Shown here piece after piece: positions 1 through 35,851 of a stretch of 35,851 nt of DNA. Both the position numbers and the translations under genes were made by a program. The DNA is taken from positions 1 to 35,851 of the forward strand of contig CAMCCX010000023.1 in the NCBI GenBank assembly GCA_945873305.1, in the 5' to 3' direction. Origin of the DNA: Akkermansia muciniphila. GTDB lineage: Bacteria; Verrucomicrobiota; Verrucomicrobiia; Verrucomicrobiales; Akkermansiaceae. Numbering within the stretch: position 1 is the first letter of the stretch; each line of letters starts with the position of its first letter. The notes under the pieces were generated by a model that had not been told where the DNA came from, searched no databases, and was given only the letters and a program-made list of their open reading frames with translations.

Positions 1-64
1 TGTCGCGCATCTTTTTGGTGTATTCTTCAATGCTGGTTTCACTCATGTCCATGGCTGGCGCCAT
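1..64 (-). CDS. Partial CDS, N-terminus of an unidentified protein running off the window
   Basis: Reading the minus strand from 64 gives an open frame beginning MAPAMDMSETSIEEYTKKMR that leaves the window at base 1. A good ribosome binding site (GGAG, five bases before the ATG at 64) supports this start; two further in-frame ATGs lie at 52 and 46. It is divergent from dnaN. Only 21 residues are visible, so I cannot assign a family. Part of this coding stretch (10-32) is imperfectly repeated upstream at 114-136. Confidence 0.5.
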   Translation of the reverse strand, partial: MAPAMDMSETSIEEYTKKMRD

Positions 65-151
65 GGTGTCTCCATTTGTGAGGCAACGGGACTCTCACGA
101 ACGATCCGCGAAATCTTTTCGGTGTCCGCTTCAATGAGGCAACACGGACTT
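10..151. repeat. Imperfect direct repeat upstream of dnaN
   Basis: Bases 10-32 and 114-136 are 23-mers agreeing at 19 positions (TCTTTT-GGTGT---CTTCAATG). A second shared word, TGAGGCAAC, occurs at 79-87 and 135-143, each followed shortly by GGACT or GGGACT. The copies look like a partial duplication of the start of the divergent gene and its upstream region, with about 45 bases missing from the second copy. Confidence 0.5.
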
Positions 152-198
152 TCGGGATTGTTCACAGAAGTCTTGCCAAGGAGCGGCTAAAACAGAAA

Positions 199-225
199 CT
201 GCGGGGCAACCACTCCCCAGTTTTT
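199..225 (+). promoter_or_regulatory. Terminator-like hairpin in the dnaN leader (possible attenuator)
   Basis: CTG (199-201) plus GGG (203-205) can pair with CCC-CAG (215-220) around one bulged C, and the stem is followed at once by five T residues (221-225). It ends six bases before the dnaN ATG. The upstream gene is divergent, so this cannot be its terminator. An attenuator or translation-controlling stem is possible; the stem is short, so confidence is low. Confidence 0.3.
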
Positions 226-230
226 AACTT

Positions 231-1328
231 ATGAAGTTCCGCATCTCCAAGGAAGCCTTTCTCGACGGCCTGCAAAAAGTCCAACACGTGGTCAGCTCGC
301 GCACCACCCTGCCGATTCTTTCCAACGTCCTGCTAGTGGCCAAAGACGGCCGTATCCAGTTCACCACGACTGACCTCGACGTCGGAATCACCGGCTCCGT
401 GGAAGCCCAGATCGAGAAGGAAGGAGCCACCACTCTTCCCGCCAAGCGGCTCGTGAGCATCATCCGCGAGCTTCCTTCCAGCGAGGTGGAAGTCTCCGTC
501 GATGCGAAAAACCACGCGTCCATCCGCAGCGGCCCGTCGTTCTTCAAAATCATCGGCCTCGGCGAGGCGGAATTCCCGCCACTGCCTGATTTCGAGGGAG
601 CCAAGGTCTTCAAAATCCCTCAAGCCACCCTCCGCGACGGCCTCAAGAAAACCTCTTACGCCATCTCCACCGACGAGACCCGCTACGTGCTCAACGGCAT
701 TTTCGCCTCCTTCCGCGACGGTAAAATGACCCTCGTCGCCACCGACGGACGCCGCCTCGCGATGGTCGATGCCGACCTCGAATTCCCCGCTTCCCACGAG
801 ACCGACGTCATCATCCCGACTAAGGCCGTGCAGGACCTCCAGCGCCTGCTCGGCGATGCCGGCGAAGTCATCGTCAAACTCAGCGACAGCCAGATTTCCT
901 TCGCCATCGGCGACAGCCTGCTCGCCAGCAAGCTCATCGAGGGCAACTATCCGAACTACCGCCAGGTCATCCCCGGCGACAGCAACGAGCGCGTCGTCAT
1001 CGGCCGCGAGGCGCTGCTTGAGACCGTCCGCCGCGTTTCGCTGCTCTCCTCGGACAAGTCGAACTCGGTGAAACTCGTCTTCAGCGAGAACCACATCGAA
1101 GTGACCGCCAACTCGCCGGACGTCGGTGAAGCCCAGGAATCGATGGACGTGATCTATCAAGGTCCGCCGATGCAGATCGCCTTCAACCCCGAATTCCTCC
1201 AAGCCCCGCTGCGCGCCCTGGACACCAACGACGTTTACCTCGACCTGATCGACGAGATGAGCCCCGGCGTCCTGCGCATCGAAGGTTCCTTCCTCTACGT
1301 GCTCATGCCGATGCGCGTGACGAACTGA
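231..1328 (+). CDS. dnaN: DNA polymerase III subunit beta (sliding clamp)
   Basis: The 365-residue product has the usual length for bacterial DnaN (about 366) and reads as the clamp family throughout. The N-terminus MKFRISKEAFLDGLQKVQHV, the segment SRTTLPILSNVLL, the middle-domain ATDGRRLAMVDA and the C-terminal ending LYVLMPMRVTN are all typical. Two molecules form the ring that tethers DNA polymerase III to DNA; the clamp also recruits MutS, MutL and ligase through its hydrophobic cleft. The ATG at 231 gives the canonical N-terminus, although no clear Shine-Dalgarno precedes it. dnaA and recF are not next to it here: upstream is a divergent gene and downstream a strong terminator, so it appears to be transcribed alone. 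Confidence 0.97.
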   Translation: MKFRISKEAFLDGLQKVQHVVSSRTTLPILSNVLLVAKDGRIQFTTTDLDVGITGSVEAQIEKEGATTLPAKRLVSIIRELPSSEVEVSVDAKNHASIRSGPSFFKIIGLGEAEFPPLPDFEGAKVFKIPQATLRDGLKKTSYAISTDETRYVLNGIFASFRDGKMTLVATDGRRLAMVDADLEFPASHETDVIIPTKAVQDLQRLLGDAGEVIVKLSDSQISFAIGDSLLASKLIEGNYPNYRQVIPGDSNERVVIGREALLETVRRVSLLSSDKSNSVKLVFSENHIEVTANSPDVGEAQESMDVIYQGPPMQIAFNPEFLQAPLRALDTNDVYLDLIDEMSPGVLRIEGSFLYVLMPMRVTN

Positions 1329-1350
1329 GGAGCGGGAAAAATTGATTTTC

Positions 1351-1388
1351 AAAAGCGTCTGTCAGCGATGACAGGCGCTTTTTGTTTT
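1351..1388 (+). terminator. Rho-independent terminator of dnaN
   Basis: AAAGCG-T-CTGTCA (1352-1364) pairs with TGACAG-G-CGCTTT (1369-1381) around a GCGA loop, with one G-T wobble, and runs into TTTTTGTTTT. The hairpin starts 23 bases after the dnaN stop. Confidence 0.85.
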
Positions 1389-1419
1389 CCCGGCGGAAAG
1401 CGATCTGCCAGAAAAAGGC

Positions 1420-2511
1420 GTGAGAGAAAAATGGCAATGTCTCGCCCTGTGGTTCGCGCTGGTGATTTCCGCGTGCGGCCATGTCGTCACGCAGATTTCA
1501 GCCGAATGGAAAGGCGGCCAGCCGTGGGAAATGGAAGTCCTGTTCGACGCCGGCTACGCCATTCCAGAGTCGCGGGGCGACGCCCAAGCTCCGGCACCGC
1601 AGCGCGCGTGGCTGCTGGAAATCGGCGAGGCCGGATGGGCTCCCCTGCGGCAGGAGGCGGAACGGTATTTGCGCGAATGCCTGGAAGTTAGATCCGGCGG
1701 GAAAGCCGTGGAATGGCAGGTGGATTTCATCGATTTCGCCAAGAACCCGCCGGATTTCGTCGAGTTGCTCAACGACGGCGCTTATTTCCGGATGAAAATC
1801 ACCGGGCGGGAACCCTTGGCAAGCGGTGCGGAAATCGCATGGCGGGATGGCGTGCGGCCGACGTTTGTTTTGAAACTGCCGGGAGAACAAGGCGGCTATC
1901 TCACGCTCGCTCCGGGGCAATCCCGGCCCTTGCCGGTGGAGGAAAACACCGTGGCCGGACGCACGCCGTGGGCGGAGTCGTTCCGCCAGGGATTTCTGCA
2001 CGTCCTGCCGTTAGGGCTGGATCACGTGCTATTCGTGATGGGGCTGTTTTTCTATCGCCGGGCATGGCGGCCGCTGCTTTCACAATCGCTGGCTTTCACG
2101 CTGGCGCACACCGTGACGCTGGGGCTCGCCGCCGCCGGGCTCGTGCGGGTTCCGGGAAACTGGGTCGAGCCTATCATCGCGTTGAGCGTGATGGTGGTGG
2201 CGCTCGAAAACCTCCGGCCCGCCGGGAAATCCACGGACGCGACGCGCCTCGGCATCGTGTTCGGATTCGGCCTGATCCACGGCCTCGGCTTCGCCGGAGC
2301 GCTTTCCGTCTGGATCAAGCCCGGCCCCGATTTCCTGCCGGCCCTGCTCAGCGCGAACCTCGGCGTGGAAGCCGCCCAGGCCGTGTTGATAGCCCTTGCT
2401 TGGTGCGTGACGGCAGGCTGGCACGGAACGCCGGCCTACCGTCGGGCGCGCCTCGCGGGTTGTCTCGCCATCGCCGGAACCGGTTCCTTCTGGCTGGTGC
2501 AAAGATTATAA
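1420..2511 (+). CDS. HupE/UreJ-type membrane protein
   Basis: The 363-residue protein has an N-terminal hydrophobic export segment (LALWFALVISACGHV), an extracytoplasmic region to about residue 185, and a C-terminal half of about six membrane segments. The membrane half carries histidine-containing motifs typical of the HupE/UreJ_2 family: FLHVLPLGLDHVLFVMGLFF, LAFTLAHTVTLGLA and GFGLIHGLGFAGAL. HupE and UreJ proteins are linked to nickel supply for hydrogenase or urease, but this two-part form is common in genomes lacking both, and neither enzyme is nearby, so the substrate is unknown. The reading frame begins with GTG at 1420 just after the dnaN terminator. The ISAC sequence could act as a lipobox. 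Confidence is high for the family and low for the function. Confidence 0.8.
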   Translation: MREKWQCLALWFALVISACGHVVTQISAEWKGGQPWEMEVLFDAGYAIPESRGDAQAPAPQRAWLLEIGEAGWAPLRQEAERYLRECLEVRSGGKAVEWQVDFIDFAKNPPDFVELLNDGAYFRMKITGREPLASGAEIAWRDGVRPTFVLKLPGEQGGYLTLAPGQSRPLPVEENTVAGRTPWAESFRQGFLHVLPLGLDHVLFVMGLFFYRRAWRPLLSQSLAFTLAHTVTLGLAAAGLVRVPGNWVEPIIALSVMVVALENLRPAGKSTDATRLGIVFGFGLIHGLGFAGALSVWIKPGPDFLPALLSANLGVEAAQAVLIALAWCVTAGWHGTPAYRRARLAGCLAIAGTGSFWLVQRL

Positions 2512-2515
2512 GAAA

Positions 2516-2544
2516 ATCCGCGGCTCAGGAATTGAGCCGCGGAT
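2516..2544 (-). terminator. Terminator of the YXWGXW gene (minus strand)
   Basis: ATCCGCGGCTCA (2516-2527) and TGAGCCGCGGAT (2533-2544) form a perfect 12-bp stem with a 5-base loop. Read on the minus strand the stem is followed by TTTTCTTAT, so it best serves the gene ending at 2554. It may also stop transcription coming from the HupE-type gene that ends at 2511. Confidence 0.75.
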
Positions 2545-2553
2545 CATGGGATT

Positions 2554-3435
2554 TCACTCGGCGTCTTTGTCCTTTTTCGCCCGCTCCTCTTCCTTCTCTT
2601 TGGAGGCCTCGGGACGGGGTGTGCGCTCCACTTGAGGCGGTTTGGGAGCTGCGCGCTCGGGCTTCGCCTGTTGTGGCGCAGGTCGCGGACGTTCAGCTTG
2701 TCGTCTCTCGACCGGCGGCGTTGGCTCGACCCGGCGGGACGGCTGCTGCGGACGTTGGATTGGCTGCTGCGGACGTTGGATTGGCTGCCTCTCCGCGGGA
2801 GCTGGCTCGATCCGGCGGGGCTGCTGGACTTGAGGTTCTTGTTTCCTCTCGGTGCGTTCTTTCCGCTCCGGCTCGGGTCGGCGCGGTTCCTCGACCTTTT
2901 TCGGAGGAGTCGGTTCCGCTTTGCGCGCAGGGGCGCGTTCCACTTCGCGAGGGGCGGGTTTCGACTTGGGCTCAAGCACTTCCGCCTCCTTGCGGCTCCT
3001 TTCGGCATCCATCTTCCGGACAGACTCGGGAGCCACCTCGCGCTTGGGCTCGGGTTGCATTTTCGCCGCCGGCTCAGGCTCGCTCCGGCGTTCCCGTCGG
3101 TCTCTTTCGCGAGCTGGCTCCACCTTGGTTTCTCCCTTGGGAAGTTTTTTGGGCTCGGCCTGCTGCTCCGAGGCACGGGGCGCGAGTCTTTCCGGTGGCG
3201 CTTCGCCTTTGCCGGGACGATCCGATTGCCTCGCGACGACCGGCGAGCGGTTGATCTTCACGCGGGTGGCAGGAGCGGCGGATTCTTCCGTCGCGACTTT
3301 CGCATCCCGGGTTTCGAGTTGCCGGCGTTCCCGAGCGAACTTGCCGATCTCCTCACGCTGCGAAACGAAGCGCTCGCGGTCTTTTTTATCCACGGCTTGG
3401 AAGCGCAACCGTCCGCCATCGCCACTCTTCACCAA
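2554..3435 (-). pseudogene. C-terminal part of the YXWGXW-repeat protein, out of frame with its N-terminal part
   Basis: This open frame encodes 293 residues rich in Pro, Arg, Glu and Lys, beginning VKSGDGGRLRFQAVDKKDRE and continuing as a basic, low-complexity tail with QRPQQPIQRPQQ repeats. It lacks its own ATG or signal peptide and starts exactly where the upstream frame stops. Removing one copy of the 8-bp tandem repeat at 3434-3449 joins it in frame to the upstream part (reading AEPLDRLVKSGDGG), giving one protein of 653 residues from the start at 4523. As sequenced it would not be translated unless ribosomes shift frame or restart. It contains no internal stops, so the break is recent, reversible or an assembly error. 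Confidence 0.75.
2741..2788. repeat. 21-bp tandem repeat in the proline/arginine-rich tail
   Basis: GGCTGCTGCGGACGTTGGATT occurs at 2741-2761 and again exactly at 2762-2782, followed by the first six bases of a third copy (2783-2788). On the minus strand each unit encodes the heptad IQRPQQP. The unit is a multiple of three, so copy-number change would alter tail length without breaking the frame. Confidence 0.9.
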
Positions 3436-4523
3436 GCGATCAAGCGATCAAGCGGCTCCGCCACGGCGAGGTTTTCCGCACGGCGGTCTGCTTCCGGAAT
3501 TGAGGTCAGGGCCGCCCAAGTGCGAGGTGGACGAGCGTCTTCGTGATCGCGGCGATATTCGAAATATTCGCGCCGCCGCCTGTCCCAGTTGTCATCATCG
3601 CGGTTTTCCAAGCTATAGTAACTATAGATCGGATCAAACCCGCTGCGACTGGAGCCATAGTAATAAGAGGCGTAGTAGCGGTCACGATAGCTCGGAGCAT
3701 AATAATCGCCGAAATAATAGTGTCCGTAACGAGGCCTTAGGAACAAGTGGTTCAGAAAGACCGCGATGTTGATGACTGTGGTTGGTGTATAATAGAAATC
3801 GGGCCGTGAGTAAACATCCGGTCCGAAACGAACCGGAGCGAACAACACGCCGCGCCGGGCCACCACATAGTCCCAGTAGCCGTCGACATAGACATAGCCG
3901 CGGGGTGTCCAACGATAACAGCTTGGTACCCAAATCCAGTTTGCCCGGACCGGCGCCCAATAGCCGCTTCGCCAGGCGTAGCGATCGTCTCGCCATACCC
4001 AGCTGCCCGGCAGCCAGCTCACGTCACGGGAGGGCGCGTCGATATTCGGCCCGGTTTCGAGGCTGCGTGGAGGTTTCGGGAGATAGGAGACTTCGGCCAC
4101 TGCGGCATCTTCCCAGTAGCCGGACGTCCATTGGTAGCGGTCATCCACCTGTGCCCAATAGCCAGGAACCCACTGCCTGCCCGGCGGCAAATTCCGCCAG
4201 ATTCCACTCACCCACAGGAAGTCATTGCTGTCCTCGTCCCACGCCCAATAGCCCGGAATCCAAGTGACATTGTCACCTTCTAGCCGTTGGTCCGGGGGGA
4301 TCTCCTCAATGACCGCCGGCGGCTGGACATTCACCAGAATCCCTGGCTCCGGATCATAGGAAACCGTGGCGGCAAAGGCCTCGTGGACCGGTCCGCGCGT
4401 CAACACCTCGCTACCCGATGCATCCGCATTTTGTGCCGTGGAAATCCCCGCCCCGAGCATCGCTCCACCGAGTATAAGCGCGGTGAACGCTCGTGAAATT
4501 TTGTGTGTGTTTAAAGTCTTCAT
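3429..4523 (-). CDS. YXWGXW-repeat secreted protein, N-terminal part (frame broken at its end)
   Basis: The ATG at 4523 gives MKTLNTHKISRAFTALILGG, a clear signal peptide; a longer reading from 4580 lacks this logic. The 364 residues contain several tryptophan-rich repeats of the YXWGXW family, for example WIPGYWAWDEDSNDFLW, RQWVPGYWAQVDDRYQW and WLPGSWVWRDDRYAW, then a tyrosine-rich segment (YGHYYFGDYYAPSYRDRYYA). These proteins are exported; their function is not known. The frame ends at LDRLIAW because of an 8-bp tandem duplication at 3434-3449; with a single copy it would continue into the basic tail encoded at 2554-3435. The gene is divergent from the secreted peptidase at 4715. Confidence 0.8.
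   Translation of the reverse strand: MKTLNTHKISRAFTALILGGAMLGAGISTAQNADASGSEVLTRGPVHEAFAATVSYDPEPGILVNVQPPAVIEEIPPDQRLEGDNVTWIPGYWAWDEDSNDFLWVSGIWRNLPPGRQWVPGYWAQVDDRYQWTSGYWEDAAVAEVSYLPKPPRSLETGPNIDAPSRDVSWLPGSWVWRDDRYAWRSGYWAPVRANWIWVPSCYRWTPRGYVYVDGYWDYVVARRGVLFAPVRFGPDVYSRPDFYYTPTTVINIAVFLNHLFLRPRYGHYYFGDYYAPSYRDRYYASYYYGSSRSGFDPIYSYYSLENRDDDNWDRRRREYFEYRRDHEDARPPRTWAALTSIPEADRRAENLAVAEPLDRLIAW
3434..3449. repeat. 8-bp tandem duplication causing a frameshift
   Basis: AAGCGATC is present twice in tandem (3434-3441, 3442-3449), followed by AAGCG (3450-3454). Eight bases is not a multiple of three. With two copies the minus-strand frame reads LDRLIAW and stops at 3429-3431; with one copy it reads LDRLVKSGDGG and stays open to 2554. 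Confidence 0.9.
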
Positions 4524-4714
4524 GGTTTTGTGTTGGTTGCCGCTCGAGAGACGCTGCCGGACCGGAATCGATTCAAACAATCATTCTCTCCACCCATCAT
4601 CGAAACCCTCGCAACCTGCAAGGTTCCGCCGGAATGGCGACATTGCAAATTATACCTTCGCCCGCGCTTGCTCAATCAGCTTGCCAAGCTCATGCCATCA
4701 GCTAGAAAAGTCCG

Positions 4715-5872
4715 ATGATCAACCGTTCTTTCAAAGTTGCGATCGCCGGAATCTTGCTGGCCGAAAGCCTATCAGCCGGTGCCCGGACTTGGATGAACAC
4801 GGTCGGCAGGACCTTCGAAGCTGAGTTCGTCCGGATGGACGGTGCCAATGTGATTTTCATGCTGCCCGACAGCCGGACCTTTTCCTCGCCGCTGGCGGAC
4901 CTGTGCGCTGCCGACCGGGCGGTGCTGCAAGCCGGCGCGCGATCGGCGGGAGTGGTGGCGTCAACCTTCAACCGGCCCTGGCCGCGTGAGGTCCGGCTGG
5001 ATGGTTCGGTCGCGTGTAAAGTGATATCCGAGGACCCCAAATCCGGGCGCTATATCTATGAAAGCCCGAGCTATCGCTTCACTTGCGATGCGCGTGTCAC
5101 CGACGACGCGTTGAGGAATTTTTCCGTAATGTTCGAGACTACCCGCAGGTATGCGCAGAGCCTTCCGCTCTCGCTCGGCGGCGGCAGGGAGCGGAATGGC
5201 AAGTTGGACATTCTACTATTCCGCAGCATGGACCAATACATCATGGCGGGCGGCCCGCCTTCCAGCGCGGGCTGCTACATGCAGGGCTTGGTATTGGTGC
5301 CGATGGCAAGCCTCGGACTCAAGGAAGGCGGCACCGGCTTCAGCCTGGACACCGCCCGGCCTAACCATGTGCTGATCCACGAACTCGCCCACCAACTCAC
5401 GCCGGATGCCTATATGGGGTCCGGCGCACGCGGCTGGCTTAGCGAGGGGCTTGCGGAATACATCGCGATCACTCCCTATAACTGGGGATACTTCCGTCCG
5501 GACGTCCACGGGAACGTGGTGAAAGCCTACGTAACCTCCGGCGGCGGCGACGGCATCGGAGGCCGGTCGTTAGGAACGGACATCGCGGCACCCAAGTTGA
5601 AGGATTTCATGCTGATGCCCTATGCCCGCTACTCGGGCCAGGACGCGAACTTCAACTACGGTCTGGGCCTGCTTCTAACTCATTATTTCTTCCACATGGA
5701 AGGCGGAGGGAAGGCATTCCGGATCACGCGGTTTCTCCAGGAGCTTCAGGCGGGCCGCCACGGAGAAGCGTCCCTCGCGCCGCTGCTGGGTGGAAGCACT
5801 TACGAAAAACTGGAAGGCGAGATTTCCGCCGCCTGGGCGCGCATGGGCGTGCGGATCCGCTTTGGGGAGTGA
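4715..5872 (+). CDS. Secreted SHD1-domain zinc metallopeptidase-like protein
   Basis: The 385-residue protein starts with an export signal (MINRSFKVAIAGILLAESLS). Residues about 24-70 match the SLA1-homology-1 type domain common in Planctomycetes and Verrucomicrobia (RTWMNTVGRTFEAEFVRMDG, then SRTFSSPLADL). The catalytic core has HELAH at 222-226 and a downstream EGLAEY with Glu244 as the likely third zinc ligand, the HExxH plus EGxAE pattern of gluzincin (peptidase MA-like) enzymes. The substrate is unknown; it probably acts in the periplasm or outside the cell. It is convergent with a full-length paralogue ending only six bases away (5879-7042), sharing PPSSAG, the HExxH-EGLAEY core and NYGxGLLxxxYFFHM. 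Confidence 0.8.
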   Translation: MINRSFKVAIAGILLAESLSAGARTWMNTVGRTFEAEFVRMDGANVIFMLPDSRTFSSPLADLCAADRAVLQAGARSAGVVASTFNRPWPREVRLDGSVACKVISEDPKSGRYIYESPSYRFTCDARVTDDALRNFSVMFETTRRYAQSLPLSLGGGRERNGKLDILLFRSMDQYIMAGGPPSSAGCYMQGLVLVPMASLGLKEGGTGFSLDTARPNHVLIHELAHQLTPDAYMGSGARGWLSEGLAEYIAITPYNWGYFRPDVHGNVVKAYVTSGGGDGIGGRSLGTDIAAPKLKDFMLMPYARYSGQDANFNYGLGLLLTHYFFHMEGGGKAFRITRFLQELQAGRHGEASLAPLLGGSTYEKLEGEISAAWARMGVRIRFGE

Positions 5873-5878
5873 TCCCGA

Positions 5879-7042
5879 CTATTCTTTCGCAAAGCTGAAA
5901 TCCACGCCTTTGCGGCTCCAGGACTTCACGACGTCTTCTTCGAGTTTGCTGAAGCTGCGACCGCCTAATAACAGGTCGATGGCTTTTTCGCTGTCCATGC
6001 CGTCGTGTAGCGCCTTGAGGAAAGCCTTGATACGCTTTCCGTCGCCATCGCCGTCCATGTGGAAAAAGTAAGTGGCGATGAGCAGGCCGCAGCCGTAGTT
6101 GAGCTGGGGCTGTTCGAGAAACTGGCTATAGTCCTGGAACATGAAGGTCTTCAAAGCAGGCAGCCCGATTTTGGTGCCGAGCGCGCGACCTCCCATATCC
6201 TTGGAGCCAAACCCGGTCGCGTAGTCGAAGATGTCTTTCTGGTTTCCGCGGACGCTGAACGCCCCGGACCGGTAAGGTGTCACCGCGACGTATTCGGCGA
6301 GCCCTTCCGTAAACCAACCCATCGCGCCCTTTCCGAAATAGGTCTTGGGCGTCAGCTGATGGACAAGCTCGTGGGGCAGCGTCTTGCTGCTTTTATCCCG
6401 GTCTAGCATATAACCACTGCCGACAGGCCTCACCCCGAGGCTGGTCAGCGGTACCATCACCACGCCTTTTGCGCCGATGAAAACACCGGCACTGCTTGGC
6501 GGGCCGCCGGCTTTGACGTAATCATCGAACTCTTCGAAAAGCAGGATCTGGTGTTTGTCATCCACGGTTTTCCCGCCGTTGATCGCCAGAGGCAGCGAGC
6601 GGCAATAAAGGTGGGTGGCTTCAAACATGACCGCGAAGCCCTTCACGACCGACTTCGAAAGCCTCACGTCACAGACGTAGCGGTAATTGGCACTCTCATA
6701 GATGAAGCGTTTTTTCTCCGCGTCTTCCTCCACCGTGTTGACCTCGGGATCCTCGCCGAACTTGACCCGCTCGGGCCACGGAAGATCGAAATTCAACGCT
6801 TGGACGGGCGTTCCCCCGCCGGGCAGGGCGCGCGATTGCTCGACGTAATTGCAGTCTGCCAGCGAGAGTTTCGCTAGCGGGTAGGGGACCTCGCGACCAT
6901 CCTTCATCTTCAGAATGACGGTCTTGCCTTCGACCCGCATGAGGGTTGCCTCGATCTTGCGGTTCTGGATATCGGTCCATGACCGGAGCTCTGCCGAATG
7001 GGCAAGGCTCAGGAGCAGAAATGAAAAGGACAGGGTTCGCAT
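5879..7042 (-). CDS. Secreted SHD1-domain zinc metallopeptidase-like protein (paralogue)
   Basis: Start chosen at the ATG at 7042, giving the signal peptide MRTLSFSFLLLSLAHSAELR; the reading frame extends further upstream but without a signal. The 387-residue protein has the same layout as its convergent neighbour: an SHD1-like domain at about 19-65 (RSWTDIQNRKIEATLMRVEG), a linker, then HELVH at 224-228 and EGLAEY about 18 residues later. The C-terminal third, with LNYGCGLLIATYFFHMDGDG, matches the neighbour but is clearly diverged. The pair therefore looks like an old inverted duplication rather than a recent copy. No terminator fits in the six-base gap, so the transcripts probably overlap. 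Confidence 0.8.
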   Translation of the reverse strand: MRTLSFSFLLLSLAHSAELRSWTDIQNRKIEATLMRVEGKTVILKMKDGREVPYPLAKLSLADCNYVEQSRALPGGGTPVQALNFDLPWPERVKFGEDPEVNTVEEDAEKKRFIYESANYRYVCDVRLSKSVVKGFAVMFEATHLYCRSLPLAINGGKTVDDKHQILLFEEFDDYVKAGGPPSSAGVFIGAKGVVMVPLTSLGVRPVGSGYMLDRDKSSKTLPHELVHQLTPKTYFGKGAMGWFTEGLAEYVAVTPYRSGAFSVRGNQKDIFDYATGFGSKDMGGRALGTKIGLPALKTFMFQDYSQFLEQPQLNYGCGLLIATYFFHMDGDGDGKRIKAFLKALHDGMDSEKAIDLLLGGRSFSKLEEDVVKSWSRKGVDFSFAKE

Positions 7043-7178
7043 GCGGCAGGCGGGTTTGAAACCCAACGGTATTGGGAATTTTCCAAGAGTCGAGCGGAGG
7101 CTTGCATCCGGGAAAGCGCCACCGGGGCAAGTCACTGCTTGGAAATCATCGGAACGCGGTCATGGTTCCGCCGCGCCT

Positions 7179-8099
7179 ATGGAAGAACTTGGAACGAACG
7201 AAAAAGCCGCCGCCGAAGAGCCGATCCCACCACCGCCGCCGGGGTTGCGGCAGGATTTGATGGTCCTGATGAAGGTGCGGCTGAATTTCTTCGTGCTCGT
7301 CACCACGTTTTTCGGATTCCTGTTATATTCCCGCGGGGTGGAAATGAACTGGATGAAGCTGCTCCACACCATTCTCGGAACCGCGGCGGCGGCGTTCGGC
7401 TCGGCGGCTTTCAACCAGCTGATGGAAGTGGATCTCGATGCCCGGATGAAGCGCACGGCCGACCGCCCGCTGCCGTCCCGGCGGATGGATCCACTGGTCG
7501 CGTTCGGCATCGGCTGGGTGTTGTCAGCGGTCGGGATCATTCATCTGGCCGTGCAAGTCGGGCATCTCGCAGCGTATCTCACGGCGGCGACGATCGCAAT
7601 TTACGTTTTCATCTACACGCCGTTGAAGCGCGTGAGCTCGACGAACACGCTGGTCGGCGCGATTCCCGGAGCGGTTCCGCCGGTCATCGGCTGGGTGGGC
7701 GCGGGCGGAGGCCTTGGCTGGGAAGCGTGGTTTCTGTTCGGGCTGCTGTTTTTCTGGCAGCTGCCGCATTTCATCGCGATCAACTGGCTTTGCCGCGCGG
7801 AATATGAGTCCGCGGATTACAAAATGTGGTCCAACCGCGATCTGACAGGACGGAAGAGCGGACGGCTCTCCGCGATGTTCTCGCTGGTGCTTGCCGTCTT
7901 CTCGCTGCTGCCGGCCTGCCTTGGTTTCGCCAACTGGCTGTGGACGATCATGGGGCCGCTGCTGGCCTTGGTGATGATGGCGCTGGCGCTGAAATTCTCG
8001 CGCGACGGCGAGCGGACTTCGGCGCGGCGCTTGTTTCTGTTCACCCTGTTATACCTGCCGGTCGCCCTTCTCGTGCTGGTGTTCGCGTGGGAAAGTTAG
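7179..8099 (+). CDS. ctaB: Protoheme IX farnesyltransferase (heme O synthase)
   Basis: The 306-residue membrane protein converts protoheme to heme O by adding a farnesyl group, a step needed for heme-copper terminal oxidases. The UbiA-family signature is clear: N79-QLMEVDLDARMKRT with the acidic residues E83, D85 and D87 that bind the Mg-diphosphate, followed by DRPLPSRRM. The second conserved loop YTPLKRVSSTNTLVGAIPGA and the heme-O-synthase segment FFWQLPHFIAINWL distinguish it from ubiquinone prenyltransferases. About eight to nine membrane helices are visible. The ATG at 7179 is preferred over longer upstream readings because those would enter the promoter region shared with the divergent peptidase gene. 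No oxidase subunit genes are in the window. Confidence 0.92.
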   Translation: MEELGTNEKAAAEEPIPPPPPGLRQDLMVLMKVRLNFFVLVTTFFGFLLYSRGVEMNWMKLLHTILGTAAAAFGSAAFNQLMEVDLDARMKRTADRPLPSRRMDPLVAFGIGWVLSAVGIIHLAVQVGHLAAYLTAATIAIYVFIYTPLKRVSSTNTLVGAIPGAVPPVIGWVGAGGGLGWEAWFLFGLLFFWQLPHFIAINWLCRAEYESADYKMWSNRDLTGRKSGRLSAMFSLVLAVFSLLPACLGFANWLWTIMGPLLALVMMALALKFSRDGERTSARRLFLFTLLYLPVALLVLVFAWES

Positions 8100-8106
8100 A
8101 AAAGCC

Positions 8107-8823
8107 ATGAACGAGTTGATCGCATCCACGGAACGTCTGGCAGCGGAGCTGCGGGACCTCGAATTCTCGCCGCCGGTGGCATGTGTTTACCGGACCCTGG
8201 ACTACACTTGGCAGGCGCACCGGCAGTATTTGGAACGCTTCGGCAAGGGAAGGAAGCGCGTCGTGTTTCTCGGCATGAACCCCGGCCCGTTCGGGATGGC
8301 ACAGACCGGCGTGCCGTTCGGCGAGGTGGCGGCGGTGCGGGATTGGATGGGAATCAAAGCGCCGATCGGCAAGCCCGAACCGGAACACCCAAAGCGCTTG
8401 ATCGAAGGATTCGCCTGCAAACGCTCGGAGGTGAGCGGCCGGCGGTTGTGGGGGCTTTTTGCGGAGCGGTATCAAAACGCCGGAGACTTTTTCAAAGATC
8501 ACTTCGTGCTCAATTACTGCCCGCTGGTCTGGATGAGTGCGAGCGGCGCGAATCTAACGCCTGACAAGCTTCCCTCCGCGGAGATGGCTCCCGTGGAACA
8601 GGCGTGCCGGAAACACCTCCAGGAAGTGATTTCGCTACTCAAGCCCTCCTGCTTGATCGGCGTGGGCGGGTTTGCGGAGGAACGGTTGCGGCGCGCGGCC
8701 GAGGCTTCCGGCAGTTCGGCGTTGATCGGCCGCATCCTGCATCCGTCGCCCGCGTCGCCCGCGGCTAACCGGGGTTGGGCGGAGGCGGCGGGCCGCCAAC
8801 TGGCAGATCTGGGAGTCTGGTGA
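8107..8823 (+). CDS. SMUG1-type uracil-DNA glycosylase
   Basis: The 238-residue protein matches single-strand-selective monofunctional uracil-DNA glycosylase (family 3 of the UDG superfamily). Motif 1 is GMNPGPFGMAQTGVPFGE at residues 56-73, and motif 2 is HPSPASPAANRGW at 212-224, with the catalytic-loop His212. The segment NYCPLVWMSASGANLTP is also characteristic. The enzyme removes uracil and oxidised pyrimidines such as hydroxymethyluracil, starting base-excision repair. SMUG1 was first described in animals and is patchily distributed in bacteria. The gene starts seven bases after ctaB and is probably co-transcribed with it. The start MNELIASTERLAAELRDLEF fits the family N-terminus. Confidence 0.9.
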   Translation: MNELIASTERLAAELRDLEFSPPVACVYRTLDYTWQAHRQYLERFGKGRKRVVFLGMNPGPFGMAQTGVPFGEVAAVRDWMGIKAPIGKPEPEHPKRLIEGFACKRSEVSGRRLWGLFAERYQNAGDFFKDHFVLNYCPLVWMSASGANLTPDKLPSAEMAPVEQACRKHLQEVISLLKPSCLIGVGGFAEERLRRAAEASGSSALIGRILHPSPASPAANRGWAEAAGRQLADLGVW

Positions 8824-8829
8824 GAAAGC

Positions 8830-9672
8830 TCACTCCAGAGTTGTCCGGAGCTTTTGAATCAACTGCGCGTCGTCGTCACGTCCGGCCTGTTCAAGAGCTT
8901 GGCTGAGATTGTTGAGCAAGCGCAGCAAGATCGTTCCCGGATCAACGGTTTGACGCAGGAGGTTCCGCTGGACCCGGTTGAGCTCGGAATTTTCTAGCAG
9001 GTCCGACTGGAGGTGGAGCTCGCCGCGGTCGAAGCAATCGATGACGAGAGGAAAGCCGTCTTCGAAGATCCGGCACATGAAGTGCCCCGGGAAATTAACG
9101 CCTTCGATCTCAAAATTGAGCCGACGTCCCACGAGCATGAAAATCAAACAGAGTCCGAGAGGGTTCGAACGGCCTTCCGCGATGCACCAGGCGAGGTCCG
9201 AGTTTCTGGGATCGTGATACTCCGTCTGGTTGGCGGCCAGGCGCGTTCCTTCGAAAAGAAACGCGCGGAGTTCGTTAGCCGTGGTCACTCCCTCATCGGC
9301 CGCTTCCTCCGCCAGAAGGTCGAGCGCGTCTGATAGAGGCTGGCGCAGCGAGATCCCGTCGTGAAGAAAATCCGATAATGAGCGGAGAAGCGCCTCGAAG
9401 GATTCCCAGTCTTCCTGCAAGGCGGCGGCACCGCCAGTGGGAGCGATCCACTCACGTGAGAGGATTTCGCGGCGGGGCGGACTGAGCATTTCCGCGAGGA
9501 GGGATTTCTCCTGCCTGCTCAGTGGGCGCGGCTGCGTGGCGAGCCACTCGCTGAGGTCGCCGCCGCAGAGCGCGAAGCGTTCCGCCACCCGCTCGCGGAC
9601 CGCCGGAGTTTCGTCATCAAGAAGCCGGAGAAGAGCATCAAGCTCTTCAGGTGCGGGCGGCACTGCGTCCAT
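8830..9672 (-). CDS. SirB1-like transglutaminase-fold protein
   Basis: The ATG at 9672 gives 280 residues (MDAVPPAPEELDALLRLLDD); a TTG four codons upstream is less likely. The N-terminal 90 residues are acidic and helical. The central part, EEAADEGVTTANELRAFLFE, then WCIAEGRSNPLGLCLIFMLV and EGVNFPGHFMCRIFE, matches the SirB1_N transglutaminase-like family, which usually reads GxPISLxxLYxxVARRLGLxxxGVxxPGHFxxR. The C-terminal third is helical. Its molecular role is unknown; SirB1 homologues have no established activity. It converges on the SMUG1 gene with a six-base gap and sits just downstream of tRNA-Val on the same strand. Confidence 0.75.
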   Translation of the reverse strand: MDAVPPAPEELDALLRLLDDETPAVRERVAERFALCGGDLSEWLATQPRPLSRQEKSLLAEMLSPPRREILSREWIAPTGGAAALQEDWESFEALLRSLSDFLHDGISLRQPLSDALDLLAEEAADEGVTTANELRAFLFEGTRLAANQTEYHDPRNSDLAWCIAEGRSNPLGLCLIFMLVGRRLNFEIEGVNFPGHFMCRIFEDGFPLVIDCFDRGELHLQSDLLENSELNRVQRNLLRQTVDPGTILLRLLNNLSQALEQAGRDDDAQLIQKLRTTLE

Positions 9673-9713
9673 CGCAGGGATCAAAGTGAATCAGGAGGCC
9701 GGGTGAAAAGAAA

Positions 9714-9788
9714 TGGTGCGCGATACTGGGTTCGAACCAGTGACCCCCTCCGTGTCAGGGAGGTGCTCTACCACTGAGCTAACCGCGC
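9714..9788 (-). tRNA. tRNA-Val (anticodon GAC)
   Basis: Read on the minus strand from 9788 the sequence folds as a complete cloverleaf. The acceptor arms GCGCGGT and ATCGCGC pair with one G-T wobble, the D-arm contains AGCTCAGTGGTAGAGC, and the anticodon stem CCTCC/GGAGG encloses the loop CTGACAC with anticodon GAC. The T-arm is ACTGG-TTCGAAC-CCAGT. Discriminator A is followed by an encoded CCA (9716-9714). The total is 75 bases. Confidence 0.95.
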
Positions 9789-9860
9789 AAAGGTGACGCC
9801 CGCTAGGGGCGGGGGAAGCTAGGACGGGCCCGGCTCCGGATGCAACCCCTTTTTTTGGCT

Positions 9861-9894
9861 AAAAAAGAGGCGGGAGATCCGAAGATCTCCCGCC
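9861..9894 (-). terminator. Rho-independent terminator of the BlaI/H1-like gene
   Basis: A perfect 11-bp GC-rich stem (9869-9879 with 9884-9894) is capped by a UUCG-type loop when read on the minus strand and is followed by TCTTTTTT (9868-9861). It lies about 80 bases after the stop codon at 9975. Confidence 0.85.
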
Positions 9895-9974
9895 GTTGAC
9901 AAGCCCTGGGCGGCGGGCAGCGGCGCGGTCGACTTGAAAGCACGACGTCCGAAGTCCGCTCCGAGGGCTTTTAA

Positions 9975-10733
9975 TTATTTCTTAGCAGCCTTCTTGGCAG
10001 CCTTCTTCGCGGTTTTCTTTGCTGGGGCGGCCTTCTTGGCAGGGGCCTTCTTCGCAGGAGCAGCCTTTTTAGCAGGAGCGGCTTTCTTGGCGGCGGCCTT
10101 CTTTGCAGGGGCTGCTTTCTTGGCGACCGTCTTCTTCACCGCTTTTTTGGCGGCTTTCTTGGCGCTTTTTGCGACTTTCTTCACCGCTTTCTTGGCTGCC
10201 TTTTTAGCAGGAGCCTTTTTGGCGGGGGCTTTCTTTGCCGCTTTTTTAGCTGCCTTCTTGGCCGGGGCCTTTTTGGCCGGGGCTTTGGTTGCAGCTTTCT
10301 TCACGGCCTTCTTTGCGGGTGCCTTTTTGGCAACTTTCTTTGCTGTTTTTTTTGCAGCCATAGTTTTGTGTCGTTGGAGTTCGCGTTCGATGTTTGTTTT
10401 CTCTTCCGGCGTTAATGTGCCGGCGGAGAGGATAGCGAGGAGCGCCTCACCGAGGCGTCCTCCAAAAGCGTTAGTCAGGAAGTCGTGGGTCGCGCGCTGC
10501 ACGATCACTTCCTGCGAGTAAGCAGCCGCGTAAACATGCGCCCTGCCGACCAGCGCGCGTTTCACCAGGCTCTTGCGCTCGAGACTTTGCATCACGGAGA
10601 GAACGGTGGTGTAGGCCCGGTCCTTTCTATCGGGCAGCGTCTCGTGGACCGCGGCAACCGTCGATGGCCCTTCGTGCCACAAAACGGATAGGGCTTGAAG
10701 TTCGAGATTGGATGGATGGGTAGGCCGCGCCAT
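9975..10733 (-). CDS. BlaI/MecI-type transcriptional regulator fused to a histone H1-like Lys/Ala-rich tail
   Basis: From the ATG at 10733 the protein has 252 residues. Residues 1 to about 123 form a BlaI/MecI/CopY winged-helix repressor: LELQALSVLWHEGPSTVAAV, then the recognition region DRKDRAYTTVLSVMQSLERK and the C-terminal dimerisation helices. Residues 125-252 are almost purely Lys, Ala and Pro in KKAPAKKA repeats, as in bacterial histone H1-like nucleoid proteins. The two parts are in one frame with no stop. The tail begins MAAKK with an internal ATG at 10361, so a separate H1-like protein could also be made, but I see no ribosome binding site there. Two dyads in the promoter (10762-10774, 10847-10863) suggest autoregulation. 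No sensor/protease (BlaR) gene is nearby. Confidence 0.8.
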   Translation of the reverse strand: MARPTHPSNLELQALSVLWHEGPSTVAAVHETLPDRKDRAYTTVLSVMQSLERKSLVKRALVGRAHVYAAAYSQEVIVQRATHDFLTNAFGGRLGEALLAILSAGTLTPEEKTNIERELQRHKTMAAKKTAKKVAKKAPAKKAVKKAATKAPAKKAPAKKAAKKAAKKAPAKKAPAKKAAKKAVKKVAKSAKKAAKKAVKKTVAKKAAPAKKAAAKKAAPAKKAAPAKKAPAKKAAPAKKTAKKAAKKAAKK

Positions 10734-10761
10734 AAGGAATGTCTCTTCGCTGACGACGATG

Positions 10762-10774
10762 AAACTAGTAGTTT
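10762..10774. promoter_or_regulatory. Dyad AAACTA-G-TAGTTT, candidate operator
   Basis: This perfect 6+6 inverted repeat around a single G lies 28 bases upstream of the BlaI/H1-like start at 10733. BlaI-family repressors bind short dyads with ACTA/TAGT-type half-sites in their own promoters, so self-regulation is a reasonable inference. Confidence 0.4.
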
Positions 10775-10846
10775 GGATCTCCGTCAAGTTGAAACGTCCC
10801 GAATTTTAAGAAGTCTGAAATATTTTCGCGGCGCGCTGTCCTTGTT

Positions 10847-10863
10847 ACTACGAGAGCCGTAGT
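10847..10863. promoter_or_regulatory. Dyad ACTACG-N5-CGTAGT, second candidate operator
   Basis: A perfect 6-bp inverted repeat (10847-10852 and 10858-10863) lies about 85 bases upstream of the first dyad, between the BlaI/H1-like gene and the stop of the gene upstream. It shares the ACTA/TAGT core with the dyad at 10762. It has no T-run and does not look like a terminator. Confidence 0.35.
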
Positions 10864-10875
10864 GGGTCGTCGCCG

Positions 10876-11811
10876 TCACTCCGTTCCGTTACCTGTTACC
10901 GGGCGGGTGATTTCCGGATCGATCTTTTTCAGCGCGTCCCACAAGCCGTCGTCGGCGGGATCGCCGTTGAAGAGGACGCGTCCATCGTTAGAAACGAGGA
11001 CGAAGACCGGCAGCGTTTGCACGCGGAGTTCGCGAGCCAACGGATTTTCCTTTTGATCGATGAGCCAGGCTCCCGGCGGATTCACGCCGAGCGGGCGGAT
11101 CATCTCACGGGCGTTGGTTAGGAGTTCCGGCGAATCTTCGGGAAGCAGGGAAACCATCGCGACGCCCTTTTCGCCGAGGGATTTGGCGGTGATGAGGAAG
11201 TCCGGGAGGCTCGCCTCGCATTCTTTGCTGGCAGGCGACCAGAAGTGGAGAAGCATGGCTTTTCTATCCGCCATCAGGCTTTTGAGCGCGATGGCGTCGC
11301 CCCCTCCGAGCGCGATGAGCCTGGTTTCAAAATCGATCCTCACCGCTTGCATGGCCTCTTCAAGCCGCATGCGATCAATCTGCGGAGCGAAGGCGGACGC
11401 CTGGCGCGGACTCAGCCAGAAGGCTTCGGTGATGTGGGATTTGAAGGCGCCCTTGTCGCCCTTCTTGAGCGATGCGATGGCGTGGACGTATTCCACCACG
11501 GCGAGCCAGTCTTCCTTCACGCCGAAAATCGCCGAGTCTTGGATTTTGAAAACCTCGCGCTGTTTGAGGAACTCGGGAAGCATCGCGGCGATGGCGTCGT
11601 CCTCGCGACGGTCGATATGATAGAGAAAGCGGGCTTCAAGAACGGCTTGTTCGGTCACGCCGGTTTTCCTCGCCGCCTCGATGACAGCCGCGAAGGCTTG
11701 ATCTGAATCGCGCTCGGAAAGGAGGTTATCAAGTGCGTCTTCCCGCGGTGTTCCGGCGGCAGTGATCGCGATGACGGCGAACAACGAAAGACAGACTGCT
11801 GGGATGCGCAT
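10876..11811 (-). CDS. Exported thioredoxin-fold protein with a degenerate active site
   Basis: The 311-residue protein starts with a signal peptide (MRIPAVCLSLFAVIAITAAG). Residues 22 to about 165 are helical without a recognised family. The C-terminal half has a thioredoxin/TlpA-like fold: strand KAMLLHFW, active-site region SPASKECEASLPDF and the cis-proline segment VQTLPVFVLV (Pro268), followed by GRVLFNGDP. In TlpA-like proteins the active site is WxxWCPPC; here the first cysteine is Ser195, leaving SKEC with only Cys198. It therefore cannot form the usual disulfide and may act by a one-cysteine mechanism or only bind partners. It lies between the lysM gene and the BlaI/H1-like gene, all on the minus strand. 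Confidence 0.7.
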   Translation of the reverse strand: MRIPAVCLSLFAVIAITAAGTPREDALDNLLSERDSDQAFAAVIEAARKTGVTEQAVLEARFLYHIDRREDDAIAAMLPEFLKQREVFKIQDSAIFGVKEDWLAVVEYVHAIASLKKGDKGAFKSHITEAFWLSPRQASAFAPQIDRMRLEEAMQAVRIDFETRLIALGGGDAIALKSLMADRKAMLLHFWSPASKECEASLPDFLITAKSLGEKGVAMVSLLPEDSPELLTNAREMIRPLGVNPPGAWLIDQKENPLARELRVQTLPVFVLVSNDGRVLFNGDPADDGLWDALKKIDPEITRPVTGNGTE

Positions 11812-11822
11812 GGTTTAAAAAA

Positions 11823-11856
11823 GAGAGCCGCCGGGAGAGCGGTGTCTCCCGGCGGC
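11823..11856 (-). terminator. Terminator after the LysM lipoprotein gene
   Basis: GCCGCCGGGAGA (11827-11838) and TCTCCCGGCGGC (11845-11856) form a perfect 12-bp stem with a 6-base loop. On the minus strand the stem is followed by TCTCTTTTTT. It separates the LysM gene (stop at 11869) from the thioredoxin-like gene (start at 11811). Confidence 0.85.
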
Positions 11857-11868
11857 GGATTGAATGAA

Positions 11869-12285
11869 TCAGCGGACAGGAGGGATGACCATTTTCCGGC
11901 CGAGCACGACGGTGTCTTTTGTCATGCCGTTGGCTTGTTTGATGGTGGCGGCGGGGACTTTGTATTTCGAACTGATGCCGGAGAGCGTGTCTCCCGCGAC
12001 GACGGTGTGGATGATGGCGGCGCCGTTGGAGGAAGCCCTGGGAGCCGATGGCACAGGAATGTTAGTGTCGGCGACGGCGGGAGCGGCGGCCGTGGCGGTG
12101 CTTTCCTCGTAAGCCGCCGGAGTATCATAGACCGGGTTGGCGGGTTCGGTAACAGGCGCGTTGACTTGGCCTGCGTCCGCGGTGCCGTAGGGATTCGCGG
12201 TGTCATAAGTGTTGGCCTTTTGCGCGGCGCAGGATGCGAGGACGAATGCGAGAAGTGATGGGGCGAGGATGCGGATCGGAGTCAT
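11869..12285 (-). CDS. LysM-domain lipoprotein
   Basis: The ATG at 12285 gives 138 residues with a lipoprotein signal, MTPIRILAPSLLAFVLASCA, whose lipobox LASC predicts a lipidated cysteine at about residue 19. A linker rich in Ala, Pro, Thr and Asn follows. The C-terminal 45 residues form one LysM domain (HTVVAGDTLSGISSKYKVPA, then IKQANGMTKDTVVLGRKMVI), which binds N-acetylglucosamine-containing glycans, in bacteria usually peptidoglycan. No catalytic domain is attached, so a structural or scaffolding role at the cell wall is likely. A terminator follows directly. Confidence 0.88.
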   Translation of the reverse strand: MTPIRILAPSLLAFVLASCAAQKANTYDTANPYGTADAGQVNAPVTEPANPVYDTPAAYEESTATAAAPAVADTNIPVPSAPRASSNGAAIIHTVVAGDTLSGISSKYKVPAATIKQANGMTKDTVVLGRKMVIPPVR

Positions 12286-12329
12286 GGTGTTGGATGTAGC
12301 GGATTGGTGCCGGGTTGTGAAGAGCGGAA

Positions 12330-12343
12330 GTTGGCGCGCCAAC
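12330..12343. promoter_or_regulatory. 14-bp perfect palindrome upstream of the LysM gene
   Basis: GTTGGCGCGCCAAC is self-complementary over all 14 bases and lies 44 bases upstream of the lysM start, in the gap after tatD. It could be an operator or a small hairpin. No protein partner can be named. Confidence 0.3.
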
Positions 12344-12378
12344 CTCAGGCATGAAACGTCGCAAGCCGGATTTTTTAT

Positions 12379-13191
12379 TCAAATGGAATCCGGGCGAAGC
12401 CGGAAAAACGCCCGACCGGTCTTGTCGGTGTGGAGTGCCAATGCTTCGAGCGATTCGCCGCGCAACGCTGCCAGACGTTCCGCGGTTTCGCGGACGAAGG
12501 CTGGCTCGTTGCGCTTTCCCCGGTGCGGTTCCGGCGCAAGATAGGGCGCGTCCGTCTCGATCATGAATGATCCCGCAGGGCATTGGCTGGCGGTATCTCG
12601 GACTTGATGGGCGGTCTTGAAGGTGGCGACTCCGCCGAATGAAACGAGCCCGCCGAGATCGAGCACGCGCCGCGCGTTTTCCCACGGGCCGATGAAGCAA
12701 TGGAACACGGCGCGGACCGAGGCGTGGAATTCCTGATAGATCGCGAGCGCGTCTTCGAACGACGCGTGCCCGGCTTGATCGCGGGTATGGATGACGATGT
12801 TGAGCCGCGCGGCGGACGCGAGTTCGAAATGCCGGCGCAGGAAATCGAGCTGCCGGTCGCGGAACGATTGCTCATCCCAGCCTTCCGGCGCGGGATGATA
12901 GTAATCCAAGCCGGTCTCGCCGATGGCGCAGACGCGCGGATCGCGGGTGAAGGCGGAAAGTTGATCCACCGCGTCGTCCGGCGCGTGATGGACGTCGCAC
13001 GGATGAATGCCGATGCAGGCGTGAAGCATCGGATGTTCCGCTAGGTCGAGGTTCGCCTGCACGTTTTCAAGACCGGTCGCGAGAGTCACCAGGCGGCTCA
13101 CGCCCGCGGCGCGCGCGCGTTCAATAAGGTCCGGAATTTCCTCGGGCTCGAAACGATGGGAGGCGAGATGGCAGTGGGAATCAGTTAGCAT
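12379..13191 (-). CDS. tatD: TatD-family metal-dependent deoxyribonuclease
   Basis: The ATG at 13191 gives 270 residues starting MLTDSHCHLASHRFEPEEIP, the normal TatD N-terminus; the frame is open further upstream but inside trpF. Metal ligands are visible: H6 and H8 (DSHCHL), the Glu of AIGETGLDYY, the His of VIHTRD, the His of VFHCFIG and the Asp of IETDAPYLAPEPHRGKRNEP. TatD enzymes are TIM-barrel hydrolases with 3'-5' exonuclease activity on DNA, linked to DNA repair and degradation. It starts six bases after the trpF stop, so the two form an operon. Confidence 0.9.
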   Translation of the reverse strand: MLTDSHCHLASHRFEPEEIPDLIERARAAGVSRLVTLATGLENVQANLDLAEHPMLHACIGIHPCDVHHAPDDAVDQLSAFTRDPRVCAIGETGLDYYHPAPEGWDEQSFRDRQLDFLRRHFELASAARLNIVIHTRDQAGHASFEDALAIYQEFHASVRAVFHCFIGPWENARRVLDLGGLVSFGGVATFKTAHQVRDTASQCPAGSFMIETDAPYLAPEPHRGKRNEPAFVRETAERLAALRGESLEALALHTDKTGRAFFRLRPDSI

Positions 13192-13196
13192 GGAAA

Positions 13197-13853
13197 TCAG
13201 CGGTGCAAGGCGGTAAGGAATGCCGCGACTTTTTGAAAGTCTTTGATGCCGGGAGAAATCTCCGCGCCCGATGCAATGTCGAGCGCGGCGGGTTGCACGC
13301 TCATCGCGGCGAGCCCGGCGTTTTCCGGGACGATGCCGCCCGCCAGGATGATAGGGAGCTGCGGATGTAGCCTGCGGAAATCCGAAGCCACCTCCCAATC
13401 AAACACCTCGCCGGTGCCGCCGTAGATGCCGGGCGCGTGTGCGTCGAGAAGGATGGCCGCAGCACCATAGTCGGTCGCACGCAGCAGGTCGGCGCGGGTC
13501 TTCACGCCGATCGCCTTGATGAAGGGAATGCCCGCGTCGCGAAATGGCGCGGCGTCCGCGGGCGTTTCATCGCCATGGAGCTGCACGGCGTCCAGATAGC
13601 CGCCGCGCACTAACCGCAACGGGAGCTCGGCGGGCTCGTTCACAAACACGCCGACACGCAGGATTTTCCCGGCGAGATCGCGCAGCCAGCCGGCGTCTTC
13701 CGGCGCGAGAAATCGTTTCGAGCGCGGCCAGAAGTTCACGCCGAGCGCATCCACGCCGAGCGAGACGAGGCGGTCCGCGTCGTCCCGCGTGGTGACGCCG
13801 CAGATTTTCAGCGAGACGGTTGAGAGGTCGAGAAAGCGTTCGAGCAAGGGCAT
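13197..13853 (-). CDS. trpF: Phosphoribosylanthranilate isomerase
   Basis: The ATG at 13853 gives 218 residues (MPLLERFLDLSTVSLKICGV); the open frame continues upstream but lacks family sequence. TrpF isomerises N-(5'-phosphoribosyl)anthranilate to the carboxyphenylamino-deoxyribulose phosphate in tryptophan synthesis. Visible signatures: LKICGVTTRDDA with the catalytic Cys, VGVFVNEP, DAVQLHGDE, LLDAHAPGIYGGTGEVFDW with the catalytic Asp, and the phosphate-binding ILAGGIVPENA and DIASGAEISPGIKD. Length is usual for the family. No other trp gene is in the window: it stands apart from any trp operon and is paired with tatD. Confidence 0.93.
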   Translation of the reverse strand: MPLLERFLDLSTVSLKICGVTTRDDADRLVSLGVDALGVNFWPRSKRFLAPEDAGWLRDLAGKILRVGVFVNEPAELPLRLVRGGYLDAVQLHGDETPADAAPFRDAGIPFIKAIGVKTRADLLRATDYGAAAILLDAHAPGIYGGTGEVFDWEVASDFRRLHPQLPIILAGGIVPENAGLAAMSVQPAALDIASGAEISPGIKDFQKVAAFLTALHR

Positions 13854-14009
13854 GGCGGGACCGTAATGGAAATCCGGAAGGAATAAACGCCGAACTTGTT
13901 GTCGACGCGGGAGCGCTTTCCGGCGGGAAATGGTTCTTGACGCATGGGGCGTGGGTTTCTGTTCTCTTGCCTTTCGTTTGCCAATCCAACCCTGACGCCA
14001 TTTCACCTG

Positions 14010-14330
14010 ATGTCTCAAAGCCCGCCCGAAGAAACCGATTTCATTCACAGTGAGGAATTCCTCCACGGCTTGATGAAGCACCAGCTCAAGCTCTCCATCT
14101 CGTGTGCCGCGGCGTTTCTGCTGCTGTTGTTCGGGCTGCCGCTATTCAACTACCTCGCGCCGGAATTCATGGCGCGCCGCGTCGGCGGCTTCACCGTTAG
14201 CTGGCTGGTCTTGGGCGTGTTGTTCTTTCCATACGTCTGGATCATCGCCCGCATCTTCATCACCCGCTCGATGGCCTTGGAAGACGCCGAGGTCCGCAAC
14301 GCGGCCGAGGGCAACAAGCGCCAATCCTAA
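14010..14330 (+). CDS. DUF485-like small membrane protein, symporter partner
   Basis: The 106-residue protein (MSQSPPEETDFIHSEEFLHG) has a hydrophilic N-terminus, two membrane helices (SISCAAAFLLLLFGLPLFNY and VSWLVLGVLFFPYVWIIARI) and a short charged tail. Small DUF485/DUF4212-type proteins of this shape, such as YjcH in E. coli, are encoded directly before acetate/cation symporters and are thought to assist them. Here it ends 15 bases before the ActP-like gene. It is divergent from trpF across about 155 bases. Confidence 0.75.
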   Translation: MSQSPPEETDFIHSEEFLHGLMKHQLKLSISCAAAFLLLLFGLPLFNYLAPEFMARRVGGFTVSWLVLGVLFFPYVWIIARIFITRSMALEDAEVRNAAEGNKRQS

Positions 14331-14345
14331 CATTTTCCGCGACTC

Positions 14346-16157
14346 ATGAATTTCTCAGAAATCGATCCCTGGATTCTCGCCTTCGCCGGCATCACCGTCG
14401 CCGTCACGCTGTGGATGGGCTTCCGTTCCTCGAAAAGCTCCAAGTCCGCCTCGGACTTTTTCGTCGCCGGCCGCTCGGTTTCCGTCGGCTGGAACGCGTC
14501 CGCCATCTCGGGTGAATATCTCAGCGCCGCGAGCTTCATGGGCATCGCCGGCATGGTGATGTCGTCCGGCTACGACGCGTTGTGGTATCCGGTCTGTTAT
14601 GCGTGCGGTTATCTTTTCCTGCTGCTGTTCATCGCCGGGCCGCTGCGGCGGTTCGGCGCTTACACGATTCCCGATTTCGCCGAGGGCCGCTTCGACTCGC
14701 CGTTGTTCCGCCGCATCGCGGTGTGCTTCGTTCTATTCATCGGCTTTTTCTACACGATGCCGCAGATGAAAGGCGCGGGCACCGCGCTTTCCTATATTCT
14801 GCCAGGCTTGCCGTATTGGGTCGGCGTGGTCGTCGTCGGCGCGGTCATCACGCTGAACGTCGCGCTCGGGGGGATGAAGGGCATCACGTTGATTCAAGCG
14901 GTCCAGTATTGGATCAAGATGTTCGCCATCTCCACGCCGGTTTTCGTTCTTCTATCCGTCTATGGCGGCTATGGGGAAAATCTCGCGATGAACCAATCCG
15001 CCGCCGAGGCTGCCTCGAAGCCCGCCATCGTCCAGCCCGCTGATCCGGCGGAGATGCAACGCAAGGCGCTGCCGGAAAAGGCCCCCAAGGACGACGCCTG
15101 GCTCGCGCCCTTCGGACCGCTCACGACCAAGGCCGTGAAGTCCGCCGCCGCGGCGCTTCCGGTCGAGGAGCGCGCGCCGTTCCTCGCGAAAAACGAGAAG
15201 CCCTTTTCGCTCATCTATACCTTCTCGCTCATCGTCGCGCTCGTCTGCGGCACCGCCGGCCTGCCGCACATCCTCGTACGTTTTTATACCAATCCGGACG
15301 GGGTCGCCGCCAAGAAGACGACCATGTGGGTGATGATCCTCATCGGCGTGTTCTATGTTTTCCCGCCGGTCTTCGGCGTGCTGGGTAGAAATCTAATGCC
15401 CGAGCTCTACACCGGGCTCGCCGGCGTCAAGGGCACCGACGCGGTGGTCCTGCGCCTCCCCACGTTGATCTCGCAGAAATACGGCGTCGTCGGTTCGATC
15501 CTCAGCGGCATCACCTGCGCGGGCGCCTTCGCCGCCTTCATGAGCACTTTTTCCGGCCTGCTGGTTTCGATGACCGGCGCGCTTGCCCACGACGTTTACG
15601 GCCGGATGCTCCGTCCTAACTCCACGCCCGGCGAGCGCATGCGGATGTTCAAGTGGTGCGCGGTCCTCATCGGCAGCATTTCCGTGGTCCTCGGCTGCTT
15701 CGTCGAGCCGTTGGAAATCAACTTCATGGTCGGCCAGGCGTTCGCCATCGCCGCCGCCAGTTATTTCCCGCTGTTGTTCATGAGCGTCTGGTGGCGCGGC
15801 ATGACCATGAAGGGCGCGGCCGCCGGAATGCTAACCGGCGGACTTTGCGCGCTCCTCGCGGCCACCGCGACGAATGTCAGCAACCTCTCGCTCGACAAGG
15901 GCGCGATGGGCAAGATCTTCTCCGGCTTCGCTCCGCTCAATGATTTCTGGGCCGCCCATCCGCTGCTGCGCATCCTCTGCGAGCAACCCGCGATCTGGAC
16001 CGTGCCGCTCGCGATCTTCCTCATGGTCGTCGTCTCCAAGGCCACCCGCTCCAGCGTGCCGAAGGATGTGCGGATGAAAATGCTCGTGCTCCACGCTCCC
16101 GAGGCGCTCGGCCTCAAGCAGGAATACATCCAGGAGCACCAAGGCCCGGCGCATTGA
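14346..16157 (+). CDS. Sodium:solute symporter, ActP (acetate permease) type
   Basis: The 603-residue protein belongs to the sodium:solute symporter family. The N-terminal region DFFVAGRSVSVGWNASAISG, followed by EYLSAASFMGIAGMVMSSGY, is close to ActP, as are AYTIPDFAEGRF and FFYTMPQMKGAG. About 13 membrane segments are visible. A loop of about 75 residues (roughly 205-290), rich in Ala, Pro and Lys, interrupts the membrane core, as in the long ActP-like subgroup. The C-terminus is cytoplasmic. Acetate or another short carboxylate is the likely substrate, judging from family and the DUF485 partner immediately upstream; this is inference. No acetyl-CoA synthetase gene lies nearby. Confidence 0.85.
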   Translation: MNFSEIDPWILAFAGITVAVTLWMGFRSSKSSKSASDFFVAGRSVSVGWNASAISGEYLSAASFMGIAGMVMSSGYDALWYPVCYACGYLFLLLFIAGPLRRFGAYTIPDFAEGRFDSPLFRRIAVCFVLFIGFFYTMPQMKGAGTALSYILPGLPYWVGVVVVGAVITLNVALGGMKGITLIQAVQYWIKMFAISTPVFVLLSVYGGYGENLAMNQSAAEAASKPAIVQPADPAEMQRKALPEKAPKDDAWLAPFGPLTTKAVKSAAAALPVEERAPFLAKNEKPFSLIYTFSLIVALVCGTAGLPHILVRFYTNPDGVAAKKTTMWVMILIGVFYVFPPVFGVLGRNLMPELYTGLAGVKGTDAVVLRLPTLISQKYGVVGSILSGITCAGAFAAFMSTFSGLLVSMTGALAHDVYGRMLRPNSTPGERMRMFKWCAVLIGSISVVLGCFVEPLEINFMVGQAFAIAAASYFPLLFMSVWWRGMTMKGAAAGMLTGGLCALLAATATNVSNLSLDKGAMGKIFSGFAPLNDFWAAHPLLRILCEQPAIWTVPLAIFLMVVVSKATRSSVPKDVRMKMLVLHAPEALGLKQEYIQEHQGPAH

Positions 16158-16287
16158 AATTCCAGTCCATCAGAAACACGGCCGCAGGCCGGACTTCCGG
16201 GTCCAGCCGTCGTAAACGGCACCGATCCTGCATGTCGGCGCGCCGTGCCGGTTGACACGAGCGGAATGGCGGCGTTTGCTTGCGCCG

Positions 16288-17247
16288 ATGTCGCCCGATT
16301 CCCAGCAGGACTTTGCGCTCGCCTTCCTGAGCATCCTTTTCGAAGGCGTGCCGTTCATTTTGCTGGGCACGCTGATCAGCGGATTCATCGACATTTACCT
16401 GCCGCCGGGGATCATGGACCGCTTCCTGCCGAGAAACAAATTTTTCGCGGTGCTGACCGCCGGACTGCTAGGCGCGGTGTTCCCCGTTTGCGAATGCGCG
16501 GTGGTGCCGGTGATCCGGCGGCTGGTGAAAAAAGGCCTGCCGGTCTCCTGCGCGCTCACTTACATGCTCGCCGCCCCGATCGTGAACCCCATCACCGCGC
16601 TGAGCACGTGGAAAGCCTTCCAAGGCCAGGGCGCGGCGATGATGACGAGTTCGCGGCTCCTGCTAGGTTTCCTCATCGCGGTGGCCGTGGGAATCATCGT
16701 TTCCAAACTATCGCTCGCCTCGGTGCTGAAGCCATCGCTGGTAGAAAGCTTGGAAAAGGACCAGGCGAAATCCGACCACGACCACTCCGGCTGCGGCCAC
16801 GATCATTCGCACGACGAGCCCTCGGAGGAAAACCGGCTGGTCGCCGCCTTCCGCTCTGCGATGAAGGACTTCGTCGATGTCGCGGTCTATTTCGCCATCG
16901 GCGTGTCGATCACCGCGCTGTTCAACACCGGCATCGCCCCCGGCGCGCAATGGCTCGACGGTCTCGCGAAAGACCCGACTGCGGCGCCGGCCGCGCTGAT
17001 GGCCCTCGCGTTCATCCTCAGCCTGTGCAGCACCTCGGACGCGTTCATCGCGGCGACCTTGGATAAATTCTCATGGGGCGCGAAACTCGCCTTTCTCACC
17101 TTCGGCCCGATGATGGACGTGAAGCTGCTCTTTCTCTATCAAACGGTGCTGCGCAAGCGGTTCATCGTCCTTCTCGCGGTCGGTCTCTTTCTCGCCATCG
17201 GCGGGATCTCGATCTACTGGCAACAACTCGTTTTCGCAGCGAAATGA
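16288..17247 (+). CDS. YraQ/UPF0718-type permease with a His-rich loop
   Basis: The ATG at 16288 gives 319 residues; an in-frame TTG at 16252 is an alternative. The protein has about eight membrane segments in two halves, with the family motif GAVFPVCECAVVPVIRRLVK in the first half and LSLCSTSDAFIA in the second. Between them a cytoplasmic loop holds DHDHSGCGHDHSHDE, a strong metal-binding sequence. Relatives include arsenic permeases (ArsP) and YraQ/YcgR-type proteins whose substrate is not established. The stop overlaps the start of the TIGR03943 gene as ATGA, so the two are translationally coupled. Confidence 0.8.
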   Translation: MSPDSQQDFALAFLSILFEGVPFILLGTLISGFIDIYLPPGIMDRFLPRNKFFAVLTAGLLGAVFPVCECAVVPVIRRLVKKGLPVSCALTYMLAAPIVNPITALSTWKAFQGQGAAMMTSSRLLLGFLIAVAVGIIVSKLSLASVLKPSLVESLEKDQAKSDHDHSGCGHDHSHDEPSEENRLVAAFRSAMKDFVDVAVYFAIGVSITALFNTGIAPGAQWLDGLAKDPTAAPAALMALAFILSLCSTSDAFIAATLDKFSWGAKLAFLTFGPMMDVKLLFLYQTVLRKRFIVLLAVGLFLAIGGISIYWQQLVFAAK

Positions 17248-18068
17248 ATCCCCGGAACCGGCGCATCCTGTTTTCCCTCGCGGTGCTCGTCTGGAGCGCG
17301 GTGCTGTTATATTTTTATGGTAGCGGGCGGATCAACAAGTACCTCGCGCCGGACTTCCGGATCATTTCCTTCGCCGGCGGACTGGGGCTCGCGGTGCTCG
17401 GGCTTTTCAACCTTTTCACGGCGGGGCAAAACGCGGGCGGCTGCTGCGGCGACCACGGCGGCGGGGAAGAGGCGCACGACCACGAAAGCGGCGACATGCA
17501 CCCGCTCACCGCGGTGCTCCTGATGATCGTGCCGGTGGTTCTATCAGTCGCGTGGACCAAGGACGAATACTCCGTCGCGGCTCTCTCGCGGAAGGGCCTC
17601 TACGACGCGCCGTCCGCGGTTTCCTCGCCGTTTCTCGCCTCATCGCTGCCCGCGCTCACCCGTGAGGAGATCGAGAAAAGCCACCGCAAGACGCCGGACG
17701 GATTTCTCGAGTTCAACCTGATGGAGTTGTTTTTCTCCAGCGGCGACCGCGAGATGCAAGGCCTGCTCGACGGACTCAAGGTGGAAACCGAAGGCCGCTG
17801 GATGGACGAGAAAGTCCGCAATCCGCACGGCTCGCGCAAGCGCCTCTACCGGTTGTTCGTCACCTGCTGCGCCGCCGACAGCCGGGCGATTCCGATCATC
17901 CTCGAGTTCGGCAAGACGCCGCCCGAGCTTCCTGAAAACGGCTGGGTGAAAGTCGCGGGCACCATGCGCTTTCCGTTGGAAGAAGGCGTGATCCAGCCGG
18001 TGCTAACCGTGGATCGCGCGCTGGCCGCGGAGCCGCCCTACGAGGAGAGTTTCATGCGCAACAAGTGA
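17244..18068 (+). CDS. TIGR03943/YcgQ-family membrane protein, permease partner
   Basis: The ATG at 17244 overlaps the permease stop and gives 274 residues (MNPRNRRILFSLAVLVWSAV). There are two N-terminal membrane helices, a hydrophilic segment with GGCCGDHGGGEEAHDHESGD, a third helix, and a C-terminal extracytoplasmic domain with the family motif RLFVTCCAADSRAIPIILEF. TIGR03943 proteins (YcgQ in Bacillus) are routinely encoded beside YraQ/UPF0718 permeases. Both partners here carry His/Cys-rich stretches, pointing to metal or metal-complex transport; this is inference, not known function. Confidence 0.8.
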   Translation: MNPRNRRILFSLAVLVWSAVLLYFYGSGRINKYLAPDFRIISFAGGLGLAVLGLFNLFTAGQNAGGCCGDHGGGEEAHDHESGDMHPLTAVLLMIVPVVLSVAWTKDEYSVAALSRKGLYDAPSAVSSPFLASSLPALTREEIEKSHRKTPDGFLEFNLMELFFSSGDREMQGLLDGLKVETEGRWMDEKVRNPHGSRKRLYRLFVTCCAADSRAIPIILEFGKTPPELPENGWVKVAGTMRFPLEEGVIQPVLTVDRALAAEPPYEESFMRNK

Positions 18069-18070
18069 CC

Positions 18071-18538
18071 ATGGGAAAACCCTCACACCCGCGACCGGAA
18101 GGTCATGTGTTAGTCCCGGCCGCCGTCATCGGCTCGCTCTCGATCCTGCTCGCCGTCGGGCTGAGCGCGCTCCGGATTCTGGACCGCGCGGACCTGGCTG
18201 TTGGGAGTTTGATCTCGCAGGGGAAACCGGCAGGTTTCCCCAAGGCCTTGCCCGAGTGGGCGGTGTGGCTGGCGGTGGTTTGGTTCGCCTTCGGGCTGGC
18301 TTTCGCGATCCTGAGCGTGGCCGGCACCTGGCGGCGTGTCGTGTTATGGATCACGACGGCGGTCCTGGTCGCGGCGTGGGCTCCCGTGCTGGCGCTGGCG
18401 GCGCGCGCGCCCGACATCGCCGCGCCGGTCATCGCCGTGATTTGGTCCGGAGTTTGCGCCTTGGTGTATGCGGGAAGCCACCGGATGCCCTGCGACGAAG
18501 CGGTGGATCTATCTGAAAAAACTGATGAAGCGCATTGA
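18071..18538 (+). CDS. Small integral membrane protein, unknown function
   Basis: The ATG at 18071 (a GTG at 18065 is possible) gives 155 residues with four predicted membrane helices (for example VLVPAAVIGSLSILLAVGLS and WAVWLAVVWFAFGLAFAILS) and a short acidic tail. I do not recognise the family. It starts two bases after the TIGR03943 stop and overlaps the first 14 bases of recR, so it is the link in a tightly packed four-gene operon. Confidence 0.7.
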   Translation: MGKPSHPRPEGHVLVPAAVIGSLSILLAVGLSALRILDRADLAVGSLISQGKPAGFPKALPEWAVWLAVVWFAFGLAFAILSVAGTWRRVVLWITTAVLVAAWAPVLALAARAPDIAAPVIAVIWSGVCALVYAGSHRMPCDEAVDLSEKTDEAH

Positions 18539-19133
18539 TTTCCCGGAACCCGTCAAAGCCCTCGTCGGCGAGCTCAAGCGCCTGCCGGGGATCGGTCCGC
18601 GCAGCGCCGAGCGCATCGCGGTGTGGCTCCTGCAAAGCCCGAAAGCCGAGCCCGCGACGCTCGCCGGGGCTTTGTTAGCGGCCAAGGAAATGGTCCGGCC
18701 CTGCCCGGTTTGCGGATTCTTCGCGACCGAATCCGGCTGCGATGTCTGCGACGATTCGGCGCGCGACGACCAGACTCTCTGCGTCGTCGAGCAGGCCACC
18801 GACGTGCTTCCGCTAGAACGTTCCGGCGCGTTTCGCGGCCGCTACCATTGCCTCGGCGGCAAGCTTTCGCCGCTCGACCGGGTGTCGCCCGAGGACTTGC
18901 GCATCCCGTCGCTGGTCCGGCGGATCGAGGCCGCGCCGGAGGAAATCGAGGTCATCCTCGCGCTCGGCTCCGATGTGGAAGGCGAGGCGACCGCGAACTA
19001 CCTGGCAGAACTGCTGCGCGGGCGGAATTGCCGGCTCACCCGCATCGCCCAAGGCCTGCCCGCGGGCGGCGGTCTCGAGCACGCCGACGAGCTCACGCTG
19101 ATGCGCGCGATGCAGGGCCGGCGCAGTGTTTAA
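18525..19133 (+). CDS. recR: Recombination mediator RecR
   Basis: The 202-residue protein has the normal RecR length. It contains the N-terminal helix-hairpin-helix (LVGELKRLPGIGPRSAERIA), a zinc finger with Cys60, Cys63, Cys72 and Cys75 (CPVCGFFATESGCDVCDD), a Toprim domain starting LCVVEQATDVLPLE, and the conserved SDVEGEATANYLAELLRG and C-terminal QGLPAGGGLEHADELTL. RecR acts with RecO (and RecF) to load RecA onto SSB-coated single-stranded DNA. The start at 18525 lies inside the preceding membrane-protein gene, implying translational coupling. The usual partner dnaX and the YbaB gene are not adjacent. Confidence 0.95.
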   Translation: MKRIDFPEPVKALVGELKRLPGIGPRSAERIAVWLLQSPKAEPATLAGALLAAKEMVRPCPVCGFFATESGCDVCDDSARDDQTLCVVEQATDVLPLERSGAFRGRYHCLGGKLSPLDRVSPEDLRIPSLVRRIEAAPEEIEVILALGSDVEGEATANYLAELLRGRNCRLTRIAQGLPAGGGLEHADELTLMRAMQGRRSV

Positions 19134-19145
19134 GTCCAAGAAATT

Positions 19146-19174
19146 TTGACAGGTTGCATGAACCGGCCTAGACC
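19146..19174 (+). promoter_or_regulatory. Candidate promoter of the M3 peptidase gene
   Basis: A perfect -35 hexamer TTGACA (19146-19151) is followed after 17 bases by TAGACC (19169-19174), a weak -10. The ATG at 19186 is only 11 bases further, so a transcript from here would have an almost absent leader. Confidence 0.3.
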
Positions 19175-19185
19175 TGATTTCACGC

Positions 19186-21276
19186 ATGCATCCGTTCCTC
19201 GCTCCCGATTTCCAAATCCGTTGGTCCACGCTTGTTCCCGAAGCCGTCGAGCCGGACATCCGCCACGCGCTTGATCTCGCAAAGCAAAACATCGAGGCGA
19301 TCTGCGCGCAGGATCCCGCCGCGGCGACGTATGAATCCACCTTCCTCGCCTTCGAAAACGCCGCCGAACAACTCGGCGACGGCTGGGGCCGGCTCAATCA
19401 CCTCGACTCGGTGTGCGACTCGCCCGCCCAGCGCGAGGCGCTCGGCAAGATGCTGCCGGAGGTCACCGATTTCTACTCGTCGCTCGCGCTGAACGACCGC
19501 TTGTGGGCGGTGATCAAGGCGGTGGGCGAGCGCCGGGAAATCGCCTCGCTGTCCGCGGTCCAGCGGCGCTTCGTGGAGGAAACCCTGGCGGACTTCCGCA
19601 ACTCCGGAGCGGATCTGCCCGCCGCCCAAAAAGAGCGCATCGCCGCCATCGAGGCCGAGCTATCCAAGATCACCAAGGAGTATTCCGAGCACGTCCTCGA
19701 CTCGACCAACGCGTGGGAACTCGTCATCACCGACGAGGCGAAACTCGCCGGGCTGCCGGAATCCGCCATCGCCGGCGCGGCGTCTAACGCCCGCGCCAAA
19801 GGCCACGAGGCGCCGGCCTGGCGCTTCACCCTGCAGTTCCCGTCGATGTTCCCGATCATGCAGCACCTGCACGACGACTCGATCCGCCGCCAGGTCTGGG
19901 AGGCGTCCTCGCAAGTCGGGGCCACCGGCGAGTTCGACAACACCGCGCTCGTCTGGCAGATTCTAACTCTCCGCCACGAGAAAGCCGCCATCCTCGGCCA
20001 CGAGCATTTCGCCGACCTCACGCTGCTCCGCCGCATGGCGAAAGACGGCGGCACCGCGCTCGGCTTCATCGAGAACCTCCACGCCCGCGTGCGCCCGTCG
20101 TTTCTAGCCGAGCACAAACAGCTCGCCCAATACAAGGCCGCCAAGTCCGGCCAGCCCGTCGGCCCGCTTGAGCCGTGGGAAGTCGCCTACTGGGCGGAGA
20201 AGCAGCGCCAGGAAAACTACGACTTCGATGAGGAGGCGTTGCGGCCTTATTTCCCGGTGGATGGCGTGATGGCCGGCATGTTTGAAATCGCCTCGCGTCT
20301 TTTCGGCATCACCATCCGCCAGCTCAAGACGGTTTTCTATCAACCCGGCGCCGGGCCCGCCACGCTGCCGGAGGAGGTCGTGGAAGTCTGGCATCCGGAG
20401 TGCGCGTTCTACGAGATTCACGATTCGAAAACATCGGCCCACCTCGGCTCGTTCTATGCCGACTGGCACCCGCGCGAGTCGAAGCGCGGCGGCGCGTGGA
20501 TGAACTCGCTGCACACCGGCGCGCCCGGCGAGCCGCACCTCGGCCTGATCATCGGCAACATGAGCCCGCCGGTGGACGGCAAGCCCGCGCTTCTAACTCA
20601 CGGCGAGGTCGAGACGATTTTCCACGAGTTCGGCCACCTGCTCCACGGCTTGCTCAGCCAAGTCGCCGTGAAATCCCTCTCCGGCACCAACGTGCCGTGG
20701 GATTTCGTCGAACTGCCTTCGCAGATCATGGAGAATTTCTGTTGGGACCGCGAGTCGCTCGATCTCTTCGCGCGCCACTTCGAGACCGGCGAGGCGATCC
20801 CGGAGGATCTTTTCCTGAAAATGATCGCCGCGAAAAACTACCTCAGCGCCTCCGCCTTCATGCGTCAGCTCGCCTTCGCCAAGCTCGATCTGGAACTCCA
20901 CACCCGTCTGGCGGATTTCCTCGGGAAAGATCTCGACGCCGTGGACCGCGAGGTCCTGGCCGACTACCTCGCGCCGCTCAAAACCCGGTCGCCCTCGATG
21001 ATGCGGCGCTTCAGCCACCTTTTCAGCAGCCCCACCGGCTACGCCGCGGGCTACTATTCCTACAAGTGGGCGGAAGTGCTAGACGCCGACGCCTTCACCC
21101 GTTTCCAACAGGAAGGCGTTCTCAATCCCGAGACCGGCCTGGCCTTCCGCGAGCACATCCTCAGCAAGGGGAATTCCGTCGCCCCGGATGAACTCTACCG
21201 CCGCTTCATGGGCCGCGATCCGGAATTGGAGCCTCTCCTCGTCCGCGCCGGCCTCGCCGAGCCGGTGCTGGCTTAG
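19186..21276 (+). CDS. M3-family oligopeptidase (oligopeptidase A / PrlC-like)
   Basis: The 696-residue protein has the size of oligopeptidase A and thimet-type M3 zinc peptidases. The active site is HEFGH at 480-484, within VETIFHEFGHLLHGLLSQVA. Other family blocks are WHPRESKRGGAWM, VPWDFVELPSQIMENFCWD, which carries the third zinc ligand region, and the C-terminal YAAGYYSYKWAEVLDADAF and FMGRDPELEPLLVRAGL. It is cytoplasmic, with no signal peptide, and degrades short peptides including signal-peptide fragments. The N-terminal domain is mostly helical. It lies downstream of recR with its own possible promoter. Confidence 0.93.
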   Translation: MHPFLAPDFQIRWSTLVPEAVEPDIRHALDLAKQNIEAICAQDPAAATYESTFLAFENAAEQLGDGWGRLNHLDSVCDSPAQREALGKMLPEVTDFYSSLALNDRLWAVIKAVGERREIASLSAVQRRFVEETLADFRNSGADLPAAQKERIAAIEAELSKITKEYSEHVLDSTNAWELVITDEAKLAGLPESAIAGAASNARAKGHEAPAWRFTLQFPSMFPIMQHLHDDSIRRQVWEASSQVGATGEFDNTALVWQILTLRHEKAAILGHEHFADLTLLRRMAKDGGTALGFIENLHARVRPSFLAEHKQLAQYKAAKSGQPVGPLEPWEVAYWAEKQRQENYDFDEEALRPYFPVDGVMAGMFEIASRLFGITIRQLKTVFYQPGAGPATLPEEVVEVWHPECAFYEIHDSKTSAHLGSFYADWHPRESKRGGAWMNSLHTGAPGEPHLGLIIGNMSPPVDGKPALLTHGEVETIFHEFGHLLHGLLSQVAVKSLSGTNVPWDFVELPSQIMENFCWDRESLDLFARHFETGEAIPEDLFLKMIAAKNYLSASAFMRQLAFAKLDLELHTRLADFLGKDLDAVDREVLADYLAPLKTRSPSMMRRFSHLFSSPTGYAAGYYSYKWAEVLDADAFTRFQQEGVLNPETGLAFREHILSKGNSVAPDELYRRFMGRDPELEPLLVRAGLAEPVLA

Positions 21277-21352
21277 GAAGCCCGCGATGTTCCCATGCGA
21301 GGACTGAATCCTTTCGGCCCTCGCGCGCCCGCTCCACATTCATCTTCCCCCT

Positions 21353-21388
21353 GGCCCGACCGCCTGCCGAAGCCCTGTCGGGCCTTTT
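21353..21388 (+). terminator. Likely terminator of the M3 peptidase gene
   Basis: GGCCCGAC (21353-21360) and GTCGGGCC (21377-21384) form a perfect 8-bp stem with a 16-base loop, followed by TTTT. It sits about 75 bases after the stop codon. Confidence 0.55.
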
Positions 21389-21513
21389 CGGCCGCAAGAA
21401 CAAGAAACGCAGCAGCAGGTCGAGGGGATTTTGGAGACTCACCACACGCCTGTGATGCTGGCGGATGCTTGGTTAAGGGCGATTTCATTGATCCTGATTC
21501 CGGAACACGGAGC

Positions 21514-21585
21514 GTCGATATTCTATCGACTGTTTCAGGCCGACATTCTGTCGGCCGAAGGCAGGGCGGCGGACAGGATGTCCGC
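21514..21585. repeat. Cluster of three short hairpins with related apex
   Basis: Three perfect short inverted repeats with 3-base loops follow one another: GTCGATA-TTC-TATCGAC (21514-21530), GGCCGACA-TTC-TGTCGGCC (21538-21556) and GCGGACA-GGA-TGTCCGC (21569-21585). All share the apex GA(C/T)A-NNN-T(G/A)TC but have different lower stems. They lie in the gap between the M3 peptidase gene and the convergent YhaM-like gene. They resemble a REP-like intergenic element, not a terminator, because no T-run follows. Confidence 0.7.
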
Positions 21586-21662
21586 GGCAAATAGCGCTCA
21601 GAATGAACGCGCTCCTTCAAGTGCCTGCGTTTAACGACATGCCATTCGGGAGTGGCTCCTTA

Positions 21663-21806
21663 TCAACTCGCGATCTTCGTCCGCCCGCTCGCCCACCTGC
21701 GTTCTTTGAGAATCGCAAACGCGCCGGGATCCGCCATCAGCACGCGGATGTAGTTGCTGATGGAGGCGGAAACCTGGAACGGCCCTTTGAGCCAGCGGCC
21801 GATCAT
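21663..21806 (-). CDS. Possible small protein, 47 residues, unknown
   Basis: The minus strand from ATG 21806 encodes MIGRWLKGPFQVSASISNYI followed by RVLMADPGAFAILKERRWAS and GRTKIAS, then stops. A GGGGA sequence four bases before the ATG could bind the ribosome. The amphipathic, ordinary composition is more protein-like than the surrounding frames. It begins 31 bases after the stop of the YhaM-like gene on the same strand. It could be a real small gene or the remnant of a longer one. I do not recognise a family. Confidence 0.4.
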   Translation of the reverse strand: MIGRWLKGPFQVSASISNYIRVLMADPGAFAILKERRWASGRTKIAS

Positions 21807-21836
21807 CTTTTCCCCGAATCATTGCGATTCGATTTT

Positions 21837-22895
21837 CTACGCTCCGGTCTCGTTCTCCGCAGCGGGTGGCGGCGGGACGAAGTCGGGCAGCGGGCGCACC
21901 AGGTTCGTGGGCAGGGGGAAGACGCGGTCGTAAATGCCGGGGGCGATCTCGGTGGCTTGCGAGTAGGCGTCGCGGAGCATTTCCATCTTCGCGTCCAAGT
22001 TGTCGATGTAATGGAGGGCGAAGGCTTCCGGGGTGCGCGGCAGCACGGGCGAGCCGAATTCATACTGGCCGTGATGGCTGCCTATCAGATGGAGCAGGTG
22101 GAGGCGGGTCATCTCGGTGGATGGCTTGAGCGTCTTCCACGCTTCGGCTTCCGGGCTGGCGAGCAGGTCGTTCCAGAGCTTGTTGACCAGCTCGATGCCG
22201 AGCGGGATGTGGCCTAGCATTTCGCCGTGGATGCTGTGGATCTGGCCGAAGCCGTCTTCCGGATAGGAGTTCTCCCAGAGTTTCCCGCAGTCGTGGAAGA
22301 GCACGCCGGTGAGGATCAGGTCGCGGTTGAGCTCGGGGTAAACGGGGCACAGCGCGGCGGCGGAGCGCATCATCTGGGCGACGTGCTCGACGAGGCCGCC
22401 GCGGCGGGCGTGGTGGTTTTTTTTCGCGGCGGCGGTGCGGCGGAAGCGGTCGCCCATCTGGGTGAGGAAATGCGCGCAAAGCCCGTGCAGGCGCGGGTCG
22501 CTGAGGGAGTCGCAGAAGCGCTGGATGTCGGCGTAGTCGCTCTCCTGTTTCTCGCGTGTCTGGGGGTCGCCGGCGATGAAGTTGGCGATGGCGGTGTCAT
22601 CGAGCAGATGCCAGGCGAGGTGGTTGGGATTGACGCCGTATTGGTTCTGCGTCCACTCGCCTTCGAGGCGGACGATGGTGTTGTCGGCGAGTTTCTCGGC
22701 GGCGTCGTAGATCGGCGAGTCCGACCAGATTTTCAGGGAGAAATGGCCGGTGGCGTCGGCGAAGACGAGTTCCAGATAGGGTTTGCCGCCCTTGGTGGTG
22801 CGGGCGTTGCGCGACTGGAGCTGGGCGTGGATCGCGGCGACGATGGGGATTTCACCGGATTGTTCTTTGACGGCGGCGATGGTGATGGGGCTCAC
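21837..22895 (-). CDS. YhaM-like HD-domain 3'-5' exoribonuclease
   Basis: The protein has an OB-fold nucleic-acid-binding domain at the N-terminus (NARTTKGGKPYLELVFADAT, then GHFSLKIW) and a C-terminal HD phosphohydrolase domain: GGLVEHVAQMM, LTGVLFHDCGKLWE with the HD pair, GHIPLGIELV and LHLIGSHHGQYEFGSPVLPR. This order and the motif GQYEFGSPVLPRTPEA match the YhaM/CBF1 family of manganese-dependent 3'-5' exonucleases acting on RNA. The GTG at 22895 gives the most compact start (VSPITIAAVKEQSGEIPIVA, 352 residues). The frame is open to a TTG at 22940, which is less likely. It follows the vapBC pair on the same strand by about 40 bases. Confidence 0.8.
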   Translation of the reverse strand: MSPITIAAVKEQSGEIPIVAAIHAQLQSRNARTTKGGKPYLELVFADATGHFSLKIWSDSPIYDAAEKLADNTIVRLEGEWTQNQYGVNPNHLAWHLLDDTAIANFIAGDPQTREKQESDYADIQRFCDSLSDPRLHGLCAHFLTQMGDRFRRTAAAKKNHHARRGGLVEHVAQMMRSAAALCPVYPELNRDLILTGVLFHDCGKLWENSYPEDGFGQIHSIHGEMLGHIPLGIELVNKLWNDLLASPEAEAWKTLKPSTEMTRLHLLHLIGSHHGQYEFGSPVLPRTPEAFALHYIDNLDAKMEMLRDAYSQATEIAPGIYDRVFPLPTNLVRPLPDFVPPPPAAENETGA

Positions 22896-22936
22896 GGGGA
22901 GGAGTTGATGGTGGAGAGTTGATGTTCGAAGCAGGC

Positions 22937-23383
22937 TCAAGCTGCGGCGAGGGGGTTCCAGACTTTCTTGAAACCGAAGTTTTGAAAATCCTTCAAATTG
23001 AGGGTCGCGAAATCCGTGACTCCGAACGCGGTGAGACTGAGGGCGGTGCGGGTGTCGTAAACGCGGCGGCGGGCAAATTCGGGGGCGGCGGCCTGTTTCC
23101 AGAGCTCGTCGTGGAGTTCGCGGCTGCGGGGCGGGAATCCGAGGGTTTTCCAGCGGGGATGCTTGCGGTAACTGGCAATGACGGCGGCGGCGGCGGGTGC
23201 GTCCAGCGGATGCCGAAGGACGGCGGGGTTCCGCAGAAGCAGGTAGAACTCGGTGAGGATGAACTCGCTCAGGGCGACGTCTTCCCGGGCGGAAAGTTCT
23301 TCAAGGAAGCTTTTGGCAGGCGCATGAAAGGGGGAAGCCGCCGAGTAGCTGTAGAGCAGGATGTTGGCGTCGATGGAGATCAT
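22937..23383 (-). CDS. vapC: VapC-type PIN-domain toxin
   Basis: The 148-residue protein (ATG at 23383) begins MISIDANILLYSYSAASPFH, with the first catalytic Asp of the PIN domain at residue 5. Further conserved acids occur in LSEFILTEFYLLL, YDTRTALSLTAFG and VTDFATLNLKDFQ. PIN toxins are Mg-dependent endoribonucleases, usually cutting tRNA or rRNA, held inactive by the paired antitoxin. The start overlaps the antitoxin stop as ATGA. The C-terminal FATLNLKDFQNFGFKKVWNP is typical of the subgroup with this RHH antitoxin. The gene looks intact, so the system is probably functional. Confidence 0.88.
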   Translation of the reverse strand: MISIDANILLYSYSAASPFHAPAKSFLEELSAREDVALSEFILTEFYLLLRNPAVLRHPLDAPAAAAVIASYRKHPRWKTLGFPPRSRELHDELWKQAAAPEFARRRVYDTRTALSLTAFGVTDFATLNLKDFQNFGFKKVWNPLAAA

Positions 23384-23640
23384 GGCAGTTGGAGAATCGG
23401 TTCCGCATCCTGGAAGGCGGCGGCGCGCAATTGCTCGGGGCTGAGGCCTTGCCAACCCACCGCCGCCGAGACGGGCGGTGTCCATGGCGTGGCAGGCGAA
23501 ACAGGGTCCGCATCATAGACTTCCAGCAAAAGCTCGGCACCGCGGCGGAAGGTTTCGGCGAGCGACCATTCGCGGGCCTTGGCGAAGGACTTGATTTCGC
23601 GAAAGAGCTCCTCCGGGACTTGAATTTGCGTCTTTGTCAT
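23380..23640 (-). CDS. vapB: Ribbon-helix-helix antitoxin partner of VapC
   Basis: The ATG at 23640 gives 86 residues. The N-terminal MTKTQIQVPEELFREIKSFA and KAREWSLAETFRRGAELLLE form a ribbon-helix-helix DNA-binding domain; the C-terminal 40 residues, rich in Pro and Ala, are the likely toxin-binding tail. Antitoxins of this kind repress their own operon together with the toxin. The stop overlaps the toxin ATG (ATGA), giving the coupled expression usual for toxin-antitoxin modules. A longer reading from 23676 adds residues without family similarity. Confidence 0.85.
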   Translation of the reverse strand: MTKTQIQVPEELFREIKSFAKAREWSLAETFRRGAELLLEVYDADPVSPATPWTPPVSAAVGWQGLSPEQLRAAAFQDAEPILQLP

Positions 23641-23725
23641 GCCGGAAATTTTACGGTGCCATGGATTTGATGTCAAAGCGGGAGTTGGAAGCTGATGGGA
23701 CGACGAAGACGATTCGGTCCGGCGA

Positions 23726-26518
23726 TCAGCGGTTGGTCTTCACCAAGTCTTCGAGGTCGGCCTTATCCATCGCCCGTTTCGGTGTGAAGCGATCATTGGA
23801 AAGATAGGCTACCAAAGATGACCGCATTTGCCGGGCGACAGGGCGATTTTTCAAATCGGAATCGAGATCGAAGGAACAGGCGATGAGTTTCCCTTGTCCC
23901 ACCTTCGCCTCGAAGACGTAGCCGAGTTTCCGGTGGGTCACCCAGTCATCGATGAGCTGGACGACGGGGCGGAGGTCGTGGTGCCGGGTGAGGATGAACG
24001 GGCGGGCGTCCTTCTGAAGTTCCCACCATTGCCAGTTCGAATGGAAATCGGTGGGGAATGCCGCGAGCGCGGGATGCTTGGGATCGCAGAGGATGCCCAA
24101 CGTGTGTGGTGGTTGCCAATCCGTCCATGCGGTGTTCCAGAAGATGGTGGAGAAACCGGCGGTGAGGGGTCGGGTCAGGTCGTCCTTCACATCGGCGGCG
24201 GTCGGCATCCATAGCACGCTCTTGCCTTGGTTCAATGCCGTCAGCGCCTCGTCGAGCGAGCGGGTGATGGTCACGTTCGGGGGCGCAGCGGGTGTTTCCC
24301 GGGGATAGACGAAGATGCTCCAGTCGTTGGAAAATTTCTGACCCCGCGCGCCGACAGTGAGCTTGAGCTGCGCGGGTGCCTGGACTTTGCCTAACATTAC
24401 TTGAATGCTTCCGAGATCACGGAGTCCACCCGCGGCAACATCGCGGACCGGCAGCGTTCCTTCGGCGACAACGGATTCTCTGTCTGTTAGTCTCCAGGTG
24501 GCCTCCATTCCCTTGAAATCCGCAGGACCGAAGTGGCACAGCTGAAGCTCCGCTTCCAACGTCTCATTCGTTTGCAAGATCATTTTTTTCAGCTTGGCGA
24601 GCGGCACGACCGGCCCGGCGAAGCGCGCGTATTCGTCCGCTGTGACATAGCCCTTGGAATCCCAGAAAGCATCAAGCACGCCGACGAGCGCTGTGCCCTG
24701 CCCCGGGAAATCGTGGAGATCCAGCAATTGAAATCCACCGAAAGCCTGCGTGCGCATCGCGGCTTCGATGTCGTGTTTGTAGCACAGCGTCTGAAGTTTT
24801 CCGGATGCCATGAGGAAGTCCTTCGCCTGCGGCAACAAGCCATTGCGTTTGGCCATCTCCTGCAAGACCTCGAAGTTCTTCGCTTTGAAAAACCCGGTGT
24901 ATTTCGGGATTTCCCCGAAGTTCGGATACGCGCACCATTGCCCGATCTCATGCGATACGAGCGGTGCGCCGGAATGGGTTTTCACAGGGTCAGACCAATC
25001 GAAGTCCGTGCGGGGTGGCTCGGCGTTGATGATGGATTTCATGCCCTCCCCCCAGTGCTGGATGCGCGGTTCCTGCACGTTGTGGTAATCACTTCCCGCC
25101 ATGAGCGGCCAACCGGCAGCCGTGGTCCAGAAGCGTCGGGCATCCTTCGCTTTCCAGCGGGCCACCCATTCTTGTAGCCATTTCTTATGGTTCGGGCCGG
25201 CAGGCTCGTTGCCGTATGCCATCATCAGAAACGAAGGATGATTGCCGTATGCCCGGATCATACGGGTGGTCTCATCGTCGATCCACGCATCGAGCAATTT
25301 GCCGCTGCCGATGTTAGCACCTTGGTTCGCCCAGGAGGAAGCCTCGACCTGATAGTAAAACCCGGCCTCGTCCGCTGCGATGAAAGCAGCCTTGGGCGGA
25401 CACCACGAGTGGAAGCGGATGTGGTTCAGCCCATGCGCCTTGCAGATTTTCACGATCCTCCGCCACGCATCAAGACCGGTAGGCGGATAGCCTGTGAGAG
25501 GGAAGATGGCGCACTCCAATGTGCCCCGCAGGAAAATCGGCACGCCGTTGATGGCGAGTCGCCCGTCTTTTCTGCTCAGATCCCGGAAGCCGAAGGTCTC
25601 GCTGCGGAGATCTTTTCCGGACGGGGATTCCAGCGTGATTTCCGCGTTGTAGAGATGTGGGGTGAATTCATTCCATACGCGTGGCTCGCGGTCCATGGGA
25701 ACGGTCAACTCCGCCCTGCCATCGATGAGATCCGCACTAACGGACGCGCTTTCGAAATGATCGCGCAAGGGGCCGAGATATCCAACCTTCGCAGTGACCT
25801 TGCCCTGCTGGTTTCCATTCGCGGTCACGATCACTTTCACGGATTTCTCCGCGTGTGATGCCTCGATCCGCGCCTCTTCCACACGCAACGCGGCGACCGC
25901 ACGCAGCTCGATCTTTCCGACCACGCCATTCCAATTCCCCTGCGTGTGATCGGTCATACTATGGGACAGAGGACCCGGGTCCACATCGACGATGCGGTTG
26001 TCGATGCGCAACGTGAGCGAATGTTTGCCGGGCGGCAGCACGCCGAGATCGTACTCGTGCGGCGTGCCCAGCGAGTTGCTTTTGCCAATCTGCCTGCCAT
26101 TCACCCAGGCGATGCTCTGCCAGTGGACCCGCTCGAGGTGCAACAGCGCGTGCTTGCCCTGCCAGTCGACGGGAATTCCGATCTCTTTCTGATACCAAGC
26201 CGGACCGACATAGCGTAGCGGCGGCTGGAGGAAGAACGGGATCTTGAAATTGTCAGCCGCCTGCCACTCCTTGAACAAATCCCGATGTTTCCAACCGACG
26301 CCTGTCCACTGGGTGGCCATCGAGGGCTTTTCTCCAAATCCCTGCGCGGCAACCTGGCCGGGAAGCTGAATGTTCTTGGGAAACTCCCACTGCGCGGGCG
26401 TGGCGGTTAGGCCGGCATCCGGTAGATCGGGCGCGAACTTCCACGTGCCCGATAGATCGATGGATTCAACGGCGTGAAGCACAGTCGCGCCGAGCAGGGT
26501 GATCAACAGTGGTTTCAT
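23726..26518 (-). CDS. Secreted glycoside hydrolase family 2 protein
   Basis: The ATG at 26518 gives 930 residues with signal peptide MKPLLITLLGATVLHAVESI; an ATG at 26542 overlapping the upstream stop is the alternative. The order is GH2 sugar-binding domain (DLSGTWKFAPDLPDAG, LERVHWQSIAWVNGRQIGKS), immunoglobulin-like domain, then a TIM barrel. In the barrel the general acid/base is Glu438 in MAYGNEP and the nucleophile is probably Glu524 in SHEIGQW, a spacing normal for GH2. Family activities include beta-galactosidase, glucuronidase and mannosidase; the substrate cannot be told. The long C-terminal region (about 200 residues) is extra. The gene overlaps the end of the MacB-like permease gene, so it is probably the last gene of that operon. 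Confidence 0.85.
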   Translation of the reverse strand: MKPLLITLLGATVLHAVESIDLSGTWKFAPDLPDAGLTATPAQWEFPKNIQLPGQVAAQGFGEKPSMATQWTGVGWKHRDLFKEWQAADNFKIPFFLQPPLRYVGPAWYQKEIGIPVDWQGKHALLHLERVHWQSIAWVNGRQIGKSNSLGTPHEYDLGVLPPGKHSLTLRIDNRIVDVDPGPLSHSMTDHTQGNWNGVVGKIELRAVAALRVEEARIEASHAEKSVKVIVTANGNQQGKVTAKVGYLGPLRDHFESASVSADLIDGRAELTVPMDREPRVWNEFTPHLYNAEITLESPSGKDLRSETFGFRDLSRKDGRLAINGVPIFLRGTLECAIFPLTGYPPTGLDAWRRIVKICKAHGLNHIRFHSWCPPKAAFIAADEAGFYYQVEASSWANQGANIGSGKLLDAWIDDETTRMIRAYGNHPSFLMMAYGNEPAGPNHKKWLQEWVARWKAKDARRFWTTAAGWPLMAGSDYHNVQEPRIQHWGEGMKSIINAEPPRTDFDWSDPVKTHSGAPLVSHEIGQWCAYPNFGEIPKYTGFFKAKNFEVLQEMAKRNGLLPQAKDFLMASGKLQTLCYKHDIEAAMRTQAFGGFQLLDLHDFPGQGTALVGVLDAFWDSKGYVTADEYARFAGPVVPLAKLKKMILQTNETLEAELQLCHFGPADFKGMEATWRLTDRESVVAEGTLPVRDVAAGGLRDLGSIQVMLGKVQAPAQLKLTVGARGQKFSNDWSIFVYPRETPAAPPNVTITRSLDEALTALNQGKSVLWMPTAADVKDDLTRPLTAGFSTIFWNTAWTDWQPPHTLGILCDPKHPALAAFPTDFHSNWQWWELQKDARPFILTRHHDLRPVVQLIDDWVTHRKLGYVFEAKVGQGKLIACSFDLDSDLKNRPVARQMRSSLVAYLSNDRFTPKRAMDKADLEDLVKTNR

Positions 26519-26534
26519 AAGTTGCAGGCCGTGG

Positions 26535-27743
26535 TTATTCATGCCGGAGCGCCTCGATGGGATCGAGTCCGGCGGCGCGGCGGGCGGGCATGAAGCCGAA
26601 GAGGATGCCGATGGCGGCGGAGAAGACGAAGGCGATCAGGTTGATTTTCGGATCGAAGAGGAAGGGCGCGCCGACGACTTTGGCGAGGGAGATGCAGAGG
26701 AAATAGGCGAGCGTGATGCCGGCGACTCCGCCGACGCAGGAGAGGGTGACGGCTTCGACCAGGAACTGGAGCAGCACCTCGCGGGCGCGCGCGCCGATGG
26801 CGAGGCGGATGCCGATTTCCCGGGTCCGCTCGGTGACGGAGACGAGCATGATGTTCATGATGCCGATGCCACCGACGAGCAGGCTGACGCCGGCCACCGC
26901 GCCTAGCAGCGAGGTCATCACCTTGGTGCTGGAGCTGATCACTTCGGCGAGTTGCTGGGAATCGAAGATGTTGAAGTCGTCATCCTCGTTGGCGGTGATT
27001 TTGCGGCGCTCCCGCATCAGGGCGGCGACGTCGGCAACGATGTTGGCACCGGGGTAACCCTGTTCCCCGGAAATCATGATCTGGTTGAAATTCTTGCCGC
27101 CCTGGCGGCCTGACAGGCGGTGGATGATGGTGGTGTAGGGGGTGAGCATGTTGTCGTCCAGGTCGTCGCCGAAGCCGCCCTGGCCTTTCACGGCGGTGAC
27201 GCCGATGACTTCCAGCGTCATGCTTTTCGCGCGGATCTTGCTGCCGATGGGGTCCACGCCCTCGCCGAAGAGTTCCTTGCGGATGGTTTCCCCGATGACG
27301 CAGACGGGCGAGGATTCCGCCACCTCCTGCTCGGTGAAGAAACGGCCGCTGCTGAGGTCCCAGTTCGCGATGCCGAAATAGTTGGGCGTGGTGCCCTGGA
27401 TGTCGAAGTTGCGGCTGTTTTCCTGATAGGCCATCTGGACGCTGTTGGAAATGAGCGGCGCGACCGAGGCGATGCCGGGCACCTGGTCGCGGACGGCTTC
27501 GACATCGGCCAGGCTGAACATCGGCGCGCCGTCGCCACGCCAGCCCTGGCCGGGGCGGAGAATGAGCAGGTTGTTGCCCATTTTGGAAATCTGGGATTTG
27601 ACCGTCTCAGTCGCTCCGCGGCCGAGGGTGACCATGGTGATGACGGCGGCCACGCCGATGACAATGCCGATGACGGTGAGGAAAGAGCGCATGAGGTTCC
27701 GGCGGATTTCCCGGATGGCGATGAGCAGGGCGTTGAAGATCAT
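26535..27743 (-). CDS. MacB-type ABC transporter permease
   Basis: The 402-residue protein has the MacB/FtsX layout: an N-terminal helix (RSFLTVIGIVIGVAAVITMV), a large periplasmic domain (about 50-275) and three C-terminal helices, including GVSLLVGGIGIMNIMLVSVT and the family motif TERTREIGIRLAIGARAREV. The ending MPARRAAGLDPIEALRHE is also typical. Type VII ABC transporters do not move substrate through the membrane but use mechanical force on periplasmic partners. The ATPase and permease are separate genes here, 12 bases apart, whereas E. coli MacB is one fused protein. Confidence 0.9.
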   Translation of the reverse strand: MIFNALLIAIREIRRNLMRSFLTVIGIVIGVAAVITMVTLGRGATETVKSQISKMGNNLLILRPGQGWRGDGAPMFSLADVEAVRDQVPGIASVAPLISNSVQMAYQENSRNFDIQGTTPNYFGIANWDLSSGRFFTEQEVAESSPVCVIGETIRKELFGEGVDPIGSKIRAKSMTLEVIGVTAVKGQGGFGDDLDDNMLTPYTTIIHRLSGRQGGKNFNQIMISGEQGYPGANIVADVAALMRERRKITANEDDDFNIFDSQQLAEVISSSTKVMTSLLGAVAGVSLLVGGIGIMNIMLVSVTERTREIGIRLAIGARAREVLLQFLVEAVTLSCVGGVAGITLAYFLCISLAKVVGAPFLFDPKINLIAFVFSAAIGILFGFMPARRAAGLDPIEALRHE

Positions 27744-27755
27744 GGCGGAGGATTT

Positions 27756-28451
27756 CTAACGAGTGATGACGTCGCTGGAGATCAGCCCGTCACGGACGCT
27801 GATGATGCGGCGGGCGCAGGCGGCGACCTCGTCCTCGTGGGTGACCATGATGATGGAAATGCCGCGGTCCGAGTTGAGCTTGTGGAGGAGTTCCATGATC
27901 TCGACGGTGGTTTTCGAATCGAGGTTGCCGGTGGGTTCGTCGGCGAAAAGAGTGTCCGGTCGGGTGACGATGGCGCGGGCGATGGCGACGCGTTGCTGTT
28001 GGCCGCCGGAGAGTTCGGCAGGGGTGTTGCGCTCTTTGTCCGAGAGGCTGACTTGGGCCAGCGCCTCGCGGGCCATCTCGTGGCGTTGTTTCCTGGAGTA
28101 GCCCCGATAGAGCAGCGGGAGCTCCACGTTTTCGAGCGCCGAGGTGCGGGCGAGCAGGTTGAAACCTTGGAAAATGAACCCCAGCGCGTGTCGGCGGAGC
28201 AGCGAGCGCTGGTCTTTATTGAGAGTTTCCACCTCGATGCCTTTGAAGCGGTAGGAGCCCTCGGTAGGCGTGTCGAGGCAGCCCAGCAGGTTCATGAGGG
28301 TGGATTTCCCCGATCCGCTGGGGCCCATGATGGCGACAAACTCACCTCGATGGATGGTGAGATCCACGCCGCGGAGGGCGAAAAACGCGGCTTCGCCCGT
28401 GCCGTAGCGCTTGGTGAGGCCTTCAAGCTGGATGAGCTTTTCGGCGTTCAT
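27756..28451 (-). CDS. MacB/LolD-type ABC transporter ATP-binding protein
   Basis: The 231-residue ATPase shows Walker A GPSGSGKST at 43-51, signature LSGGQQQRVAIARA from 147, Walker B TLFADEP with catalytic Glu172, and the switch His in MVTHEDE. It energises the permease encoded next to it. The start ATG overlaps the stop of the adaptor gene (ATGA), so adaptor and ATPase are translationally coupled. Length is usual for the LolD/MacB ATPase subfamily. Confidence 0.93.
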   Translation of the reverse strand: MNAEKLIQLEGLTKRYGTGEAAFFALRGVDLTIHRGEFVAIMGPSGSGKSTLMNLLGCLDTPTEGSYRFKGIEVETLNKDQRSLLRRHALGFIFQGFNLLARTSALENVELPLLYRGYSRKQRHEMAREALAQVSLSDKERNTPAELSGGQQQRVAIARAIVTRPDTLFADEPTGNLDSKTTVEIMELLHKLNSDRGISIIMVTHEDEVAACARRIISVRDGLISSDVITR

Positions 28452-29779
28452 TCGGTCTGCGGCGGCTTGACGCTGATGATGAGGGGAGTCCCGGCGGCCA
28501 GTTCCCCGCTGGTGATTTCGGTGAAGCGACCGTCGGTGATTCCCGTGGTGACTTCAATTTCCGAAGGTTCGCCGTCCTTGAGAGTCCAGACCTTGGGGGT
28601 GGCGTCGGACGAGCCCGCTTTCGGCGGTGGAGTTCCCCGCCAGCGCCTACCGCCACCCGGCGAGAGGCTCTGGACGAGAGTTCGCTTGGCATCATCCGGC
28701 TTGGCGCTGGCGGCGGCGGCCACGGGGTCGAAGCGGAGCGCCGCGTTGGGCACGACGAGGATGTCCGGCTTGTCCACGATGGCGATGTCCACGGTGGCGG
28801 TCATGCCGGGGCGGAGGGAGAGGTCCTCGTTGGTGACCTCGAGCTCGGTGCTGTAAGTGACCACGCTGGAGGACGAGGCGGCACCCTCCTTGGCGGTGGT
28901 GCCGGTGCCGACCGCGCCGAATGCCACTTTTTTGACCGTGGCGGTGTATTTGCGGGAGGGCCAGGCATCGACGCTGAAATCGGCGGTTTGGCCGGTTGCG
29001 ATGCGGCCGATGTCCGCTTCGGAAACATTCACGAGGAGTTCCATTTTTTTCAAATCCTCGGCGATCGTGAAAAGCGTGGGAGCGGTGAATGAGGCGGCGA
29101 CGGTCTGGCCGACGTCGATGGAACGCGCGAGCACGATGCCATCCACGGGCGAGCGGATGACGGTTTTCGCGAGGTCGCTTTCAAAAGCGCGGACGTCCGC
29201 CTCCGCGCCTGTCACTGCGGCTTGGGCGCTGGCGAGGTCGGCCTGGGCGCGGGCGAGGGTGGCGCGTGAGGTTTCCATGGTGGCACGCGAGGGGGTTTTC
29301 CCGCTGCTGAGATCGTGGAGTTCCTCCTGCCGGGCGAGCGAGGCTTTGCTTTCCGCGACGGTGGCCTCGGCCTGGCTGACGCGGGCCTTGGCCGCGAGAA
29401 GCGAGGCGCGGCTGCGCTCGGTCTGCTGGTCGAGCTTGGAGGTGTCGAGCTTGGCGAGGGTCTGGCCCTTTTTCACGGGGTCGTTGGTGTCCACCAGCAC
29501 TTCCTTGGCGGTGCCGGAAAGTTCGCTGCCGACGATGATCTGGTTGGTCGGCGCGAGGTTGCCGGCGGCGGTGACGATGAGCGCGATGCGGCCGATTTTG
29601 GACTCCTGTGTCTGATAGTCCGCCTTTTCCCCGCCATCCCTGTTGCTTTCAAAAAAGTACCAGGCTCCCGCGCCTGTCAGGGCGACGGCAAGGGCGGCGA
29701 ACAGCCATTTCCGCACCGGGCGCGAGGCGCCGCTGGCGATGATGGTGGCAAGGTCTTTTGCTGAATCGGGTGATGTCAT
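28448..29779 (-). CDS. MacA/HlyD-type periplasmic adaptor of a tripartite efflux system
   Basis: The ATG at 29779 gives 443 residues. A single N-terminal membrane anchor (WLFAALAVALTGAGAWYFFE) precedes the first barrel and lipoyl half (ESKIGRIALIVTAAGNLAPT). A long coiled coil (about 95-180, Ala/Arg/Glu-rich) follows, then the second lipoyl half (VIRSPVDGIVLARSIDVGQT), and beta-barrel and membrane-proximal domains. The C-terminal region has a Gly/Arg/Pro-rich insert (SPGGGRRWRGTPPPKAG) not usual in MacA. The adaptor links the inner-membrane MacB-type complex to the outer-membrane channel. It starts 28 bases after the channel gene stop. Confidence 0.9.
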   Translation of the reverse strand: MTSPDSAKDLATIIASGASRPVRKWLFAALAVALTGAGAWYFFESNRDGGEKADYQTQESKIGRIALIVTAAGNLAPTNQIIVGSELSGTAKEVLVDTNDPVKKGQTLAKLDTSKLDQQTERSRASLLAAKARVSQAEATVAESKASLARQEELHDLSSGKTPSRATMETSRATLARAQADLASAQAAVTGAEADVRAFESDLAKTVIRSPVDGIVLARSIDVGQTVAASFTAPTLFTIAEDLKKMELLVNVSEADIGRIATGQTADFSVDAWPSRKYTATVKKVAFGAVGTGTTAKEGAASSSSVVTYSTELEVTNEDLSLRPGMTATVDIAIVDKPDILVVPNAALRFDPVAAAASAKPDDAKRTLVQSLSPGGGRRWRGTPPPKAGSSDATPKVWTLKDGEPSEIEVTTGITDGRFTEITSGELAAGTPLIISVKPPQTE

Positions 29780-29807
29780 GAAATGGGATGAAGTGTGGGG
29801 AAAAATT

Positions 29808-31220
29808 TCACGAACCGGCCGACCAACCGCCGCCGAGTGCCTTGTAGAGCTGGATGTAGGAGGTCGTCCGGTCGGCCCGGGCGTTGAACAGGTTGCTCTC
29901 CAGACCGAGCAACGAGCGTTGCGCATCGAGGACCGTGAGAATATCGGTCTCGCCCGCTTGATAGCTCTGCTGGGCGAGATCGGCGGCTTCACGGGCGGCG
30001 GCGGTGGCTTTTTCCAAGGTGTCGAGCCGCTCGCTGGTGCGGCGGCAGGCGATGAGCGAGTCCTCGACTTCCGAGAGCGCGGTGAGGACGGTGGCGCGGT
30101 AGGTTTGGAGCGCTTGTTCCTCGACGGCCCTCTGGGCGTTGATGTTGGCGCGGATGCGTCCGGCGTCGAAGATCGGTCCGGTGAGGCTGGCGATGAGGGC
30201 GGAGCTGGCGGTGTCGGGGTTGAAGATTTTTGCCGCGCCGAGCGCGTTCACGCCGAGGGAGCCGCTGAGGTTGAGGGAGGGGAAACGCTCGGCATCGGCG
30301 GCGCGGGTCTGGGCGGCGGCGGCGAGCAGTTGATAGCCGGCAAGCCGGACGTCCGGGCGCTGGCGGAGCGTGTCGGCCGGGATGCCGACGGCGAGGCTGG
30401 CCGATGGATTCGGGATGCTTTGTTTGCCGGAGGAAAGCAGACCATCGAGGCTGCCGGGAGTGCGGCCGGCGAGGAGGGCGAGCAGGTTTCGGGATTGGGC
30501 GATGGTTTGCCGCAGGGCGGGCACCCCGGCGCGCGCTTGTTCGAGGCTGCTGAGGGCTTGGCTGGATTCGAGGGAATCCGCCTCGCCCGACTGGGTCCGC
30601 CAGGTGGCGAGCTGCGACGTTTGCTCGCGGGACGAGACGATGCGCAACAGCACCTCAAGCGCGGCTTCCGCGACCCGGAGCCGGGTGTAGGCGATGGCGA
30701 TTTCCGAGGCGAGGGCGGCTTGGACGGAGTTGAAATTCTCCTCGGTGGCGCCGACTTGGGCGGTGGCGGCGGCGATGGTGCTGCGGCGTTGGCCGAAAAG
30801 ATCCGCTTCCCAAGAGGCGTTGAGCGCGGCGGCGGAAGACGAGCCGCCTTTCCAATCCGATCCGAAGCCGTCATCCGCGGTGCTGCTGGCGGTGGCGGAC
30901 GCCGCCCCGCGCAGGCTGGGGAAGAGCGAGGCGACCTCGGCATCCCGCCGGGACCGGGCTTCGCGAATCCGGGCCGAGGCCGAGGCCATGTCCGGGCTGT
31001 TGCCGAGGGCGTCGGAAATGACGCGGTTGAGCCCGGGATCGTCGAAGCGCTTCCACCAGCGCGAAAGGTCGCGGGTGGGCGAGGCGACGGGAAATCCCGC
31101 GGCGTTTTTCCAGTCCGCCGGAACGGAGACTCCGCCATGCAGCGCAACGGAACGCACCCCGCAACCACTCAATCCGATGAGGATGAAGGCCGAAAATAGA
31201 AAAATACGATGAGAAGTCAT
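29808..31220 (-). CDS. TolC/NodT-family outer-membrane efflux lipoprotein
   Basis: The ATG at 31220 gives 470 residues with lipoprotein signal MTSHRIFLFSAFILIGLSGC (lipobox LSGC). The NodT/OprM family features follow: DLSRWWKRFDDPGLNRVISD, SPDMASASARIREARS and two duplicated outer-membrane-efflux repeats with long helices. PADTLRQRPDVRLAGYQLLA and GPIFDAGRIRANINAQRAVE are hallmark segments, and YQAGETDILTVLDAQRSLL closes the second repeat. As a trimer it forms the exit duct of the tripartite system encoded directly downstream. It is probably the first gene of the operon, 62 bases after the OmpA-family gene. Confidence 0.93.
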   Translation of the reverse strand: MTSHRIFLFSAFILIGLSGCGVRSVALHGGVSVPADWKNAAGFPVASPTRDLSRWWKRFDDPGLNRVISDALGNSPDMASASARIREARSRRDAEVASLFPSLRGAASATASSTADDGFGSDWKGGSSSAAALNASWEADLFGQRRSTIAAATAQVGATEENFNSVQAALASEIAIAYTRLRVAEAALEVLLRIVSSREQTSQLATWRTQSGEADSLESSQALSSLEQARAGVPALRQTIAQSRNLLALLAGRTPGSLDGLLSSGKQSIPNPSASLAVGIPADTLRQRPDVRLAGYQLLAAAAQTRAADAERFPSLNLSGSLGVNALGAAKIFNPDTASSALIASLTGPIFDAGRIRANINAQRAVEEQALQTYRATVLTALSEVEDSLIACRRTSERLDTLEKATAAAREAADLAQQSYQAGETDILTVLDAQRSLLGLESNLFNARADRTTSYIQLYKALGGGWSAGS

Positions 31221-31282
31221 GCGCAGTCTGATCACACTCCAATCGCCTGACTTTCAGAAAGGCCCAAATTGCTGATTGTTCT

Positions 31283-32620
31283 CTACGGGCTGAAACGGGC
31301 CGAACTTGCGGGCCAGAAATCCAGATAGATCTCCGTCCGCCGGTTCGCCCGGCGGCCCTCCGGGTCATCGCCGCCGGTCTCCGTGACGTTCGGCCGCCGC
31401 GGCTGGCTGGCTCCTTTGGCGTGGGTCACGATCTGGCGCGCGTCGACTCCGGATTTGATCAAATGATCCCGGACCACGTCGGCCCGGCGCGAGGAGAGGC
31501 TGTTGTTATAGCCGACGGTGCCGAGGGCGTCGGTGTGGCCGCTGAGGGTGATTTTCTTGCCGGGATCGGAGCGCAGGATGAGCGCGACGATTTCCAACTG
31601 GCGGCTGGTGCGCGGGTTCATTTCGTCTTCGTCGAACTCGAAATAGAGCGCGAGCGTGTCGCCGCCGTTCGGGTTTTTGACCAGCGGCGTGTAGTAGAGA
31701 TCGCCGCCGGCGACGCGGCGGGCGTAGTCGGCGAGGAGTTGGTTGAGGTTGATCTCGGAAACGGTCCATTTCGCGGCCGCTTGTTTGAGGGTGATGGCGA
31801 ATTGCGCGCTTTGTTTGCCGTCGCGGGTTTCCACGTTGGCGAGGTAGCCGGCGGTGTCGTCGCGCTGGAACATGGAGCGCAGCGGTTTGGTTTTGCGGAG
31901 CAGGTATTCGCCCTCTTCAAACAGGATGCAAAGTCCGGCGATCTTGGCGTCCGAGACGGTCGCCGGGTTCACGAAAGTCCGCGCGCGTTCGAAATCCTGC
32001 TTCAAGACCGCTTGCAGAAACGCGTCGGCGACGTCCAGCGAATCCGTGGGGATGGCTTGGGGAAGCGGCTCGTCCGGGCCGGGCGGGAGGGTGATTTTTT
32101 CCACGGTCCACTTGCCGTTTTGGCGGCGGAGATCGAGGAAAATGCGGTCGCGGCCGGGGGCTTGGCCGTCGAGTTCGAGCGACCAGCGCGAGCGGGTGTT
32201 GAGCTCGATTTCCCCCACCTCGCGGATGCCGTCGGGCTGGCGCAAGCGCAACGGGGCGGCGGAGAGCGCCGCGAGCCGGGCGCGGGTTTCGGAGTCGAGC
32301 GCGTCCTTGCCGAGCAAGCGCGTGAGCTTCGCGAGATCGCCGGATTCCAAGGCTTGGGCGACTTGCGCGACGAGCACCGCGGGATCCGCGGCGGCACCGA
32401 CGGTGGCGGGGGTCTCGCGCGGCGGGGCCGGGTTTTCAGGGACGGCGGGCTCGGGAGGCGTTCCGATTTCCGGCGGCGTCAGCGGATTTTCCGGCAGCGC
32501 CGAGACCGCCGCGGGAGGCTTCGATGGCACGCCCGGACGGACGATCAGCATGACGATGGCGGCAGCGGCGATGACCGCTGCGAGACCGAGGAAAAAGTAG
32601 GGAAGCTTGGAACGTTGCAT
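31283..32620 (-). CDS. OmpA-family protein with an N-terminal membrane anchor
   Basis: The ATG at 32620 gives 445 residues. An N-terminal helix (YFFLGLAAVIAAAAIVMLIV) is followed by a proline-rich linker (PENPLTPPEIGTPPEPAVPE), two central domains of unknown family (about 85-190 and 190-300), and a C-terminal OmpA peptidoglycan-binding domain. The OmpA part shows LALYFEFDEDEM, then KKITLSGHTDALGTVGYNNS, the NxxLSxxRAxxV pattern and GRRANRRTEIYLDF. The anchor appears uncleaved, so the protein probably links the inner membrane to peptidoglycan. It lies between HtrA and the efflux operon on the same strand. Confidence 0.85.
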   Translation of the reverse strand: MQRSKLPYFFLGLAAVIAAAAIVMLIVRPGVPSKPPAAVSALPENPLTPPEIGTPPEPAVPENPAPPRETPATVGAAADPAVLVAQVAQALESGDLAKLTRLLGKDALDSETRARLAALSAAPLRLRQPDGIREVGEIELNTRSRWSLELDGQAPGRDRIFLDLRRQNGKWTVEKITLPPGPDEPLPQAIPTDSLDVADAFLQAVLKQDFERARTFVNPATVSDAKIAGLCILFEEGEYLLRKTKPLRSMFQRDDTAGYLANVETRDGKQSAQFAITLKQAAAKWTVSEINLNQLLADYARRVAGGDLYYTPLVKNPNGGDTLALYFEFDEDEMNPRTSRQLEIVALILRSDPGKKITLSGHTDALGTVGYNNSLSSRRADVVRDHLIKSGVDARQIVTHAKGASQPRRPNVTETGGDDPEGRRANRRTEIYLDFWPASSARFSP

Positions 32621-32660
32621 GAAGACCACAGTTGAAAGAGAGGAGGACGGAAAAAGCGAA

Positions 32661-34175
32661 TCATTCCTGTCGCGGAAGCGCCGGTAAATTCAAGCGCAGC
32701 ACCTGGCCGTCGCGGAAGACTTGCAGGCTGGTGTCCTGCACTGCGGCGGAGGCGGCGAGGTGCAGGAAAAACTCGTTGGCTCCGCTGACCCGCGAGTTGT
32801 TCACCCCCACGACTAGGTCGCCGACTCTCACTTGCGTGGCGGCCAGCCCGTCTTCCGCGACGGCGGTCACCACCACGCCGCGGTATCCGCGCAGCCGTTC
32901 GGGCACCGACAAATCCCGGACTTGGATGCCGAGCGCTTTCAAAACTTCCTCGGGATCGCGGGTGCGGCCTTGGTGGGCGGCGGCGGCCGGCGGCTGCGCG
33001 GAGGCCGCGGCACCGCTTTCGGCGATAGTGGCTTTGACCATCAGCGACTGGCCCTTGCGCCAGACATCGAGATTGACCCCGTCACCGACGCGCGCCCGCT
33101 GGACGAGCGCGAAAAGCTGGGTGGCGGAGTGGATTTTCTCGCCGTTGAGCGAGCGGACGACGTCCCACGCTTGCAGCCCGGCGGCCTCCGCGGGGGAGCC
33201 GGGGGAAACCCCGAGAATCGCCGCGCCCTCGGCTTCCTCGTAGCCGAGCGCGGCGCGGACCGTCGGGTCGAGGTCGCGCATTTGCACGCCGAGGAAGCCG
33301 CGGATCGGCCGGCCGCGTTCGAGGATTTGGAACAGCGCCTCCTTCACGTCGTTGGATGGGATCGAGAAGCCCACGCCTTGGAAGCCGGGGTTCTGTTTGT
33401 CCTGGGAAAAAATCGCGACGTTGATGCCGATGACTTCTCCGCGCAAATTCACCAGCGGCCCGCCGGAATTTCCCGGATTGATCGCGGCGTCCGTTTGGAA
33501 GAGATCGCGCTGGTTGTCGGAGAGCGAGCGTTCCTTGGCGGAGATGATTCCCTGGGTCACTGTCTCGCCGAGGCCGAACGGATTGCCCAGCGCCAACACG
33601 ATTTGGCCGACCATGGCCTGCGAGGAATCGCCCATTTTCAGCGGCGTGAAAATCTCGTTGGAATCGATTTTCAACACCGCGATGTCCAGCAACGTGTCCT
33701 CGCCGATGAGGTGGGCCGTGTAAGACTTGCCGCCGTGCAGCGTCACTTGGATTTTCTGTTGGCCGGCGATCACGTGATGGTTCGTCACCACGTGGCCCTC
33801 CTTGGTGACGATCACGCCGGAGCCCTGGCCTTGGGTCGGATAATTCCGGACGCGCGCCTGGCCCCAGATGTCTAGCAGCTGCTCGCTGCGGATGCCCGCC
33901 GTGTCGATGCTGACGACCGACGGCACCACCGCTTCGGTGAGCCGCGCGTATTCGTCGTTGAGGCGGGAGAGCAGCTCGACGTCGCCAAGATTCAGCGGAG
34001 CCTTGTCCGGCAGCGTGAAGGCTTCCGGCTGGAACTGCCCGGCGCTTTTGGAAAAACCGGGAATCACGCTGCGCAAATCGCCGCCGGACCGCCACGTCCG
34101 CAGCGCGGAGACGGCGATGAAAGCGGTGACGAAGACGGCGGCAAGCGCCAACAAACGACGGAATGCGGGATTCAT
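32661..34175 (-). CDS. HtrA/Deg-family serine protease with two PDZ domains
   Basis: The ATG at 34175 gives 504 residues with an N-terminal membrane anchor or signal (LLALAAVFVTAFIAVSALRT). The chymotrypsin-like domain has the triad His134 (TNHHVIAG), Asp164 (DTLLDIAVLKID) and Ser237 (AAINPGNSGGPLV). Two PDZ domains follow (IRGFLGVQMRDLDPTVRAAL and the segment around GVVVTAVAEDGLAATQVRVG), separated by an Ala/Pro-rich linker. It degrades or refolds damaged envelope proteins. The open frame extends far upstream in the sequence of the divergent gene, but that part is not family-like. It ends 40 bases before the OmpA-family gene. Confidence 0.93.
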   Translation of the reverse strand: MNPAFRRLLALAAVFVTAFIAVSALRTWRSGGDLRSVIPGFSKSAGQFQPEAFTLPDKAPLNLGDVELLSRLNDEYARLTEAVVPSVVSIDTAGIRSEQLLDIWGQARVRNYPTQGQGSGVIVTKEGHVVTNHHVIAGQQKIQVTLHGGKSYTAHLIGEDTLLDIAVLKIDSNEIFTPLKMGDSSQAMVGQIVLALGNPFGLGETVTQGIISAKERSLSDNQRDLFQTDAAINPGNSGGPLVNLRGEVIGINVAIFSQDKQNPGFQGVGFSIPSNDVKEALFQILERGRPIRGFLGVQMRDLDPTVRAALGYEEAEGAAILGVSPGSPAEAAGLQAWDVVRSLNGEKIHSATQLFALVQRARVGDGVNLDVWRKGQSLMVKATIAESGAAASAQPPAAAAHQGRTRDPEEVLKALGIQVRDLSVPERLRGYRGVVVTAVAEDGLAATQVRVGDLVVGVNNSRVSGANEFFLHLAASAAVQDTSLQVFRDGQVLRLNLPALPRQE

Positions 34176-34310
34176 GGGACGGGGTGGGTGACGGGGCCAA
34201 CCATGCGCGCGAATCGCGAAAATCCAAGCGCGGAAACCACGCCGACCCGCGGGCGGCGGGCGGAAGATATTTATTCTTCTTCCCCCTTGGCCCCGCTCCT
34301 GAATTTTGCG

Positions 34311-35282
34311 ATGAACCCGCCGATGCGAGTCCCCGTTGCCTTGGTTTGTGCCGCCCTGAGCCTCAACAGCGCGCGGGCGGAAATCCTCTCCGACGCCGAC
34401 CGCGAGACGCTGTTGGAGAATCTCGAGAAACTCCGGGAGTCGGCCGATTCCAAGGTGGACGCGAGGTTCCGCATCGCCTTGGCCGCCTTCCGCGAGGCGA
34501 TCGGCAGCGACGATGCCGCGATCTCGCTTTACCTCAACTGCATGGAAAAGGTGAACTTCGAGGACCAGCAAAAGAAGTCCGCCGATTTCCGCGAATGGAA
34601 GCGCAAGGAAGCCGAAAATCTCTCCGATCCCGGCCTCCGCTTCGCCCTCCGCCACCAACTCCGCTGGCTCATCCTCACCCTCCAAGCCGCCTCAGACAAA
34701 GCCGATCGCGCCAAACTGGCCATGGATGCCCAGGAAGTCGTCGATTCCATTTTCCGCGATCCTGAGAAACTTAAAAACCAGGAAGCCATCCTCAGCCAAG
34801 CGGTGACGACATCCGTTTTCGCCAGAGCTTACGAAATCAACAGCGCCAAGGTGGAGAAGTGGCCGCTCTCGCCCATCCAGCTCGACCAGGTTTACGACGA
34901 CATCCTGCTGCCGCCCTATCGCAGCCCCGGCCGCGTGGGCGAATTGCGCGCCGTTTGGATCAAGCGCATCCAGCAGGAGGGCGCGAAAATGGAGCACTGG
35001 TCGGGAGATGATAAAAACCCGAAGGAGGACAGAAGGATCGGCATGGCGTCCGCGATGCAATCGCCCGCCTACGAGAAATTCCTGGCCGAGGCCCAGCCGA
35101 AACTCCAGTGGGAGATGGAGTGCGACCTCTTCCGCAACGGCGACGAGAGCGGTGCCGCGCTGCGGATGTTAGCCCACCTGGAGAAATATCTCGCCCATCC
35201 CTCCGCCCGCGATTGGGGGAAACAATTTGAAGCGCTGCTCAAGCCCGCGGCAGCGGCAACCGCCGCGACCCCGGAACCGTGA
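34311..35282 (+). CDS. Secreted helical protein, unknown function
   Basis: The ATG at 34311 gives 323 residues with a signal peptide (RVPVALVCAALSLNSARAEI); an ATG at 34323 is equally possible. The mature protein is highly charged and predicted helical, with no cysteine-rich or catalytic motif that I recognise. It has a repeat-free sequence with an Ala-rich tail. It is divergent from the HtrA gene, with about 135 bases between, which include an AT-rich stretch near 34266-34280 that may be its promoter. Confidence 0.7.
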   Translation: MNPPMRVPVALVCAALSLNSARAEILSDADRETLLENLEKLRESADSKVDARFRIALAAFREAIGSDDAAISLYLNCMEKVNFEDQQKKSADFREWKRKEAENLSDPGLRFALRHQLRWLILTLQAASDKADRAKLAMDAQEVVDSIFRDPEKLKNQEAILSQAVTTSVFARAYEINSAKVEKWPLSPIQLDQVYDDILLPPYRSPGRVGELRAVWIKRIQQEGAKMEHWSGDDKNPKEDRRIGMASAMQSPAYEKFLAEAQPKLQWEMECDLFRNGDESGAALRMLAHLEKYLAHPSARDWGKQFEALLKPAAAATAATPEP

Positions 35283-35391
35283 TCTTTGTGCGATGGGACC
35301 AGGTTGCATGTATCTCTGCCCGAAACTCCTCGCCAAATCCGCCTGATCTCCACACCCTTCGACGGAACGAATTACAAAGTTAGATAAAATA

Positions 35392-35736
35392 ATGAAAACC
35401 CTGTCTCCACTGTTGGCGCTAATCCAAATTCTCCTTGCTACGCATACTCTCGCAGCGGATTACCTCGGCGAATTTGAGCGGTTAAAAGGTTCTGCTAATG
35501 AGGTAGAGATTAGGGCCTTCTTGACAAAAAGCGCTGAAACAGAGCAGGGAAACCCCGATTACTACGCAACAGCGGGCAATTATTGGTGGCAGTTATCACA
35601 GTCTATGAGCATTACTACCAAGCCGACGGAAGGGAATGATCTTTCGGTGCGTGACCAGAAATCAGGAAAGGAGGTTGGAAGCATAAGCACTTTAGGGCAG
35701 ATGAAGGGGAAATTTTTCTTTCCGTTAAATTGTTAA
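35392..35736 (+). CDS. Small secreted protein, AT-rich, possibly truncated
   Basis: The ATG at 35392 gives 114 residues with a signal peptide (MKTLSPLLALIQILLATHTL). The mature part LGEFERLKGSANEVEIRAFL and DYYATAGNYWWQLSQSMSIT looks like the start of a larger secreted protein; the last residues (GKFFFPLNC) are unlike the rest and the frame ends abruptly. GC content here is about 45 percent against more than 60 percent in the neighbours, and codon use differs. It may be a transferred or decaying gene. I do not recognise the family. Confidence 0.55.
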   Translation: MKTLSPLLALIQILLATHTLAADYLGEFERLKGSANEVEIRAFLTKSAETEQGNPDYYATAGNYWWQLSQSMSITTKPTEGNDLSVRDQKSGKEVGSISTLGQMKGKFFFPLNC

Positions 35737-35851
35737 AATCTCAGCAGGCTGGCTGATGGACATTCGATAGGAGAATCCGATCTCACCTGCAAGCTCCGAA
35801 TGCACTCCCGCGCTGGGAAGGGCCGGTGGAGCCGACGAGGAGCGGAGCGAC
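35737..35851. other. Right-end gap with no recognisable gene
   Basis: The last 115 bases hold no convincing frame on either strand. GC content rises again towards the end. Confidence 0.5.

Follow-up and report, generated by a model that had tools for sequence, protein, structure and literature searches.

A probable H1-like gene nested in frame in blaI, with a counterpart in ppdK of another family

The BlaI/MecI/CopY repressors (PF03965) share a complete domain with the product of the gene described here, named blaI-H1. The blaI-H1 product differs from them in having a long basic tail and a putative nested start, and a PF05569 search of its genome (95% complete) found no M56 (BlaR1-type) sensor protease as a partner. 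An N-terminal domain followed by a basic, H1-like tail of KPAA repeats is also found in AlgP of Pseudomonas, where the repeat region spans 154 amino acids, and in PhaF (PMC9239181). The N-terminal domain of AlgP differs from BlaI, and the accessible part of that paper makes no mention of a nested start (PMC9239181). Hc2 (HctB) of Chlamydia is an H1-like, DNA-binding protein built of lysine-rich repeats, whose gain and loss change its length (PMC2848022). Unlike the blaI-H1 tail it is encoded by its own gene, and its likeness, as well as that of AlgP, is a functional one. In the case of Cas11b, a smaller protein arises by internal in-frame translation within a longer gene (PMC11899642). That protein belongs to another class, whereas the nested unit in blaI is H1-like and has a counterpart in a second host gene, ppdK. 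The unusual feature of the locus is a probable nested, in-frame H1-like gene; another family has a similar one in a different host gene. Such an arrangement was not found described in the literature on BlaI tails, internal starts and nucleoid proteins of Verrucomicrobia, as covered by titles and abstracts, with subscription papers mostly outside the search.

The blaI-H1 gene and its distribution

The window, which is the whole stretch of 35,851 nucleotides analysed, contains the following features of the gene.

9975..10733, minus strand: blaI-H1 ORF (fusion product), ATG start, 252 amino acids plus stop
10374..10712, minus strand: BlaI/MecI (Penicillinase_R) domain, PF03965 profile match
9975..10361, minus strand: putative nested ORF, H1-like, opening at the internal ATG; 128 residues counting Met, plus stop
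9869..9894, minus strand: terminator-like (intrinsic) hairpin and T-run 3' of the gene, from a sequence scan

The PF03965 profile matched residues 8 to 120 of the product (profile positions 2 to 114 of 115; E = 2.1e-23), with 83.3 bits against a cut-off of 22.6, and this was the sole PF03965 match in the genome (95% complete). The domain runs into 127 residues past Met125 (54 K, 52 A, 10 P, 6 V, 4 T and 1 S). The codon of Met125 occupies 10361 to 10359, in frame with the domain. Both the complete BlaI/MecI domain joined to a Lys/Ala/Pro tail and the internal ATG at the junction, as proposed in the earlier note, were therefore recovered. The tail is H1-like by composition only: a Pfam search gave zero matches for it, HC2 (PF07382) included, and NF038053 scored 13.2 bits against a curated cut-off of 80. 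The single solved-structure sequence matching at E <= 0.001 was 2g9w (E = 5.2e-12), whose record is titled conserved hypothetical protein and which we take to be BlaI of M. tuberculosis. An antisense ORF at 9934-10521 (plus strand) was read as a mirror of the lysine codons and set aside. Downstream, tRNA-Val (9788-9714) lies beyond the terminator-like hairpin; 11 such terminator-like sites were found in the scanned region against 4.5 expected.

At a threshold of E <= 1e-30, an ortholog of blaI-H1 was present in 54 of the 97 genomes of the family (f1, apparently Akkermansiaceae). All 54 were read, and in every one the frame was open beyond the junction, ending at a stop codon in 44 (including L022, which has a run of N within the tail) and at the contig end in 10. 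This rules out an assembly error, including the loss of a stop near 10361 that had been named earlier as a possible cause of the fusion, and the BlaI-H1 fusion is real and common in the family. The contigs of L028, L032, L035, L039, L040, L042, L043, L047, L054 and L055 end inside the repeat tail, indicating that assemblies often truncate tails of this kind. In the family search, no blaI-H1 match came from the ten g3 genomes. Named relatives with an ortholog include Luteolibacter, Haloferula and Roseibacillus, along with many metagenome-assembled genomes titled Akkermansiaceae, such titles being labels. Two overlapping collections yielded 135 loci of the f1 type. The junction Met was present in 121 that also passed the filters; the other 14 comprise eight orthologs without Met, five second copies of the g11 ones and one locus cut at the Met.

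In a search of the order, some BlaI match was detected in 122 of 189 genomes, and a match at 1e-12 in 29 of 288 genomes of a phylum sample. Twenty further loci were obtained: L138 and eight from families f3 and f6 (L140, L142-L148) are fused, ten are unfused and L149 stands apart. The domain pair, which the earlier note had suggested searching for among relatives, is therefore found in L138 and in the eight f3/f6 loci besides the 54 family genomes. In L149 (genome G106, f3) the BlaI frame stops early and an intact H1-like ORF follows in another frame, a split that may be genuine or may come from a sequencing error. In a tree of 42 domains, one branch (96/95) separated 31 of the fused type from 11 unfused ones, a division consistent with one origin; L144 sits on a long branch. 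The genome of L138 (G211) is placed in f2, yet its fused BlaI closely resembles copies from g16 of f1, such as L043; either transfer or a binning error may explain this placement.

The putative internal start

The junction Met was kept in 46 of the 54 family orthologs. It is missing from L025, L026, L027, L029, L030 and L044 in g11, from L033 in g15, which retains a long tail, and from L046 in g12. All eight in-frame tailed copies of f3 and f6 have the Met, which opens MA(A/V)KKK or MAKKK, and the linkers ahead of it vary in both sequence and length. Shine-Dalgarno-like motifs precede the Met in L143 (AAGGAG) and L145 (AAGGAA), and no such motif was seen before Met125 by inspection of 51 f1 copies. 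At the nucleotide level, the following features were found around the internal ATG.

10353..10406, minus strand: reduced synonymous variation around the internal ATG, codons 110-127 (codon comparison)
10362..10399, minus strand: G-poor, weakly structured leader just 5' of the internal ATG (G content, folding)
10400..10429, minus strand: stem-loop 2, spanning about -68 to -39 relative to the internal ATG (folding)
10439..10463, minus strand: stem-loop 1, spanning about -102 to -78 relative to the internal ATG (folding)

In 25 disjoint nearest pairs of orthologs, 303 of 363 comparisons in codons 110-127 were identical and 60 different (83% identity), compared with 805 identical and 746 different of 1551 (52%) in codons 5-85. 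The odds ratio was 4.7 with p = 2e-30, a nominal value because the cells are not fully independent. Codons 86-108 were likewise constrained in these pairs (327/481 identical), and so part of the synonymous signal may serve something else. Of the 12 highest-ranking windows of nine codons in 51 orthologs (nucleotide identity below 85%), 11 began at codons 109-119 and the other at 95.

G makes up 16% of the 30 nt before the internal ATG and 26% of the remaining BlaI part, the upstream fraction being the lower of the two in 92% of 51 orthologs. Compared with synonymous shuffles, folding was weaker in windows that start 27 and 21 nt 5' of the ATG (mean z 1.45 and 1.34; 51 orthologs), and this unfolding peaked at the internal ATG. 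The mean minimum free energy was -1.6 at the junction; the annotated start gave -4.0, and an internal Met used as a control (43 copies) gave -7.5. Just after the Met, AAA made up 68% of the Lys codons, compared with 40% in the remaining tail (50 copies), and 81% of the Ala codons ended in A or T, again compared with 40% (48 copies). Of seven f3/f6 copies that were folded (the near-identical L147 was left out), five had z above 0 (0.2 to 1.2). L143 and L145 showed no unfolding at the Met by the shuffle test, with z of -1.0 and -0.5.

Free-standing genes and a second host

In 8 of 10 g11 genomes a free-standing MAAKK gene adjoins gluQ (L211-L215, L217, L219 and L220). The gluQ locus of G074, of G088 and of the window's own genome holds no free-standing H1-like gene, an absence that applies to this locus only. 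The free-standing gene presumably starts at the Met; in-frame TTG or GTG codons lie upstream in seven of the eight. Its protein matched PF07382 with E = 6.8, below the cut-off. By mean folding energy, which has no shuffle control here, the eight genes show a structured segment followed by an open, A/C-rich leader and the ATG. ACTAC, GTAGT, CTACGA and TCGTAG were absent within 260 nt upstream in all eight, and control of the free-standing gene by BlaI was rejected for want of an operator-like element there.

Seven g11 genomes hold both a blaI ortholog and the free-standing gene; G074 and G096 have no blaI-H1 ortholog at E <= 1e-30. G010 and G067 retain the internal Met, followed by 132 and 53 residues. 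In G023, G033, G042, G051 and G059, Leu occupies the Met position and is followed by 23-34 residues of basic tail. Consensus codons at 110-124 numbered 19/22 in the two Met-bearing copies and 13/35 in the five Met-less ones, whose own background in codons 5-85 is 113/268, indicating that identity had fallen to background. The upstream G fraction was not raised in these five (0.17), and two of them were still unfolded. In the tree, the Met-less L025, L027, L030 and L044 are nested in a group from which G010 and then G067 branch first; the free gene, if of one origin, therefore predates the loss of the Met. The pattern counts as one or two events, because it comes from a single lineage.

This lineage looks like a natural experiment in which an in-frame nested gene resolves into two genes. 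The short tails in five of the seven genomes lean against the long tail being kept for the sake of BlaI. The earlier note had held that orthologs with the two parts as separate genes would count against an unusual repressor with a condensing tail and possibly two products. Such separation exists in part, as a separate H1-like gene in g11 and as frames apart in L149, but the g11 BlaI beside the separate gene keeps a short basic tail. The fusion proved real and widespread, and comparative sequence evidence backs the internal start; g11 and L149 fit the idea of an internal start better than that of repression coupled to compaction.

In the remaining Met-less orthologs, L033 (G015), L044 (G088) and L046 (G034), no clear loss of the codon signature was seen (5/6, 4/6 and 4/7), and some distant Met-bearing copies scored no higher (L034 5/9, L050 5/8, L055 5/9). 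No separate H1-like gene was found in G015, G088 or G034 among the matches read, one weak match in G034 being left out, in searches that are insensitive: 22 of 176 candidates were scored in the window's own genome, and part of the matches were read in relatives.

A similar arrangement was detected in ppdK of family f4 (L252-L275), where the 3' end runs in frame into a Met-started H1-like ORF in 23 of 24 genomes, these being hand-picked and four of them chosen for earlier matches. The linker is mostly Asn/Thr-rich and leads to MAKKAAKK, and AGGA, GAGG or GGAG lies 4-18 nt before the internal ATG in 21 of the 23. In the 24th genome, G099, ppdK has a short tail without Met. The ppdK ends obtained from 28 of 32 genomes of other families and lineages had no H1-like ORF, and many had short Lys/Ala ends. 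The 22 junctions folded (masked L261 left out) showed structure, an open leader and the ATG, by mean energy with no shuffle control. The order of hairpin, open leader and ATG is thus common to blaI of f1, ppdK of f4 and the free-standing gene.

Lysine-rich, H1-like extensions were also seen on DksA/TraR-like proteins (L193, L230, L231, L236, L243, L250), on sigma-70-like proteins (L232, L245) and on a Rho-like protein (L247), all apparently core proteins of transcription, the names being given by eye.

Proposed products of the frame and their control

Taken together, these comparisons make it likely that an H1-like gene is nested in frame in blaI and that the locus yields the fusion and, probably, a free H1-like protein. 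Weighing against this reading are the lack of a Shine-Dalgarno-like motif before Met125 in f1 and the three Met-less orthologs (L033, L044 and L046) for which insensitive searches found no separate gene. If only the full-length protein were made, Met125 would be an ordinary residue, and the tail might raise non-specific DNA affinity or bridge DNA at BlaI targets. The frame that is open past the junction in all 54 family orthologs would suit a single product, as would the short basic tails of the five Met-less g11 orthologs, the long tail of L033 and the occurrence of lysine-rich extensions on several other proteins in these genomes. A single product is nevertheless improbable, since it leaves unaccounted for the synonymous constraint, the unfolding and the A/T-ending codons at the ATG, the Met that follows differing linkers in f3 and f6, the ribosome-binding-like motifs before the ppdK counterpart, and the five g11 copies that lost the Met and the codon signature together.

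The constraint might instead come from another RNA or DNA element, such as a small RNA, a processing site, an internal promoter or an antisense signal, that ends at the junction by chance. Both upstream stem-loops were more stable than synonymous shuffles (z -1.7 and -1.6). Their paired fraction of 0.957 beat 200 of 200 column shuffles (null maximum 0.950), and the consensus folding energy of -11.8 lay below the null mean (-8.4) but above the lowest of 40 null values, -12.9; the folding and column-shuffle nulls ignore relatedness among the orthologs. The stem-loops, together with a constraint that reaches codons 86-108, would be expected of such an element. However, the unfolding peaks at the ATG, the same order of hairpin, open leader and ATG stands ahead of the free-standing gene, and the Met itself is retained in 46 of 54 orthologs; we consider this explanation unlikely. 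A conserved -35/-10 pair was not seen by eye near Met125 in f1 copies. That lysine-rich modules spread between genes by recombination, with Met-Ala-x-Lys-Lys as a copied module edge and no functional start, is very unlikely: the motif also opens extensions of DksA/TraR-like and sigma-70-like proteins, but there it lies at or near the frame start, and most of the constraint falls ahead of the ATG, in BlaI codons absent from lysine modules.

Under the nested-gene reading, one reading frame would be used from two translation starts. Start 1 (10733) would give BlaI with a long basic tail, and start 2 (10361) a free Lys/Ala/Pro-rich protein of 128 residues. The stem-loops followed by an open, G-poor leader of roughly 38 nt would expose start 2. 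The likeliest role of the free product is to coat or compact nucleic acid, the role proposed for AlgP-type tails and for Hc2 of Chlamydia, and the fusion may bring the same basic segment to BlaI operators. We infer the use of start 2, the ratio of the products, autoregulation and DNA binding from these comparisons. Both products would come from one promoter, probably repressed by the BlaI part, and the region upstream of the first start contains the following candidate elements.

10782..10787, minus strand: TTGACG, -35-like promoter element (TTGAC survey of orthologs)
10762..10774, no strand assigned: AAACTACTAGTTT, operator-like element within the promoter (read from sequence)
10847..10863, no strand assigned: dyad ACTACG-N5-CGTAGT, possible BlaI operator (dyad shuffle survey)

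Of 57 orthologs, 42 have TTGAC 30-90 nt 5' of the first start, compared with about 5% expected in shuffles; a consensus scan of the region reported no sigma-70 site. In 26 of 57 upstream regions the best ACTACGAT...ATCGTAGT dyad, often 126-150 nt upstream, reached p <= 0.05 (40 shuffles); this statistic is no more than suggestive, since the consensus derives from those regions themselves. The element at 10762-10774 and the dyad presumably resemble BlaI/MecI operators, and autorepression of blaI-H1 is plausible on these sequence grounds. If BlaI does control the free H1-like protein, the supply of a chromatin protein would be tied to a repressor of the same frame. Annotation of the open frame alone would give one long BlaI-like protein and miss a likely separate nucleoid protein. 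The question of the internal start is directly testable, since the cultured relatives Luteolibacter pohnpeiensis (L090), Haloferula rosea (L110) and Roseibacillus persicicus (L135) carry the fused gene with the Met.

A wider view, which we put forward tentatively as quite possible, is that the H1-like genes of the order are nested passengers of the 3' ends of host genes, that they can become free-standing, after which the inner start of the host decays, and that blaI represents an autoregulated pair. Each passenger would have its own initiation leader, no stop codon ahead of it and a place at the in-frame 3' end of different hosts, namely blaI in Akkermansiaceae and two related families and ppdK in another family. 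In blaI, one ORF would then supply a targeted BlaI-H1 protein and a free nucleoid coat as that autoregulated pair.

In three g11 genomes (G010, G023 and G051; L276, L280 and L282), ppdK lies about 3 kb from blaI-H1 on the same contig. A small basic protein that starts with MG, contains a stretch rich in Lys and Arg and carries a Lys/Ala tail was recurrent (L183, L189, L192, L195, L204, L225, L240, L242 and L244) and was also seen in genomes without the blaI fusion.
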